A stretch of 64,000 nucleotides of DNA from assembly GCF_900115165.1 (NCBI RefSeq), contig NZ_FOVP01000001.1, positions 1 to 64,000 on the forward strand. Direction: 5' to 3'. Below, piece by piece: positions 1-64,000 of the stretch (position 1 is the first letter of the stretch; every line of letters begins with the position of its first letter). The notes below the pieces were generated by a model. It was given only the letters and a program-made list of their open reading frames with translations, did not search any database and was not told where the DNA came from. Source of the stretch: Roseovarius lutimaris (GTDB lineage: Bacteria; Pseudomonadota; Alphaproteobacteria; Rhodobacterales; Rhodobacteraceae). The position numbers were made by a program, and so were the translations under genes.

Positions 1-349
1 ATTTACCAGTGGTGCTTGGATCGACGTGCTTACGGATGCAAAGATCAAGATCAGCATGGACGGCAAAGGCGCTTGGCGCGACAATCGGATGATTGAGCGG
101 CTGTGGCGGTCACTGAAATATGAATGCGTCTACCTCAACGCTTTTGAGACCGGCTCAGAAATGCGGGCGGGCATCGGTAAATGGCTGACCTACTACAACT
201 CTGAGCGCCCCCATTCGACGCACGGGTTATTGACCCCCGATGAGGTATACGCCAACAAAACAGAACCAATGAGATTAGCAGCCTGAAGTGAAACCCTGAT
301 CCATCTTAACAAGGCTGCAAACTGGTCGAAAAAGCAGGACCACCTCTCA
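1..349 (+). mobile_element. 3' end of an IS3-family insertion sequence (cut by window edge)
   Basis: The stretch holds the end of a transposase gene followed by about 60 bases that finish in a probable right terminal inverted repeat near 329-349 (GGACCACCTCTCA, ending in CA as IS3-family elements do). The left end and most of the transposase lie outside the window, so the family call rests on the transposase C-terminus, and the exact right boundary is an estimate. No target-site duplication can be checked because the other end is not visible. Confidence 0.7.
2..286 (+). CDS. IS3-family transposase OrfB, C-terminal part (5' end outside window)
   Basis: The reading frame is open from base 2 and gives the last 94 residues of a DDE integrase-type transposase. 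It carries the conserved IS3-type blocks: the end of the FTSxAW segment, then ISMDGKGAWRDN, then IERLWRSLKYECVYL (which includes the catalytic Glu region), then YYNSERPHSTHG near the C-terminus. The protein would bind the element ends and catalyse transposition together with OrfA. An internal GTG at 26 is not a real start, because the family motif runs straight through it. The fragment ends in a normal TGA followed by the terminal repeat, so the element's 3' end looks intact. Whether the element is active cannot be judged from this end alone. Confidence 0.85.
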   Translation, partial: FTSGAWIDVLTDAKIKISMDGKGAWRDNRMIERLWRSLKYECVYLNAFETGSEMRAGIGKWLTYYNSERPHSTHGLLTPDEVYANKTEPMRLAA

Positions 350-807
350 CCAACCCTCCCGGATTACGGTTCGAGGCGGTCTCGCTAAGATAATCGCATA
401 GAACTGAAGTTCGGAATTTCTTCTACTGTCACACAACTTACTCGTAAAATCGTCACGTTGTGGCTGGGAACTTTTTCCAAGTCTTTCTTAGTGAAGGCGA
501 CACAGGAAACGACCAAATTTCCAGAGAATTTCATCAGGCAGTTTTTCCATCGCGAATGCCCTCACATAGAGGGGCATGAGCGATGGAAAAATCCTTCTCA
601 TGCACGTTGATGAACTTCAAATCATCCGTCGAAAAAAAAGTTCAGATACAGCTGTTCATTGCCACTCTACCAGCTTCCCAGATTCATCCCACAGGTACTG
701 AAGTCAGATAAGGCAGTTGCTCCCTACAACGCTTCTTGTGGAGTGGCCTTTACAAGGGGTTTTGACATTGCGCGATGATACGCTAACATCCAACCAAGGT
801 TAGCTTT
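350..807. other. Gene-free stretch between IS end and tRNA-Arg
   Basis: I see no coding frame with recognisable homology in these 458 bases. Base composition is visibly less GC-rich than in the rest of the window. The one clear structure is a palindrome at 542-591, listed separately. The stretch looks like eroded or transferred DNA lying between the IS and the tRNA gene. Confidence 0.6.
542..591. repeat. 50-bp imperfect palindrome
   Basis: The outer arms TTTTTCCATCGC (542-553) and GCGATGGAAAAA (580-591) are perfectly complementary over 12 bp. After a 2-base internal loop, ATGCCC (556-561) pairs with GGGCAT (572-577), leaving a loop of about 10 bases. The symmetric T-run and A-run flanks mean it is not a canonical terminator on either strand. 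It could be a remnant of a small inverted-repeat element or a processing hairpin. Confidence 0.75.
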
Positions 808-884
808 TGGCGGCCCCGGAAGGACTTGAACCCTCAACCTCGGACTTAGAAGGTCCTTGCTCTATCCAGTTGAGCTACGGAGCC
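808..884 (-). tRNA. tRNA-Arg (anticodon TCT)
   Basis: Read on the minus strand from 884, the acceptor strand GGCTCCG pairs with CGGGGCC next to the encoded CCA end (discriminator G, CCA at 810-808). The D-arm AGCTCAACTGGATAGAGC, an anticodon loop CTTCTAA on a GGAC/GTCC stem, and a T-arm with GGTTCAAGTCC are all present. The anticodon TCT reads AGA/AGG arginine codons. Length is 77 bases including CCA. A degraded relative lies just upstream at 961-1012. Confidence 0.95.
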
Positions 885-960
885 GCTGAAAGCAGTCTGC
901 AAAACAGTCCGCGATAATCTACTACTTGCTAATCACCTTTAATTCAAAGTGAAATTTGGA

Positions 961-1012
961 CTTGACCAACCGATTAGAAGTCAGGTGCTCTATCCAGTTG
1001 AGCTACGGGACC
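961..1012 (-). pseudogene. 3'-truncated tRNA-Arg(TCT) remnant
   Basis: Reading the minus strand from 1012, a tRNA start (GGTCCCG, then the same D-arm as the neighbouring tRNA-Arg) runs through an anticodon arm with loop CTTCTAA. After that the similarity is lost: I find no T-arm and no CGGGACC acceptor partner in the following 60 bases. The 5' half (52 bases) is therefore a broken tRNA-Arg gene. It differs from the intact copy in the acceptor and anticodon stems, so it is a second arginine tRNA gene or an old duplicate, not a recent copy. Confidence 0.75.
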
Positions 1013-1077
1013 GCTGATCTGGCTTCTAGCGTGGGCGTGCGCCAAGATCAAAGCGAAAACGAAGTATGTGGCGTGGT

Positions 1078-1845
1078 TCAGGTAAACGGGTTGTCGTCAT
1101 ACTCGACCCCGGCCAGATAAAGCCCGTGCGGCGGGGCAACCGGGCCACAGGCGGCGCGGTCACGTTCGTGCAGGGCCGTGCGTACCTTGTCGGGAGTCCA
1201 CGACCCGGCGCCGACGCGTTCTAGTGTGCCCACGACGCTGCGCACCTGATTGTGCAGGAACGAGCGCGCGCGCAGGTGAAAGCGCACCTCAGAGCCAAGC
1301 GACAGCGGGATTTCCTCGATCTCGATGGCATTCAGGGTTTTGACCGGGCTGGCCGACTGACAGATGGTCGAGCGGAAGGTGGTGAAATCATGCAGGCCAA
1401 TGAGATGGGCCGCGCCCTCGCGCATCGCCGCAAGGTCAAGCGGGCGCAGCACCTGCCACACGAACCCACGCTCATGGGTTACCGGAGGGCGGCGCACCAG
1501 CACGCGAAACACATAGCGCCGCTCGGTCGCGGAAAACCGGGCATGCCAATCGCCCGAGACCTTTTCACAGCCGACAATCGCAATCGGGTGCGGTTTGAGG
1601 TGGAAATTCACCGCCTCTGTCAGGCGAAAGGTGTTCCAGTCGCGGGTAAGATCGCAATGCGCCACCTGGGCATAGGCATGCACGCCCGCATCGGTGCGTC
1701 CGGCGGCGGCGATGGTGTGGCTACCGGGTTCAATCTTGGCCAGGGCGGCCTCGATCGCGCCCTGCACCGAGGGGTGATTGGGTTGGCGTTGCCAGCCGAC
1801 GAAGGGGGCACCGGAATATTCGACTTTGAGAGCGTATCTGGGCAT
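1078..1845 (-). CDS. truA: tRNA pseudouridine(38-40) synthase TruA
   Basis: TruA converts uridines 38-40 in the anticodon arm of tRNAs to pseudouridine. The catalytic aspartate sits in the family signature GRTDAGVHA (Asp52 with the start used here). The N-terminus [18 protein letters not shown] and the later [13 protein letters not shown] block are also typical. The length of 255 residues fits the family. An in-frame ATG four codons upstream (at 1857) is possible, but the start [12 protein letters not shown] matches the usual beginning. Its stop is near the tRNA remnant, and dnaB lies 54 bases upstream in the same direction. Confidence 0.95.
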
Positions 1846-1899
1846 GCGCCTGCGCATAAATCAAAACGCAGCCGCAGAAAAGACGGTATCGTCTTGCTC

Positions 1900-3390
1900 C
1901 TAGAAGTCCCCCTGACCGGCGTTTTGCTGCCAGGGTTTGACCAGATTGCCAAAGCGGGTGAACTGCGCCTCAAAGCTAAGCTCGACCGTGCCGATGGGCC
2001 CGTGGCGCTGCTTGCCGATGATCACCTCGGCCTTGCCGTGCAGGCGCGCCATGGCCTCTTGCCACTCGGCGGTTTTTTCAAGCTCGTGATCGCCGGGCTT
2101 TTCGCGCTCTTTGTAATATTCTTCGCGGAACACGAACATCACCACATCGGCATCCTGCTCGATTGAGCCGGATTCGCGCAGATCGCTCAGTTGTGGGCGT
2201 TTGTCTTCGCGTGATTCGACCTGACGCGAGAGCTGCGAGAGGGCGATCACCGGGATGTTCAGCTCTTTGGCGATGGCCTTGAGGCCCATCGAAATCTCGC
2301 CGATCTCCTGCACGCGGTTGTCCGAGGTGCCGCGCACCAGCTGGAGGTAATCGACAATCAACAGGTCAAGCCCGTGGGTCCGCTTGAGGCGACGCGCGCG
2401 TGCGGCCAGTTGCGAAATCGGAATGGCGGCGGTGTCGTCGATGAACAACGGGCAGGATTCAAGCGTCTTGGCGGCCTCGACAAAGCGGCGAAACTCGGTC
2501 TCGTCCATGTCACCCTGACGGATCTTATGCGAGGAAATTTCCGAGGCTTCGGCCAGAACCCGCGCCGCAAGCTGTTCAGCGCTCATCTCAAGACTGAAAA
2601 AGCCGACCACACCGCCATCCACCGCGCCCTCGGTGCCATCGGGCAGGGGGCCGCGCTTATAGGCCTTGGCGACGTTGAAGGCGATGTTGGTCGCCAGCGA
2701 GGTCTTGCCCATCGACGGGCGCCCGGCAAGGATCAGAAGGTCAGACTTGTGCAGCCCGCCCAGCATTTTATCCATATCCACCAGATCGGTCGAAATCCCT
2801 GCAAGCCCGCCTTCGCGCTGATAGGCGGCATTGGCCACGTTCACCGCATCGGTGACGGCCTTGAGGAAGGATTGAAAGCCGGATTCGGTCTGGCCCTGTT
2901 CGGCCAGCTGATAGAGCGCCTGTTCGGCCTCGACGATCTGTTCTTTTGGTTCGCTGTCGACATCGACCCGCGCCGCCTTGCCGGCAATGTTGTGACCAAG
3001 GGCAATCAACTCGCGCCGGATCGCAAGGTCATAGATCATCCGCGCATAATCGCGCACCGCAAAGGTCGAGATCGCCGCGCCCGCAAGCCGCGCAAGGTAA
3101 GCCGGGCCGCCAAGCTCCTTGAGGCCCTCGTCATCCTCCAGAAACGCCCGCAGGGTTACCGGCGAGGCGAGGTTGTTCTTGGCAATCCGCGCCGCGGCCG
3201 TCTCGAAGATGCGCGCATGTACCGGGTCATAGAAATGCTGCGCCCCGATGATCTGGGCGATGCGGTCGTAGATGTCGTTATTGGTCAGGATCGCGCCCAA
3301 CAGCTGCTGCTCGGCCTCGATCGAATGGGGCATCGTGTCGGCGGCCTGAATTTCGGCACCGGTGGCGTTGAAACCTGCTATTTCGTTCAT
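1900..3390 (-). CDS. dnaB: Replicative DNA helicase DnaB
   Basis: This is the hexameric 5'-3' helicase that unwinds DNA at the replication fork and binds primase. The 496 residues contain the N-terminal DnaB domain (about residues 20-125, beginning PHSIEAEQQLLGAIL) and the RecA-like C-terminal domain. The Walker A motif GRPSMGKT is near residue 220 and the Walker B region LLIVDYLQL near 345. The DnaB-C signatures ALSQLSRQVE and SDLRESGSIEQDADVV follow. No intein interrupts the motifs. The start ATG has a GGGGAC ribosome-binding site. About 230 non-coding bases separate it from pyrE upstream. Confidence 0.97.
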   Translation of the reverse strand: MNEIAGFNATGAEIQAADTMPHSIEAEQQLLGAILTNNDIYDRIAQIIGAQHFYDPVHARIFETAAARIAKNNLASPVTLRAFLEDDEGLKELGGPAYLARLAGAAISTFAVRDYARMIYDLAIRRELIALGHNIAGKAARVDVDSEPKEQIVEAEQALYQLAEQGQTESGFQSFLKAVTDAVNVANAAYQREGGLAGISTDLVDMDKMLGGLHKSDLLILAGRPSMGKTSLATNIAFNVAKAYKRGPLPDGTEGAVDGGVVGFFSLEMSAEQLAARVLAEASEISSHKIRQGDMDETEFRRFVEAAKTLESCPLFIDDTAAIPISQLAARARRLKRTHGLDLLIVDYLQLVRGTSDNRVQEIGEISMGLKAIAKELNIPVIALSQLSRQVESREDKRPQLSDLRESGSIEQDADVVMFVFREEYYKEREKPGDHELEKTAEWQEAMARLHGKAEVIIGKQRHGPIGTVELSFEAQFTRFGNLVKPWQQNAGQGDF

Positions 3391-3618
3391 TTCTGCTGTC
3401 CCCGTTTTACGTCTTTTTGACTTGGCTCGTTTCTAGGCCAAGCCGCCCCGTTCCGCCACTTGTATAAACCTGTGGATGGTCTGCGGGATAAGTCGGTGCG
3501 TAAGCCTGCGCACCGGTTGATTTAATGGTATGTTGCGGCCTTGAGCGATAAACCTACCACATCTTGTGGTCGATTGCGATTCGCGATTGGGCTTGTCCAC
3601 AGGCTCAGGGGATAAGTT

Positions 3619-4296
3619 TTATTTCTTGTTGTCTTCCTGCCACTTACGCGGATCGTTCAGAAAAACCTCGACCGCATCAAGCGTGGCGGCATCAAAGGCG
3701 CCCTGCGCGCGGGCCTCGGCCAACACATCCCACCAGGTGCAAAGATGGTGCAACGCGACCCCGTGATCGCCAAGCGTCTTTTCGGTTTCGGGGAAGATGC
3801 CGTAATAGAAAATCACCGCCGTATGGGCGCAGGTCGCCCCGGTCTCGCGGATCGCATCCACGAAGGAGAGCTTTGATCCGCCATCGGTGGTCAGATCCTC
3901 GACCAGAAGCACACGCTCGCCCTCGGACATGACGCCCTCGATCCGGGCATTGCGGCCATAGCCTTTGGGTTTTTTGCGCACATAGGTCATCGGCAGCGCC
4001 ATCCGCTCGGCCACGAGGGCGGCGAAAGGGATGCCGGCTGTCTCGCCGCCGGCGATATTGTCAAACGCCTCGAAGCCTGCGTTGCGCATTACGGTGACGG
4101 TCAAAAAATCCATCAACGTCGCGCGGATGCGCGGATAGCTGATCAGTTTGCGACAGTCGATATAGGTCGGCGACGGCAGGCCCGAGGCCAGTGTGAACGG
4201 CTCGTCCGCGTTGAAATGCACGGCCTTGATTTCCAAAAGCATGCGCGCGCTCAGGCGGGCCATGTCCTGGGACGAAGGGTAAGAGGTCGGAATCAT
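3619..4296 (-). CDS. pyrE: Orotate phosphoribosyltransferase
   Basis: PyrE joins orotate to PRPP to give orotidine 5'-phosphate in pyrimidine synthesis. The PRPP-binding signature [13 protein letters not shown] is present, together with [18 protein letters not shown] and the catalytic-loop region [17 protein letters not shown]. The 225-residue length is normal. It lies downstream of pyrC on the same strand, so two pyrimidine steps are grouped, separated by a 78-base gap that contains a dispersed repeat. Confidence 0.96.
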
Positions 4297-4312
4297 GCGC
4301 GTGGTCCTTTTT

Positions 4313-4373
4313 CGCGGGGGCAGCCCCGAAGAGATTTTATGCCTTCGGCGAGGATATTTGGAGCCAGAAGAAA
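4313..4373 (+). repeat. Dispersed Rhodobacterales-type intergenic repeat, copy A
   Basis: Two modules lie between pyrE and pyrC: a C-rich/G-rich hairpin (GGGGGCAGCCCC) and the block GAGGATATTTGGAGCCAGAAG ending about 4370. Related blocks occur at 7532-7585 (opposite orientation) and 22275-22310, and looser ones at 18689-18758 and 51935-51961. Confidence 0.65.
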
Positions 4374-4374
4374 C

Positions 4375-5415
4375 CTAGCTGACACTCCAGTAAAGCGGAA
4401 AGCCGGGATCAAAGACCGTAACCGGGCCATCGTCGGTGTCGATCTTGTCAGGGCAGGGCACTGCGGTATCGTTTTTGGTCAGGGTCAGTGTCGCCTTGTT
4501 CGGCGCCAGCCCGTAAAAGGCGGGGCCGTTGAGAGAGGTGAAACCTTCCAGCCGATCAAGCGCGCCGTCTTCTTCAAACGCATGGGCGAGGATCGACAGG
4601 GTGTTGGTGGCCGTAAAGCACCCGGCGCAACCGCAGGCGTTTTCCTTGAGGGCATCGGTATGGGGCGCGCTATCGGTGCCAAGGAAAAACCGCGTGTCGC
4701 CAGAGGTGGCGGCGGCGCGCAGGGCAAGGCGGTGCTCTTCGCGCTTGGCAACCGGCAGGCAATAGTAATGCGGCTTGATTCCGCCCACGAGGATATGGTT
4801 GCGGTTGATGATCAGGTGATGCGTGGTGATCGTCGCGCCAAGATCGCGGTCGTTTGCTTTGACGTACTCGACCCCGTTGGCGGTGGTGATATGTTCCATC
4901 ACCACCCGCAGGCCCGGCGTGGCGCGCCGGACCGGATCGAGCACCCGGTCGATGAACACCGCCTCGCGGTCAAAGATATCAACCTCGCTGTCGGTTACTT
5001 CGCCATGCACGCAAAGCGGCAGGCCGATCTCGGCCATCTTTTCCAGCACGCCGCGCACCTTGTCGAAATCGCGCACGCCGCTGGCGGAATTGGTGGTGGC
5101 GCCCGCCGGGTAGAGCTTGACCGCCGAAACAAGGCCGCTGGCATGGGCGGCGGCAACATCCGCCGGGTCTGTTTGCTCGGTCAGGTAGAGCGTCATCAGC
5201 GGCGTGAAATCTGCCCCCGCGGGGCGCGCGGCGAGGATTCGGTCGCGGTAGGCGCGGGCATCGGCGGCGGTCACCACCGGCGGCACCAGGTTGGGCATGA
5301 TGATCGCCCGGGCAAAATGGCGCGTGGTTTCAGGCAGGACGGCGCGCAGCATGGCGCCATCGCGCAGATGCAGGTGCCAGTCGTCGGGGCGGCGGAGGGT
5401 CAGGGTTTGGCTCAT
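4375..5415 (-). CDS. pyrC: Dihydroorotase (PyrC type)
   Basis: PyrC catalyses the reversible cyclisation of carbamoyl-aspartate to dihydroorotate. The metal-binding motif DWHLHLRDG is at residues 12-20 (ligands His14 and His16 with the start used). The lysine of [14 protein letters not shown] is the probable carboxylated metal bridge. [15 protein letters not shown] and the C-terminal NGPAFYGL block are also present. The 346-residue length matches E. coli-type class II dihydroorotase. I place the start at [17 protein letters not shown]; an upstream ATG would add six residues with no family support. pyrE follows on the same strand. Confidence 0.95.
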
Positions 5416-5466
5416 GGCGCAGGCATTACACAATCCCGCAGGTCATGGCCAGAGTTTGATGCCCTG

Positions 5467-6420
5467 TCAGATGTCGGGCGCGCCCGCAAGCTCGTCAAGC
5501 CGGGTCTCGGCCCGGTAAAGCGCCTTGCGGAACCGTTGCCCGCCAAGTTTGCGATCAAGGGCGCGGCGGCAATGTATCACGGTAAGCCCATCGCGCTGAT
5601 CCGACACAAGACGTTGCAGCAGCTTGATGAGATAGGGTGTATCGTCGCGCCGTGCGCGGAAAAGCCTGGCAAGGCTCAACCGGCTCACCTTGTTGGTGCT
5701 CATCTGCGCGAGAACCCGTGGGATCATGCCAATGCGCATCAGGCAGGTCTCAATCCGGTAGCCAAGATAGCGGGTGCGAAAGCGCATGACATTGGGGCGG
5801 GCGAAAAGCGCTGCATGCATCGCGTCAAGCTCGATCTCGGGGTCGTAGAGCAGAACCGCCATATCGGCGGCATCCAGCATATCGGGCGCATAGCCATAGC
5901 GATCGTCAAAACTGATCCGGCGCATTCTGACATAGCGATCATCCCATTCGGCGACCCGCGGATCTAGCGTGGCCTGAGGCGAGAGCATAAGAACTTTGGC
6001 CCCCGGGGCCGCTACCGAAAAGGCCGCAGCCGCATAGCCGCAAGGCCCGGCACCGTAAAAAATCACCTGTTCAAAGTCGTCAAAGAACCCATCGTCAATC
6101 AGCCGGTCGAAAAACCCATAGACGCGGCCATCGCGAAACCAGGTGTCGCCATCGCTGATCAGACCGAGATGCGACCAGCCAAGCGTTTTGATCATGTTCC
6201 AGCCAAAGGGCTGTGCCTGCGGCGATAGATCGGCCATCTTTTGATGGCTTTCAAAGGTCACCAGCAGGATCGGCTTGCGTTCCACAAGCACGGCCGCATG
6301 GCGCGCGCCGAGCGGCTCGCAATAGCCATCATCGCCCGCCAGATCATTGGCGCGCTCGCACCAATCCGCCCAGGCAAGATCGGAAAGATCGGCGTCAAAC
6401 ATTGGGGCGCTGTCTTGCAT
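5467..6420 (-). CDS. Conserved protein of unknown function (317 aa)
   Basis: I do not recognise a characterised function. The protein is soluble-looking, without a signal peptide or membrane segments. It has a hydrophobic strand followed by a glycine-rich turn (VIFYGAGPCGYAAAAFS, near residues 140-155) that resembles a nucleophile elbow or nucleotide-binding turn, but no full catalytic set is evident. From memory, similar roseobacter proteins are often labelled phosphoadenosine phosphosulfate reductase. I see no CxxC or PAPS-loop motif that would support that name. It lies 51 bases upstream of pyrC on the same strand, and 200 non-coding bases separate it from the divergent CO-dehydrogenase accessory genes. 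Confidence 0.8.
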   Translation of the reverse strand: MQDSAPMFDADLSDLAWADWCERANDLAGDDGYCEPLGARHAAVLVERKPILLVTFESHQKMADLSPQAQPFGWNMIKTLGWSHLGLISDGDTWFRDGRVYGFFDRLIDDGFFDDFEQVIFYGAGPCGYAAAAFSVAAPGAKVLMLSPQATLDPRVAEWDDRYVRMRRISFDDRYGYAPDMLDAADMAVLLYDPEIELDAMHAALFARPNVMRFRTRYLGYRIETCLMRIGMIPRVLAQMSTNKVSRLSLARLFRARRDDTPYLIKLLQRLVSDQRDGLTVIHCRRALDRKLGGQRFRKALYRAETRLDELAGAPDI

Positions 6421-6620
6421 ATCTGCTCGTACCTTATTTATGCCTGACCGCTTGGATGCGGCTTTGTTGAAACGGTTATGCGCGTGAACTTAGGCAAAAC
6501 TTTGGAAAATCCATGTGCATTCCGGGGGCATCTACCACAATAGTCTCAGGCGCGCGCCCTTGACCATTGCGCGCCGCCATGCAGTTCTGGGCGCAACTCG
6601 GACACAAGCGGAGAGCCAAA

Positions 6621-7529
6621 GTGCAGAACCCCACATCCATCGACGCCGTCCAGGACCTTTTGACAGAGCAGAACTATATCTGCGGGCGGGGCCTTGGGAC
6701 AGTTGCCTTCCTTGCGCTTACCCTCGGGCGACCGTTGTTTCTTGAGGGCGAGGCCGGTACCGGCAAGACAGAGATCGCCAAGGCCATCGCCACCGCGCTT
6801 GGCCGCCGCCTGATCCGGCTGCAATGCTATGAGGGGCTTGATGTCTCAAGCGCGGTCTATGAGTGGAACTTTGCCGAACAGATGATCGCCATCCGTACCG
6901 CCGAGGCGGCAGGCGGGGTGGACCGTGGTCACCTCAAGGATGAGCTGTTTACCCAGGACTACCTGATTGAACGCCCGCTTCTTCAGGCGATGCGCCCCCA
7001 ATCCGGTGGCGCGCCGGTCCTGCTGATCGACGAGATTGACCGCACTGATGAGCCGTTCGAGGCTTTCTTGCTTGAGGCGCTGTCTGATTTTCAGGTGACA
7101 ATTCCCGAACTTGGGACGATCCATGCGCCCGAACCGCCGATCGTGATCCTGACCTCGAACCGCACCCGCGAGGTGCATGACGCGCTCAAACGGCGTTGCC
7201 TCTATCACTGGGTTGACTACCCTGCATTTGACCGCGAGATCGAGATATTGCAGGCCCGCGCCCCCGAGGCCGCCGATCGGCTTTCCCGCGAGGTGGTCGC
7301 CTTCGTGCAGGCGCTGCGCACCGAGGATCTCTTCAAAAAGCCCGGCGTTGCAGAAACCATCGACTGGGCGAAATGCCTGCTCGCGCTTGATGTCATAAGC
7401 CTCAGCCCCGAGGTGATCGCCGATACTTTGGGCGCGATCCTGAAATATCAGGACGACATCCAGAAGCTTCAGGGCTCCGAGGCCAAACGCATTCTGGATG
7501 AGGTCAAGGCAAGCCTGGAACCGGCCTGA
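6621..7529 (+). CDS. MoxR-family AAA ATPase (CoxD-like)
   Basis: AAA+ ATPases of the MoxR type act as chaperones that insert or activate metal centres, usually together with a VWA-domain partner. Here the partner gene follows directly. Walker A is FLEGEAGTGKTEIAK (about residues 40-54), Walker B is VLLIDEIDR, and a sensor-1 TSNRTRE follows. The length is 302 residues. I choose the GTG at 6621 because GGAGAG lies 5 bases upstream; an ATG at 6567 would add 18 residues without similarity. Position at the head of a form II CO dehydrogenase-like cluster suggests the CoxD role (maturation of the molybdenum active site). Confidence 0.88.
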   Translation: MQNPTSIDAVQDLLTEQNYICGRGLGTVAFLALTLGRPLFLEGEAGTGKTEIAKAIATALGRRLIRLQCYEGLDVSSAVYEWNFAEQMIAIRTAEAAGGVDRGHLKDELFTQDYLIERPLLQAMRPQSGGAPVLLIDEIDRTDEPFEAFLLEALSDFQVTIPELGTIHAPEPPIVILTSNRTREVHDALKRRCLYHWVDYPAFDREIEILQARAPEAADRLSREVVAFVQALRTEDLFKKPGVAETIDWAKCLLALDVISLSPEVIADTLGAILKYQDDIQKLQGSEAKRILDEVKASLEPA

Positions 7530-7531
7530 TG

Positions 7532-7590
7532 TTTCTTCTTGGCAGAAATACTCTCGGGGGGTGTGGGGGGCAGACAGCCCCCCACCTTTT
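7532..7590. repeat. Dispersed repeat copy B with G/C hairpin and T-tract
   Basis: Between the MoxR gene and the VWA gene lies a reverse-oriented copy of the GTATTTxxGxCAAGAAGAA block. A perfect 8-bp stem follows, GTGGGGGG (7563-7570) with CCCCCCAC (7578-7585), then CTTTT. The shape is that of a weak rho-independent terminator ending 4 bases before the next start codon, so it may attenuate read-through or mask initiation of the VWA gene. Confidence 0.65.
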
Positions 7591-7593
7591 GCC

Positions 7594-8859
7594 ATGAGCG
7601 AATACGCCCCGCTTGATCTGCCTGACAATCCCAGGCTCACCCATAACATAACCCATTTCGCCCGTGCCCTGCGCGCCGCCGGGCTGCCGATTGGCACCGG
7701 TCGGGTGATTGACGCCGTGCGCGCGGTGGCCATGGCGGGGTTCACCAGCCGGACTGATTTCTTTTACACCCTGCGCGCCTGTCTTGTGACGCGGCCCGAA
7801 CATCTGGCGGTCTTTGCCCAGGTCTTTCGTCTCTACTGGCGCGATCCGCGTTATGTCGAACACATGATGGCGATGATGTTGCCCGCCATTCGCGGCGTCC
7901 AGGAAGACCGCAGTGCGCAGGCCGCCGAAAAGCGTGCCGCCGAGGCGCTGCTTGACGGGATAAGCCGTGACCTGCCGGAAATCGAAGAGCATGAAAGCGA
8001 TGAAGTCCAGATCGAGATCGACGCCAGTACCACCATGTCGGGCGAAGAACGCCTGCGCCAGCTTGACTTCGAGCAGATGAGCACTGCCGAGATGAGCGCG
8101 GCCAAGCGCATGCTGGCGCGCCTCACCTTGCCGGTGAAACCCTTTGCCTCGCGGCGCGGCGAAGCCAGCCCACAGGGCCGCCGGATTGATGCGCGCCGCA
8201 GCCTGCGCGCCGCCCTGCGCCATGGCGGCGAGATGCGCCGCATCCATCGCAAAAAGCCGCGCGACCGCTGGCCCAATCTGGTGGTGATCTGCGATATCTC
8301 CGGCTCGATGAGCCAATATAGCCGGATGGTTCTGCATTTCCTGCATGCGGTCGCCAATCAAAAGGGCGCGGGCTGGGCGCGGGTGCATGCCTTTACCTTT
8401 GGCACGCGGCTGACCAATATCACCCGGCAACTGGCCACGCGCGACGTGGATGCCGCGCTTGCCGCTGCCGGGCGTCAGGCGCAGGACTGGGAGGGTGGCA
8501 CCAAGATCGGCGCCTGCCTGCACGCGTTCAATCGCGACTGGTCGCGCCGGGTGATGGGGCAGGGCGCGGTGGTGCTTTTGATCACCGACGGGCTTGACCG
8601 CGACGCGCCCGAGGCGCTCAGTCATGAAATGGAGCGCCTGCATCTGTCCTCGCGGCGGCTGATCTGGCTTAATCCCCTGCTCCGGTGGGAAGGTTTTGCA
8701 CCCAAGGCTCAGGGCATCCGCGCCATGCTGCCGCATGTGGATGCATTTCGCGCGGGCCATTCCATCGCCACGCTGGAAGATCTGGCACTGGCCATCTCAC
8801 GGCGCGACGATACTGGTGAAAAGGCGCGTCTGATGGCCGCGCTCGAGGCGCAGGATTGA
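7594..8859 (+). CDS. VWA-domain protein (CoxE-like)
   Basis: A von Willebrand factor A domain lies in the C-terminal half, with a complete metal-ion-dependent adhesion site core: DISGSMS, then GGTKIG, then ITDGLDRD. The N-terminal half is the helical region typical of CoxE proteins (RFARALRAAG-like helix, then MLPAIRG). In carboxydotrophs CoxE works with the MoxR ATPase CoxD on maturation of CO dehydrogenase. The ATG at 7594 is preceded by a hairpin and no obvious Shine-Dalgarno sequence. A 32-codon upstream extension is open but reads through the repeat and overlaps the ATPase gene, so I reject it. Length is 421 residues. Confidence 0.88.
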   Translation: MSEYAPLDLPDNPRLTHNITHFARALRAAGLPIGTGRVIDAVRAVAMAGFTSRTDFFYTLRACLVTRPEHLAVFAQVFRLYWRDPRYVEHMMAMMLPAIRGVQEDRSAQAAEKRAAEALLDGISRDLPEIEEHESDEVQIEIDASTTMSGEERLRQLDFEQMSTAEMSAAKRMLARLTLPVKPFASRRGEASPQGRRIDARRSLRAALRHGGEMRRIHRKKPRDRWPNLVVICDISGSMSQYSRMVLHFLHAVANQKGAGWARVHAFTFGTRLTNITRQLATRDVDAALAAAGRQAQDWEGGTKIGACLHAFNRDWSRRVMGQGAVVLLITDGLDRDAPEALSHEMERLHLSSRRLIWLNPLLRWEGFAPKAQGIRAMLPHVDAFRAGHSIATLEDLALAISRRDDTGEKARLMAALEAQD

Positions 8860-8879
8860 GATTTTTCGGCGAAAAATCT
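8859..8879 (+). other. Hairpin after the VWA gene
   Basis: AGATTTTTC (8859-8867) and GAAAAATCT (8871-8879) form a 9-bp stem with a 3-base loop that begins on the stop codon. There is no T-run after the stem on the plus strand, so it is more likely an mRNA stability or processing structure than a terminator. Confidence 0.4.
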
Positions 8880-8929
8880 TGGGAGGGCGCCGCGATGTTT
8901 GTGCTAGATTTCGCCTTTCGAGGGAGAAG

Positions 8930-9898
8930 ATGATGACCCGATTTGACGATATTCCCGAAACCGCCCTCGCCTGGCATCGCGCAGGCAAGGGCGCGGCTCT
9001 GGCCACCGTGGTCGAAACATGGGGCAGCGCGCCGCGCCGGGTCGGCAGCCAGCTTGCGATTTCCGGCGCAGGCGAGATTGCCGGCTCGGTCTCGGGCGGC
9101 TGTGTCGAAGGTGCGGTGGTCGCCGAGGCATTGGATGCGATCGAGGACGGCAAGCCGGTGCTGCTTGAATATGGCGTCTCCGACGGCGATGCCTTTGCGG
9201 TTGGCCTTGCCTGTGGCGGCACCATCCGGGTATTGGTCGAACCGGTCGGCCCGGTCCTGCCCGAGCCGCTTCTGGCCGATCTCTGTCTGGCCCGCGAGGC
9301 GCGCGTGCCGGTGGCCTATGTCACCGGCATGGCGGTAGAGCGGCGACTTGAGCGCGAAGGCCATGGCGCGCGCTTTCGCATGGATCGTTCGGGCTTTGAG
9401 GAGGACGGCGAGACATTCGTCGCCATTCACAACCCGCCGCTGCGCCTGATCATCGTCGGCGCGGTGCATATCGCGCAAGCCCTTGTGCCGATGGCGCGGA
9501 TTGCCGGTTATGACCCGCTTTTGATCGACCCGCGCGAAAGCTTTGCCTCAGAGGCGCGCTTTCCGGGGGAAACCATCCTGTTTGATTGGCCCGATGAGGC
9601 GGTAAAGGCTTACGGCCTTGACAGCCGCACGGCGCTTGTCCTGTTGACCCATGACCCCAAGCTTGACGATCCGGCCCTCGCCGAGGCGTTGCGCTCGGAT
9701 GTGTTTTACATCGGCGCTCTGGGATCGACCCGGACCCATGCCAAGCGGGTTGAGCGGCTTGAGCAGGCCGGGTTTTCAGCGCATGAGATCGCGCGCATTC
9801 ATGGCCCCATCGGCCTAGATATCGGCGCGGCGGGCCCCTCCGAGATTGCCCTGGCGATCCTCGCGGAAATCACCCGGGTTCTAAGGCTTGGCGCATGA
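8930..9898 (+). CDS. XdhC/CoxI-family protein
   Basis: XdhC-type proteins bind molybdenum cofactor and help sulfurate it and insert it into xanthine-dehydrogenase-family enzymes. CoxI/CoxF relatives serve CO dehydrogenase. The N-terminal XdhC_CoxI domain is visible (ALATVVETWGSAPRRVGSQ, then GSVSGGCVEGAV, then LACGGTIRVLVEP). A C-terminal Rossmann domain (LIIVGAVHIAQAL, then FYIGALGSTRTHAKR) follows, for 322 residues. The start ATG at 8930 (or 8933) follows a GGGAGA site. The gene overlaps the next one by four bases (ATGA), which couples it to the molybdopterin-binding protein. Confidence 0.9.
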   Translation: MMTRFDDIPETALAWHRAGKGAALATVVETWGSAPRRVGSQLAISGAGEIAGSVSGGCVEGAVVAEALDAIEDGKPVLLEYGVSDGDAFAVGLACGGTIRVLVEPVGPVLPEPLLADLCLAREARVPVAYVTGMAVERRLEREGHGARFRMDRSGFEEDGETFVAIHNPPLRLIIVGAVHIAQALVPMARIAGYDPLLIDPRESFASEARFPGETILFDWPDEAVKAYGLDSRTALVLLTHDPKLDDPALAEALRSDVFYIGALGSTRTHAKRVERLEQAGFSAHEIARIHGPIGLDIGAAGPSEIALAILAEITRVLRLGA

Positions 9899-10887
9899 AA
9901 TTCGGGTCCGTTCCGATTGACAAGGCCATGGGCGCGATCCTCGCCCATTCCGAGCAATTGCCGGGGGGGCGGCTGCGCAAGGGGGTGGTGCTGGACGCCG
10001 ATCACGTCAAGGCCTTGCGCGCGGCGGGGTTCAGCGAGGTGACCGTGGCCCGTCTTGCGCCCGATGACCTGCACGAGGATGCCGCCGCCGCAGAGCTTGC
10101 CCGCGCGCTCATGGGCGAGGGCGCAGACATCCACCTGAGCGCGCCTTTTACCGGCCGCGTCAACCTGAGCGCCGAACGCCCCGGCGTGGTGCGTCTTGAT
10201 GCGGGTAAGATCAACGCCGCCAATGCGGTCGATCCGATGATTACCGTCGCCACCGTGCCCGATTTTCACCAAATCCACATCGGCGGCATGATCGCCACGG
10301 TCAAGATCATCGCTTACGGAGTGCCCGGCGCGGCGCTTGCGCAGGCGGCCACCCTTGCGCGCGGCGCGGTGCGGCTGGTGCAGGCAAAGCACAAAACCGC
10401 CAGCCTGATCATCACCGACACCCCCGGCGGCCCCGGCACCAAGGGCGCCGAGGCGATTGCCGCGCGGGTCACCGGCCTTGGGATGGAATTGATCGAGACC
10501 CGGATATGCGCCCATGATGCCACCGCCCTGGCGCAGGAGATCGGCGCTGCGACAGGCGAGATCGTGCTGATCCTCACCGCCTCGGCGACCTCTGATCCGT
10601 TTGACACCGCGCCGCAGGCGCTGCGGCGTGCGGGCGGCGAGGTGACGCGCTTTGGCATGCCGGTCGATCCCGGTAACCTGCTGTTTCTCGGGCATCTGCG
10701 CGGCACCCCGGTGATCGGCCTGCCCGGCAGCGCCCGCAGCCCGGTTTTGCACGGCGCCGACTGGGTGCTGTCGCGGGTGGCCTGTGGCCTGCCGACGGGA
10801 TCGGCGGAGATGGCGGCGATGGGGGTGGGCGGCCTGCTCAAGGAAATCCCGACCCGACCCCAGCCACGCCGCGCCGGGCGGGGCTGA
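9895..10887 (+). CDS. Molybdopterin-binding domain protein
   Basis: The C-terminal two-thirds has the MoeA/MogA-like molybdopterin-binding fold. It shows SLIITDTPGGPGTKGAEAIAAR, the conserved LTASATSDPFDTAPQAL segment, and FGMPVDPGNLLFLG followed by PVIGLPGSARSP. The N-terminal 150 residues resemble the beginning of MoeA-like proteins. Role is inferred: handling or selecting the pterin cofactor for the CO dehydrogenase-like enzyme. As I recall it, related alphaproteobacterial proteins often continue into a MobA-type nucleotidyltransferase domain. This one stops at 330 residues with a basic tail and has no such domain. Confidence 0.85.
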   Translation: MKFGSVPIDKAMGAILAHSEQLPGGRLRKGVVLDADHVKALRAAGFSEVTVARLAPDDLHEDAAAAELARALMGEGADIHLSAPFTGRVNLSAERPGVVRLDAGKINAANAVDPMITVATVPDFHQIHIGGMIATVKIIAYGVPGAALAQAATLARGAVRLVQAKHKTASLIITDTPGGPGTKGAEAIAARVTGLGMELIETRICAHDATALAQEIGAATGEIVLILTASATSDPFDTAPQALRRAGGEVTRFGMPVDPGNLLFLGHLRGTPVIGLPGSARSPVLHGADWVLSRVACGLPTGSAEMAAMGVGGLLKEIPTRPQPRRAGRG

Positions 10888-11004
10888 ATTTCAACAAACC
10901 GGGTTCTCAAGGGGTCGGGGGCATGCTTTAGTCTTACTGGACAGTCAGGCCGATCCGATTAAGGTCTGATCTGAAGCGACATAAAAAACCAACGGGAGGT
11001 GCTA

Positions 11005-11490
<486 letters not shown>

Positions 11491-11493
11491 TGC

Positions 11494-11515
11494 GTAGGGT
11501 GGGTGAAACCCACGC
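11494..11515. repeat. 22-bp hairpin repeat, copy 1
   Basis: An identical 22-base sequence occurs at 38438-38459. Its core GTGGGTGAAACCCAC forms a 6-bp stem with a GAA loop. This copy lies between coxS and coxL. It belongs to the GTAGGGTGGGT-type dispersed repeats seen in many bacterial genomes. Confidence 0.8.
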
Positions 11516-11552
11516 CACCTTCATGACACGGACCCCAAGGGAGGATTAAGAC

Positions 11553-13916
11553 ATGCCCAAAGACGGAGGCATCGGCGCCAGCACCAAGCGGCGCGAAGAC
11601 GTCCGGTTTCTGACCGGAACCGGCAATTACACCGATGACATCAACCTGCGCGGTCAAGCCTATGTGCATTTCCTGCGCTCGGACGTCGCGCACGGGAAGA
11701 TCAACAAGGTGGATACCGAGGCGGCCTCGGGCATGCCCGGCGTGTTGCGCATCTTTACCGGCGCGGATTTCGAGGGCGTTGGCAGCATCCCCTGCGGCTG
11801 GCAGGTCACCGACCGCTTTGGCGAGGTGATGCAGGAGCCGGCCCATCCGGTTCTGGCCCAGGGCAAGGTGCGCCATGTCGGCGATCCGATTGCCGCCATT
11901 GTCGCCGAGACCTACATGCAGGCCCGCGACGCGGCCGAGGCGATTGAATACGACATCGACGAACTGCCCGCCGTCGTCAACATGAAGGACGCGCTCAAGG
12001 AGGGCGCGCCGAAGGTGCATGACGATCTCAAGAACAACCTTTGCTATGACTGGGGCTTTGTCGAAGAAAACAAGGCCGCTGTGAACGAGGCCTTTGAAAA
12101 AGCGGCGCATGTCACCACGCTGGAGCTGGTCAACAACCGGCTGATCGCCAACCCGATGGAGCCGCGCGTGGCGGTGGGGGATTTCAACCGCTCGACCGGC
12201 GATTCGACGCTCTACACCACAAGCCAGAACCCGCATGTGATCCGGCTGCTGATGGGCGCCTTTGTGCTTGGCATTCCCGAACACAAGCTGCGCGTGGTCT
12301 CACCCGATGTGGGCGGCGGCTTTGGCACCAAGATCTTTCACTATGCCGAAGAGGCGTTCTGTACCTTCGCCGCCAAGGCGCTCAACCGTCCGGTGAAGTG
12401 GACAAGCACGCGCTCTGAGGCGTTCATGTCCGATGCCCATGGCCGCGATCACGTCACCAAGATCGAGCTGGCGCTGGACAAGGACAACAACTTTACCGCG
12501 CTGCGCACCGACACCCATGCCAATATGGGGGCGTATCTGTCGACCTTTGCACCCTCGGTGCCGACATGGCTGCATGGCACTCTGATGGCGGGCAATTACA
12601 AGACGCCGCTGATCTATGTGAACGTCAAGGCGGTGTTTACCAACACCGTGCCGGTCGATGCCTATCGTGGCGCCGGGCGCCCCGAGGCGACCTATCAACT
12701 TGAGCGCGTGATCGACAAGGCCGCGCGCGAGTTGGGCGTTGACCCGATTGCCCTGCGACGGCAGAACTTTATCACCGAATTCCCTTATGCTACGCCGGTG
12801 GCGGTGGAATATGACACTGGCGATTACAATGCCACCATGGACAAGCTGGAAGAGATCGCGGATTTCAAGGGCTTTGCGGCGCGCCGCAAAGCGAGCGAGG
12901 CCAAAGGCATGCTGCGCGGTCTTGGCATCAACTGTTACATCGAGGCCTGCGGCATCGCGCCGAGCAACCTTGTCGGTCAGTTGGGCGCGCGCGCGGGTCT
13001 TTACGAGAGCGCCACAGTGCGCGTGAACGCCACCGGCGGTCTTGTGGTCATGACCGGAAGCCATAGCCACGGACAGGGCCATGAAACCGCCTTTCCGCAG
13101 GTGATTGCCGAGATGATCGGCATAGATGCAGACATGGTCGAGATCGTGCATGGCGACACCGGCAATGCGCCGATGGGCATGGGCACCTATGGGTCTCGTT
13201 CGCTCGCTGTCGGCGGAAGCGCGATGGTGCGCGCTACTGAGAAGATCATCAACAAGGCCAAGAAGATCGCGGCCCATCTGATGGAGGCCTCGGAGGCCGA
13301 TATCGAGCTCAAGGATGGCGCCTTCAGTGTTGCGGGCACGGATAAATCCGTGGCCTGGGGCGATGTCACGCTGGCGGCCTATGTGCCGCATAACTATCCG
13401 CTTGAGGATATCGAGCCGGGCCTTGAGGAAACCGCGTTTTATGATCCGTCGAACTTTACCTACCCCTCGGGCGCCTATGCCTGCGAGGTTGAGGTCGATC
13501 CCGACACCGGGCGCGTCACCATCGAGCGGTTCTCGGCCGCCGATGACTTTGGCAATATCGTCAACCCGATGATTGTCTCGGGTCAGGTGCATGGCGGCAT
13601 CGGGCAGGGCATCGGTCAGGCCCTGCTTGAGGCCTGTGCTTACGATGAAAACGGTCAGCTGCAAACCGGATCCTACATGGATTACGCGATGCCGCGCGCC
13701 GATGATGTGCCGTTCTATACGGTTGATCATTCCTGTCAGACGCCCTGTACGCACAATCCGCTTGGCGTCAAAGGCTGTGGCGAGGCGGGGGCCATCGGCA
13801 GCCCGCCTGCGGTGGTCAATGCGGTGATCGACGCGCTGCAATCCGGTGGTAAAAACGTAACCCATATCGACATGCCTCTCAGCCCCTCGCGGGTCTGGGA
13901 CGCGATGCAAGGGTAA
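11553..13916 (+). CDS. coxL: CO dehydrogenase-like large subunit, form II (molybdopterin)
   Basis: The large subunit of a xanthine-oxidase-family molybdenum hydroxylase, 787 residues. The active-site loop reads AYRGAGR (residues 370-376). That is the signature of form II enzymes; form I, proven for CO oxidation, has AYxCSFR with the copper-binding cysteine. The base-catalyst glutamate is in GCGEAGAIG (Glu744). Cofactor-binding segments such as [12 protein letters not shown] and [11 protein letters not shown] are present. The true substrate is therefore uncertain: CO oxidation by form II enzymes is debated, and another small carbonyl or N-heterocyclic substrate is possible. The start follows a GGGAGGA site. 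Confidence 0.93.
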
Positions 13917-13928
13917 GGAGAGACAGCA

Positions 13929-14717
13929 ATGTATGCATTTGATATCGAACGCCCGACCACCATCGGGGATGCGTTGAGCGCGCTTGGTCACGAAGAGGCA
14001 CAAGCGCTTGGCGGTGGGCAGACCCTGATCCCGACGCTGAAACAGCGCCTTGCGGCGCCTGCAAAACTTGTCAGCCTGACCGGGATTTCCGAGATGAAGG
14101 GGGTTTGTACCGCCGATGATGGCAGCCTGTGCATTGGTGGCGGCACATGTCACGCCGATGTCGCCGCCGAGGCCGGCGCCTATCCGGCGCTCGCCAGTCT
14201 TGCCGGGCATATCGGCGATCCGGCGGTGCGAAATCGCGGCACCATCGGCGGGAGCCTCGCCAATAACGACCCCTCGGCCTGTTATCCGTCGGCGGTGCTT
14301 GGCTCTGGCGCGACGGTGATCACCAGCAATCGCGAGATCGCGGCGGATGATTTCTTTGACGGGTTGTTCACCACCGCACTTGAGGAGGGCGAGATCATCA
14401 CCGAGGTCCGCTTTCCGGTGCCCGAAAAGGCCAGCTATCAGAAGTTCGAGCAACCCGCCTCGCGCTTTGCGCTTGTCGGGGTGTTTGTCGCCAAATACGC
14501 GGACGGCGTGCGTGTGGCGGTGACCGGTGCTTCTGAGGGCGGCGTATTTCGCTGGGCCGAGGCCGAGGCCGCGCTGAGCGCCAATTTCGCCCCCGAGGCG
14601 ATCGAGGGGTTAAGCGTTGACGGGTCGGACATGATCAGTGACCTGCACGGATCGGGCGCGTATCGCGCGCATCTGGTGGCGGTGATGACGCGGCGCGCGG
14701 TGGCGGCTGCGGGCTGA
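13929..14717 (+). CDS. coxM: CO dehydrogenase-like medium subunit (FAD)
   Basis: The FAD-binding subunit that takes electrons from CoxS and passes them on to quinone. FAD motifs GGGQTLIP (near residues 33-40) and [12 protein letters not shown] (near 115-126) are clear, and [12 protein letters not shown] precedes the second. The 262 residues are slightly shorter than the typical 280-290 but cover the FAD domain and most of the CO-dehydrogenase flavoprotein C-terminal domain. AAGGAG lies 10 bases before the start and only 12 bases separate it from coxL, so the two are co-transcribed. A strong hairpin pair follows the stop. Confidence 0.94.
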
Positions 14718-14720
14718 GCA

Positions 14721-14768
14721 CCGCTTTCTTGAAAAGAAAGCGGCCCGAAATCTTTTGAAGATTTCGGG
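14721..14768. terminator. Tandem hairpins between convergent genes
   Basis: Hairpin 1 has arms 14721-14729 and 14735-14743 (CCGCTTTCT/AGAAAGCGG, 9 bp). Hairpin 2 has arms 14744-14754 and 14758-14768 (CCCGAAATCTT/AAGATTTCGGG, 11 bp, perfect). They are contiguous and sit exactly between the stop of coxM and the stop of the convergent acylase gene. Neither has a long T-tract, but the position argues for bidirectional termination. Confidence 0.75.
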
Positions 14769-17246
14769 TCACGGGGTGGCAGGCGTGAGCACTGTCACCC
14801 CCACAGCTGCGGCGCGGGCCAAGGCCGGATCAAGCGACATCGGGATATATTCGCCGCGCCGCCAGAGTTGCGCGAGGTCATCGTAATGGCGGCTCAGGAA
14901 ATGCCCCGATTGGCCGGTTGAGGCGATGAATACGCTGCTGTCGGGATCGGCGAAATCATAGACCCCGCGGTAACCGGCCCCGTGCACGTTCTGGAATGGA
15001 TCAGGCCCGTCGCCACCACGCGTGCGCCCGCGCAACAGCGTGTTATCCCCGCCCGAGGTGGATTGGCGGATGTTCACGAAATAGCGCAGCAGCGGCACCT
15101 CGCCCAGAACCTGATGGTCGTGGGTGGCCTGATGCGCATCGCCCCACCGCAGGCTTTCAATCGACGTGCCGTAACGCTCTGAAATCCAGATCAGCGCATC
15201 GTCAAGCGCCATGCGCGCGATATCGGTGCAGGTTTCAACCGGCGAGGATTGCTTGACATCACACCAGGCCGCCGCCCCATCGATGTCGCGAAACACCCGC
15301 TCGATGAAGACCGGATCGGGGTGATCGAATTCATGCGCCAGCGGGCCAAGGTCATCGCGAATCAACCGATCCTGAAGGGCGCGCATCCAGGCGGCGTAGA
15401 TCAGCGGCTCTGGAAGGTGTTCGTTCATTTCACCATTCCACTCGGCCAGAAGCGTCAGCGCGCGTTGGCGCAGGCGCTCGGGTGTGCCCTCGGTGGCGGC
15501 TTCGCCGGTGAACCACAGATCGGCACCGATCAGCGGCAAAAGCGAGCGGGCGGTAAAGCTCACGGTGTCAAGCTGGGCCTCGATAAAGCTGTCGCGGGTG
15601 TGGACCTCGCGGTTCTGCATCAGGCGGCGCCAGCGTTGCACGCGCTGTGTATCGCCCCAAAGAAAGCTCATGTGAAGCGGGAAGGGCCGATCGACCACCT
15701 TGTTATTGGTGTTGCCAAGAATGCCGCCCTGGGGCGCGATGAATTCGGGGTTGGCGGCATAGGCCAGAACTCCCTGCCAGCGGTTTTCCGGCAACCAGCC
15801 CCGGCTTGGCATGCGGCCCTGGCTTTCATGGCGGGCATCGCGGCGCGGCATGGCGCCCACGGTCTTGAGCGCGATCACCTCCTGATCGACCAGCGTCAGG
15901 TTCTGCGAGGGCGCCACATAGAGCCGCCCGGCCTCGATCGCCTGATCGACCGATTGGGCCCGCATCAGCGCCATGGCGGATGTCATGGTCGTGTCCTGCG
16001 GGCTAAGCGCGGTCCAGCTCAGGGCGGCGACATGGCCTGCGGGGGTGACCTCGGCCAGGTTATAATGGCTGCCGGGCAGGATCGGGCCATTGTCGGACCA
16101 GCGCAGGGTCAGGGTGACCGGGGCCTCGTCCTTGATCTGGATGATCGAGCGGCTGGTGCGGAACGGCTTGAACCCATCGGGGGTGCGATATTCCGACGGG
16201 TTGTCGGGGTTCAGCTCTTCGATGAACAGATCCTGATCGTCCATGTAGGAGGAGGTCACCCCCCAGCCCAAACGCGCGCTGCGTCCGGTCAGAACCACCG
16301 GAATGCCCGGAATGGTGCCACCGATCACGCCGCCGGATCGCAATTCAAGCCGGGCCAGATACCAGATGCCCGGGGCCGAAAAGCCAAGATGCGGATCATT
16401 GGCCATCAAGGTGCCGCCCGCGGCCGAGCGCGCAGGCGCGGCGGCAAAGGCGTTCGAGGCCCCGGCAAAGGCGCGCGTGTTGAAGGGCGAGAGCGGGTCT
16501 TTCGGCGCCTTGTCCGCCTGCGCCACGCGCCGCCAATTCGCCGTCGGGAAGAGGCTGGCATATCCGGGCAGCGCGGCGATCCCGCCGCCGGGGGCGAGGG
16601 GCATGATATCGTCAAGCCGCGTCGCGTCTTCCAACGCCAGAGAGGAGCGTGCAAACAGCACCTCATTCTCAAGATGCGACGAGAGCTGGACCGCCATCAA
16701 TTTGACCAGGGCAATGGAATCGGCCGGCTGCCAGGGGGCGATCGGCGCGTTGAACAGAAACTGTTCCGGTGCGCCACGGCCAAGCGCCGAGGCGTTGATC
16801 TCGGCGAGGCGCGCATTGACGCCGGCGGCATAGGCCGTGAGCGCGGCGAGGGTTTGCGCATCCTGCACCTCGACCGACTGGCGCGCCAGTGTATAAAGAT
16901 CGAACCGGCGCAGCACCTTGTCGATATTGAGGGTGCGCGGGCCGAAGACTTCTGACAGGCGGCCCTGAACCGTGCGCCGCATCATCATCATCTGCCAGAG
17001 GCGATCCTGGGCATGGGCATAGCCGAGGCCGAAAAACGTATCCGGGTCGGTGGTGCCGAAGATATGCGGCACATTGGCATTGTTGCGCACGATCTCGACC
17101 GGGGCGCTTAACCCGCTGACGCTCAGGCGCGCGTCATAGTCGGGCAGCGAGCGCGACAACAGGAAATAGACCCCGCTCAAAACCAGCACTGCCAGAAGAA
17201 CGGCCCCGCCTGCGAGGCGCAATAACCACTTCATAACCTGCGACAT
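14769..17246 (-). CDS. Penicillin acylase family (Ntn) amidohydrolase
   Basis: Ntn hydrolases of this family are autocatalytically cleaved to expose an N-terminal serine and hydrolyse amide bonds, including acyl-homoserine lactones and beta-lactam side chains. The nucleophile is in the segment FAGASNAFA (about residue 263), preceded by the alpha-chain motif VPHIFGTTDPDTFFGLGYAHAQDRLWQM. The beta-chain motif TLMANDPHLGF and the later GNTNNKVVD region are also present. A single N-terminal membrane helix or signal anchor (LLRLAGGAVLLAVLVLSGVYFL) places it in the periplasm. I use the ATG at 17246; an ATG at 17234 or a GTG at 17264 is possible. Length is 825 residues. The substrate is unknown. Confidence 0.88.
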   Translation of the reverse strand: MSQVMKWLLRLAGGAVLLAVLVLSGVYFLLSRSLPDYDARLSVSGLSAPVEIVRNNANVPHIFGTTDPDTFFGLGYAHAQDRLWQMMMMRRTVQGRLSEVFGPRTLNIDKVLRRFDLYTLARQSVEVQDAQTLAALTAYAAGVNARLAEINASALGRGAPEQFLFNAPIAPWQPADSIALVKLMAVQLSSHLENEVLFARSSLALEDATRLDDIMPLAPGGGIAALPGYASLFPTANWRRVAQADKAPKDPLSPFNTRAFAGASNAFAAAPARSAAGGTLMANDPHLGFSAPGIWYLARLELRSGGVIGGTIPGIPVVLTGRSARLGWGVTSSYMDDQDLFIEELNPDNPSEYRTPDGFKPFRTSRSIIQIKDEAPVTLTLRWSDNGPILPGSHYNLAEVTPAGHVAALSWTALSPQDTTMTSAMALMRAQSVDQAIEAGRLYVAPSQNLTLVDQEVIALKTVGAMPRRDARHESQGRMPSRGWLPENRWQGVLAYAANPEFIAPQGGILGNTNNKVVDRPFPLHMSFLWGDTQRVQRWRRLMQNREVHTRDSFIEAQLDTVSFTARSLLPLIGADLWFTGEAATEGTPERLRQRALTLLAEWNGEMNEHLPEPLIYAAWMRALQDRLIRDDLGPLAHEFDHPDPVFIERVFRDIDGAAAWCDVKQSSPVETCTDIARMALDDALIWISERYGTSIESLRWGDAHQATHDHQVLGEVPLLRYFVNIRQSTSGGDNTLLRGRTRGGDGPDPFQNVHGAGYRGVYDFADPDSSVFIASTGQSGHFLSRHYDDLAQLWRRGEYIPMSLDPALARAAAVGVTVLTPATP

Positions 17247-17331
17247 GCCTGCCGTTCGCCCCACTTTTCACTTGCATCAGGCCTTGGGGATAGTCAGAAA
17301 ACCCGGGCGAGACAATGGGAGAGGAAAGACA

Positions 17332-18204
17332 ATGGCGAAACTTGCGTTTCTTGGGCTTGGCGTGATGGGCTATCCGATGGCGGGGCATTTGCAGGCGGCG
17401 GGGCATGATGTCCGTGTCTACAACCGCACGGCGGCCAAGGCCGAAAAATGGGCGGCTGAGCATGGCGGATCTCATGCGCCAACCCCGCGCGAGGCGGCCG
17501 AAGGGGCGGATTTCGTGATGGCTTGCGTTGGCAATGACGATGACCTGCGCGGTGTTTGCCTTGGTCCGGACGGGGCCTTTGCGGGCATGAAGGACGGGGC
17601 CACCTTCGTTGATCATACCACGGTGTCTGCCAAGGTCACGAGCGAGCTTTATAGCGCCGCCAAGGCGGCGGGGCTGAACTTTGTCGACGCGCCGATCTCG
17701 GGCGGTCAGGCAGGGGCCGAAAACGCCCAGCTGTCGATCATGTGTGGCGGCGATCAGGCGTCCTATGATGCGGCCGAGCCGGTGATGAACACCTATGCCA
17801 AGCTGTGCCGTCGGATCGGCGAGAGTGGCGCCGGCCAGATGACAAAAATGTGCAACCAGATTGCAATCGCCGGTCTGGTTCAGGGCCTGAGCGAGGCGCT
17901 GCATTTCGCCGAGAAAGCCGGTCTTGACGGGCGCGCCGTGGTCGAGGTGATCAGCCAGGGCGCCGCCGGAAGCTGGCAGATGGCGAATCGCTATGAGACA
18001 ATGATCGACGACAAGTTCGAGCACGGCTTTGCCGTCGACTGGATGCGCAAGGATCTCGGTATCTGCCTGAGCACGGCGGATGAAACCGGCGCGAGCCTGC
18101 CGGTGACGGCGCTGGTCGATCAATTCTACAAGGATGTCCAGAACATGGGCGGCGGGCGTTGGGACACCTCAAGCCTGTTCAAACGCCTGCGCGCGTTGGG
18201 CTAA
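17332..18204 (+). CDS. NAD(P)-dependent beta-hydroxyacid dehydrogenase (3-hydroxyisobutyrate dehydrogenase-like)
   Basis: The N-terminal Rossmann motif FLGLGVMGYPMAGHL, the substrate-binding signature VDAPISGGQAGAENAQLS and the catalytic lysine in QMTKMCNQ (Lys172, with Asn176 after it) define this family. Members reduce or oxidise short beta-hydroxyacids such as 3-hydroxyisobutyrate, tartronate semialdehyde or succinic semialdehyde, and sequence alone does not settle which. The length of 290 residues is normal. The start ATG has a GAGAGGA site. An upstream extension overlapping the divergent acylase gene is not used. Confidence 0.9.
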   Translation: MAKLAFLGLGVMGYPMAGHLQAAGHDVRVYNRTAAKAEKWAAEHGGSHAPTPREAAEGADFVMACVGNDDDLRGVCLGPDGAFAGMKDGATFVDHTTVSAKVTSELYSAAKAAGLNFVDAPISGGQAGAENAQLSIMCGGDQASYDAAEPVMNTYAKLCRRIGESGAGQMTKMCNQIAIAGLVQGLSEALHFAEKAGLDGRAVVEVISQGAAGSWQMANRYETMIDDKFEHGFAVDWMRKDLGICLSTADETGASLPVTALVDQFYKDVQNMGGGRWDTSSLFKRLRALG

Positions 18205-18259
18205 TACAAACATCGGGGCCGCTCTTCCGCCCGGTTGGGCGGCCTCGCTTTGCACGGCG

Positions 18260-18649
18260 TCACGCGATATGGCGCTCGCCCCGCAGCCATTTCACCGTGT
18301 CGGCATAATCCAGCGCCAGTGAAATCAGATCGACCACGAGCAGGATCACAAGATAACGCGCATATCCCTGCGTCAGATCGCCCCATGACAATAGCCACAG
18401 AATCAGCACGACAAGTGGTGTCCAGATCATCACATGTGGCAGCGCCATCATCTTTGAAAACCCACGCTCAACCAGCATGATTACCCCATTCAAAAGCATC
18501 GCCCCAACCGCCAGAATCGCCACCCAGGCGCCCATCGGCGCACCCCAAAAAAGCAGTGAGGCGGCATTCACCGGCACAAGGATCAGAGCGACCCAAAGCT
18601 GCACCCAGAGCGGCATGCGCCGATAGCTTTGCCAGATATCCAAAATCAT
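18260..18649 (-). CDS. Small integral membrane protein, unknown function
   Basis: A 129-residue protein with about four hydrophobic segments (roughly residues 15-35, 40-60, 75-92 and 98-115). It begins MILDIWQSYRRMPLWVQLWV and ends in a basic tail. I do not recognise a functional family beyond conserved alphaproteobacterial membrane proteins. It is transcribed leftward from a region containing an inverted repeat that separates it from the MFS gene upstream. Confidence 0.75.
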   Translation of the reverse strand: MILDIWQSYRRMPLWVQLWVALILVPVNAASLLFWGAPMGAWVAILAVGAMLLNGVIMLVERGFSKMMALPHVMIWTPLVVLILWLLSWGDLTQGYARYLVILLVVDLISLALDYADTVKWLRGERHIA

Positions 18650-18688
18650 GTGATCTCCACTTCGGTTGGCGTTTGCGGCACGCCCTTC

Positions 18689-18758
18689 GAATTGAGTATT
18701 TCAGGGAAAGATGAAAGAGTGCAACTTGTCTTTCATCTTTCTGAAAATACTCAAATTC
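18689..18758. terminator. Inverted-repeat hairpin (dispersed repeat copy C)
   Basis: Two near-complementary arms of about 28 bases (18689-18716 and 18730-18758) contain the block GAGTATTTxxxGAAAGATGAAAG in opposite orientations around a 13-base loop. It lies just after the stop of the leftward MFS gene, so it probably acts as its terminator. A single arm of the same block occurs at 51935-51961. Confidence 0.65.
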
Positions 18759-18777
18759 GACATCTGCCTTGAAGCGA

Positions 18778-19995
18778 TCAGGCGTCTTTCGGGCGCAGCA
18801 TCAACCAGATCAGCGCGCCCCCGGCAAGGGCTAGAAACGGCGCCATCGCCAGGTTGACCGCCGTCCAGCCGGTCTCTGCGTCGCCGCCCGAACAATTCAT
18901 CAAGCCACCCGAGGCGAGTGAGGCGAAGGTAACCCCGCCAAAGACCAGAAGATCGTTCAGTCCCTGCATCCGGCCGCGCTCATGCGGGGCATGCGCCCCC
19001 GCCAGCATCGTCGTGGCGCCGATAAAGCCAAAATTCCAGCCTAGCCCTAGGAGGATCAGCGCCGCGAAAAAGTTGCTGATCTCGATGCCCTGCAAGGCCA
19101 CCGCCCCGGCAGCAGCAAGGATCAAAAGGCCGGTTGCGACGATCCTCTCGACGCCAAAGCGCGCGATCAGATGGCCGGTGAAGAAGGAGGGCACATACAT
19201 CGCCAGCACATGGGCGGTGACGATATCGGCGGCGTTGTTTTCGGTAAAGCCACAGCCCACCACCGCCAGGGGGGTCGATGTCATCACCAGGTTCATCAAG
19301 GCATAGGCCACCATCGCACAGATCACTGCCACCGCGATGCGCGGGGTTTTCAGCAATTCCATCCGCGTGCGCCCGCGCGGCGCATCCTCGGAGGGGATTG
19401 GCGGTTTGGGGATATCGAGCAGCAGAAACAAGAACGCGCCCCCAAGGTTCAGCGCGATCACCGCCAGATAGGTGCCGAGAAACGGAATGATCATCGACTG
19501 TGCGGTGAGTTTTACCAATTGCGGGCCAATGATGGCGCTCAGCAGGCCACCCGCCATCACATAAGAGATCGCCTTGGGGCGAAAGCCGTCACTGGCGGTA
19601 TCGGCGGCGGCAAACCGGTAAAACCCCTGCGCCGACATATAGGTGCCGGTGATCAGGCTGCCCAGCAAGAATATCGGAAACGATGCCACATAAAGCCCAT
19701 AGGCCCCGATTGCGCCCCCAATCGCACCGGCCCCCGCGCCAAGCATGAAGCCTGCGCGTCGCCCATAGGTCTGCATCAGGTGCGACACCGGTGTCGCCGA
19801 AAGCATCGAGCCCAGAACAATCAGCGAGATCGGCAGAGTGGCAAAACAGATATTGCTGGCCAGAGATTGCCCGGCCAGACCGGCCACCACAAAGATCATT
19901 GGCATCTGCGCGCCCAAAACCGCCTGCGCGGCGACCAGAACGGCGACATTGCGCCGGGCGCGGCGATCATCGGGCATGAGGGCAGTATCAGTCAT
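18778..19995 (-). CDS. Major facilitator superfamily transporter
   Basis: The 405 residues contain about 12 hydrophobic segments and a central cytoplasmic loop (LLLDIPKPPIPSEDAPRGRTRMELLKTPRI), as in MFS permeases. An HLMQTYGRRAGFMLGAGAG segment corresponds to the loop 2-3 MFS signature. The substrate cannot be told from sequence. I start it at MTDTALMPDD (19995), which leaves 42 bases after the cobB stop; a further upstream start would overlap that gap with low-complexity arginine codons. Location behind cobB raises the possibility of corrinoid or metabolite export, but this is only context. Confidence 0.88.
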   Translation of the reverse strand: MTDTALMPDDRRARRNVAVLVAAQAVLGAQMPMIFVVAGLAGQSLASNICFATLPISLIVLGSMLSATPVSHLMQTYGRRAGFMLGAGAGAIGGAIGAYGLYVASFPIFLLGSLITGTYMSAQGFYRFAAADTASDGFRPKAISYVMAGGLLSAIIGPQLVKLTAQSMIIPFLGTYLAVIALNLGGAFLFLLLDIPKPPIPSEDAPRGRTRMELLKTPRIAVAVICAMVAYALMNLVMTSTPLAVVGCGFTENNAADIVTAHVLAMYVPSFFTGHLIARFGVERIVATGLLILAAAGAVALQGIEISNFFAALILLGLGWNFGFIGATTMLAGAHAPHERGRMQGLNDLLVFGGVTFASLASGGLMNCSGGDAETGWTAVNLAMAPFLALAGGALIWLMLRPKDA

Positions 19996-20037
19996 GGGCA
20001 ACGTGCTAGACCGCGCGCGCAGGCGCCGCAAGGTCAA

Positions 20038-21303
20038 TCAGCAGCGCTCGATCAGATGCGCGAAAGAGCCGCTGACCCGTCCCATCCGCAATCCCATATC
20101 GGGCAGAGCGGTGCCTTCGGCGTCGCGGGCCGCAAAAAGCGGTGGTCCCTCGGCGCGCAGGGTACTGGCATAATGAAACTCATGCCCCGCCCATGCCCCG
20201 CGAAACGGCCCGTCAGGGGCGGTGAGCCGCCGGTATCCCAGATGCAGCTTGCGGGCCGCAAAGCTGGTTTCAAGCGGCAGCAGCCCGGCCATGGCATGGC
20301 GGGTGCCCTGCGCGTCAATCAGGCCGTCACCCAAAGTCATATAGCCGCCACATTCCCCATATATTTCAGATCGTTTGGCAGCATTTCTAAGGCTTTGCAT
20401 GAAGACATGCGCGCCGCTCAATCGCCCGGCATGAAGTTCGGGGTAGCCGCCCGGTAGAAACACGAACCCGGCCTCTGGCACCGGCGCGTCGTCAAGCGGT
20501 GAAAACACCCGCAACTCGGCCCCCGCCGCGCGCCAATCGGCCAGCATATGCGGATAGGCAAAGCCAAAGGCGCGATCCTGTGCGACAGCGATCACCTGCG
20601 CGGGCGGCGCAAGGCGGGGGGCCTTGCCGGGCAGGGGCAAGGGGCTGGTGAGCGCCAAAAGCGCGTCGCGGTCAAGCGAGGCGTCAAGCGTATCCGCCGC
20701 CCTGTTCAGGAAGGCCTCAAGATCGGCGCGCTCTGATGCCTGCACCAGGCCAAGGTGGCGCGAGGGCTGCGCAAGGTCTGGGGTGCGCCGCAGCGCCGCC
20801 AGAACCGGCAGGCCAAGCGGCGCAAGCGCGCGGCGCAGCATTGCCTCGTGGCGCTCGGAGCCGACATTGTTGAGAATGACACCGCCCACGCGCACCAAAG
20901 CGTCAAACCCGGCAAACCCCGCCACCAGCGGCGCGACAGAGTCGGCCATGCGACCGGCATCGACCACAAGCACCACCGGCAGCGATAGAATGCGCGCCAG
21001 ATCGGCCACCGCACCGCGCCCGTCGGGCGGGGCGCCGTCAAACAGACCCATGGCGCCTTCGATGATCAAAAGCCCATCCCCCGTCGCCAGATCGCCAAGC
21101 CGCGCGGGCGACATCGCCCAGGCGTCAAGATTGGGGCAGGGCGCGCCACAGGCGGCCTCATGAAAGCGCGGATCAATGTAATCGGGGCCGGATTTGGCAC
21201 CACGCACGACCAGGCCCTCGCGCGACAAAAGCCGCAAAAGCGCCAGCGTGACAGTGGTTTTGCCCGCGCCAGAGGACGGCGCGGCCAGGATCATTCCGGG
21301 CAT
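20038..21303 (-). CDS. cobB: Cobyrinate/hydrogenobyrinate a,c-diamide synthase
   Basis: This ATP-dependent amidotransferase amidates the a and c side chains of the corrin ring using glutamine. The N-terminal P-loop APSSGAGKTTVT, the segment KSGPDYIDPRFH and the C-terminal class I glutaminase-like domain with nucleophile Cys in YGECGGYM are all visible. Length 421 is normal. The start at 21303 overlaps the end of cobA by 13 bases; an ATG at 21294 giving an ATGA overlap is an alternative. Confidence 0.93.
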   Translation of the reverse strand: MPGMILAAPSSGAGKTTVTLALLRLLSREGLVVRGAKSGPDYIDPRFHEAACGAPCPNLDAWAMSPARLGDLATGDGLLIIEGAMGLFDGAPPDGRGAVADLARILSLPVVLVVDAGRMADSVAPLVAGFAGFDALVRVGGVILNNVGSERHEAMLRRALAPLGLPVLAALRRTPDLAQPSRHLGLVQASERADLEAFLNRAADTLDASLDRDALLALTSPLPLPGKAPRLAPPAQVIAVAQDRAFGFAYPHMLADWRAAGAELRVFSPLDDAPVPEAGFVFLPGGYPELHAGRLSGAHVFMQSLRNAAKRSEIYGECGGYMTLGDGLIDAQGTRHAMAGLLPLETSFAARKLHLGYRRLTAPDGPFRGAWAGHEFHYASTLRAEGPPLFAARDAEGTALPDMGLRMGRVSGSFAHLIERC

Positions 21304-22166
21304 GACACCTCAGCCGGGAGACCGCGCCCCAGCGGATCAAGATCGCGCGGTGCCGCGCCCGCCATCATGCCTTGCCAGTCAAGCACCTGACGCATCAGAA
21401 CAGAGCGCCCGATGCAGAGGATTGCCGGCGGCTGCATGCCGCTCGCCTCGATATCGGCGGCCATTCGGCCAAGGGTGGTTTCCAGCACTTTCTGGTCGGG
21501 GGTGGTGGCCGATGACACCACCGCGCAGGGCTCATCCGTCGGGCGACCGGCCGCGAGCAGCGAACTGGCAATCTGCGCCGCATGCTTCATGCCCATGTAG
21601 ATCACCAGAACCTGACTGCCCTTGGCGATCGAGGCCCAGTCAAGCGAGCAGGGGGTTTCGCCGGATTGATCATGGCCGGTGACAAAGGTCACCGATTGGT
21701 TGACGTCACGGTGGGTCACCGGGATGCCGGCATAGGCCAGCCCGCCGATGCCCGCACTGATGCCGGGAATGATGCGCACCGGCACGCCGTGTTGCACCAA
21801 CGTCTGTGCCTCTTCACCGCCCCGGCCAAACACAAACGGATCGCCGCCCTTGAGGCGCAGGACCCTGTGACCGGCACGCGCCAGATCGACCAGTTGCAGC
21901 GAGATATCGCGCTGTTTGGCCGAAGGTTTGCCGCCGCGTTTGCCCGCATAGATATGGCGCGCCTGCGGGGCCCAGGCCAGAATATCCTGTTGTACCAGCG
22001 CGTCATAGATCACCACATCGGCCTGTTGCAGGGCATTGAGCGCATGCAGCGTCAACAGCCCCGGATCACCGGGCCCGGCACCGCAAAGCCAGACCCAGCC
22101 GGATTTCAGCTCGGGCCAGTCGTGCCCAGCTAGGCGGGTGGGTAAAGAGGGGGTTGAGTCGGTCAT
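21291..22166 (-). CDS. cobA: Uroporphyrinogen-III C-methyltransferase
   Basis: CobA transfers two methyl groups from S-adenosylmethionine to uroporphyrinogen III, giving precorrin-2, the branch point to cobalamin and siroheme. SUMT signatures are WLCGAGPGDPGLLTLHA near the N-terminus, LRLKGGDPFVFGRGGEEA in the middle and VTGHDQSG later. It lacks the CysG oxidase/ferrochelatase domain, so it is the single-function form (291 residues). The start MTDSTPSL is chosen; the upstream open frame has no family similarity. I looked for a cobalamin riboswitch upstream and did not see one. Confidence 0.94.
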   Translation of the reverse strand: MTDSTPSLPTRLAGHDWPELKSGWVWLCGAGPGDPGLLTLHALNALQQADVVIYDALVQQDILAWAPQARHIYAGKRGGKPSAKQRDISLQLVDLARAGHRVLRLKGGDPFVFGRGGEEAQTLVQHGVPVRIIPGISAGIGGLAYAGIPVTHRDVNQSVTFVTGHDQSGETPCSLDWASIAKGSQVLVIYMGMKHAAQIASSLLAAGRPTDEPCAVVSSATTPDQKVLETTLGRMAADIEASGMQPPAILCIGRSVLMRQVLDWQGMMAGAAPRDLDPLGRGLPAEVSCPE

Positions 22167-22274
22167 GCCCCCTGTATGGCGCGAGTTCGCCCGGGGGAAA
22201 AGGTGGCAAGCGACGCGAAACAGGGGGAAGAGCGACATGATCGGGCCGCAGGGGCGGCTTCAGGGGCACTGTCG

Positions 22275-22310
22275 GAGCCCCCGGCGGGGATATTTAGGGC
22301 CAGAAGAAGC
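22275..22310 (+). repeat. Dispersed intergenic repeat, copy D
   Basis: The GGGGATATTTAGGGCCAGAAG block with flanking GAGCCCCC lies between the divergent cobA and cbiD genes. It matches copy A (4341-4373) at most positions and has the same orientation. Confidence 0.65.
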
Positions 22311-22387
22311 GGTGCGGCGCGATAGAGCCGTGCGGTGGATTTGGCAATTGGCCTTGGGCGGCGGCATGCCTATAGTCCGGGCAAGAT

Positions 22388-23449
22388 ATGGCACGCAAAC
22401 CCGATACCCCCCTGCGCCGCGGCTGGACCACGGGCGCCTGCGCCACCGCAGCGACGCGCGCGGCGCTTGAAATGCTGTGGGGCGCGCCCTGTCCCAAATC
22501 GGTGGACATTACCCTGCCCAAGGGAGAAACGCCCGAATTTGCCATTGCGCATGCCGATCAGGGCGAGGGCTGGGCCGAGGCGGGGGTGATCAAGGATGCG
22601 GGCGATGACCCGGATGTGACCCATGGCGCGATGATCATCGCAAGGGTGGCGCGTTCGAACGGCGGCGTGGTGTTTCGGGCGGGCGAGGGTGTTGGCATGG
22701 TCACCATGTCCGGCTTGCCGATCGCGGTGGGCGAGCCTGCGATCAATCCGGTGCCGCGCCAGATGATGCAGGCCACCGTTGCCGACACCGCCGAGCGGCT
22801 TGGCGAGCGGCCCGATATCGAGATCACGATTTCGGTGCCCGGTGGCGCGGCGCTCGCGCAGCAGACCTGGAACCCGCGTTTGGGCATCAAGGGCGGGCTG
22901 TCTATCCTGGGCACCACCGGCATCGTGCGCCCCTTTTCCTGTGCCGCCTGGATTGCCTCTATTCATCGCGGGATTGATGTGGCGCGCAGTGCGGACCTGC
23001 GCCATGTGGCGGGCTGTACCGGGGCCACCAGCGAGGCGGTCGTGCAAAAGCTATACGATCTGCCGGATCACGCGATGCTGGATATGGGCGATTTCGCGGG
23101 TGGATTGTTGAAGTATCTGGTCCGGCACCCGTTGCCTCATATCACGATTGGCGGCGGTATCGGCAAGATGATCAAGCTGGCACAGGGCGCGCGTGATCTG
23201 CATTCCGGGCGCAGTCAGGTTGATTTTGAGGGCCTTGCCAAGGCGCTTGATATGCCCGATCTAAAATACATGAATACTGCGCTGCAAGCCTATGAAGAGG
23301 CCGGGGAAAAGCTTGCCGAATGGGTGGCTGAAACGGCGGTTGAGAAGGTGCGTGCCATGCTGCCGGATGAGATTGGCGTTGATACGGTGGTGATTGACCG
23401 CAAGGGCAGTATTCTGGCCCGCGCAGGTGCGCCGGGGCCGGTCGCATGA
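22388..23449 (+). CDS. cbiD: Cobalt-precorrin-5B C1-methyltransferase
   Basis: CbiD methylates C1 of the corrin macrocycle with loss of the C20 fragment as acetaldehyde in the cobalt-early pathway. The N-terminus RRGWTTGACATAATRAAL is the family hallmark, followed by KDAGDDPDVTHGA and the GTTGIVRPFS block. Length 353 is typical. It forms a unit with cobK, which overlaps its stop by four bases (ATGA). CbiD beside CobA/CobB/CobK-named neighbours suggests the organism uses a CbiD-type enzyme instead of CobF, which would be a mixed route. Confidence 0.93.
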   Translation: MARKPDTPLRRGWTTGACATAATRAALEMLWGAPCPKSVDITLPKGETPEFAIAHADQGEGWAEAGVIKDAGDDPDVTHGAMIIARVARSNGGVVFRAGEGVGMVTMSGLPIAVGEPAINPVPRQMMQATVADTAERLGERPDIEITISVPGGAALAQQTWNPRLGIKGGLSILGTTGIVRPFSCAAWIASIHRGIDVARSADLRHVAGCTGATSEAVVQKLYDLPDHAMLDMGDFAGGLLKYLVRHPLPHITIGGGIGKMIKLAQGARDLHSGRSQVDFEGLAKALDMPDLKYMNTALQAYEEAGEKLAEWVAETAVEKVRAMLPDEIGVDTVVIDRKGSILARAGAPGPVA

Positions 23450-24174
23450 CCCTCCTGTTACTCGCGGGCACCGGCGAGGCGCAGACCCTGGCGCGTGCGC
23501 TATCTGCGCAGGGCCGCGACGTGGTGGCGTCAATGGCCGGGGCGACACGGGCGCCGCGTGCGCTTGGGGTGCCGCTTCGGATTGGCGGCTTTGGCGGGGC
23601 CCAGGGCTTTGCCGATTTCCTGCAAGAGGCGGGGATCACCGCTGTTTTGGACGCGACGCATCCCTTTGCCGCGCATATCTCGACCCGAAGCGCAGAGGTC
23701 TGCGCCGCGCGCGGCATTCCCTATTGCCAGCTTTTGCGGCCCGAATGGCAGGCAGGGCCCGGCGACAGCTGGGTGTTCATTGACCGCGAGGAAGACGCCG
23801 CCACGCATATTCCGACAGGCGCAAGGGTGTTTCTGGCGACGGGCCGCCAGACCCTTGAGCGCTTTGCCAATATGACCGGGCGCTATCTGATCTGTCGCCA
23901 GATTGACCCGCCCGAGGCGGCGTTTCCCTTTGAAAATGGCGAATATCTTGTCGGGCGGCCGCCGTTTTCCGATGATCATGAGCGCGACCTTTTCAAACGG
24001 CTCAAGGTGGATTGGCTTGTGGTCAAGAATGCCGGGGGCGATGCGCCGATGTCCAAGTTGGTGGCGGCGCGCGATCTGGGCCTGCCGGTGATCGTGATCA
24101 ACCGCCCCGCCCAGCCCGATGCGCCGCGCGTGGCCACGGTCGAGGCGGCCCTTGCATGGGTGGCGACACTATGA
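23446..24174 (+). CDS. cobK: Precorrin-6A/cobalt-precorrin-6A reductase
   Basis: This NADPH-dependent enzyme reduces the corrin ring of precorrin-6A. The N-terminal LLLAGTGEAQTLARAL, the DATHPFAAHIS segment and the C-terminal VVKNAGGDAPMSKLVAARDLGLPVI are characteristic of CobK/CbiJ. Length 242. The start overlaps cbiD by ATGA and its stop overlaps the next gene by ATGA, so the three genes are translationally coupled. Confidence 0.93.
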   Translation: MTLLLLAGTGEAQTLARALSAQGRDVVASMAGATRAPRALGVPLRIGGFGGAQGFADFLQEAGITAVLDATHPFAAHISTRSAEVCAARGIPYCQLLRPEWQAGPGDSWVFIDREEDAATHIPTGARVFLATGRQTLERFANMTGRYLICRQIDPPEAAFPFENGEYLVGRPPFSDDHERDLFKRLKVDWLVVKNAGGDAPMSKLVAARDLGLPVIVINRPAQPDAPRVATVEAALAWVATL

Positions 24175-24800
24175 CCGGGCGGATCATCGAAACCGACGCG
24201 GATGTGAAAGAAGGCGCGGCCTATCTCTCGGGCATTTGCCCGCGCCTGAAAGCGGCCTATGCGCAGACCGGCGATTTGCCATTGCGGCGCAGCGAGGACG
24301 GGTTTGAGCGGCTGTTGAGCGCGATTGTCAGCCAGCAGGTCAGTGTTGCCTCGGCCAATGCGATCTGGACCCGGCTCAAGACCGCCGGGCTGGACACTCC
24401 GTGCGCGGTTCTGGGCGCCTCCGAAGACGCCCTGCGCGGCGAAGGGTTGAGCCGCCAGAAGGCGCGCTATGCGCGGGCATTGGCCGAGGCCGAGATAGAC
24501 TATGCCGCATTGCGCGCGGCCCCCGACGCCGAGGTGATCGCGACGCTGACCAAGGTGCCCGGCATCGGCGTCTGGACGGCGGAAATCTATGCGATGTTCA
24601 GCCTCGGTCGCGCCGATGTCTTTGCCCCCGGCGATCTGGCGTTGCAAGAGGCCGCGCGGCTGATTTATGACCTGCCCGAGCGCCCCAAGGAACGTGCGTT
24701 GCGGCAGATGGCGCAAGATTGGGCGCCCTGGCGATCGGTTGCGGCGCGGCTTTTATGGGCCTACTACCGGGTGGCGAAGGACAGGGAAGGGATCAGATGA
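24171..24800 (+). CDS. DNA-3-methyladenine glycosylase II-like (AlkA family)
   Basis: A helix-hairpin-helix-GPD base-excision glycosylase, 209 residues. The HhH motif is KVPGIGVWTAEIYAMF (about residues 128-143) and the catalytic aspartate is Asp155 in FAPGDLALQEA. It removes alkylated purines from DNA. It lacks the N-terminal AdaA-like domain of E. coli AlkA, so it is of the short form. The start at 24171 is fixed by the ATGA overlap with cobK; its stop overlaps the esterase start in the same way. DNA repair has no evident link with cobalamin, so coupling here is probably positional. Confidence 0.9.
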   Translation: MTGRIIETDADVKEGAAYLSGICPRLKAAYAQTGDLPLRRSEDGFERLLSAIVSQQVSVASANAIWTRLKTAGLDTPCAVLGASEDALRGEGLSRQKARYARALAEAEIDYAALRAAPDAEVIATLTKVPGIGVWTAEIYAMFSLGRADVFAPGDLALQEAARLIYDLPERPKERALRQMAQDWAPWRSVAARLLWAYYRVAKDREGIR

Positions 24801-25462
24801 CACGCGTATTGAAAGCAGGGCGCAAAGAGGCACTCTCGGGCGAAACCCGCTCGGCGGTGGTATTTTTGCACGGTTATGGCGCCAATGGGGCCGATCTTCT
24901 GGGGCTGGCCGATCCCTTGGGCGAACACCTTCCCGATACGTTGTTTGTGGCGCCCGATGCGCCGGAATCAATTCCCGGCATGCCGTTTGGTCTGCAATGG
25001 TTTCCGATCCCCTGGATTGACGGATCAAGCGAGGAAGAGGCGCATCGCGGGCTGATGGCAGCCGCCGACGATCTGAACGCCTTTCTTGACGCGTTGATGG
25101 TGGATGAGGATCTGTTGCCCGAACAGGTCGTGCTGTTCGGCTTTTCGCAGGGCACGATGATGGCGCTGCATGTGGCGCCGCGCCGCGAAGACCCGGTGGC
25201 GGGGATCGTGGCGTTTTCCGGTCGCCTGCTGTCGCCCGAATTGTTGCAGGACGACACCGTCAGCCGCCCGCCGATCTTGTTGGTGCATGGCGATGCCGAC
25301 GACGTGGTGCCGGTGCAATCCCTGCCCGAGGCGGCAGAGGCCTTGCAGGGCGCGGGTTGGCAGGATGTCTATGCCCATATCATGAAGGGCACGGGCCATG
25401 GCATTGCCCCCGATGGGCTAAGCGTGGCGCTTGCCTTCATGCGCGACAAGCTTGGGCTTTGA
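24797..25462 (+). CDS. Alpha/beta hydrolase, carboxylesterase/phospholipase family
   Basis: A cytoplasmic esterase of the short carboxylesterase type (221 residues). The catalytic triad is Ser117 in GFSQG, Asp168 in HGDADDVVP, and His201 in GTGHGI. The oxyanion region HGYGANGADLL follows the first strand. Family members hydrolyse short acyl esters or lysophospholipids; the natural substrate is unknown. The start overlaps the glycosylase stop by ATGA. It ends the cbiD-cobK-glycosylase-esterase unit; 70 bases follow before the exosortase gene. Confidence 0.9.
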   Translation: MTRVLKAGRKEALSGETRSAVVFLHGYGANGADLLGLADPLGEHLPDTLFVAPDAPESIPGMPFGLQWFPIPWIDGSSEEEAHRGLMAAADDLNAFLDALMVDEDLLPEQVVLFGFSQGTMMALHVAPRREDPVAGIVAFSGRLLSPELLQDDTVSRPPILLVHGDADDVVPVQSLPEAAEALQGAGWQDVYAHIMKGTGHGIAPDGLSVALAFMRDKLGL

Positions 25463-25532
25463 CGCGGACCTCTCGAAAATCGCCCAAGGTGTGCCTTATT
25501 GCACTCATGCGGCGGTGCTAAATGTTTGAGCA

Positions 25533-27134
25533 ATGACAGAGGCAACACAGACCCGGATACTGCCTTCGCGGGTGGTCTGGCTTGGTGCGTTATTCGCGAC
25601 CGAGATGGTCGTGGTGATCCTCGCCTTTCAGATCCTGAGCCAGATTGAGTGTCGCCAAACCGCCATTGAGGGCGCCTGCCGGGCGTTGCGCGGGCTGGCG
25701 CTTGGGGTGATGTGCGTGGCCTTCTTGCTTGGCATTTACCTTTGGGCGCGACCAGAGGCGCGGCAGGGCTTTGCCGATATCTGTCGTGACACACCGGGCG
25801 GGCGGATATCCGGGCTGGTGCATGGGGGTGGGTTTGCCCTGATCCTTGCGCCACTTGGCGTGGTTGCCCCGGCGGATATGAACGCGAATTTTCACCTGAT
25901 CTTTCCGGTGCTGGTGGCGGGGGCCGCACTGGCCGCGCTTGGCGGGCTCTTTTGGCTGGCCAGGCCGGGCGCCTGGCGCAGCTGGCTGCGCGGGCGTGGC
26001 CTGTCGCTCTTGGCGCTCTTTGGGCTGGCGGCGCTGTTGCCGGGGCTTGTGGTTCTGCTGGGGCCGCTCTGGTATCAGCAGGTTCTGACCGATATCACCT
26101 TTATCGCCGTTGTGGTGGCGTTGTCGTTGGTATCCGACCGGGTGACGGTGGACCCGAGTGTGCATATCATCGGCGCCGATGATTTTCTGGTCCAGGTCGC
26201 CGATAGCTGTTCGGGGATCGAGGGTTTTGTTCTGATCACGGTGTTTCTGGCGCTGTTCGCAGCGCTGTTTCGCGACGATTTGCGTCTCAAGCGGTTCTGG
26301 CTGGTGATCTGGCCGCTGGCGCTTGTGGCAAGCTGGATGTTCAACGTGCTGCGCATCACGGCACTTCTTTTGATCGGCGCGCATCTTTCGCCAGAGCTTG
26401 CGGTCAACGGCTTTCACAGCTTTGCCGGCTGGCTGATGTTTTCGACGCTGTCGATCGGTGTGCTGATCGTGGTCAGCCGCAGCGGTTTTGTCATGCGCGA
26501 TGTGGCGGAGGAGAGGGCGGCGCCTGTCGCTTCGTTGGCACAGGATGACGTGGTCGGGCGAATCCTGCCCTTTATTGTCTTTGCCCTCTCGGGGCTGATC
26601 GTTCAGGCGTTCTGGTCTGCGCCTGCGCTTGGCTATCCGGTGCAGGTGGCGATGATGCTTGGCGTGCTGTGGTGGGCGCGCGGGACGGTGCGACGCCATC
26701 TTGCCATGCCGGGGCCGCTGGCGGGTTTCGCAGGCCTGTGTGTCGGCGTGCTCTGGGTGCTGAGCGCACCCGCCGCCGCGCCCGATGCTGCATTGGCGGC
26801 CCTTGGCGGGATGTCGCTGGCGCTTTGGGCCATGCTGCGGATATTTGGCACAGTAATGCTTGTGCCGCTGATCGAAGAGATGTTCTTTCGCGGCTATATT
26901 CAGGCGCGCCTTGATCAGGGCGGGACGGCCTCGCGGGTCGTGGCGGTGCTGGTCTCGGCCACGCTTTTTGCCGCGATGCATGGCCGCTGGATTGAGGCCG
27001 GGCTTGCGGGGCTGGTCTTTTCACTGCTTTACATGCGCAACGGGCGGCTGGCCGATGCCATTGCCGCCCATGCTGTTGCCAATGCCGTTATTGCCGGTGT
27101 CGCCCTGTGGCGGGGCGACTGGTCGCTGATCTGA
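25533..27134 (+). CDS. Exosortase E/CAAX-protease fusion (VPEID-CTERM system)
   Basis: Exosortases are membrane cysteine transpeptidases that cleave proteins bearing PEP-CTERM-type tails. The N-terminal half has the complete exosortase triad: Cys226 (ADSCSGIEG), Arg274 (FNVLRITAL) and His295 (NGFHSFAGW). The C-terminal half is a CPBP/Rce1-type membrane protease with EExxxR (Glu448, Glu449, Arg453), FxxxH (Phe479, His483) and HxxxN (His513, Asn517), all intact. About 14 or more hydrophobic segments span 533 residues. This domain pairing matches what I know as exosortase E of the VPEID-CTERM system. The presumed substrate is encoded immediately downstream on the opposite strand, with stop codons one base apart. 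Confidence 0.92.
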   Translation: MTEATQTRILPSRVVWLGALFATEMVVVILAFQILSQIECRQTAIEGACRALRGLALGVMCVAFLLGIYLWARPEARQGFADICRDTPGGRISGLVHGGGFALILAPLGVVAPADMNANFHLIFPVLVAGAALAALGGLFWLARPGAWRSWLRGRGLSLLALFGLAALLPGLVVLLGPLWYQQVLTDITFIAVVVALSLVSDRVTVDPSVHIIGADDFLVQVADSCSGIEGFVLITVFLALFAALFRDDLRLKRFWLVIWPLALVASWMFNVLRITALLLIGAHLSPELAVNGFHSFAGWLMFSTLSIGVLIVVSRSGFVMRDVAEERAAPVASLAQDDVVGRILPFIVFALSGLIVQAFWSAPALGYPVQVAMMLGVLWWARGTVRRHLAMPGPLAGFAGLCVGVLWVLSAPAAAPDAALAALGGMSLALWAMLRIFGTVMLVPLIEEMFFRGYIQARLDQGGTASRVVAVLVSATLFAAMHGRWIEAGLAGLVFSLLYMRNGRLADAIAAHAVANAVIAGVALWRGDWSLI

Positions 27135-27308
27135 TCAGGCGCGCCTGCGGCGCTTGATTTCCCAGACCAGCACAAGCGCCGCCAGAACCACAGCAATCGC
27201 CAGAGTGCCGCTTGCCGCATCCATCTCGGGCACCGAAGATGCATGCGACGTGGAACCGCCGGAGCCGCTGTTGCCTCCGCCGTAATGCTGGATGAACCAA
27301 TTCCACAT
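27135..27308 (-). CDS. VPEID-CTERM sorting-domain small protein
   Basis: A 57-residue protein made of a short N-terminus (MWNWFIQHYGGG), a Gly/Ser-rich linker (about residues 10-25) and a full sorting tail. The tail is the VPEMD motif (residues 26-30), a hydrophobic helix (TLAIAVVLAALVLVW) and a terminal basic cluster IKRRRRA. This is the tripartite layout of exosortase substrates, and the motif is a one-residue variant of VPEID. The start at 27308 is supported by GGGGAG 8 bases upstream; an upstream ATG at 27380 would add 24 residues unlike a signal peptide. There is no N-terminal signal peptide in either version. The cleavage site and fate of the mature peptide are unknown. Confidence 0.85.
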   Translation of the reverse strand: MWNWFIQHYGGGNSGSGGSTSHASSVPEMDAASGTLAIAVVLAALVLVWEIKRRRRA

Positions 27309-27485
27309 GATGCTGTCTCCCCAGAATGTCTTTCGATCTATATACGACCACATATTTGCCAGAAATCGGCCACATTTCAAGACTGGCGTCGTTTAAGCCG
27401 TGCAGAGTGAAACGAAACGAGCGGAAACCCGGCATTGTTTCCGATTTTCATCAAATGGAATCCTGACAGCGGAAAATATCGCTCG

Positions 27486-27502
27486 CCTCCCTTTGCGGGA
27501 GG
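27486..27502 (-). terminator. Possible terminator of the RND operon
   Basis: CCTCCC (27486-27491) pairs with GGGAGG (27497-27502) around a 5-base loop, 7 bases beyond the stop of the leftward pump gene. The minus-strand transcript continues into an AT-rich stretch with ATATTTT. The stem is short, so the call is tentative. Confidence 0.4.
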
Positions 27503-27508
27503 GGCGAA

Positions 27509-30500
27509 TCACTCGGCGGCGCGCAATGGCTTGCCTGTGTCGCGGGTCTCAAGAATGCGCTTCAGGTCGTCAAGATCGGGGGGCGGGGTATCGGCCTCTT
27601 CGACATAGCCGATGTCGGGTGCGCTCTCATCCGGCCAGACCAGCTCGGGCGCCTGCACCCGGCGCGCGGCGCGCGTGAGCGCCCAATCGCGGGCGGCGCG
27701 GCTGCTGCGGCCCATCGAGAGTTTCGCCATCAATTGCGCCGTCCAGAGCACATAGGTCCCCGCCCAGACCCGCATCGCCAGCATCGCCGGGGTAAAGATC
27801 AGCGTCAGCACCGTGGCAATGCCAAGCCCGAACACCACCGCCGTCGCCAGTTGTTTCCACCACAAAGCGGTGGGGCTGTTGAAGGCATAGCCGCCCGCGA
27901 CGAAATCAAGGCTCAGCCCGAACATCATCGGCGCAAGCCCCGCCATCGTGGTGATCGTGGTCAGCAGGACCGGCCGGATGCGCGCCTCGGCGGTGCGGGT
28001 GATCGCCTCGATCCGGGGCATGTAGCGGCTGAATTCCTGATAGGTGTCGATCAGGACAATGTTGTTGTTCACCACGATCCCCGCGAGGGCGACAATGCCG
28101 GTGCCGGTCATGATGATCGAAAACGGCTGGTTCATCACCAGCATCCCGATCAGAACCCCGGTGGTCGACAACACCACCGCCAGAAGCACCAGAACCGCGT
28201 TATAGACGCTGTTGAACTGCGCCAGCAGGATGATGAACATCAAGCCCAACGCGCCCAGAAACGCCTTTTGCAGGAAGGCGCCGGATTCTGCCTGATCCTC
28301 GGCGTCGCCGGTCCATTCATAGGTCAGATTGGCGGGCAGAACCCCGCTTTCAAGCCATTTGGTAAGCTCTGCGATCCGCTCGTTGGCGGTGATCGGCACG
28401 CTGGATTCATGGCCCTGCGCATCGGTGGTGGTCTTGCTCAGCCCGTCCACGACCGCAGCCTTGATGTCGAAAAACCGGGTTTGATCGACGCGGTCGATCT
28501 GCGCCAGCTTCTGCACCGGGGTGCGGGTGGTAAAGTTGCTCAGCGGCACAAGCCCGTCTTCGGTGCGCACCTTGAGGGTATCGAGCGTCGAGAGCACCCG
28601 GTCCTTCTCCGGCAGGCGCACGCGAATTTCGATCTCCTCATCGCTGCTTTCAACCCGCATCGTATCAAGCAGGATACCGCGGGTCACAAGCTGCACCATC
28701 GCGCCCACGGTGGCCACATCGGCGCCGAACCGACCGGCCTTTTCCACGTCCACGTCGATCTGCCAGTCGATGCCGGGAAGGGGCAGGGTGTCTTCGACCT
28801 GATGCAGACCGGTGGTTTCATCGAATTTCGCACGCGCCGTTTCGGTAAAGGCGATCAGGCTGTTCCAGTCATCGCTCTTGAGGCGCAGATGCACCGGCTT
28901 GGCCGAGGCCGGGCCGCGCGCCTGTGCGAGGATCTCGACCTTGATGCCGGGGATTTGCCCAAGCTCCTCGGTCAGCTCCGCAATGACCGTGTCGCCGTCA
29001 AAGGCCTCGACCTTGACCGCGCGGCTGACCGCGTAGTTCAGGATCGGAATGGTAAACCAGGTTTCGCGCGCCACTGGGCGCTCATCCCAGGGAATGGTTT
29101 CAAGCTGAACCTGACCGATGGTGTCGCGCGGCGGCTGTGCGCCGCCGGTGTTGTTGGTGAGCCCGCCGTCGCCGGCAAAGGAAAAGGCGGTCTGCACGCC
29201 GGGGTGCGCCAGCACGATCTTTTCGACCTGTGTGACCAGATCGTCCTTTTGGTCGATCGACAGGTTGCCGCGTCCGCGCACGTAAACGATCGCCTGTTCG
29301 GGTTCGGATTCGACAAAAAACTCGGTGCCGTTGTTGTTTTGCACGTAAAAGATCAGAACCGAACCGACGAGCACGAAGATCGCCCCAAAGGCCAGCAGCG
29401 GTGACAGCGGATTGCCGGTGATCAGGTGGATCACCCGGCCAAACGGCGAGCGGCGATAGCCCGCCTTGACGCGCGGGCGCCGGTTGGGCAGGGCGCGGCG
29501 CAACAGCGCGCGACCAAGATTGCCACAGCGACGCCCAATCGCCATCACCCCGAGGAACAGGCCCACGACGCCCCCGAGGCCAATGGCGGCCAAAACGGTC
29601 ACGCCAAGCAAAAGTGCAAAGACCCGCGCCAGGGTCGGCACCACCGATCCCAGAATCCTGGCGCTGTCCAATCCCGCAAAGGCGGCACTGACCTGTTCCA
29701 GCAGCATCGGCGCGACACTGCCCGCCAGGGCCACGGCCCCCGCTGTAATCGGCAAAAGCAACAGGTGCCATAGCCAGAAAAGCCCGGCAATCTGGGCTAT
29801 CCGCAGATCGAACCAGCGCTCGGTGCGCCCGGTCACACCGCCCAGCACCGGCAGATAGACCAGCGCCACCAGAAGCGATGCGCTCAGCACGAAGATCAGA
29901 GTGACCGGCAACATGCCCATGAACTGCCCCGGAATACCGGGCCAGAACAGCATTGGCAAAAATGCGCAGAGCGTGGTCGCGGTCGAACTTACCACAGGCC
30001 AGAACATCCGCTTGGCCGCCGCGACATAGGCGTGCATCGGGCCGACGCCCTCATCAATCCGCTTGTCGGCATATTCGACCACCACGATAGCGCCATCGAC
30101 CAACATGCCCACCGCGAGGATGAGGCCGAACATCACGATATTGGAAACCGCCACCCCCATGATCGCCAAAAGCGCAAAGCACAGCAGGAACGAAGTCGGG
30201 ATTGCAAAGCCCACCAACAGCGCCGGGCGAATGCCAAGCGTCGCCAGAATGACGATCATCACAAGCGCAATCGCCGTCAGCACCGAGCCTTCAAGCTGGC
30301 TGACCATCGAGGCCACGGTGCGCGACTGATCGTTGGATGTGCCCACGGTTACAGCGGCGCGCACCTCGTCCGGCCAGCGGGCCGCCGTCTTGGCCACCAC
30401 CTCGCGCACAAGGTCGGCGGTGTCGATGATGTTGAAACCCTTGCGCTTGACCACCTGCAAGGCCACCGTGGTTTCGCCGTTAAAGCGCGCGGTGCCGAGG

Positions 30501-31300
30501 CGGTCCTCGAAGGTCAGGTTGATCGTCGCCAGATCGCCAAGCCGCACCACCCGGTCGCCATTGGTCTTGATCGGCAGGCGATAGATATCGCGGGTTTCTT
30601 CAAATGAGGACGGGATCTTGACCGAAAACGTGCCTTGGGCATTGTCGACCTCGCCGGCGGCAATAAGCTGATTGTTGTTGCGCACCACATTGATCAGCTC
30701 AAGGGCTGTGACATTATAGGCCTCAAGGCGCAGCGGGTCGATCACCACCTCGACCATCTCGTCGCGATTGCCCGCGATGCCGGCCTCAAGCACCGGTTCC
30801 ATGCCCTCAAGCGTATCCTGAAGATCCTTGGCAAGCCGCGCCATCGTGCGCTCTGGCAAAGGGCCGCTCAGATTGACGACGATGATCGGGAATTCGCTGA
30901 AATTGACCTCGTTCAGGGTGTATTTCTCGGCCCCCTCGGGAAAGTCGGCCTCGGCGGTGTCCATCGCATCGCGCACATCGGCAAGGATCTTGGTCTTGTC
31001 CCAGCCGAACTCGAACTCAAGCGCGACGCCGCCATAGTTTTCCGCCGCAGTGCCGGTCATGGTCTTGAGCCCGTCAAGATCGCTCAGCTCGGTTTCCATG
31101 ACCTTGACCAGAAGTTTTTCGCTGTCTTCGGCGGAAATGCCGGGGAAGGGGACCGAGACGAAGAGGGCCGGGATTTCGATGTCGGGCTCGCCCTCTTTGG
31201 GCAGTCCGACATAGGCCAGCGTGCCCGCAAGCACCGAGAGCACCACAAAGGCCAGCACCATGCGTGCGCGCGCGGCGGCCCAATCGACGATGCCGGTCAT
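27509..31300 (-). CDS. RND-family efflux pump permease
   Basis: An inner-membrane proton-driven transporter that works with a periplasmic adaptor and an outer-membrane channel. At 1263 residues it is longer than the usual 1020-1050. The excess is mostly an insertion at about residues 487-625, between the two halves, with roughly three extra hydrophobic segments and a basic stretch (RRALPNRRPRVKAGYRR). The TM4 motif is GMLVDGAIVVVEYADKR, with one aspartate where AcrB has two. The TM10 region GIVVNNNIVLIDTYQEF has Asn where AcrB has the relay lysine. The start overlaps the adaptor stop by four bases. Substrate unknown. Confidence 0.9.
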   Translation of the reverse strand: MTGIVDWAAARARMVLAFVVLSVLAGTLAYVGLPKEGEPDIEIPALFVSVPFPGISAEDSEKLLVKVMETELSDLDGLKTMTGTAAENYGGVALEFEFGWDKTKILADVRDAMDTAEADFPEGAEKYTLNEVNFSEFPIIVVNLSGPLPERTMARLAKDLQDTLEGMEPVLEAGIAGNRDEMVEVVIDPLRLEAYNVTALELINVVRNNNQLIAAGEVDNAQGTFSVKIPSSFEETRDIYRLPIKTNGDRVVRLGDLATINLTFEDRLGTARFNGETTVALQVVKRKGFNIIDTADLVREVVAKTAARWPDEVRAAVTVGTSNDQSRTVASMVSQLEGSVLTAIALVMIVILATLGIRPALLVGFAIPTSFLLCFALLAIMGVAVSNIVMFGLILAVGMLVDGAIVVVEYADKRIDEGVGPMHAYVAAAKRMFWPVVSSTATTLCAFLPMLFWPGIPGQFMGMLPVTLIFVLSASLLVALVYLPVLGGVTGRTERWFDLRIAQIAGLFWLWHLLLLPITAGAVALAGSVAPMLLEQVSAAFAGLDSARILGSVVPTLARVFALLLGVTVLAAIGLGGVVGLFLGVMAIGRRCGNLGRALLRRALPNRRPRVKAGYRRSPFGRVIHLITGNPLSPLLAFGAIFVLVGSVLIFYVQNNNGTEFFVESEPEQAIVYVRGRGNLSIDQKDDLVTQVEKIVLAHPGVQTAFSFAGDGGLTNNTGGAQPPRDTIGQVQLETIPWDERPVARETWFTIPILNYAVSRAVKVEAFDGDTVIAELTEELGQIPGIKVEILAQARGPASAKPVHLRLKSDDWNSLIAFTETARAKFDETTGLHQVEDTLPLPGIDWQIDVDVEKAGRFGADVATVGAMVQLVTRGILLDTMRVESSDEEIEIRVRLPEKDRVLSTLDTLKVRTEDGLVPLSNFTTRTPVQKLAQIDRVDQTRFFDIKAAVVDGLSKTTTDAQGHESSVPITANERIAELTKWLESGVLPANLTYEWTGDAEDQAESGAFLQKAFLGALGLMFIILLAQFNSVYNAVLVLLAVVLSTTGVLIGMLVMNQPFSIIMTGTGIVALAGIVVNNNIVLIDTYQEFSRYMPRIEAITRTAEARIRPVLLTTITTMAGLAPMMFGLSLDFVAGGYAFNSPTALWWKQLATAVVFGLGIATVLTLIFTPAMLAMRVWAGTYVLWTAQLMAKLSMGRSSRAARDWALTRAARRVQAPELVWPDESAPDIGYVEEADTPPPDLDDLKRILETRDTGKPLRAAE

Positions 31301-32526
31301 TGGCCAAGCTCCTGATAGGTCGGTTTGACCGGCACCCCATCGGTGACATATTCCTGTCCAATCACGATTACATCGGCGCTTTCGGGCAGGCCGGTCATCC
31401 AGACCCCCTGCGGCGTGTCGCGCAACAGCGTGACCGGCGTGAAGAGGGCGCGGCTGTCGCCATCCACAAGGCGCACCCCAAGGGTGCCCTCGTCATCAAG
31501 CGTCAGCGCCGATTGCGGCAGCAAATGCGCGGTCTTGCCCTCGGCGCTTATCATGATTTCGGCGGTTTCACCGTCGCGCAGGCCAAGGTCGGGGTTGGGC
31601 ACTTCGATCTCGACGCGAAAGGTGCGGGTGGTGTTGTCGGCGGCGCGCGACAGGAAGGTCACCCGCCCTTCGGCGCTCAGGCCCGAGGCAAGGCGGGCTG
31701 TGGCCATGGCGCCGCGCTCGACGCGCGCAACCTGCATTTCCGACACGAACCCGACAAGCGTGATCGGATCGAGTTGCAGCACCGTGGCACAGAGCGCGCC
31801 GGGTTGCAGAAGGCTGCCGATTTCGGCGGTGTCGGTCTCAAGAACGCCCTCAAAGGGTGCGGTGATTTCCAGCCGCTCAATCTCGCTCTCGGCGGCGCTG
31901 ATGGCGGCGCGGGCCGATTCGATGCCTGCGCGCGCCGCCTCAAGCCCGGAACTGGCCGATTGCACCGCAGCGCGGGCAGAGCTTACTTCGGCGCGGGTGG
32001 CCGCCACGCGGGTTTGCGAGGCAAAGCCGCCGCGCTCAAGGTTTTCGGCGGCGTTGGCGTTGATTTCGGCCTCTTCAAGCTGGGCGCGGGCCTCCAATGT
32101 GCGGGCCTCGGCCTCGGGCACGCGGGTTTTTGCCTCGGCAAGCCGGGCGCGGGCCTCGGCCAGAGTGGCGTTGCGCGCGGCCGGATCAAGGCGGCAGAGC
32201 AGATCGCCCTTTGCCACAAACGCCCCCTTGCGCAGCGGCTCGGAGATGACAAGGCCGGATGTTTCTGCGCGCAGCTCGACAAGGCGGTTGGCCTCGGTTC
32301 GCCCGCGCAGGATCACGGCGCTGTCGATCACCCGCGCCTTTGAGTGGATGGCGACGACGCCGACCTTGCTCTGTTCGGTGTTGGGTGCGGTCGCGCTTTC
32401 GTCTGCGGGGGCGGTCGCCTCTGGTGTGGGCGCGGGCAGCAGCGCGACCAGGCGCTCACGCTCGAACACAAAGGCATAGATCAGCGCGGAAACCACGATG
32501 GCAATCAAAATAGGAATTAAACGCAT
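31297..32526 (-). CDS. RND efflux periplasmic adaptor (membrane fusion protein)
   Basis: The adaptor links the pump to an outer-membrane channel, which is not encoded nearby. An N-terminal anchor (MRLIPILIAIVVSALIYAFVF) is followed by a biotinyl-lipoyl-like segment (LRAETSGLVISEPLRKGAFVAKGDLL) and a long alanine/glutamate-rich coiled-coil hairpin (about residues 115-215). The beta-barrel with ITAPFEGVLETDTAEIGSLL comes next. I place the start at 32526, with GGAAAG upstream; a longer frame starting at 32571 would run into a cluster of palindromic half-sites. The length is 409 residues. It is the first gene of a two-gene operon. Confidence 0.9.
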   Translation of the reverse strand: MRLIPILIAIVVSALIYAFVFERERLVALLPAPTPEATAPADESATAPNTEQSKVGVVAIHSKARVIDSAVILRGRTEANRLVELRAETSGLVISEPLRKGAFVAKGDLLCRLDPAARNATLAEARARLAEAKTRVPEAEARTLEARAQLEEAEINANAAENLERGGFASQTRVAATRAEVSSARAAVQSASSGLEAARAGIESARAAISAAESEIERLEITAPFEGVLETDTAEIGSLLQPGALCATVLQLDPITLVGFVSEMQVARVERGAMATARLASGLSAEGRVTFLSRAADNTTRTFRVEIEVPNPDLGLRDGETAEIMISAEGKTAHLLPQSALTLDDEGTLGVRLVDGDSRALFTPVTLLRDTPQGVWMTGLPESADVIVIGQEYVTDGVPVKPTYQELGQ

Positions 32527-32551
32527 CTTGCAACTTTCCGAGCCGGGCGTC

Positions 32552-32616
32552 TCATACCGTATGACCATCATACCGCATGGCTATGGGCGCAGGCGGGGTT
32601 CATACTCCGTCATACG
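32552..32616. promoter_or_regulatory. Cluster of TCATAC half-sites upstream of the RND operon
   Basis: A perfect palindrome TCATACCGTATGA (32552-32564) is followed by TCATACCGCATGG (32568) and two more TCATAC half-sites at 32600 and 32610. The cluster lies 26-90 bases upstream of the adaptor start, in the divergent region shared with the YfgM-like gene. The pattern suits a TetR- or MarR-type repressor or a dimeric activator. No regulator gene is adjacent. Confidence 0.6.
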
Positions 32617-32746
32617 CTAAACTGACCGGTTCAGATTAAACTTTTCTGCGCGGCCTCGCAAGCCGCTCCGTCACGGCAGGGCCTGCCGCCCCTTGGCAGG
32701 GCCGGGGCTTCGGGTTAAGAGGGGAAAAATGCAAGGGGGCCGGGGC

Positions 32747-33436
32747 GTGAGCGACAGCGACAGTTTCATTGAAGAAGTCACGGAAGAGGTGCGCCGCGAC
32801 CGTCTGTTTGGCTATATGCGCCGCTATGGCTGGATCGCGATTTTGGCGATCCTTTTGCTGGTTGGCGGGGCGGCGTGGAATGAATGGCAAAAGGCGCAGG
32901 CCCGCGACGCGGCACAGGCGCTTGGCGATAGCATTGTCGCGGCGCTTGCCCTTGACGAGCGCGCAGCGCGCGCGCAGGCCCTGAGCGAGATCACCGTGCC
33001 CAACCCGTCGGCGCAGGCGGTTCTTGACCTTCTGGCCGCCTCCGAGGCCGCAAGCGAGAGCCCGGAGGAGGCCGCCAAGCGCCTGATGGCGATGGCCGAA
33101 CGCGAGGGCACCGATCCGGTTTACCGCCAGATTGCCACGCTCAAGGCGGTGACGCTTCCGGGCTCCGGGCTTGACGTTGACACCCGTCGCACCCTGATGG
33201 AGGGGCTTGCGCGGTCGGGCGGTCTGGTGCGGCTATTGGCCGAAGAACAGCTTGGCCTGATTGATCTGGAAACCGGCGACAAGACGGCGGCGCTTGACCG
33301 GATGATGCAAATCGTCGCTGATGCCGAGGCCACAGCGGGCTTGCGTCGGCGCGCCACACAAGTGATTGTGGCCCTGGGCGCCGAGCCGCCCGAGACGGCG
33401 CGCATCGACCAGTCGGGTGCGGCGGCATCCCAGTAA
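32747..33436 (+). CDS. YfgM-like tetratricopeptide membrane protein
   Basis: A protein of 229 residues with one membrane helix near residues 27-45 (YGWIAILAILLLVGGAAW). An alanine-rich helical periplasmic domain of YfgM type follows. YfgM in E. coli is an ancillary SecYEG partner that links the translocon to periplasmic chaperones. The order yfgM-like, bamB, der is the same as in E. coli, which supports the assignment. I prefer the GTG at 32747 (before SDSDSFIEEVTEEVRRDRLF), with AAGGGGG upstream; an ATG six codons earlier is possible. Confidence 0.85.
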   Translation: MSDSDSFIEEVTEEVRRDRLFGYMRRYGWIAILAILLLVGGAAWNEWQKAQARDAAQALGDSIVAALALDERAARAQALSEITVPNPSAQAVLDLLAASEAASESPEEAAKRLMAMAEREGTDPVYRQIATLKAVTLPGSGLDVDTRRTLMEGLARSGGLVRLLAEEQLGLIDLETGDKTAALDRMMQIVADAEATAGLRRRATQVIVALGAEPPETARIDQSGAAASQ

Positions 33437-33502
33437 GACGTATCCCGCAGCGGGGGCACCCCCGGTGTGCGAAAACGGGCGAAAAAGTAGAGGGCACGAG
33501 TA

Positions 33503-34831
33503 GTGACACGCAACGGATTGATCCTTGGACTGGCAACGGTCCTTGCCCTGACGGCCTGTAACAAGAAAGACCCGATTCTGCCTGGGGAGCGTCAGGGGCT
33601 GCGCGAAGTGCTGCAAACCGATGCCGCCCAGGCCGAGGTCAATGTAACGCCCGACAACAGCGTCGAACTGGTGGCCTTGCCCGCTGCCACGGCGAACGCA
33701 GAGTGGCGCCAGGCCATCGGCACATCCGCCACCCGCACGGTGCATCCCGCCCTTGGGGCCAATCCGCAACTGGCCTGGGCGGTGAATATCGGCGCCGGTG
33801 ACGCGCACCGCGTGCGCATCACTGCCGATCCGGTCGTCGCGGGCGGGCGGGTCTTTACGCTAGATGCACAGGCGCAGATCAGCGCCGTGTCGACCGCTGG
33901 CGCGCTGTTGTGGAGCACCGATATCACCCCGCCGAATGACGCCTCGTCCAATGCCAGCGGCGGCGGTCTTGCCTATGGTGCGGACAAGCTGTTTGTGTCC
34001 TCGGGCTTTGGCCTGCTGAGCGCGCTTGACTCTGCCACCGGCGCCGTGATCTGGCAGCAAAAGCTTGGCGCGAGTGGCACCGGCACCCCGGCTGTGCTGG
34101 GTGATCTGGTTTATGTGGTGGCCGGCGATGATGTCGCCTGGGCGCTTGAAACCGATACCGGGCGCATCCGCTGGCAGCTATCGGGTTCGCCGGATATCCA
34201 CAATGTTCTGGGCGGCCCGGCCCCGGCGATCACCGATAAATATGCGATCTTTGCCTTTGGGGCGGGCGAAGTGCAGGGTGCTTTCCGCAAGGGCGGTCTA
34301 CGCCTTTGGGATGCCCAGATCGCGGGCGAGCGTCTTGGCGTTGCCAGTGCGCGGGTCGATGACATCACCGGCGATCCGGTGGTTGTGGGCGAGCGTGTTT
34401 ATACCGGAAGCCATTCGGGACGCACCGTGGCGCTTGACCTTGGCAATGGCGAGCGGATCTGGACCGCGACCGAAGGCCCGCTCAACCGGGTCTGGCCTGC
34501 GGGCGATTCGATCTTCATGGTCACCGATCGCAACGAAATCGTGCGCCTGGCAACCGAGGATGGCCGCCGCATCTGGGGGCATGAACTGCCGCTGTTCAAG
34601 AACAAGCGTCCGCGCCGTCAATCAGATATCATCGGCCACTTCGGCCCGATTATTGCCGGGGGGCAGCTTATCGTGGCCTCGGGCGACGGGGTGCTGCGGT
34701 TCTTTGACCCGGCCTCGGGCCTGCCGCGGGGCACGGTTGACCTGCCCGGCGGCGCGACCACCAATCCGGTCGTTGCAGGCAACACGCTTTACGTGGTTTC
34801 AAAAAAGGGCCAATTGCTGGCTTTCCGTTGA
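33503..34831 (+). CDS. bamB: Outer-membrane assembly lipoprotein BamB-like (beta-propeller)
   Basis: BamB is a lipoprotein partner of BamA in inserting outer-membrane beta-barrel proteins. The GTG start gives a 19-residue lipoprotein signal ending in the lipobox LTAC (Cys19). The rest is made of PQQ-like propeller blades, recognisable from repeated segments such as GGRVFTLDAQAQISAVS, SALDSATGAVIWQQKLG and VALDLGNGERIWTA. Length 442 is slightly longer than E. coli BamB. It sits between the yfgM-like gene and der, as in other proteobacteria. Confidence 0.9.
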   Translation: MTRNGLILGLATVLALTACNKKDPILPGERQGLREVLQTDAAQAEVNVTPDNSVELVALPAATANAEWRQAIGTSATRTVHPALGANPQLAWAVNIGAGDAHRVRITADPVVAGGRVFTLDAQAQISAVSTAGALLWSTDITPPNDASSNASGGGLAYGADKLFVSSGFGLLSALDSATGAVIWQQKLGASGTGTPAVLGDLVYVVAGDDVAWALETDTGRIRWQLSGSPDIHNVLGGPAPAITDKYAIFAFGAGEVQGAFRKGGLRLWDAQIAGERLGVASARVDDITGDPVVVGERVYTGSHSGRTVALDLGNGERIWTATEGPLNRVWPAGDSIFMVTDRNEIVRLATEDGRRIWGHELPLFKNKRPRRQSDIIGHFGPIIAGGQLIVASGDGVLRFFDPASGLPRGTVDLPGGATTNPVVAGNTLYVVSKKGQLLAFR

Positions 34832-34884
34832 CCGCGCGATCCTGTATCAGACCGGCTTGATCCCGTGTCGGAGCAGAAATAAAG

Positions 34885-36348
34885 ATGACATTTACTCTCG
34901 CCATCGTGGGCCGCCCGAATGTTGGCAAGTCCACGCTGTTCAACCGCCTTGTCGGCAAACGCCTTGCTCTGGTCGATGACCAGCCCGGCGTGACGCGTGA
35001 TCTGCGTGAAGGCGCCGCGCGGTTGGGCGATTTGCGCTTTACCGTGATCGACACAGCCGGCCTTGAAGATGCGACCGACGAATCCCTGCAGGGCCGGATG
35101 CGCAAGCTGACCGAGCGAGCGGTGGACATGGCCGATATCTGTCTGTTCCTGATTGATGCGCGCGCCGGGGTTACCCCACTGGATGAGGCACTTGCCGAAA
35201 TCCTGCGCAAACGCTCGGCGCATGTGATCCTTGCCGCCAACAAGGCCGAGGGCGCCGCCGCCGATGCGGGTGTGAATGAGGCCTACGCCCTTGGTCTGGG
35301 CGAGCCGATCCGCCTCTCGGCCGAGCATGGCGAGGGGCTCAACGATCTTTATGCGCAACTCATGCCGCTTTCGGATGCCTTTGAAGAGCGCGCCAAATCC
35401 GAAGCGCCCGAAACCGATGTCGCCCTTGATGAGAACGACGAGGACGAAGAAGACACCTATCGCAGGCCCACCAAGGCGCGCCCGTTGCAGGTGGCGGTTG
35501 TGGGCCGCCCGAATGCAGGTAAATCGACGCTGATCAACAAGATCCTCGGCGAAGACCGCCTTTTGACCGGCCCCGAGCCGGGCATCACCCGCGATGCGAT
35601 TTCGCTGGCGCTCGACTGGGACGGGCTTCCGGTGCGGATTTTTGACACGGCGGGCATGCGCAAGAAGGCCCGCGTTCAGGAAAAGCTTGAAAAGCTCTCG
35701 GTCTCTGACGGGCTTCGCGCGGTGAAATTCGCCGAGGTGGTGATTGTGCTGCTGGATGCGGAAATCCCCTTCGAGCAACAGGATCTGCGGATCGCCGATC
35801 TTGCCGAGCGCGAGGGCCGGGCAGTGATCGTGGCGGTCAACAAATGGGATGTCGAGCCCGAGAAACAGGAAAAGCTGCGCCATCTGCGCGAATCCTTCGA
35901 GCGGCTTTTGCCGCAGCTTCGCGGCGCGCCGCTTGTGACCGTCTCGGCCAAGACCGGCAAGGGGCTGGACCGGCTGCGCGCGGCGGTGGAAAAGGCCTAT
36001 GAGGTCTGGAACCGCCGGGTCACCACCGCACAGCTGAACCGCTGGCTGACCGGCATGCTGGAACAGCACCCGCCCCCCGCACCGGGCGGCAAGCGCATCA
36101 AGATGCGCTATATGACCCAGGCCAAGACCCGCCCGCCGGGGTTCGTTGTGATGTGCTCGCATCCCGATAAATTGCCTGACAGCTATTCGCGCTATCTTGT
36201 CAACGGCTTGCGGACAGATTTCGACATGCCGGGCACGCCGATCCGTCTTTACATGCGAAGCCAGTCGGACAAGAACCCCTATAAGGCCAAGAAAAAGGCG
36301 GGCCCCTCAAGCCTGCGCAAGCATTTGGGCAAGCCGCCGAAACCCTAG
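34885..36348 (+). CDS. der: Ribosome-assembly GTPase Der (EngA)
   Basis: Der is a tandem-domain GTPase needed for 50S subunit maturation. Two G domains are visible, with P-loops GRPNVGKST near residue 9 and GRPNAGKST near residue 207. DTAG G3 motifs (DTAGLED and DTAGMRK) and NKxD-type G4 motifs (NKAE in the first, NKWD in the second) are present. The C-terminal KH-like domain ([24 protein letters not shown]) follows. An acidic linker ([12 protein letters not shown]) joins the two domains. Length 487. Confidence 0.97.
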
Positions 36349-36371
36349 GGGTTCCCCTCCGGACGAGTGTG

Positions 36372-37100
36372 TCAGGCGCGCGACAGGGCGCGCCAGCCGC
36401 GCCATGTGACAATCGTGATGGCCGCAATTCCGGCGGCACAGAGCGCAATCACCGGCGTGTTGCCAGCCTCAAGATTGCGCATGATCACCCCAATCAGCGC
36501 CCAGCCGACGCCAAACGCATAGCTAAGCGTGCCGGGCCGGACCACCAGAACCGCAAGGGTGATCGCGAGGGCCAGCGTGATCATCGCGATGGCCGCGCCC
36601 TGCGCGCCAAGGATGCCATAGCCCGCAAGCACCAGCCCAAAGGCGACGCTACTTGCCGCCGTCAGCCAGCCGGCATAAAGCCCGATCGGCCCCTCAAGCC
36701 AGAGCCGATCGCGGTAATGCGCCCCGAGCAGCGCCCATAGCGCCCCCGCCAGCATGATCCAGATCATCACCGTCGCCCAGAGCACATTCACCTGCGCCAC
36801 CGGAATCCAGAAAATGCCAACCCCGAGGCTTGCCATCAGCGGCAGGCGCACGCGCTGCCAGTCGGTGGCGGTGACACGCAGGATCACGCCAAACCCGGCG
36901 CCGAGGATCAGCCAGAGATAGATCAGCCCCCAAAGCGCAAAGGCATAGCCCGCCGGTTGCACCGGTGCGTTTGTCTGCGCCACTGGGAACTGATCCGGGC
37001 GAAACCCCGCAAATCCGCCGGTGGCAAAGGGCGACAGGGCAAATCCCACCGCCAGCACAAAGACAAGGAGTGCGGCGGCGCGATCAGGCAAGCGTGCCAT
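36372..37100 (-). CDS. TspO/MBR-like tryptophan-rich membrane protein
   Basis: An integral membrane protein of 242 residues with about seven or eight hydrophobic segments and many tryptophans in membrane positions ([16 protein letters not shown], then [21 protein letters not shown], then [16 protein letters not shown]). The pattern resembles TspO-type proteins, but it is longer than the classical 160-residue five-helix form. Function is not certain; TspO proteins bind tetrapyrroles and steroids. The start [12 protein letters not shown] overlaps the end of serS by 17 bases, so it is probably translated from the serS transcript. Confidence 0.75.
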
Positions 37101-38376
37101 CCGCCTGAAGCAGGCTCTTGCCGCCGAGATAGGGGTGCAACACATCCGGAAGGCGCACCGAACCATCGCCGTTCTGGCCATTTTCAAGCACCGCGATCAA
37201 ACAGCGCCCGACCGCAAGGCCAGAGCCGTTGAGCGTGTGCAGAAACTCGGGCTTGCCACCACCCGCCGGTTTGAACCGCGCGTTCATCCGGCGCGCCTGA
37301 AAGGCCCCACAGACCGAAACCGAGGAAATCTCGCGATAGGTATCCTGACCGGGCAACCAGACCTCGATGTCATGGGTGCGCTGCGCACCAAACCCCATGT
37401 CGCCGGTGCACAGCACAACCGTGCGATAGGCAAGGCCAAGCTTTTCCAAAATGCCCTCGGCGCAAGCGGTCATGCGGTCAAGCTCGGCGCGGCTCTGATC
37501 GGGGTGGGTCAGGCTGACCATTTCGACCTTTTCAAACTGATGCTGGCGCAGCATGCCGGCGGTGTCACGCCCGGCACTTCCCGCCTCGGAGCGGAAACAT
37601 TGGGTATGCGCCACCATCCGGCGCGGCAGGTCGGCCTCGTCAAGCGTTTCGCCATTGGCGGTGTTGGTCAGGGTCACCTCGGCGGTCGGCACAAGCCACC
37701 AGCCATTGGTGGTCTCATAGCTGTCCTCGCCGAATTTCGGCAACTGCCCGGTGCCAAGCATCATCTCGGGGCGCACCAGAACCGGGGTCCAGGTCTCATT
37801 AAGCCCGTTTTCATCCACATGCGTATCAAGCATGAACTGCGCCAAGGCGCGATGAATGCGCGCCACGGCGCCCTTGAGCACGACAAAGCGGCTGCCTGAG
37901 AGTTTCGCGGCCAGCTCGAAATCCATGCCGGGCACAACGCCGGCCAGCTGGTAATGCTCTTTCGGGGTGAAATCGAACACCTTTGGCGTGCCCCAGCGGT
38001 GCATCTCGACATTATCGGCCTCATCGGCGCCATCGGGCGTATCGGGATGGGGCAGGTTGGGCAGACCCATCAGCAGATCGTTAAGCTCTGCGTCAAGCGC
38101 CTTGGCCTCGGCCTGCATCGCCGCCACTTCGGCCTTTTTGTCGGCCACAAGCGCGCGCAGACGCTCGAATTCGGCATTGTCGCCCTTGGCCTTGGCGGCA
38201 CCCACCTCTTTGGAGGCGCGGTTCTGCTCGGCCTGCGCGGTCTCAGACGCATGGATACGGGCGCGCCGGGCCTCGTCAAGCGCAAGGATCTCACCCGAGA
38301 TCGGCGCCACCCCGCGCCGCGCAAGGGCGGCATCAAAGGCATCGGGGGTATCGCGGATGGCGCGGATATCATGCAT
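37084..38376 (-). CDS. serS: Seryl-tRNA synthetase
   Basis: Charges tRNA-Ser with serine. The N-terminal coiled-coil tRNA-binding arm (about residues 30-100) is followed by the class II catalytic core with [13 protein letters not shown], motif 2 around [29 protein letters not shown], and motif 3 in [18 protein letters not shown]. Length 430 is standard. The TspO-like gene overlaps its 3' end. Confidence 0.97.
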
Positions 38377-38437
38377 CGGTCTGATCCTTGGCGTGGTTGA
38401 GTCGTCAGCGCCTTATGCACCAGATTTTTGTGGCTGT

Positions 38438-38459
38438 GTAGGGTGGGTGAAACCCACGC
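38438..38459. repeat. 22-bp hairpin repeat, copy 2
   Basis: Identical over 22 bases to 11494-11515, with the same 6-bp stem and GAA loop. It lies between serS and the pentapeptide-repeat gene. Confidence 0.8.
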
Positions 38460-38486
38460 TTTGAGACGTCAAAGCGAATCCCGCCC

Positions 38487-38505
38487 TCCCGGGCCTGACC
38501 CGGGA
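38487..38505 (-). terminator. Palindromic hairpin downstream of the pentapeptide-repeat gene
   Basis: TCCCGGG (38487-38493) and CCCGGGA (38499-38505) form a perfect 7-bp stem with the loop CCTGA, 7 bases after the stop of the leftward gene. There is no T-tract. The sequence resembles common alphaproteobacterial REP palindromes and may act as an mRNA 3' end. Confidence 0.5.
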
Positions 38506-38511
38506 CCTCAT

Positions 38512-39792
38512 TCACCCCTGCGCGTCCTCTTCTGGCGGCTCCGGCGGCACATACCCCTCCGGGTCCGCCAGCCACTTTTTCCATTCTTTGTCGAACTGCT
38601 TGTAACCCAACTCAAACTTTGGCCAATGCTTGGGCCAGCTTTCATGCTTCGGCCCATGCCCGCCGGGCAGGATGACCGTGCCATCGCCAAACATCCCCTC
38701 CAAATGCGGCTCAATTTTTGCTATTTCTGTAAAATCCACAAACCTGACAGCCGCACCTCGAAGAGTAGCGGCTGTCAGGTTTGTGTCACCATCAAACGTC
38801 GCGAACCCGAGGTCCGCCCCCTGTAATTCCGCGCCCCCGAGGGTCGCCCCCTGCAACGTCGCGGCCCTGAGGACCGCCCCCTGCAACTGCGCGTCCCAGA
38901 GGTCCGCCCCCTGTAATTCCGCGCCCCCGAGGGTCGCCCCCTGCAACTGCGCGTCCCAGAGGTCTGCCCCCTGCAACTGCGCGCCCCAGAGGTCCGCCCC
39001 CTGCAACGTCGCGGCCCTGAGGTCCGCCCCCTGCAACTGCGCATCGCGCAGGTCGGCCCCGGTCAGGTCGCGCCCGGTCAGAATGATCTTGCGCAGCGGG
39101 GCGCGCTCAAACCCCAGACGATAACCTTTGTCTGTCTCATGTTGTTTGCGGGTCTCATCGCGCCGCTCGATTACCTTGAGCGCCACATCGACATCCAGCC
39201 GGGGATGCTCACGGCCCCTTATGGCCCATGCGCGCCACTTCTCGGGCGTCGCCTTGTCCTTGGGCAGGGCAACATCCTGAGCCTGCGCATTCTGGCGGAT
39301 GTAGGCACAGAGGATTTCCATGATCTGGATATGATCGCGTTCGCTATCCTGACTGAGTCGCTCCAACGCATAAATCGCCCCGATCCGCACTTCGAGGTTG
39401 GGTTCGGTTCTTTCATCGCCATCGCGCTTGACGGTCTTTTCAGCCCCCAACCCCTCAACCGCCTTGTTGATCCGGTCGGTGATGTGGCCCTGTTCGGTGA
39501 CGTTCAGGGTCTTTTGCGCCACGATGGACCGCCAAACCACAAAGGGCGCGCCGATAAGCGCGACGGTGACCCCGCCAATGCTAAGGCTGCGGCCTGTGCT
39601 TAGGATCGGGGCGCCAAAGACGGCGAGGACAAGCATCTTGGCCGCGCTTGCGATGGCGAGCAGGAATAGCCCACCGACAACGGTCACCATAACGCCCGAA
39701 ACAATAGGCCCAAGCCACGGCGCGGCGGCGTAGTTGAAGGGTTTCGCGAAACCCAGCCATGCGCGCAGGTCCGGCTTGTTGTTCTTACTCAT
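38512..39792 (-). CDS. Membrane-anchored pentapeptide-repeat protein
   Basis: A 426-residue protein with three regions. The N-terminus has two hydrophobic segments (about residues 30-55 and 70-90). A helical domain follows (VEGLGAEKTVKRDGDERTEPNLEVRIGAIYALERL, with a SERDHIQIMEILCAYIR block typical of this protein type). From about residue 235 to 345 there are pentapeptide repeats of the A(D/N)LxG kind. Eight decapeptide units (LQGADLWDAQ, LQGATLGGAE and LQGADLRAAT types) are encoded by almost identical 30-bp DNA repeats. Such repeats fold into a right-handed beta-helix. Function is unknown; some relatives mediate protein contacts or mimic DNA. A perfect 18-bp inverted repeat lies in the coding DNA after the array. 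Confidence 0.88.
   Translation of the reverse strand: MSKNNKPDLRAWLGFAKPFNYAAAPWLGPIVSGVMVTVVGGLFLLAIASAAKMLVLAVFGAPILSTGRSLSIGGVTVALIGAPFVVWRSIVAQKTLNVTEQGHITDRINKAVEGLGAEKTVKRDGDERTEPNLEVRIGAIYALERLSQDSERDHIQIMEILCAYIRQNAQAQDVALPKDKATPEKWRAWAIRGREHPRLDVDVALKVIERRDETRKQHETDKGYRLGFERAPLRKIILTGRDLTGADLRDAQLQGADLRAATLQGADLWGAQLQGADLWDAQLQGATLGGAELQGADLWDAQLQGAVLRAATLQGATLGGAELQGADLGFATFDGDTNLTAATLRGAAVRFVDFTEIAKIEPHLEGMFGDGTVILPGGHGPKHESWPKHWPKFELGYKQFDKEWKKWLADPEGYVPPEPPEEDAQG
38737..38785. repeat. Perfect 18-bp inverted repeat inside coding sequence
   Basis: CACAAACCTGACAGCCGC (38737-38754) and its exact complement (38768-38785) flank a 13-base loop. It encodes the segment TNLTAATLRGAAVRFV of the pentapeptide-repeat protein without breaking the frame. 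Confidence 0.9.
38809..39048 (-). repeat. Eight tandem 30-bp repeats encoding pentapeptide units
   Basis: Eight contiguous units of exactly 30 bases, each with the core GGTCCGCCCCCTGCAA or a close variant, fill this stretch. Three unit types recur in shuffled order: TCCCA-ended, GGCCCT-ended and GCCCCC-ended. Less conserved units continue to about 39090. Identity at the DNA level, including synonymous positions, points to recent expansion or gene conversion. Confidence 0.9.
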
Positions 39793-39989
39793 TCACCCAA
39801 CCCGCCTTACTCCATGCTTTCCTCACCCTATCCGTGCAAATGCCCGGCGGTAAAGTCTTGCAACCCGGCCATGCCAATCATAGGTGGCACTTACTCTGTT
39901 TTCGCGCCTTGCAAAACCCAACCGCCCCGCCTAGTTTCCGCAACAATTCGCGGGGGCACCCCGCCGTAACCTATGAAGGACACGACCCT

Positions 39990-40271
39990 ATGGAAGCCTT
40001 TGGCCAGTTTATCCCGCTTATCCTGATTTTCGCGATCATGTATTTCCTGCTGATCCGTCCGCAGCAAAAAAAGCTCAAGCAACATAAAGCGATGGTCGAT
40101 GCGCTGCGCCGGGGCGATCAGGTGGTCACCCAGGGCGGGCTTATCGGCAAGGTGCATAAGGTCAAGGATGACAATGAGGTCGAGGTCGAGCTTTCCGAAG
40201 GTGTCAAGGTGCGGGTTGTGCGCTCGACCATCGCGCAGGTTCTCTCCAAGACCGAGCCCGCCGAAGGCTAA
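39990..40271 (+). CDS. yajC: Preprotein translocase auxiliary subunit YajC
   Basis: A small single-span membrane protein that associates with SecDF. One helix near residues 8-24 (IPLILIFAIMYFLLIRPQQKK) is followed by the conserved HKAMVDALRRGDQVVTQGGLIGKV. Length 93. The start follows GAAGGA; a longer open frame upstream has no similarity. secDF follows after 39 bases. Confidence 0.95.
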   Translation: MEAFGQFIPLILIFAIMYFLLIRPQQKKLKQHKAMVDALRRGDQVVTQGGLIGKVHKVKDDNEVEVELSEGVKVRVVRSTIAQVLSKTEPAEG

Positions 40272-40310
40272 GCCCGACCGTTTGTTATAACTCTCTGAAA
40301 AGGCAGAATT

Positions 40311-42947
40311 ATGCTGCAAATTGACCTGTGGAAACGCCTGTGTATCTGGGGGGTTGTTGCCCTTGGTCTTTTGCTGGCTCTGCCGAATGCCTTTTACCCT
40401 CGGGTCGAACGCTACAACGATGCCGTCGCTTCGATCGAGGCGGGCAATGCCGAGACGCCCGAGATCGCGCAGGGGCTTGCGCAATGGCCCGACTGGATGC
40501 CCTCGGCGCTGGTCAATCTTGGGCTTGATCTGCGCGGCGGTGCGCATCTTCTGGCCGAGGTCAAGGTCGCGGATGTCTATCAGGCGCGGGTTGAGGGCAT
40601 GTGGCCCGAGGTGCGCGACCTGTTGCGCGAAGAGCGCGACCGCATCGGCCCGATCCGTCTGCAATCGACCGAGAATGCCGAGCTGCGCGTGCGGCTTGTG
40701 GATCGCCCCGAAATGGCGAGCGAGGCGGCCAGCCTTGTGCGCGGTCTGGCGCGCCCGGTCACAAGTCTGACCGGGGCCGGGGCAAGCGACATTGACGTCA
40801 GCGCCGAGGCGGGTGAGATCGTCCTGCGCCTGAGCGAGGCCGAACAGCTTGCCACCGATGACCGCACCGTGCGTCAGGCGCTTGAAATCATCCGCCGCCG
40901 GATCGACGAGGTCGGCACCCGCGAACCCACGATCCAGCGCCAGGGCGCCGATCGCATCCTGATCCAGGTGCCCGGCGTCGGCAGTGCGGCCGAACTCAAA
41001 CAGATCATCGGCACCACCGCGCAGCTGACCTTTCAACCGGTGGTCAGCCGCACCTCGAACGCCGACGAACGCGCAGGGGCCGGCAACGAAGTGCTGCCCT
41101 CGCTCGATGAGGAGGGCGTCTATTACATCCTTGAGCGCGCCCCGGTGGTCACCGGCGAGGAGCTCGTCGATGCGCAGCCCGATTTTGACCAGAACGGCCG
41201 CCCTGCGGTGTCGTTCCGGTTCAACCCGACCGGCGCGCGCAAATTTGGCGACTATACCGCCGAAAACATCGGCAATCCCTTTGCCATCGTGCTTGACAGC
41301 GAAGTGATCAGCGCCCCGGTCATCCAGAGCCATATTCCCGGCGGATCGGGCATCATCACCGGCAATTTCAACGTCGAGGAAAGCACCAATCTGGCGGTTC
41401 TGCTGCGCGCCGGGGCCTTGCCTGCGGGGCTTGAGTTTCTTGAGGAACGCACGGTCGGCCCGGAACTGGGCGCCGACAGCATCGAGGCGGGCAAGATCGC
41501 CTGTATCGTGGCCTTCGCGCTTGTGCTGGTGTTCATGTTCGCGAGCTATGGCATCTTCGGGGTGTTCGCCAATATTGCCCTGATCATCAACGTCGGTCTG
41601 ATCTTTGGCCTGCTGAGCATGATCGGCGCCACGCTGACCCTGCCGGGGATTGCGGGCATCGTGTTGACCATCGGGATGGCGGTGGATGCCAATGTGCTTG
41701 TCTTCGAGCGAATCCGCGAAGAGATGACATCGGCCAAGGGCCCGGCGCGCGCGATCGAGCTTGGCTATGAAAAGGCGATGAGCGCGATCGTGGATGCCAA
41801 TATCACCACCTTCCTGACGGCGGTCATTCTCTATGCCATTGGTTCTGGCCCGGTGCGCGGCTTTGCGATCACGCTTGGGCTTGGCATTATCACCTCGGTC
41901 TTTACCGCGCTGTTCGTGACCCGGCTGATCGCGGTGATCTGGTTTGAACGCCGCCGTCCGAAAACCGTTCTATCGGGGCGCAGTTTGCGCCTTGTGCCGA
42001 AGGACACAAGCTGGGACTTTTTCAAGCGCTGGAAAATGTCGCTTGGTGTTTCGGCGGTTCTGATTGTAGTGGCGCTTGGGTCTTTCGGGCTTCAGGGGCT
42101 GAATTTCGGGATTGATTTCAAGGGCGGCACGACGATCCGCACCCAAAGCGCAGAGCCGGTGGATATCGGCATCTATCGTGGCGCGATGGATGGGCTTGAG
42201 CTTGGCGACATCAGCATCACCGAGGTGTTCGACCCGACCTTTGGCCCGGATCAGAACGTCGCGATGGTCCGCATTCAGGCGCAGGACGATCAGGAAAGCG
42301 TCTCGGCAGAGATGGTGCAGACCGTCGAGGATGCGCTTCAGGTGGCGGTGCCGGATGTCAAATTCACCTCGGTGGAAAGCGTCGGGCCGAAAGTCTCGGG
42401 CGAGCTGATCCAGACCGCAGTGATCGCGGTCATTCTGGCGATTGGCGCGGTGCTTATCTATATCTGGATGCGCTTTGAGTGGCAGTTTGCGGTCGGCGCG
42501 GTGGTGGCGCTTGTCCATGATGTGGTGCTGACGATCGGGGTCTTTTCCGAGATGCAGATCCAGTTTGACCTTGCGATCATCGCGGCGCTTTTGACCATCG
42601 TCGGCTATTCGCTCAACGATACGGTGGTGGTGTTTGACCGGGTGCGCGAGAACCTGCGCAAATACAAGCAAAAGCCGATGAACGAGGTGTTGAACCTGTC
42701 GATCAACGAAACCCTGTCGCGCACGGTGATGACCTCTGTGACCACGCTTCTGGCGCTTCTGGCGCTCTATTTCCTTGGTGGCGATGTGATCCGCGGCTTT
42801 GTCTTCGCGATGATCTGGGGCGTGATTGTCGGCACTTATTCGTCGATCTTCGTGGCAAGCTCGGTTTTGCGCTGGCTTGGCGTCAAGCGGGATTGGTCCA
42901 AGCCGGACGCCAATGCCGGGAACCAGTTCGCCAATATAGATGCCTGA
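40311..42947 (+). CDS. secDF: Protein translocase SecD-SecF fusion
   Basis: SecDF uses the proton gradient to pull exported proteins through the Sec channel. A complete SecD (about residues 1-555; NLGLDLRGGAHLL near residue 68, the six-helix domain with GIVLTIGMAVDANVLVFERI) is joined in frame to a complete SecF. SecF begins around VPKDTSWDFFKRWKM, with LNFGIDFKGGTTI and GYSLNDTVVVFDRVRENL. Twelve membrane segments result over 878 residues. In E. coli the two are separate genes; here no stop or start separates them. The TauE/SafE gene overlaps the 3' end by 8 bases. Confidence 0.95.
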   Translation: MLQIDLWKRLCIWGVVALGLLLALPNAFYPRVERYNDAVASIEAGNAETPEIAQGLAQWPDWMPSALVNLGLDLRGGAHLLAEVKVADVYQARVEGMWPEVRDLLREERDRIGPIRLQSTENAELRVRLVDRPEMASEAASLVRGLARPVTSLTGAGASDIDVSAEAGEIVLRLSEAEQLATDDRTVRQALEIIRRRIDEVGTREPTIQRQGADRILIQVPGVGSAAELKQIIGTTAQLTFQPVVSRTSNADERAGAGNEVLPSLDEEGVYYILERAPVVTGEELVDAQPDFDQNGRPAVSFRFNPTGARKFGDYTAENIGNPFAIVLDSEVISAPVIQSHIPGGSGIITGNFNVEESTNLAVLLRAGALPAGLEFLEERTVGPELGADSIEAGKIACIVAFALVLVFMFASYGIFGVFANIALIINVGLIFGLLSMIGATLTLPGIAGIVLTIGMAVDANVLVFERIREEMTSAKGPARAIELGYEKAMSAIVDANITTFLTAVILYAIGSGPVRGFAITLGLGIITSVFTALFVTRLIAVIWFERRRPKTVLSGRSLRLVPKDTSWDFFKRWKMSLGVSAVLIVVALGSFGLQGLNFGIDFKGGTTIRTQSAEPVDIGIYRGAMDGLELGDISITEVFDPTFGPDQNVAMVRIQAQDDQESVSAEMVQTVEDALQVAVPDVKFTSVESVGPKVSGELIQTAVIAVILAIGAVLIYIWMRFEWQFAVGAVVALVHDVVLTIGVFSEMQIQFDLAIIAALLTIVGYSLNDTVVVFDRVRENLRKYKQKPMNEVLNLSINETLSRTVMTSVTTLLALLALYFLGGDVIRGFVFAMIWGVIVGTYSSIFVASSVLRWLGVKRDWSKPDANAGNQFANIDA

Positions 42948-43692
42948 TCCGATCCTGGCGGTCTGGGCCACGCCCGGGCTTATCTGGTTGTTGCTGGCGA
43001 TTGGTGTCGCGGGGATTGTGCGCGGCTTTACCGGCTTTGGCACGGCGCTTGTCTTTGTGCCCGTGGCCGGGATTTTCCTTGCGCCGCAGACCGTGGTCGG
43101 GGTGATGACCCTGACCGGCATTGTCAGCACCTTCGTCCTTTTGCCGCGCGCCTGGCGACAGGCGGACCGGCGCGAGGTCGGGCTGCTGGCGCTGGCCGCG
43201 CTTTTGACGGTGCCGTTCGGTCTCTGGCTCATGCAGGCGCTTGAGCCGGTCACGATCCGCTGGGTCGTCGCGGCCGTGGCGGCCATCACCCTTGGCGCGC
43301 TTGTGGCGGGCTGGCGATTTTCCGGTCTGGTCTCGCGGCCGGTGCTTTTGATTATCGGCGCGATGGCCGGGATCCTCGGCGGCCTTACCGGGCTGACCGG
43401 GCCGGTGGTGATCCTGTTTTACCTCGCGGGACAATCGGCGGCGCAATCGGTGCGCGCCAATACCATCCTGTTTCTGGCAGTCCTCGATGTGGTGATCGCG
43501 GTGAACCTGCTGACGCGCGGCGTGCTTGAAAGTTCGACCGTGATTCTGGCGCTGACGCTGGCGGTGCCTTATTTCATCACTTCGCTGATCGGGCAGGCGC
43601 TGTTTGACCCGCGCCACCAGCGGCTTTACCGTTGGGCGGCCTATAGCGTGATCGCCCTGGCCGTGCTAAGCGGCCTGCCACTCTGGACATAA
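42940..43692 (+). CDS. TauE/SafE-family (TSUP) permease
   Basis: A 250-residue membrane protein with about eight hydrophobic segments. The two family glycine motifs are IVRGFTGFGTALVFVPV near the N-terminus and GILGGLTGLTGPVVILFYL in the second half. Members export sulfite, sulfonates or related organic anions, but the substrate cannot be assigned. The start overlaps the secDF stop, so it is co-transcribed with the secretion genes. Confidence 0.88.
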   Translation: MPDPILAVWATPGLIWLLLAIGVAGIVRGFTGFGTALVFVPVAGIFLAPQTVVGVMTLTGIVSTFVLLPRAWRQADRREVGLLALAALLTVPFGLWLMQALEPVTIRWVVAAVAAITLGALVAGWRFSGLVSRPVLLIIGAMAGILGGLTGLTGPVVILFYLAGQSAAQSVRANTILFLAVLDVVIAVNLLTRGVLESSTVILALTLAVPYFITSLIGQALFDPRHQRLYRWAAYSVIALAVLSGLPLWT

Positions 43693-43704
43693 GGGAGCTT
43701 ACCC

Positions 43705-44058
43705 ATGCGCATGACCGAAATAAGCTTTGACGGCGCAACCCCGATTGACGGCTATGGCCCCGGCTTTTTCCGCGTCGCGGGGCAGGTGATGGAGGGGCCG
43801 ATCTGCGTCACCGTGACCGGCGCGCGCGGCTGGGGCGGCTATGGCGACAGCGAAAGCCTTTTGGCGCTTGTTGGCGAGATCGACGTTTTGTTCATCGGCA
43901 CCGGCGCCGAGATGGCCCATATTCCGAGTGCTTTGCGCATCACGCTTGAGGAGGCCGGGCTTGGCGTTGAAATCATGACTTCACCCTCGGCCTGCCGCAC
44001 CTATAACGTGCTTTTATCCGAAGGGCGACGCGTCGCCGTGGCCCTGTTGCCGGTGTGA
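43705..44058 (+). CDS. Mth938-like domain protein (DUF498)
   Basis: A 117-residue soluble protein with the Mth938-like fold pattern (GYGPGFFRVAGQVMEGPICV, then IGTGAEMAHIP, then SPSACRTYNVLLSEGRRVAVALLPV). The eukaryotic relative NDUFAF3 helps assemble respiratory complex I; the bacterial role is unproven. In Rhodobacterales it is commonly found between secDF and the ccm genes, as here. It starts 12 bases after the permease gene. Confidence 0.88.
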   Translation: MRMTEISFDGATPIDGYGPGFFRVAGQVMEGPICVTVTGARGWGGYGDSESLLALVGEIDVLFIGTGAEMAHIPSALRITLEEAGLGVEIMTSPSACRTYNVLLSEGRRVAVALLPV

Positions 44059-44126
44059 GGCAGGCCATCAACGCCCGCCTGCGGAACGCGCTTTTCGCGC
44101 CCATGACTTTGGGCTAAGCAGGGCGC

Positions 44127-44744
44127 ATGGGGCTGACTGTTTCTGATCTTACAATTGCGCGCGGCGGCATCAGGGTGCTTGAAGGGCTGTCCTTCGCCCT
44201 TGGTGCGGGGCAGGCGCTTGTGCTGCGCGGGCCTAACGGGGTGGGCAAGACCACGCTCTTGCGCACCATTGCCGGGCTGCAACCCCCCGTATCGGGCCGG
44301 GTTAAGGTGCCCGCCGATGCCCTTGTCTACGCAGGCCATGCCGATGGCATCAAGGCCACGCTAACGGTGCGCGAGAATCTGGGTTTCTGGGCGCAGGCCT
44401 TTGGCAATAGCGACATCACCGGGGCGATGGAGGCGTTTCAGCTTGCCCCGCTTGGCGAGCGGCCCGCCGGCGCGCTTTCGGCCGGGCAAAAGCGGCGGCT
44501 TGGCCTGGCGCGCCTGCTGGTGACCGGGCGCAAGATCTGGGTGCTGGACGAGCCGACCGTGTCGCTTGACGTCGAGGCCGTGGCGATGTTCGCCAGTGCC
44601 GTGCGCGCGCATCTGGCGGGGGGCGGGCTTGCGGTGATCGCCACGCATATCGACCTTGGCCTGTCCGAGGCGCAAGTGCTGGATGTCGGCCCGTTCAAGG
44701 CCAAACCGCTTGAGCATGACGATTTCGACGGGGCCTTTTTATGA
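44127..44744 (+). CDS. ccmA: Heme exporter ATP-binding protein CcmA
   Basis: The ATPase of the CcmABCD complex that releases heme-loaded CcmE for cytochrome c maturation. Walker A is [11 protein letters not shown], the ABC signature is [14 protein letters not shown], Walker B is IWVLDEPTV, and the H-loop is ATHID. Length 205 is typical. ccmB overlaps its stop by ATGA. Confidence 0.96.
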
Positions 44745-45397
44745 TCGCGCTTCTGATCCGGGATTTCAGGCTGGCAATGCGCGCGGGCGGCGGCTTTGGC
44801 CTTGGGCTGGCGTTTTTCCTGATCGTGGTCACGCTGGTGCCGTTTGGTGTCGGGCCGCAAAGTACGTTGTTGGCCACCATTGCGCCGGGCATCCTGTGGC
44901 TTGGCGCGCTGTTGGCCTGTCTGTTGTCGCTCGACCGGATTTTCGCCCTGGATTGGGAGGACGGCAGCCTTGATCTGCTGGCGACCTCGCCCTTGCCGAT
45001 GGAGGCGCTTGTGACGATTAAGGCCCTGGCGCATTGGCTGACCACGGGCCTTCCTCTGGTGCTGGCGGCGCCGGTGTTCGCGCTGTTGCTGAACATGCCG
45101 ACCGAGGGCTACAGGCCCTTGATTATATCGCTTTTACTCGGCACCCCGGCGCTTAGCGTGATCGGCACTTTCGGCGCGGCGCTGACGGTCGGGCTCAAGC
45201 GCGGCGGGCTGTTGCTGAGCCTGCTTGTGCTGCCGCTTTATGTGCCTACATTGATCTTTGGCGCAGAGATGGCGCGGCGCGGTGCCGAAGGCTTTGACAC
45301 CACGACGCCGCTGTTGATGCTGGCCGGAATCACCTGCGGCACCATCGCGCTTTTGCCTTTCGCCTCGGCTGCGGTACTAAGGGTCAATCTGCGCTAG
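44741..45397 (+). CDS. ccmB: Heme exporter membrane protein CcmB
   Basis: The permease partner of CcmA. It has six hydrophobic segments over 218 residues, with [11 protein letters not shown]-like [20 protein letters not shown] and [20 protein letters not shown] as family markers. It starts inside the ccmA stop codon (ATGA) and ends 4 bases before ccmC. Confidence 0.95.
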
Positions 45398-45401
45398 ACA
45401 T

Positions 45402-46154
45402 ATGGAATTTTGGATGAACCTGAACGCACTCTGGGAATATGCGAACCCGAAGAAATTTATCCAGACCACCGACCGGGTTTTGCCTTGGGTGGCGGGGTTG
45501 GCGGCGTTGTCGCTTGTGTTTGGGCTGATCTGGGGGTTCTTTTTCACGCCTGAGGATTACCGGCAGGGATCGACCGTCAAGATCATCTACCTGCATGTGC
45601 CAAGCGCGCTCATGGCGATCAATGCCTGGATGATGATGCTTGTGACCTCGCTGGTTTGGATCGTGCGCCGCCACCATGTAAGTGCCCTTGCGGCTCGCGC
45701 GGCGGCGCCGGTGGGCATGGTGATGACGGTGATCGCGCTGATTACCGGCGCAATCTGGGGCCAGCCGATGTGGGGCACATGGTGGGCTTGGGATCCGCGC
45801 CTGACCTCGTTCCTGATCCTGTTCCTGTTCTACCTTGGCTATATCGCCCTCTGGGAGGCGATCGAGAACGATGACACCGCCGCCGATCTGACCAGCATCC
45901 TCTGTCTTGTCGGCTCGGTCTTTGCGCTGCTCAGCCGCTATGCGGTGAATTTCTGGAATCAGGGCCTGCATCAGGGGGCCTCTCTGAGCCTTGATAAAGA
46001 GGAAAACGTCGCCGATGTGTTCTGGTATCCGCTGCTGGTGTGCATCGCGGGGTTTGCGTTGCTGTTCATCGCCCTCGTGTTGCTCCGGACCCGCACGGAA
46101 ATCCGCGCCCGCCGGATGCGGGTGCTTTTGGCACGTGAAAGAATGGGGGCCTGA
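45402..46154 (+). CDS. ccmC: Heme exporter protein CcmC
   Basis: CcmC presents heme to CcmE. The tryptophan-rich heme-binding signature WGTWWAWDPRLTS is at about residues 125-137, and the periplasmic histidines in IYLHVPSALM and the later loop are conserved. There are six membrane segments in 250 residues. An ATG at 45414 could be the real start, since the first four codons (MEFW) are not typical. Its stop overlaps the ccmD start (TGATG). Confidence 0.95.
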   Translation: MEFWMNLNALWEYANPKKFIQTTDRVLPWVAGLAALSLVFGLIWGFFFTPEDYRQGSTVKIIYLHVPSALMAINAWMMMLVTSLVWIVRRHHVSALAARAAAPVGMVMTVIALITGAIWGQPMWGTWWAWDPRLTSFLILFLFYLGYIALWEAIENDDTAADLTSILCLVGSVFALLSRYAVNFWNQGLHQGASLSLDKEENVADVFWYPLLVCIAGFALLFIALVLLRTRTEIRARRMRVLLARERMGA

Positions 46155-46309
46155 TGCCGGATCTTGGAAAATACGCCGAGGCGGTTTTATCGTCCTATGC
46201 GGTCTCGATTGCCCTGATCGCGGGGTTGATCGTGGTGAGCGTGCTGCGTGCGAATCGTGTCAGCAAACAGTTGCAAGAGATTGAAAACAAGGTGAAATCA
46301 AATGGCTAA
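46154..46309 (+). CDS. ccmD: Heme exporter protein CcmD (51 aa)
   Basis: A very small single-span protein: MPDLGKYAEAVLSSYAVS leads into the helix IALIAGLIVVSVLRA, followed by a charged tail. CcmD stabilises the CcmABC complex and releases holo-CcmE. Position between ccmC (TGATG overlap) and ccmG (8-base overlap) makes the call secure despite the length. Confidence 0.93.
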   Translation: MPDLGKYAEAVLSSYAVSIALIAGLIVVSVLRANRVSKQLQEIENKVKSNG

Positions 46310-46835
46310 ACTTTCGCCGCTCATGCTGGCGCCGCTGGTGATCTTTGCCGGGTTTGCCGGCTTGGCCTTTGTCGGGCTGCAACGCGACAACCCCAATGAG
46401 CTTCCCTCGGCGCTCAAGGGCAAACCCGCACCCGCCGTCGAGGTCACAGCGCTTGGCACAGGCCCGATGTTTGGCGACAGCGATCTGCGCGATGGCGAGG
46501 TCAAGCTGGTGAATTACTGGGCAAGCTGGTGCGCGCCCTGCCGGGTCGAGCACCCCAATCTTGAAACCCTTTCAGAGCAGGGCATCACGATTTACGGGGT
46601 GAATTACAAGGACAAGCCTGCAAATGCGCTCGGCTTTCTAGAAGAGTTGGGCAACCCCTATGACGCTATGGGCGCGGATGAAAAGGGGCGCATGGCGCTC
46701 AACTGGGGCGTTTACGGCGTGCCCGAAACCTATGTGATTGATGGCGACGGCAATATCGTGCTGCGCTTTGCCGGGCCGATCACCAGCCGGGTGATGCAGA
46801 GCACCATCCTGCCCGCGATCGAGAGTGCCCGCTGA
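46302..46835 (+). CDS. ccmG: Thiol:disulfide interchange protein CcmG/DsbE
   Basis: A membrane-anchored thioredoxin that keeps the apocytochrome c heme-binding cysteines reduced. An N-terminal anchor (MLAPLVIFAGFAGLAFV) and the active site NYWASWCAPCRVEHP are visible, followed by the CcmG-specific YGVNYKD and the cis-proline region YGVPETYVID. Length 177. It ends the ccm cluster. Confidence 0.95.
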   Translation: MAKLSPLMLAPLVIFAGFAGLAFVGLQRDNPNELPSALKGKPAPAVEVTALGTGPMFGDSDLRDGEVKLVNYWASWCAPCRVEHPNLETLSEQGITIYGVNYKDKPANALGFLEELGNPYDAMGADEKGRMALNWGVYGVPETYVIDGDGNIVLRFAGPITSRVMQSTILPAIESAR

Positions 46836-46841
46836 GGCGGA

Positions 46842-46979
46842 TCACTCGCTGCAATGCTCGGTGCTGATGGCGGCGGCGGGCAACGGGCAGGCCGGGGTCT
46901 TGTTGTCCGCGCCATGGGCGCCGTAGACGGCAAGAAAGCTCAAAAAACCTGCCTGTAGAAGAATGAGAGCGGTACGCAT
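46842..46979 (-). CDS. Possible 45-aa exported peptide
   Basis: On the minus strand an ATG at 46979 opens a 45-codon frame. It begins MRTALILLQAGFLSFLAVYGAHGA, which looks like a Sec signal peptide, and then has a short mature part with two cysteines (TPACPL and EHCSE). A good Shine-Dalgarno AAGGA lies 7 bases upstream. It is convergent with ccmG and sits upstream of the acnA terminator. I know no family for it; the evidence is the ribosome site plus the signal-like N-terminus. Confidence 0.5.
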   Translation of the reverse strand: MRTALILLQAGFLSFLAVYGAHGADNKTPACPLPAAAISTEHCSE

Positions 46980-47126
46980 TGGATAGTCCTTTCTATCGGC
47001 ATGCTTCCAAGGTTGAGCGCATCAGGCACGATTGAAAGGGGGAATGTCCTCACGCTTGCGTCAGGCGCAGAGCAGCGGCGGGTACTGGCGCAAATTCAGA
47101 CTGGTCGGCGCAATCTTGCGCAGAAT

Positions 47127-47159
47127 GAAAAAGGGCGGCCCGGCAAGGGGCCGCCCTTT
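47127..47159 (-). terminator. Rho-independent terminator of acnA
   Basis: An 11-bp perfect stem (AAAGGGCGGCC at 47130-47140 with 47149-47159) has an 8-base loop. On the minus strand it is followed by TTTTTC, 21 bases after the acnA stop. This is the clearest classical terminator in the window. Confidence 0.9.
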
Positions 47160-47179
47160 GGCGTTCATATCTGTGGCGA

Positions 47180-49930
<2,751 letters not shown>

Positions 49931-50155
49931 TTGAGCCGTCCTTTCACGAGTGATGAGGAAGTATTTGCCCTGCTTCTGACCGATTTGCGGAGTTCGATCA
50001 AGAGGGGCGCGCATTCTTTTGTATACTATTGCACACAATTCTACGGTATTTCAATATTTCATATTGGTCTCTCGAAACCTTGATTGGTTATTCTCGGCTT
50101 GCGGGCCTAGGTATGATAGCATGAAATCCAACAGACTTAAGCTCGGGCAGAGACT

Positions 50156-50857
50156 ATGAGACAAATCATCGCCATCCTTTCCGCCGTCCTGATGTTTTGC
50201 CTGCCGGTCTCGTTGCAAGCCCAGGACCGCCCCGTGGTGATCGAGTTGTTCACCTCGCAGGGGTGTTCGTCCTGCCCGCCGGCCGATGAGTTCATGCAGC
50301 AACTGGCCGCGCGCCATGATGTGATCGCGCTTTCATTGCATGTGGATTACTGGGATTACATCGGCTGGGCCGACATCTTTGCCAAGCCCGAATATACCGC
50401 CCGTCAACGCGGCTATGCCAAATCCGGCGGGCGCCGCATGATCTATACACCGCAAATGATCATCAACGGCACCGATCACGTGGTCGGCAACCGACCGCGC
50501 GATGTAACCGAGCTTATCGAGAAACACCGCTCTGACGCCGATGATATCGTTTTGAAGGCCACCCGCGATGGCAGTGTCCTGCGTATCACCGCCAGGACCG
50601 ATGTGGCGCACGACATGCCGATGCTGGTGCAACTGCTGCGCTATCGGCCCGAGGCGACCGTCGCGATTGAGCGTGGCGAGAACGCCGGAAAGCTTTTGGA
50701 ATATTCAAATATCGTCACCGAGATGACCCAACTGACGGTTTGGGACAGCAGCGAGCCGCTGGCGATTGACACCCAGGTCAGCGGCGATGAGCCGCTGGTG
50801 GTGCTGTTGCAATACCCCGATTTCGGCACCATCGAGGCGGCGGTCGAACTGCCTTAG
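50156..50857 (+). CDS. DUF1223 secreted thioredoxin-like protein
   Basis: A periplasmic protein of 233 residues with a Sec signal peptide (MRQIIAILSAVLMFCLPVSLQA, cleaved before QDRP). A DUF1223 domain starts VVIELFTSQGCSSCPPADE. The CSSC motif in a thioredoxin-like strand suggests a redox role, which is unproven. The segments LHVDYWDYIGWADIFAKPEYTARQ and YTPQMIINGTDHVVGN are family markers. It is divergent from acnA across 225 non-coding bases that must hold both promoters. Confidence 0.9.
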   Translation: MRQIIAILSAVLMFCLPVSLQAQDRPVVIELFTSQGCSSCPPADEFMQQLAARHDVIALSLHVDYWDYIGWADIFAKPEYTARQRGYAKSGGRRMIYTPQMIINGTDHVVGNRPRDVTELIEKHRSDADDIVLKATRDGSVLRITARTDVAHDMPMLVQLLRYRPEATVAIERGENAGKLLEYSNIVTEMTQLTVWDSSEPLAIDTQVSGDEPLVVLLQYPDFGTIEAAVELP

Positions 50858-50874
50858 GGCGCCTTGAACGCGCT

Positions 50875-51918
50875 CTAGCTGTCTGACCACAGGGCATCAT
50901 AGACCGCACCGATGCCGTCGGCCTCGGCTGCGATACTGAACCGGGTTTCGGCCCACGAGCGCGCGGCGCGGGCCATGGCGCCATGGGCCTGGGTGTCGCT
51001 CAGGATGCGGTCGATGGCGGCGGCGGTCTCGGCCGGGGCATCCTCTGGCACGATCACACCGCAGGCACCATCACAGGACAAGCTGCGGTAAGACCCGGCA
51101 TCTGTGGCGACGAAAGGCACACCGCTTGCCATGCCTTCCAGTGGGACCATGCCATAGCCCTCATAGCGCGGCAGTTGCACGATCATGCTCAGCGCGCGCA
51201 TCAGGGCGGGCAGGGCCTCGGACGCCACCTCGCCGGGAAAGAGGATACGATCGCCCAGGCCCGCCGCCGCGATTTTCTGTTTCAACCCCTCAAGAAACCC
51301 TCGGTCCGATTTGGCCGCGCGGCCAATCAAAAGCGCGGTGGCGCCGGGGTGGCGGGGCAACAGCCGGATCATCGCCGCGACGAAGCGGTCGCTGCCCTTT
51401 TCGGGACGAATGCGGCCAATGGTGGCGATGCCGAAACTGCCGCCATAGCCGGTTTGCGCCCAGGCGGCGGCGCGCTCGGGCGCGGGGGAAAAGCGGGCGC
51501 AATCCACGCCATGTGGAACGACCGCGCGCAGATGCGGGACGAAACCGGCGGCGGCCTCACTCGTGGCAATCACCGCATCCATGCGCGCGATAAGCCAGCG
51601 GGGAAGGGGCGAATGCCTGCGTTGTGCGGCCGAGGTAAAGACAATCCGGATCGGCAGGCCGAGCACGTCGCGCGCCCAGATCGCCGCGCGCATCTCCGTG
51701 TTGCGCCGCACGTGCCAGATCGTGAAGGGGCGGCCCTGTGGCGGGGTGCGCGACAGGGCCCACGCCTTGGCGCGGCTGATCGGGGCCGGGCAACCGGGCA
51801 GGGCCACCCCGGCAAGCGCCATGTCATAGCGGCCGGTTTGCGCGCGCACCACAGCCGCCGTCGTGGCCGACACGCCGGTGAAATTGCGGTTGAAATTGGT
51901 CACGATCAGATCGGGCAT
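50875..51918 (-). CDS. Glycosyltransferase family 4
   Basis: A GT-B glycosyltransferase of 346 residues. The C-terminal donor-binding domain shows IATIGRIRPEKGSDRFVAAM, LLIGRAAKSDRGF and the EX7E-type motif in PRYEGYGMVPLEGMASGVPFVATDAG. An adjacent Kdo transferase gene suggests it adds a lipopolysaccharide core sugar, but the sugar cannot be assigned. The start MPDLIVTNFNRNFTG is chosen; a longer frame overlaps waaA. The dispersed repeat copy E separates it from waaA. Confidence 0.9.
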   Translation of the reverse strand: MPDLIVTNFNRNFTGVSATTAAVVRAQTGRYDMALAGVALPGCPAPISRAKAWALSRTPPQGRPFTIWHVRRNTEMRAAIWARDVLGLPIRIVFTSAAQRRHSPLPRWLIARMDAVIATSEAAAGFVPHLRAVVPHGVDCARFSPAPERAAAWAQTGYGGSFGIATIGRIRPEKGSDRFVAAMIRLLPRHPGATALLIGRAAKSDRGFLEGLKQKIAAAGLGDRILFPGEVASEALPALMRALSMIVQLPRYEGYGMVPLEGMASGVPFVATDAGSYRSLSCDGACGVIVPEDAPAETAAAIDRILSDTQAHGAMARAARSWAETRFSIAAEADGIGAVYDALWSDS

Positions 51919-51934
51919 TGGGCGGGACTGTCGG

Positions 51935-51961
51935 ATTTGAGTATTTTTGGAAAGATGAAAG
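51935..51961 (+). repeat. Dispersed repeat block, copy E
   Basis: The block TTTGAGTATTTTTGGAAAG plus ATGAAAG lies between the glycosyltransferase start and the waaA stop. It closely matches each arm of the inverted pair at 18689-18758. Confidence 0.65.
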
Positions 51962-53263
51962 TCAGGGGCATTGCCTGTCCTCAAGGCCAAGGGCGGCGAT
52001 CAGGTCGCTTGTGATCTGATCTAGGGTATTGTCCTGTGCGAGGGCAAAGGCGCGGGCGCGCTCACGCATGGCGTCAAGCGCCGCGTGATCCGCAAGCAGC
52101 GGTATCAGAGTCTCTGCAAGGGCCGTCTCATCCGCGACCTCAAGCGCCGCGCCAGAGGCGTCAAGGGTGGGATAGGTCTCGGCGAAATTTGCGTAAAGCG
52201 GGCCGTGCAGGATGGCCGAGCCGGCACAGGCGGGCTCGTAAGGGGTATGACCGCCGACAGGGGTGAAGGTGCCGCAAAGACAGGTCAGCGGGCAGAGCGC
52301 GTGCCAAAGCCCGGTCTCGCCCAGAGTGTCGGCAAGGTAAACCTGGGTCTGGCCGGTGATCTGGCCGCCAATGGCGCGGCGCGTGCCGTTAAGGCCAGAG
52401 GTGGCAATCAGGGTCTCAAGTCCGGCTCCGCGTTCGGGATGGCGCGGCACCAGGATCAAAAGCGCATCCGGGGTCTGGCGCAGGAGGCGCTTATGCGCGG
52501 CAAGCATCACCTCATCCTCGCCTGGGTGGGTCGAGCTTGCAAGCCAGACCGCGCGCCCGGCGATCAGGCGCTGCATGCGGTCTTTCTCGTCCGTCTCAAA
52601 CGGCAGCGGGCCGGAAAGCGATTTGAGGGTCTGCCCGGTCGCGGCATGGCTGACCCCCAGATCATGCAGATGCGCGGTGGTGCGCGCGTCTTGTGTATGA
52701 ATCTGGGTGAAGACGCCCAAAAGGTGGCGCGCGGTTTTCGGGGCGCGTTTCCAGTGGCGGGCCGAGCGATCCGACATCCGCGCATTGATCAGCGCCATCG
52801 GAATACCGGCGGCCTGGGTGCGCATCAGCATCTGCGGCCAAAGCTCGCTTTCCACGAAGATCGCCGCGCCGGGGCGCCAATGGGCAAGGAAGCGGTCAAT
52901 CGCGCGACGCGCATCGAGCGGGGCGAATTGATGGATGGTGCGCGCGGGCAGGCGGGTTGCCATCACCTGCGCCGAACTGGCGGTGCCCGAGGAGATCAGA
53001 AACGACCAGTCGGGATGTGCCTCGCCCATATGGGTGATCAGTCGCAGTACCGATTGGCTTTCGCCGACAGAGGCGGCGTGAAACCAGATCAGCAGGCCAT
53101 TGGGGCGTTTGACACTGGCCCGCCCCATCCGTTCAGGCAGGCGTGCGGGATCTGTGCCTTGCGCCGCCAGCTTGTCCTTGACGCGGGCATAGGCCAGTGG
53201 CGCGATCAGGTTTGCCGCCGCGCTATAGACCCGAAGAGGCAGGGGCGCAGGGGCGCGGCGCAT
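51962..53263 (-). CDS. waaA: 3-deoxy-D-manno-octulosonic acid transferase
   Basis: WaaA (KdtA) transfers Kdo from CMP-Kdo to lipid A precursor at the inner membrane. Family blocks are WFHAASVGESQSVLRLI near residue 60, FVESELWPQMLMRTQAAGIPMALINARMSDRS, and the donor-domain segment RHPERGAGLETL. An N-terminal hydrophobic stretch (VYSAAANLIAPLAYA) is the membrane anchor. Length 433. Its start codon overlaps the moaA stop by one base (TGATG). Confidence 0.93.
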   Translation of the reverse strand: MRRAPAPLPLRVYSAAANLIAPLAYARVKDKLAAQGTDPARLPERMGRASVKRPNGLLIWFHAASVGESQSVLRLITHMGEAHPDWSFLISSGTASSAQVMATRLPARTIHQFAPLDARRAIDRFLAHWRPGAAIFVESELWPQMLMRTQAAGIPMALINARMSDRSARHWKRAPKTARHLLGVFTQIHTQDARTTAHLHDLGVSHAATGQTLKSLSGPLPFETDEKDRMQRLIAGRAVWLASSTHPGEDEVMLAAHKRLLRQTPDALLILVPRHPERGAGLETLIATSGLNGTRRAIGGQITGQTQVYLADTLGETGLWHALCPLTCLCGTFTPVGGHTPYEPACAGSAILHGPLYANFAETYPTLDASGAALEVADETALAETLIPLLADHAALDAMRERARAFALAQDNTLDQITSDLIAALGLEDRQCP

Positions 53264-54270
53264 CAGCCGCCGGTGTGGCTCATGTGGCGCGACACCCGGC
53301 CATCGACGCCCTGGCGAGAATAGTCGAAATCATGGCCCTTGGGCTTGAGCGCGATGGCGGCGCGAATGGCGTCTTGCAGCATCGCGTCGCTGCCCGGATT
53401 GTTGCGCAGGGGCGCGCGCAGATCGGCCATATCCTCCTGGCCGAGGCACATGTAAAGCTCGCCGGTGCAGGTCAGGCGCACGCGGTTGCAGCTTTCGCAG
53501 AAATTATGGGTGAGCGGGGTGATGAAGCCGATTTTCTGGCCGGTTTCCTCGATCCTCACGTAACGCGCCGGGCCGCCCGTGCGCTCGGGCAGGTCGGTCA
53601 GCGTATAGGTCTCGCGCAGGGTGGAGCGCAGATCCGACAGCTTCCAGTATTGGTCAAGCCGGTCCTCATTGCCGATATCGCCCATCGGCATCACCTCGAT
53701 AAAGGTGAGGTCCATATCGCGGCTGGCGCACCAGTCGAGCAAAGTGAACAGCTCGTCCTCGTTAAAGCCCTTGAGGGCAACGGTGTTGATCTTGACCCGA
53801 AGTCCCGCCTTTTGCGCCGCATCAATGCCCTTGATCACCTGCGGCAGGCGGCCCCAGCGGGTGATGTCGGCGAATTTCTTATCGTCCAGCGTATCGAGCG
53901 AGATATTCACCCGGCGCACGCCCGCCGCATAGAGATCATCGGCAAAGCGTTCCATCTGGCTTCCATTGGTGGTCAGCGTCAGCTCTTTCAGGGCGCCGCT
54001 GTCAAGGTGCTGGGTCATCGCGTCAAAAAAGGTCATGATGCCCTTGCGCACCAAAGGCTCGCCGCCGGTAATGCGAAGCTTTTCCACGCCAAGGCCGACA
54101 AAGGTCGAGCACATGCGATCAAGTTCTTCCAGCGTGAGCAGCTCTTTCTTGGGCAGAAACGTCATGTTCTCCGACATGCAATAGACGCAGCGAAAATCGC
54201 AGCGGTCTGTGACGGAGACGCGCAAATAGTTAATCGCGCGCTGGAAGGGATCAATAAGAGGTGCTGTCAT
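53263..54270 (-). CDS. moaA: GTP 3',8-cyclase MoaA
   Basis: A radical S-adenosylmethionine enzyme that starts molybdenum cofactor synthesis. N-terminal cluster ligands are Cys24, Cys28 and Cys31 ([14 protein letters not shown]). The second cluster is in [22 protein letters not shown], and the C-terminus ends with the required Gly-Gly. Length 335. The first gene of a coupled leftward trio with waaA and the glycosyltransferase. It supplies cofactor for enzymes such as the CO dehydrogenase-like complex in this window. Confidence 0.96.
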
Positions 54271-54355
54271 GAGGGGAATCTAGGCGCGCGGGGCCAGAGG
54301 GGCAAGGGTCATGTTGTCCGTTGAAGCCCGATTGTCGGGGGGATATGGTGGACAT

Positions 54356-54847
54356 ATGAGACATGCCGTTGCGATTATGGGTTTAGCTCTTGCCTTGGGC
54401 GGTTGCGCGCAAGTCGAGCGTATAGTGCCGCCATGGGGCAAGGCCCCGCCGCCAGAGGGCGCGGGTGAAGAGGGGGAGATTGCCGCCGAATCGGCGCCGC
54501 GCGCGCCGGTAACGGGGCCGCAAACGCCAGCGGCGCTTGATACCACCACCGCCAGCGAACGCGCCGCCGCCGCCGCGCCGAAAACGTCAGGCGCCAAGGA
54601 TTTGGGTATCACGATTGCCTCGCTCGGGGCACCGTCAGAGCCGGGGTTCTGGCTCAAGACGCCGCTGGTCAAGGCACCGGCCAAGGGGCGGGTGGATTAT
54701 GGCGCCACCGGCAAATCGGCTGCGGTCGATCTTATCCCGCTTGGCGGTGCCGAAGGCGCGGGCAGCCGGATGTCGCTGGCGGCGTTTCGCCTGTTGGAGG
54801 CGCCGCTGACCGGATTGCCGGAGGTACGGGTGTTTCAATTGCCGTAA
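54356..54847 (+). CDS. Lipoprotein of unknown function
   Basis: A 163-residue protein with a lipoprotein signal (MRHAVAIMGLALALGGC; lipobox LGGC, Cys17). A Pro/Ala/Glu-rich, probably disordered stretch follows (about residues 25-85). A conserved-looking C-terminal domain has TIASLGAPSEPGFWLKTPLV, then a GRVDYGATGKSAAVDLIPL segment. I recognise this as a roseobacter-type envelope lipoprotein but know no function. I start it at 54356; a 15-codon upstream extension is unlikely. Confidence 0.8.
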   Translation: MRHAVAIMGLALALGGCAQVERIVPPWGKAPPPEGAGEEGEIAAESAPRAPVTGPQTPAALDTTTASERAAAAAPKTSGAKDLGITIASLGAPSEPGFWLKTPLVKAPAKGRVDYGATGKSAAVDLIPLGGAEGAGSRMSLAAFRLLEAPLTGLPEVRVFQLP

Positions 54848-54865
54848 GGCGCGATAGAGACGTTC

Positions 54866-55564
54866 CTATTCTGTCAGGAACTTCGCGGCCTCTTTGCGGG
54901 CAAAGGGTTTCATGTGTTTGGCATGGTTTGACAGGAAATATTGCACCCGCTCGGGATCATGCTTGGACAGGTCGCGCAGCCACCAGGCAACCGATTTTTG
55001 CAAGGTCCAATCGGCATCCTGCACATAGGTCGCCGCCCAGCCCAGAACCCGGACGCGAATGGCAAGCTCGGTTTCGGAGGGGTGGTTTTGCTTGGCAAAG
55101 GGCAGGGCGATGATCATCGCCGCGCGTTTGATCCAGTGATCATCAGATGTGGTCCAACTGGCGACGGTCTCAATCCGTGACGGATCGGCCACAAGCCGCT
55201 TTTGTGCGGCGGTCATGACCTGATCGGCAATTGCCCAACTGTCGAAATCGGCCATCCAGGACAGGATCATATCCCAGACCGCACCGTCATCGGGGCGAAT
55301 GCGCGCCTGGGTCAAAAGCTTGGCAGCGGTGATGCGGGCCTCAAAGATATCGGTTTTCCAGAGCGCATCCGCAAGCGAGAGGCGGGTAGACAGATCAAGC
55401 CCCTGCCGCCACGCCTGCGCCAGATCGCCAAGCGCGCCGTTGGCCACACCGAGATACTCGCGTGGCACCTTGTGATGTTCGGCAAGCCCTTTGGCGCGCG
55501 CGGTGTCGCCTTGGGCCCGCAGCATCTCAAGCGCCTGCTCGCCCGATTGCGGCAAGGCGGTCAT
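54866..55564 (-). CDS. DNA alkylation repair protein, AlkD-like
   Basis: A helical-repeat protein of 232 residues matching the AlkD/DNA-alkylation-repair family, which flips and excises N3/N7-alkylated bases without a helix-hairpin-helix. Family traits are ALADALWKTDIFEARI-like ADALWKTDIFEARITAAKLL, WDMILSWMADFDSWAIADQV, and WIKRAAMIIALPFAK. The window thus carries two alkyl-base repair genes of different folds. The start overlaps the glmS stop by ATGA. Confidence 0.88.
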   Translation of the reverse strand: MTALPQSGEQALEMLRAQGDTARAKGLAEHHKVPREYLGVANGALGDLAQAWRQGLDLSTRLSLADALWKTDIFEARITAAKLLTQARIRPDDGAVWDMILSWMADFDSWAIADQVMTAAQKRLVADPSRIETVASWTTSDDHWIKRAAMIIALPFAKQNHPSETELAIRVRVLGWAATYVQDADWTLQKSVAWWLRDLSKHDPERVQYFLSNHAKHMKPFARKEAAKFLTE

Positions 55565-57384
55565 TCCACAGTGACCGATTTAGCAAGGTTGCGGGGTTGA
55601 TCGACATCCGTGCCTTTGGCGACGGCGGTGTGATAGGCCAATAGCTGTGCCGGCAGCGCGTAAAGAATCGGCGACAGGATTGGTTCAACCATCGGCATCG
55701 TCAGCGTTTGCCAGACACCTTCGCCCGCATCCGCCACCCCCTTGGCATCGGAAATCAGCATGATCTGACCACCGCGCGCCATCACCTCTTGCATGTTGGA
55801 GACGGTCTTGTCGAAGAGCGCATCACAAGGCGCCATAACGATCACCGGCATGTTTTCATCAATCAGCGCGATGGGGCCATGTTTAAGTTCGCCTGATGCA
55901 TAAGCTTCGGCGTGTATATAGCTGATTTCCTTTAGCTTAAGTGCGCCCTCAAGTGCCAAAGGATACATCAGGCCGCGGCCCAGAAACAGCGCGTTATCAG
56001 AGGTCGAAAGCAGGCGTGCGGCGGTTTTGAAATTCTCGTCGCGCTCCATCGCGGTGTTCAGCGTCGCGGGCAATGAGCGCAACGCCGACAGCAGATCTGC
56101 TAGCCGCTCATCACTGATCATTCCGCGCGCCTGCGCCGCCTTGAGCGCCAATAGCAACAGCACGGTAAGTTGACAGGTGAATGCCTTGGTCGAGGCGACG
56201 CCAATCTCGGCCCCGGCATGGATCGGCAGCGCCAGATCGCTTTCGCGCGCGATCGAGCTTTCGGCTACGTTGACCACCGACACAATCGCATCTGTGCGAC
56301 CCGAGCAATAGCGCAATGCCGCCAGGGTATCGGCGGTCTCGCCGGATTGGCTTACGAAAAGGGCGACAGTGCCCGGCGTAACGGGCGGTTCGCGATAGCG
56401 GAACTCCGAGGCGATATCGACCTCGACCGGCAGGCCGGCAATCTGTTCAAACCAGTATTTTGCCGTCAGACAGGCATAATAGGCGGTGCCGCAGGCGACC
56501 ATGGTGAAACGATTTATGGCGGTGAAATCAATGTCTTCGCCGGGCAGGGTGATCTGGCGGCCATCCTCGCTTAGGTAATGACCAAGGGCCCCGCCAATCA
56601 CGGCGGGTTGTTCGGCGATTTCCTTGGCCATGAAATGCTTGTGCCCGGCTTTGTCGACGCGGGTGCTGTCGATCTCGATGGTGCGGACCTCGCGGCTGAC
56701 CGGGGCGCCGTTCTCATCGGTGATCAATAGGCTGGAGCGGGTGACAACAGCCATGTCACCCTCCTCAAGATAGGTCACGCGATCGGTCATCGGGGCAAGC
56801 GCAATGGCGTCAGAACCCACATACATTTCCCCCGTCCCATGGCCGATGGCCAGCGGGCTGCCTTTACGCGCGGCGACCAGAAGATCGGGTTCGCCATCAA
56901 ACAGGAAACACAGCGCATAGGCGCCCTCAAGGCGGGCAATCGTGGCGCGCGCGGCGCTGATCGGATCGTGACCCTGACCAAGAAAGTGATCCGCCAGAAG
57001 AGCAACGGTTTCCGTGTCGGTATCGGTTTCATGACCGATACCCTTGGCCGCAAGATCGCTGCGCAATTCGCGGTAATTCTCGATGATGCCATTGTGCACG
57101 ACCGCCACCCGTCCCGCGCGATGCGGATGGGCATTGGCGACATTGGGCGCGCCATGGGTGGCCCAGCGGGTGTGACCGATCCCGGCCTTGCCCGCGAGCG
57201 GGTCGTGAACCAGAAGATCCGACAGGTTGACCAGCTTGCCGACCGCGCGGCGGCGGTCAAGCTGTCCGTTCTCGATAGTGGCAATCCCGGCGCTGTCATA
57301 GCCGCGATATTCAAGCCGTTTGAGGGCCTCAACAAGAATGGGGGCAACCTCGTGCTCGCCGAGAACCCCTACGATACCGCACAT
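55561..57384 (-). CDS. glmS: Glutamine-fructose-6-phosphate aminotransferase
   Basis: GlmS makes glucosamine 6-phosphate, the first step to UDP-GlcNAc. The N-terminal glutaminase nucleophile is Cys2 (MCGIVGVLG). Two SIS domains follow, with FVSQSGETADTLAAL and FLGRGLMYPLALEGALKLKEISYIHAEAY, and the C-terminus ends LAKSVTVE. Length 607 is typical. The start overlaps the glmU stop by one base (TAATG). I saw no glmS ribozyme, as expected for a proteobacterium. Confidence 0.97.
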   Translation of the reverse strand: MCGIVGVLGEHEVAPILVEALKRLEYRGYDSAGIATIENGQLDRRRAVGKLVNLSDLLVHDPLAGKAGIGHTRWATHGAPNVANAHPHRAGRVAVVHNGIIENYRELRSDLAAKGIGHETDTDTETVALLADHFLGQGHDPISAARATIARLEGAYALCFLFDGEPDLLVAARKGSPLAIGHGTGEMYVGSDAIALAPMTDRVTYLEEGDMAVVTRSSLLITDENGAPVSREVRTIEIDSTRVDKAGHKHFMAKEIAEQPAVIGGALGHYLSEDGRQITLPGEDIDFTAINRFTMVACGTAYYACLTAKYWFEQIAGLPVEVDIASEFRYREPPVTPGTVALFVSQSGETADTLAALRYCSGRTDAIVSVVNVAESSIARESDLALPIHAGAEIGVASTKAFTCQLTVLLLLALKAAQARGMISDERLADLLSALRSLPATLNTAMERDENFKTAARLLSTSDNALFLGRGLMYPLALEGALKLKEISYIHAEAYASGELKHGPIALIDENMPVIVMAPCDALFDKTVSNMQEVMARGGQIMLISDAKGVADAGEGVWQTLTMPMVEPILSPILYALPAQLLAYHTAVAKGTDVDQPRNLAKSVTVE

Positions 57385-58739
57385 TAGATAACCCCCTTGT
57401 CGCGTTTTGCTTTTTTGGCTTTCAGCATGTCCATAAGTTTGCGTGCCATGCCCAACTTAACAGTTTGGCGTGCCCGCGCAATCGCCAGCCCGCCGGTGTC
57501 AACATCCTCGGTAATGACAGAGCCCGAGGCGGTCATCGCCTCGTCGCCCAGGCTGACCGGCGCCACGAGCATGGTGTTCGAGCCGATGAAGACCCGATTG
57601 CCGATGCGGGTTTGATGCTTCATCACCCCGTCGTAATTGCAGGTGATCGTGCCCGCGCCGATATTGCTCTCGGTGCCAATCTCGGCATCCCCGACATAGC
57701 TCAGGTGGTTGACTTTGCTGCCCTCGCCGATCACCGCATTCTTGATTTCGACGAAGTTGCCAACACGGGTGTCCTCGGCCAGTTCTGCACCGGGGCGCAG
57801 GCGCGCATAGGGCCCTACAACCGCGCCGCGCGACACATGACAGCCCTCAAGATGGCAAAAGGCGCGGATATGCACGCCGGATTCAATCGTCACACCGGGG
57901 CCAAAGACCACGTTCTGGTCAATCACCGTGTCGCGCCCCACATGGGTATCAAAGGCGAAATGCACGGTTTCAGGCGCCGGCAGGGTGATGCCAAGCTCCA
58001 GCGCGGCGGCACGGGCGCGGGCCTGAAAAGCGGCCTCGGCCTGGGCCAGTTCGGTGCGCGAATTGACGCCAAGGGTTTCGGATTCGTCGCATGTCACGGC
58101 GGTGGCCGAAAGGCCGCGCGCCCGCGCGATGCCGATGATGTCGGTCAGGTAATATTCCGCGTTGGCATTGTCATTGCCGACCGCGGCGATCAGATCGAAC
58201 AAGAGCGGCGCCGAAACCATCACCACACCGCTGTTGCACAGGCGGATCGCGCGTTCCTGCTCGCTGGCGTCCTTGAATTCCACAATCCGCTCAAGGCTGT
58301 CGCCGTCCATGACCAGGCGGCCATAGCGCCCCGGATCGGCGGCCTCAAAGCCGAGCACGACAACATCGTGATTGGCCCGCGCCGCCGCCATTTTCTCAAG
58401 CGTTTCAGGCTGGATCAGGGGGGTGTCGCCATAAAGCACAAGCGCATCGCCCGCGTAATCCGCAAGCGCCGGGGCGGCCTGGGCCACGGCATGGGCGGTG
58501 CCAAGCTGTTCGGTCTGTAAAACCACCTTTGCGCTCGCGTCAAACGCCTGCGCTGCCGCGCTTACCTTTTCGGCGCCATGACCTGCGATAATAATGGTGT
58601 GATCGGGGGCAAGCGCCTGACCGGACCGCATGGCATGGACCAGCATCGGCGCCTGCGCAACATGGTGCAAAACCTTGGGCAGATCAGAGTTCATGCGGGT
58701 GCCCTTGCCGGCGGCAAGAAGGATCAAAGCGGTTGTCAT
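57384..58739 (-). CDS. glmU: Bifunctional GlmU (N-acetyltransferase/uridylyltransferase)
   Basis: GlmU acetylates glucosamine 1-phosphate and couples it to UTP, giving UDP-GlcNAc for peptidoglycan and lipid A. The N-terminal pyrophosphorylase has LLAAGKGTRMNSDLPKVLH. The C-terminal half is a left-handed beta-helix with hexapeptide repeats (GPYARLRPGAEL, VGNFVEIKNAVIGEGSKVNHLSYVG, NIGAGTITCNYDGV). Length 451. It is the first gene of the glmU-glmS-alkD-like unit. Confidence 0.97.
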   Translation of the reverse strand: MTTALILLAAGKGTRMNSDLPKVLHHVAQAPMLVHAMRSGQALAPDHTIIIAGHGAEKVSAAAQAFDASAKVVLQTEQLGTAHAVAQAAPALADYAGDALVLYGDTPLIQPETLEKMAAARANHDVVVLGFEAADPGRYGRLVMDGDSLERIVEFKDASEQERAIRLCNSGVVMVSAPLLFDLIAAVGNDNANAEYYLTDIIGIARARGLSATAVTCDESETLGVNSRTELAQAEAAFQARARAAALELGITLPAPETVHFAFDTHVGRDTVIDQNVVFGPGVTIESGVHIRAFCHLEGCHVSRGAVVGPYARLRPGAELAEDTRVGNFVEIKNAVIGEGSKVNHLSYVGDAEIGTESNIGAGTITCNYDGVMKHQTRIGNRVFIGSNTMLVAPVSLGDEAMTASGSVITEDVDTGGLAIARARQTVKLGMARKLMDMLKAKKAKRDKGVI

Positions 58740-58884
58740 ATGAATTCTCTTTGTAATTTAGGCGCCCCCGTTCTATCGGGTTGGCAGCCGTGTGCAAGGG
58801 TGCACTCCCCTAGTCAAGGCTGCGCGGTGTCACAGCCGTGGGCGGAAACCTGCCAATGGGCTGAACACAAAGGAAAGAGGGCCG

Positions 58885-59550
58885 ATGCGCACAGTTGTTT
58901 TTGACCTGGATGGCACCCTGGCCGACACCAGCGGCGATCTCGTCGCGGCGGCCAATGCCTGCTTTCGGGCGATGGGCGAGGGCGACTTGCTTGATCCGGT
59001 GCGCGATGCGGGCACGGCTCTGCGCGGCGGGCGGGCGATGCTCAAGCTTGGGCTTGAGAGGTTGGGCCGCCCCGATGACACCGCCGAGATCGACCGCAAC
59101 TATCCGCTTCTGCTCGAGGCTTACGCCGGTGCGATTGATGTGCATACCACGCTTTACCCCGGCGCAATGGCCGCCGTCGAGGGGCTGCGCCGGGCCGGTT
59201 ATGGCGTCGCGATCTGCACCAATAAACCCGAGGGGCTGGCGCGGCTTTTAATGGGGCGGCTTGGCGTTCTGGAAACCTTTCACGCCCTCACCGGCGCCGA
59301 TACGCTTGCGATCCGCAAACCCGATCCCGAACACCTGCGCGAAACCGTGCGCCGTGCCGGTGGCGATCCGGCGCGCTCGTTGCTGGTGGGCGATACGGTG
59401 ACCGACCGCGACACCGCGCGCGCCGCCGGGGTGCCCTCGGTGCTCGTGACCTTCGGGCCGAATGGCGCCAGCGTGACCGAGCTGGCCCCAGAGGCGACAA
59501 TTGCCCATTATGACGAATTGGCCGGTGTGGTGACCCGCCTGATCGGCTAG
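58885..59550 (+). CDS. gph: HAD-family phosphoglycolate phosphatase-like
   Basis: A haloacid-dehalogenase phosphatase of 221 residues with nucleophile Asp7 and acid Asp9 in VVFDLDGTLADT, ICTNKPEG (motif II), a lysine in IRKPDPEHL and LLVGDTVTDRDTARAAG (motif IV). Closest in layout to Gph, which removes phosphate from 2-phosphoglycolate formed by DNA repair, though related substrates are possible. The start is fixed by AGGAAAGAGG; a longer upstream frame is not used. It is divergent from glmU. Confidence 0.87.
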   Translation: MRTVVFDLDGTLADTSGDLVAAANACFRAMGEGDLLDPVRDAGTALRGGRAMLKLGLERLGRPDDTAEIDRNYPLLLEAYAGAIDVHTTLYPGAMAAVEGLRRAGYGVAICTNKPEGLARLLMGRLGVLETFHALTGADTLAIRKPDPEHLRETVRRAGGDPARSLLVGDTVTDRDTARAAGVPSVLVTFGPNGASVTELAPEATIAHYDELAGVVTRLIG

Positions 59551-59658
59551 GGGCGCTTTTTCGACATACGATAGCGGGCTTTCGGATTTCCTGAACAAGC
59601 GGCGGCTGATGTATGGACCCCATTGACCCGCGCGCCCTTGCGGCCCAAAACATATCCT

Positions 59659-60855
59659 ATGACAGAGGTATTCAAAGGTAAGTTCACCCAGCAGGAACCG
59701 ATCTCCGAGGCCGGGATCGAGGCCGCGCTTGAGGTGCTGAAAAGCGGGCGCTTGCACCGCTATAACCTTGTGGGCGGCGAACCCGGCGAGGTGGCCCTGC
59801 TTGAACAGGAATTCGCCGCCTATACCGGGGCGCGTTATGCGCTTGCAGTGGCCTCGGGCGGCTATGCCATGGGCACCGCCCTGCGTGCCATCGGGGTGAA
59901 ACCCGGTGATAAGGTGCTGACCAATGCCTTTACGCTCGCCCCGGTGCCCGGCGCGATTGCCAGTGTCGGCGCGGTGCCGGTCTTTGTCGGCGTCACCGAG
60001 GATCTGACGATTGATCTTGACGATCTGGCCGCCAAGGCCGGTCAGGCCAATGTGCTTATGCTCAGCCATATGCGCGGCCACATCTGCGATATGGAGCGGC
60101 TTATGGCGATTTGCGATGCGGCCGGTATCACCGTGATCGAGGATTGCGCCCATACCATGGGCGCCGCCTGGAAAAGCCGCGCTTCGGGTCGCTGGGGCAA
60201 GGTCGGCTGTTATTCGACCCAGACCTACAAGCACATGAATTCCGGCGAGGGCGGCTTTCTTGTCACCGATGACGATGAGGTGGCGGCGCGCGCGATCCTT
60301 CTGTCGGGGTCTTACATGCTCTATGACCGCAATGGCACCGTGCCCCCCGACGAGGTCTTTGAGCGGGTGAAATACGACACCCCCAATGTGTCGGGGCGGA
60401 TGGATCATCTGCGTGCGGCGATCTTGCGCCCGCAACTGCGCGCGCTTGATGCGCAGCGCGAGAAATGGAATGCCCGCTACCGCCTGGTCGAGGACGGCTT
60501 GCGCGGCACGCCGGGCTTGCAGGTGGTCGAGCGACCCGCAGCAGAAACGATTGTCGGCTCGTCAATTCAGTTCCTGTTGCTGGACTGGAGCGAAACCGCG
60601 GTCGCCGAGGTGCTGAAACGCTGTCTTGATCGCGGAGTCGAGCTCAAGTGGTTCGGTGGTGCGGAACCCTCCGGCTTTACCAGCCGCTATGACAGCTGGC
60701 GCTATGCCCCAAGCACGCCGATGGCCGCCAGTGACCGCATCCTGCGAGGGATCATCGACATGCGCCTGCCGCTGACCTTCAGCCTTGAGGATTGCGCCCA
60801 GATCGCGCGGATCATCCGGGCCGAGGTGGGGGCGGTGTTTCAGGCGCGCGCTTGA
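59659..60855 (+). CDS. DegT/DnrJ/EryC1/StrS aminotransferase family protein
   Basis: A pyridoxal-phosphate enzyme of 398 residues. The cofactor lysine is Lys191 in QTYKHMNSGEGGF, and the PLP-contact segments EDCAHTMGAAWKSRASGRWGKVG and ALAVASGGYAMG match the family. Members aminate keto-sugars for surface polysaccharides or antibiotics, or act as lyases. No sugar-nucleotide genes lie beside it, so the substrate is unknown. Gph lies upstream on the same strand, about 110 bases away. Confidence 0.88.
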   Translation: MTEVFKGKFTQQEPISEAGIEAALEVLKSGRLHRYNLVGGEPGEVALLEQEFAAYTGARYALAVASGGYAMGTALRAIGVKPGDKVLTNAFTLAPVPGAIASVGAVPVFVGVTEDLTIDLDDLAAKAGQANVLMLSHMRGHICDMERLMAICDAAGITVIEDCAHTMGAAWKSRASGRWGKVGCYSTQTYKHMNSGEGGFLVTDDDEVAARAILLSGSYMLYDRNGTVPPDEVFERVKYDTPNVSGRMDHLRAAILRPQLRALDAQREKWNARYRLVEDGLRGTPGLQVVERPAAETIVGSSIQFLLLDWSETAVAEVLKRCLDRGVELKWFGGAEPSGFTSRYDSWRYAPSTPMAASDRILRGIIDMRLPLTFSLEDCAQIARIIRAEVGAVFQARA

Positions 60856-60890
60856 CTTTCTGGATAATTTGGACTATTTGATTAGCTCAA

Positions 60891-60915
60891 ATGACCCCAC
60901 CCTATTCAGGGTCAT
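60891..60915. promoter_or_regulatory. 7-bp inverted repeat upstream of the RES/Xre module
   Basis: ATGACCC (60891-60897) and GGGTCAT (60909-60915) lie in the 113-base gap before the antitoxin gene, next to an AT-rich stretch at 60860-60890 that could carry the promoter. Toxin-antitoxin operons are usually autoregulated, so this could be the operator, or alternatively the terminator of the upstream aminotransferase gene. Confidence 0.4.
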
Positions 60916-60968
60916 CCAAACCGTGCCGTGCGCGCTCTGCGCCGCCGGTACAAAGTTAGGGTGCCGCC

Positions 60969-61421
60969 ATGCCGTTCGACATCGCCAGCCGCGAAGAACT
61001 TGAGCATTCCTGGAAATACCTCGACCGCAAGGGCCCGGCGCCGCGCACCGCGTTCGATGTGCACCGCAAGATTGAAAAGGGCCTGCCTTCGAAAATGCTG
61101 GCAAGCTTTCGCGCCGCTCTGGCCGAATTGCCTGATCGGACATGGGCCGAAATCCTCGCGATCAGCGTCTCGCAGCTCAAGCGCCTCAAGGGGGCCGAGC
61201 GCCCGCTGTCGAGCGGGGTCAGCTCGCAACTGGTGCTGTTCGCGATCCTGTTGACGCGGGCCGAGGATGTGTTCGGCGGACGCGAGGCGGCGCTTGACTG
61301 GATGCGCGGCGAGCAGATGGCGCTTGACGGGCAGCGCCCGATCGATCTTTTGGATACTTTCATCGGCGCGGCGCTTGTCGACCGGGTGTTGCGCCAGATT
61401 GATTACGGCGTCTATCTGTGA
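60969..61421 (+). CDS. Xre/MbcA/ParS-type antitoxin
   Basis: A 150-residue protein of the Xre-like antitoxin kind that partners RES-domain toxins. The N-terminal half is a predicted helix-turn-helix region (KMLASFRAALAELPDRTWAEILAISVSQLKRLKG). The C-terminal toxin-binding domain ends with VFGGREAALDWMRGEQMALDGQRPIDLL, then VDRVLRQIDYGVYL. The motif pattern is that of the DUF2384 domain. It neutralises the toxin and probably represses the operon. Its stop overlaps the toxin GTG by GTGA. Confidence 0.88.
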   Translation: MPFDIASREELEHSWKYLDRKGPAPRTAFDVHRKIEKGLPSKMLASFRAALAELPDRTWAEILAISVSQLKRLKGAERPLSSGVSSQLVLFAILLTRAEDVFGGREAALDWMRGEQMALDGQRPIDLLDTFIGAALVDRVLRQIDYGVYL

Positions 61422-61924
61422 CGCCACTACCCGAGGTCTTGGGCGGGGGCGGTGTCTGGGCACATCGGCTTGATCGGGCGAAGCACGCGCCGACATGGGC
61501 TGGCGGCGAGGGCGCATTTCAGGCCGGCGGCCGTTGGAACCCGGTGGGCACGCGCGCGGTCTATTGCGCGCTTGATCCCAGCACGGCGATCCTTGAGGTG
61601 GCGGTGCACAAGGGCTTTCGCGTGCTCGACACACAACCGCATGTGATGACCGCCTTTCAGGTGGCTGAGCCTGCGCGCATCAAGGTGTTTGCGCCCGGTG
61701 ATATCCCCGAGGCCGAGTGGCTTGACCCCAATAACGCCGCACCCGAGCGGCGCGCCTGGGGTGCAGAGCAATTGCAGAAACACGGCATCATCGTGATCCC
61801 CTCGGCGGTGTCGCGGCAAAGCTGGAACCTTATTTTTCTGGCCCCGATGGTGCCCGAGACATTTCAGAACCTGACCCAGAGCGACTTTGTTCTGGACCCG
61901 AGACTGAACGCGACGAGGGCCTGA
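61418..61924 (+). CDS. RES-domain toxin
   Basis: A 168-residue protein with the RES (Arg-Glu-Ser) fold. It has HRLDRAKHAPTWAGGEGAFQAGGRWNPVGTRAVYCALDPSTAILEVAVHKGF, with the conserved arginine and tyrosine and the glutamate in AILEVAVH. A serine follows in IIVIPSAVSRQSWNLIF. Characterised RES toxins degrade NAD+ or modify PRPP synthetase; which applies here is unknown. The GTG start sits in the antitoxin stop, giving strict coupling. Confidence 0.9.
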   Translation: MTPLPEVLGGGGVWAHRLDRAKHAPTWAGGEGAFQAGGRWNPVGTRAVYCALDPSTAILEVAVHKGFRVLDTQPHVMTAFQVAEPARIKVFAPGDIPEAEWLDPNNAAPERRAWGAEQLQKHGIIVIPSAVSRQSWNLIFLAPMVPETFQNLTQSDFVLDPRLNATRA

Positions 61925-61936
61925 CATCCAAGCCTG

Positions 61937-61981
61937 TTGACCCGAATCGAGACTTGTGGCTATAAAATGAACAAGCGTTCA
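61937..61981 (+). promoter_or_regulatory. Sigma-70-like promoter with palindromic operator before ivd
   Basis: TTGACC (61937-61942) and TATAAA (61961-61966) are separated by 18 bases, a good -35/-10 pair. Overlapping the expected start region is TGAACAAGCGTTCA (61968-61981), an inverted repeat with 5-bp arms that resembles TetR-type operators. It probably controls ivd and the genes after it. No regulator gene is visible in the window. Confidence 0.65.
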
Positions 61982-62009
61982 ATAAATCCGGGACAAGAGG
62001 GAGAGGGCG

Positions 62010-63173
62010 ATGTTCAACGCAGTCATGCAATTCGATCTGGGCGAGGATGTGAATGCCCTGCGCGAGATGGTGCATCGCTGGGCGCAGGAGCGCGTCAGGC
62101 CGATGGCGGCCGAGATCGACGCGACCAACGCCTTTCCCAACGACCTCTGGAAAGAAATGGGCGATCTTGGCCTTTTGGGCATCACCGTGCCCGAGGAATT
62201 CGGCGGCGTCGGCATGTCTTACCTCGCGCACGTGATCGCGGTTGAGGAAATCGCCCGCGCCTCGGCCTCTGTCTCGCTGAGCTATGGCGCGCATTCCAAC
62301 CTCTGCGTCAATCAGATCAAGCTCAACGGCACGCCCGAGCAAAAGGCGAAATACCTGCCCGGTCTGGTCTCGGGCACCCATGTCGGCGCGCTTGCCATGT
62401 CAGAGGCGGGCGCCGGTAGCGACGTTGTGTCGATGAAGCTGCGCGCGGAAAAGCGCAATGATCACTTCAAGCTCAATGGCAGCAAATACTGGATCACCAA
62501 CGGCCCGGATGCCGATACCCTCGTGGTCTATGCCAAGACCGACCCCGAGGCCGGCAGCAAGGGCATCACCGCCTTTTTGATCGAAAAATCCATGGCCGGC
62601 TTTTCAACCAGCCCGCATTTCGACAAGCTTGGCATGCGCGGCAGCAACACCGCCGAGCTGATCTTTGACGATGTCGAGGTGCCGTTTGAAAACATCCTTG
62701 GCGAAGAGGGGCGCGGTGTGCGCGTGCTCATGTCGGGGCTCGATTACGAGCGCGTGGTGCTTGCGGGCATCGGCACCGGCATCATGGCCGCCTGTCTGGA
62801 CGAAATCATGCCCTACCTGGCCGAGCGCAAGCAATTCGGCAAACCGATTGGCAGCTTTCAGCTGATGCAGGGCAAGATCGCCGATATGTACACGGCGATG
62901 AATTCGGCCCGCGCCTATGTCTATGAGGTCGCCAAGGCCTGCGATCGTGGCGATGTCACCCGTCAGGACGCCGCCGCCTGCTGTCTTTATGCCTCGGAAG
63001 AGGCGATGAAACAGGCCCATCAAGCGGTGCAGGCCATGGGCGGCGCCGGCTTCCTGAATGACGCGCCCGTCGGGCGGCTGTTCCGCGATGCCAAGCTGAT
63101 GGAAATCGGGGCCGGCACGTCCGAGATTCGCCGCATGCTGATTGGTCGCGAGTTGATGGGGGCGATGGGGTGA
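62010..63173 (+). CDS. ivd: Isovaleryl-CoA dehydrogenase
   Basis: An FAD-dependent acyl-CoA dehydrogenase of leucine breakdown (isovaleryl-CoA to 3-methylcrotonyl-CoA), 387 residues. Typical blocks are [36 protein letters not shown] and [19 protein letters not shown]. The catalytic glutamate of isovaleryl-CoA dehydrogenases is at the internal position Glu247 ([11 protein letters not shown]). The usual C-terminal site reads [11 protein letters not shown] with glycine in place of the catalytic Glu of other family members, which makes the assignment specific. A promoter and operator-like palindrome precede it, and an acyl-CoA synthetase follows. Confidence 0.94.
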
Positions 63174-63361
63174 AACGCGCGGTCGCGGCCTGTATTCGTG
63201 CGGGCGGAGGTGAGGGCCGTGCGGGCAAGGCGGCTGAACAGTGCATGCAGGCAACGCCGGGCGGGCATACGACCGTTGCGATGAGCGGGTGCCGCCACCG
63301 GGAAGGGACCTATTGGGATGGTCGCCTTGCCCATGCCAATCGACCGCAAGAGGAGGGATGA
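63170..63361 (+). CDS. Possible 63-aa protein bridging ivd and the acyl-CoA synthetase gene
   Basis: A frame that starts on a GTG overlapping the ivd stop (GTGA) and ends on a TGA overlapping the synthetase ATG (ATGA), so it exactly fills the gap. The sequence is Gly/Arg/Ala-rich with three cysteines and no recognised domain. Exact overlap at both ends could be coincidence in GC-rich DNA. If untranslated, the gap is simply an intergenic spacer with no other visible feature. Confidence 0.3.
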
Positions 63362-64000
63362 CTGTGACAGTGATGCGACCGAGCCTGCGTCAGGCGCCCT
63401 ATGGCCCGCTCTATGACGACTTTTCCTGGGATATTCCGCCGCAGCTTAACATGGCGGTGCAGGCGTGCGACGATTGGGCCGCACGCGCGCCCGACCGGGT
63501 GGCGATTGTCGATCTCTCGGGGGAAGGCCCGCGCGATATAACCTATGCCGACCTGCGCGAGATGGCCGACCGGCTGGCGCTTGCGCTTGTGGCGCGCGGC
63601 GTGGGGCGCGGTGATCGTGTTGGTGTGCTGCGCTCTCAGGGCGCCTGGTGCGCCGCGGCGCATATCGCGATCTGGAAAATCGGCGCGATTTCAATACCCT
63701 TGTTCAAACTCTTCAAGCATGATGCCCTGTCCAGCCGGGTCGGGGATGCCGGCGCAAGGGTGATTGTCACCGACGCCGAGGGTGTCGGGCTTTTGGCGGG
63801 TCTGGCGCAGGTCGAGGCCCTGGTGCCCGAAGACTGTGCGTTGCCGGACGGGCGGTTTGACACGCTCGAAACCGGCGCGGAGGATCCCGCCGTTCTGATC
63901 TATACCAGCGGCACCACCGGCGCCCCCAAGGGCGCGTTGCATGCACATCGCGTCCTGACGGGGCATCTGCCGGGGGTTGAGATCAGCCATGATTTTCTGG
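63358..64000 (+). CDS. AMP-dependent acyl-CoA synthetase (3' end outside window)
   Basis: The first 214 residues of an ANL-superfamily adenylating enzyme, open to the window edge. The P-loop-like AMP-binding motif is complete: LIYTSGTTGAPKGALHAHR (near residues 180-198). The N-terminal fold (DDFSWDIPPQLNMAVQACDDWAARAPDRVAI) resembles acetyl/propionyl-CoA synthetase-like proteins. It activates a carboxylic acid to its CoA ester. Beside ivd, a role in branched-chain or short-chain acyl activation is likely. The ATG at 63358 follows GAGGAGGG, an almost ideal ribosome-binding site. An ATG at 63373 is a less likely start. Confidence 0.9.
   Translation, partial: MTVTVMRPSLRQAPYGPLYDDFSWDIPPQLNMAVQACDDWAARAPDRVAIVDLSGEGPRDITYADLREMADRLALALVARGVGRGDRVGVLRSQGAWCAAAHIAIWKIGAISIPLFKLFKHDALSSRVGDAGARVIVTDAEGVGLLAGLAQVEALVPEDCALPDGRFDTLETGAEDPAVLIYTSGTTGAPKGALHAHRVLTGHLPGVEISHDFL

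Follow-up and report, generated by a model that had tools for sequence, protein, structure and literature searches.

The closest described system to the locus analysed here is exosortase E / VPEID-CTERM, a family that is already catalogued in NCBIfam through an enzyme model (TIGR04162) and a substrate model (TIGR04161). The original prediction on this DNA had called the mature product of the unit, its location and its purpose undescribed, which stands for the literature but not for the protein families: a thin literature search found no paper on exosortase E / VPEID-CTERM, cleavage data for any member included, and none that mentions VPEID-CTERM. The PEP-CTERM / EpsH system shares a related enzyme profile and the tripartite tail, but a genome with that system is described as tending to have a large number of substrates (median eight), which carry leaders (PMC1569441), whereas a single leaderless one is found here. 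An N-terminal signal peptide is stated to be "always" present in PEP-CTERM-type substrates in one account (PMC3237569) and to be present in 97% of them in another (PMC1569441), and leaderless forms in the GlyGly-CTERM system have been judged mostly to be gene-model or sequencing errors (PMC3237569).

Gene proximity comparable to that of the present pair is known from rhombosortase / GlyGly-CTERM, where enzyme and target lie at most one gene apart in 16 of 21 single-target genomes (PMC3237569), but the protease is unrelated. Myxosortase MrtX, acting on MYXO-CTERM proteins, likewise brings a CPBP protease into protein sorting; unlike the fusion described here, it is a stand-alone enzyme with dozens of substrates whose tag carries an invariant Cys (PMC11980579), and the tag in our locus has none. 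The myxosortase profile Mrt_core scores 39.8 bits on our enzyme, below its cut-off of 100, and myxosortase membership is therefore not assigned.

The convergent gene pair of Roseovarius lutimaris

The window, by which we mean the whole stretch of 64,000 nucleotides of R. lutimaris DNA that was analysed, holds adjacent genes for an exosortase E / CPBP protease fusion and a small VPEID-CTERM protein, both scoring over the curated cut-offs (Table 1). The source genome contains one exosortase-fold match and one TIGR04161 match over cut-off. The small protein, with its motif, helix and basic tail at the C-terminus, differs from the catalogued system in being leaderless and only 57 residues long. 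The 533-residue exosortase E/CAAX-protease fusion with both active sites kept, and its convergent partner of 57 residues with VPEMD, a helix and a basic cluster, had all been predicted, and the profile search against both models that was proposed as a check agrees with this reading. The stop codons had been placed one base apart; they in fact abut, with TGA at 27132-27134 and TCA at 27135-27137 reading TGATCA and zero bases between. The ATG at 27308 is the preferred start of the small ORF, for which the mechanical ORF list uses an upstream TTG and gives 81 residues.

Table 1. Features of the exosortase E locus (positions are those of the window)
Feature	Position	Strand	Evidence
Exosortase E / CPBP protease fusion (XrtE), 533 aa	25533..27134	+	TIGR04162, 580.8 bits (cut-off 150), profile positions 4-516 of 516 covered; Pfam PF09721 (exosortase) and PF02517 (Rce1-like)
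Exosortase domain, aa 62-315	25716..26477	+	Pfam PF09721, 50.4 bits
Exosortase residues C226, R274, H295	codons 26208-26210, 26352-26354, 26415-26417	+	
CPBP (Rce1-like) protease domain, aa 432-519	26826..27089	+	Pfam PF02517, 69.2 bits
CPBP protease residues E448, E449, R453, F479, H483, H513, N517	within 26826..27089	+	conservation in alignments
VPEID-CTERM mini-protein, 57 aa, without signal peptide	27135..27308	-	TIGR04161, 53.7 bits (cut-off 33), aa 26-56, 31 of 31 profile positions
Head, aa 1-25: aromatic MWNWFIQHY, then Gly/Ser-rich linker	27234..27308	-	model; segment order common to 25 aligned leaderless proteins
VPEMD sorting motif, aa 26-30	27219..27233	-	V, P, E and D invariant in 25 aligned leaderless proteins
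Transmembrane helix and basic tail KRRRRA, aa 31-57	27138..27218	-	helix 31-56 in model
Shine-Dalgarno-like GGGGAGA	27316..27322	-	read from sequence, seven bases 5' of ATG
RND permease gene (profiled) and gene resembling a membrane-fusion partner	27509-32571	-	adjoins the pair

Both catalytic sets of the enzyme are invariant in 41 of 41 family enzymes in a first alignment. In a second alignment of 77 enzymes, C226, R274 and H295 are present in all, as are E448, E449, R453, F479 and H483, and H513 and N517 are each found in 76. Since both sets are conserved, it can be argued that both proteases of the fusion are used, and the CPBP half is probably active. The loop-charge pattern places C226 and H295 on the periplasmic side, a placement which requires that helices 156-180 and 183-200 jointly form one crossing. 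The AlphaFold2 model of the enzyme is confident (mean pLDDT 91.3, pTM 0.67); a PDB fold search with it gave no match at E ≤ 0.001, known CPBP proteases included, and a PDB sequence search with the enzyme gave none at E ≤ 1. Two further cysteines, C40 (codon 25650-25652) and C49 (25677-25679; together window 25650-25679), are invariant in 77 of 77 enzymes and are assigned to the periplasmic side by loop charges, and a disulphide between them is possible.

The model of the small protein (mean pLDDT 69.9) begins with a short helix (residues 2-9) and continues through a coil linker, both of low to modest confidence, into a long helix 31-56. Judged by substitution rates, its motif and tail are under strong purifying selection, dN over residues 26-57 being 0.030 against a dS of 0.38-0.44 in two comparisons. 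In the same comparisons the head and linker give a dN of 0.20-0.28, on small counts, and residues 1-11 of the head alone give 0.20 between the window and R. gaetbuli; given that these values exceed that of the tail, the head seems to keep a pattern more than exact residues. Three comparisons within the R. mucosus group show no change in head residues 1-10, where synonymous changes are zero as well.

Pairing, distribution and gene arrangement

Among 394 genomes of the family, the enzyme is found in 42 (E ≤ 1e-20), a TIGR04161 match in 46 (E ≤ 0.01) and both in 39, so that a substrate match is present in 39 of 42 enzyme genomes compared to 7 of 352 others (Fisher p 5e-43, kinship uncorrected). 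The enzyme genomes lacking such a match (G007, G017 and G141) have variant tails near the enzyme, as detected by pattern. Five of the seven matches in genomes without the enzyme are weak (E over 0.002), and two (G048 and G134) are good; tblastn with nine enzymes over the 14 kb and 11 kb, respectively, around these two substrate genes revealed no trace of the enzyme. The expectation that the small gene is always accompanied by the enzyme, whose failure the original prediction had named as grounds for refutation, thus does not hold in these two genomes. In the wider class the enzyme occurs in 4 of 385 genomes, one of the four lying outside the family.

Within the genus, 19 of 60 genomes match both profiles, 40 match neither, and in the last, G424 (72% complete), only a fragment of the enzyme was found. 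All 19 contain exactly one substrate match, convergent and at about 150 bases or less from the enzyme match, which is in keeping with the predicted dedicated unit of one enzyme and one substrate. This ratio is not universal: G027 has four substrate matches, three of them leaderless and in tandem beside one enzyme (L076:8288-9273, minus strand) and one leadered on another contig (L044), hence a many-to-one ratio of substrate to enzyme. The enzyme is broken or fragmentary in three of the 19 genus genomes (G394, G403 and G435). It is also broken in two of the three closest named relatives of the window, with an in-frame stop between the domains in R. gaetbuli CECT 8370 (L077) and several lesions in R. 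marisflavi DSM 29327 (L117), the substrate ORF being open in both; in the third (L078) it is intact. The exosortase E unit can therefore be lost.

With regard to gene order, 74 of 80 named loci are convergent, one is same-strand with the substrate upstream, one is divergent, and four gave no pattern match, among which is L080/G445, whose convergent substrate is picked up by the profile. The latter genome (G445, R. tolerans-type; L183 and L080) has a leaderless substrate with VTEMD replacing VPEMD, adjoining an open enzyme frame. The 42 family enzyme loci comprise 26 convergent ones (counting G141, whose long proteins are 2 kb away), 13 same-strand with the substrate upstream, one divergent, and two with no substrate nearby, its match lying elsewhere in the genome in G034 and on another contig in G146. 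One record, L100, is titled Nocardioides marinus and is probably mislabelled or contaminated; its likely counterpart is contig C6 of G238, from the family of the window.

A long RND permease match is present in 39 of 89 loci examined and stands beside the pair in 38, that of L128 being far away. The RND efflux pump was considered as a partner of the unit and rejected, because a strong permease match also occurs in all 21 genus genomes without the enzyme that were searched, and its adjacency is probably synteny for the same reason. In these 21 genomes neither the enzyme nor the pump is located within ~1.5 kb on each side of the upstream esterase.

A large adhesin-like protein adjoins the mini-gene in 13 of the 42 enzyme genomes. 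Of these, 11 have the substrate upstream of the enzyme on the same strand, an order seen at 13 family loci in all; in the other two the pair is convergent (G228) or enzyme and substrate lie on different contigs (G146). Substrates of this sister class are very short, often ending VPEIS... Ten neighbour proteins were profiled, nine of which contain Big_9 and eight of those SdrD_B as well, the tenth being a separate RTX-repeat protein. A profile of the adhesin C-terminal domain, built from nine sequences, matched 19 of the 394 family genomes, and the enzyme is present in 13 of the 19 (Fisher p 6e-10). Its match ends 205-289 bases before the mini-gene match, on the same strand, in 14 of 14 genomes, the fourteenth being G134 with the mini-protein present and the enzyme absent; the five other domain-bearing genomes score lower (84.6-171.2 bits). 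The domain was found by profile search neither in the source genome nor in the 60 genus genomes, a set that holds no known positive for a profile that did match family genomes. The sister class points to surface adhesin biology, and the class of the window is without that link.

Among named loci of this kind, L064, L065, L066, L067, L068, L069, L070 and L071 show the enzyme beside a Big_9 protein, mostly with SdrD_B, whose conserved C-terminal domain ends in CxC. In the enzyme-less G134 (L240), a VPEIS mini-protein lies beside an SdrD_B protein, and nearby genes resemble polysaccharide synthesis by eye. A disulphide link between mini-protein and adhesin CxC was considered and is not general, the mini-proteins of L030, L065, L067, L069 and L070 having no Cys.

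The leaderless substrate class and its head

The most unusual feature of the window's unit is the absence of a signal peptide, which the original prediction left unmentioned. The head of the small protein reaches a hydropathy maximum of -0.45 and does not qualify as the signal peptide of a PEP-CTERM-type substrate, and the 28 residues in frame upstream of the ATG reach 0.85. Applying Kyte-Doolittle windows, with a maximum under 1.0 taken as leaderless and one protein (MPQW..., maximum 1.3) put in that class by hand, we counted 27 leaderless and 76 leadered forms among 103 unique substrates, where uniqueness is by sequence only, some genomes being present as both G and named L loci. This count omits L072, L075, L095 and heads over 105 residues, and leaves outside the leaderless-looking neighbour of L075, which has the most divergent enzyme; the substrate patterns missed L080/G445 (VTEMD) and the third tandem gene of L076/L093 (VPEIA), and the start of L028 is miscalled. 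An in-frame stop lies within 10 codons upstream of the start in 17 of the 27 leaderless substrates, which makes a missed leader impossible in these. Leaderless forms occur in isolates of Roseovarius, Marivita and Natronohydrobacter, among them Roseovarius mucosus DSM 17069 (L086) and Roseovarius sp. 217 (L084). A leaderless substrate class, against the stated rule that substrates always have a leader, is what is new here.

On the enzyme tree (101 rows, 94 labelled and 7 unlabelled; a quick, unrooted tree with SH-aLRT support only), the leader state needs a minimum of five changes, at least four of which are forced by well-supported branches. Labels were given by hand to L128 and L013 (leadered) and L093 (leaderless), and the broken enzymes of L077 and L117 are absent. 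Leadered forms make up 70 of the 94 labelled rows, and since they are the majority, loss of the leader is likelier than gain, although the change count on an unrooted tree cannot tell direction.

The heads of all 27 leaderless substrates are 20-27 residues long, with a net charge of -2 to +1, and share one design. All 131 of their W, F and Y residues are confined to the ten positions that follow Met, at a mean of 4.85 per head compared to 2.24 in 5000 shuffles (maximum 2.96), and the rest of the head is on average 84% G, S, T, N, P or H. Leadered relatives show the same order in weaker form: in the 55 of 76 substrates with a mature head of 15 or more residues, W/F/Y make up 31.7% of its N-terminal half and 4.7% of its C-terminal half; the other 21, by a crude leader cut, have shorter mature heads, most with few or no aromatics. 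Of the 103 mature heads, 85 have no cysteine, 15 have a pair and three have a single one (one of the three being a miscalled start).

Proposed pathway and alternative readings

The best explanation as a whole, to which we assign a probability of roughly 0.6, is a dedicated exosortase E unit whose leaderless single-span mini-protein is inserted N-out and cut by the exosortase to a peptide. It builds on the pairing, the intact active sites, the absent signal peptide, the repeated change of state, the head design and the loop-charge topology, and from these it proposes an insertion route, a cut site, a product and a role for the second protease. The mini-protein, the only detected substrate of the window's exosortase E, would send its uncharged 25-residue head across the inner membrane by N-tail insertion of the YidC type, its C-terminus being retained inside by the basic tail. 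With the protein in this N-out orientation, VPEMD would lie at the periplasmic face, where C226, R274 and H295 could cut. Insertion in this manner would explain why all leaderless forms are short-headed, and would deliver the motif to the exosortase site without a leader. This would yield a peptide of ~28 residues, made up of an aromatic patch at the N-terminus and a flexible linker, that is either released or joined to some surface acceptor. The CPBP half would most likely act on the helix left behind or make another cut in the same substrate; two sequential cuts had been suggested in the original prediction. A likeness of topology, and of topology only, is offered by the Pf3 coat, which is not known to have a sorting motif. 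It is a single-span protein with a translocated N-tail and a YidC substrate (PMC8920935), and Oxa1-family insertases (YidC in E. coli) are described as handling short translocated N-tails (PMC7616256).

It is quite conceivable, at somewhat under even odds, that the unit performs ordinary exosortase sorting of a normal surface protein, its new C-terminus being joined to lipid or polysaccharide and the missing leader a detail. Tail and enzyme do match known families, but such a cargo sits poorly with a start-to-motif stretch as short as that of every leaderless form, and no polysaccharide gene was found among the four window proteins profiled. If instead the CPBP half alone cut the tail, as a myxosortase does, with the exosortase half serving as receptor, the low score that the small protein reaches against MYXO-CTERM (16.6 bits, under the cut-off of 20) would fit; the exosortase residues being invariant in all 77 enzymes and the tail having no cysteine, we regard this as improbable. 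That leader loss merely reflects decay of a dispensable gene is very improbable: two near relatives do have a broken enzyme and the head sequence varies, but the leaderless condition has come up on separate branches where the enzyme frame is open and the head follows the same design, the tail is under strong purifying selection, and the first ten head residues stay unchanged in the R. mucosus group comparisons, where synonymous change is zero too.

The adhesin-associated loci raise another reading, in which the mini-protein would serve the enzyme, or some larger client, as adaptor or regulator and would not itself be the end product. The recurrence of the adhesin-like family in enzyme genomes, the constant position of its domain ahead of the mini-gene and the retention of mini-gene and adhesin without the enzyme in G134 all speak for it. 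The domain was found neither in the source genome nor in the genus genomes, and disulphides to the adhesin CxC fail where the mini-protein is without Cys, and we consider this reading unlikely. Returning to the N-out mini-protein cut to a peptide, a bolder version would make it the first exosortase pathway with a short peptide product, cut by one protease half and trimmed by the other. The aromatic-headed peptide would then have its role on the cell surface or beyond it, and surface coat, signal and antimicrobial are examples of such roles. This version is put forward tentatively, as something that we think rather doubtful in its entirety. The Cys pair in some relatives' peptides could serve loop closure.

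The recurrent leaderless forms with their 20-27-residue heads suggest that the sorting tail alone might direct export of short-peptide cargo. Moreover, with a single enzyme and a single substrate of 57 residues, in a marine genus that can be cultured, the unit offers a very small system in which to study exosortase cutting and attachment and the reason for a second protease. A further variation on the substrate is seen at L155:9517-10245 (minus strand), and also at L023, where the gene looks as if two units had been joined: a VPEID motif lies inside it, and a leader-like stretch and then another VPEID tail come after.
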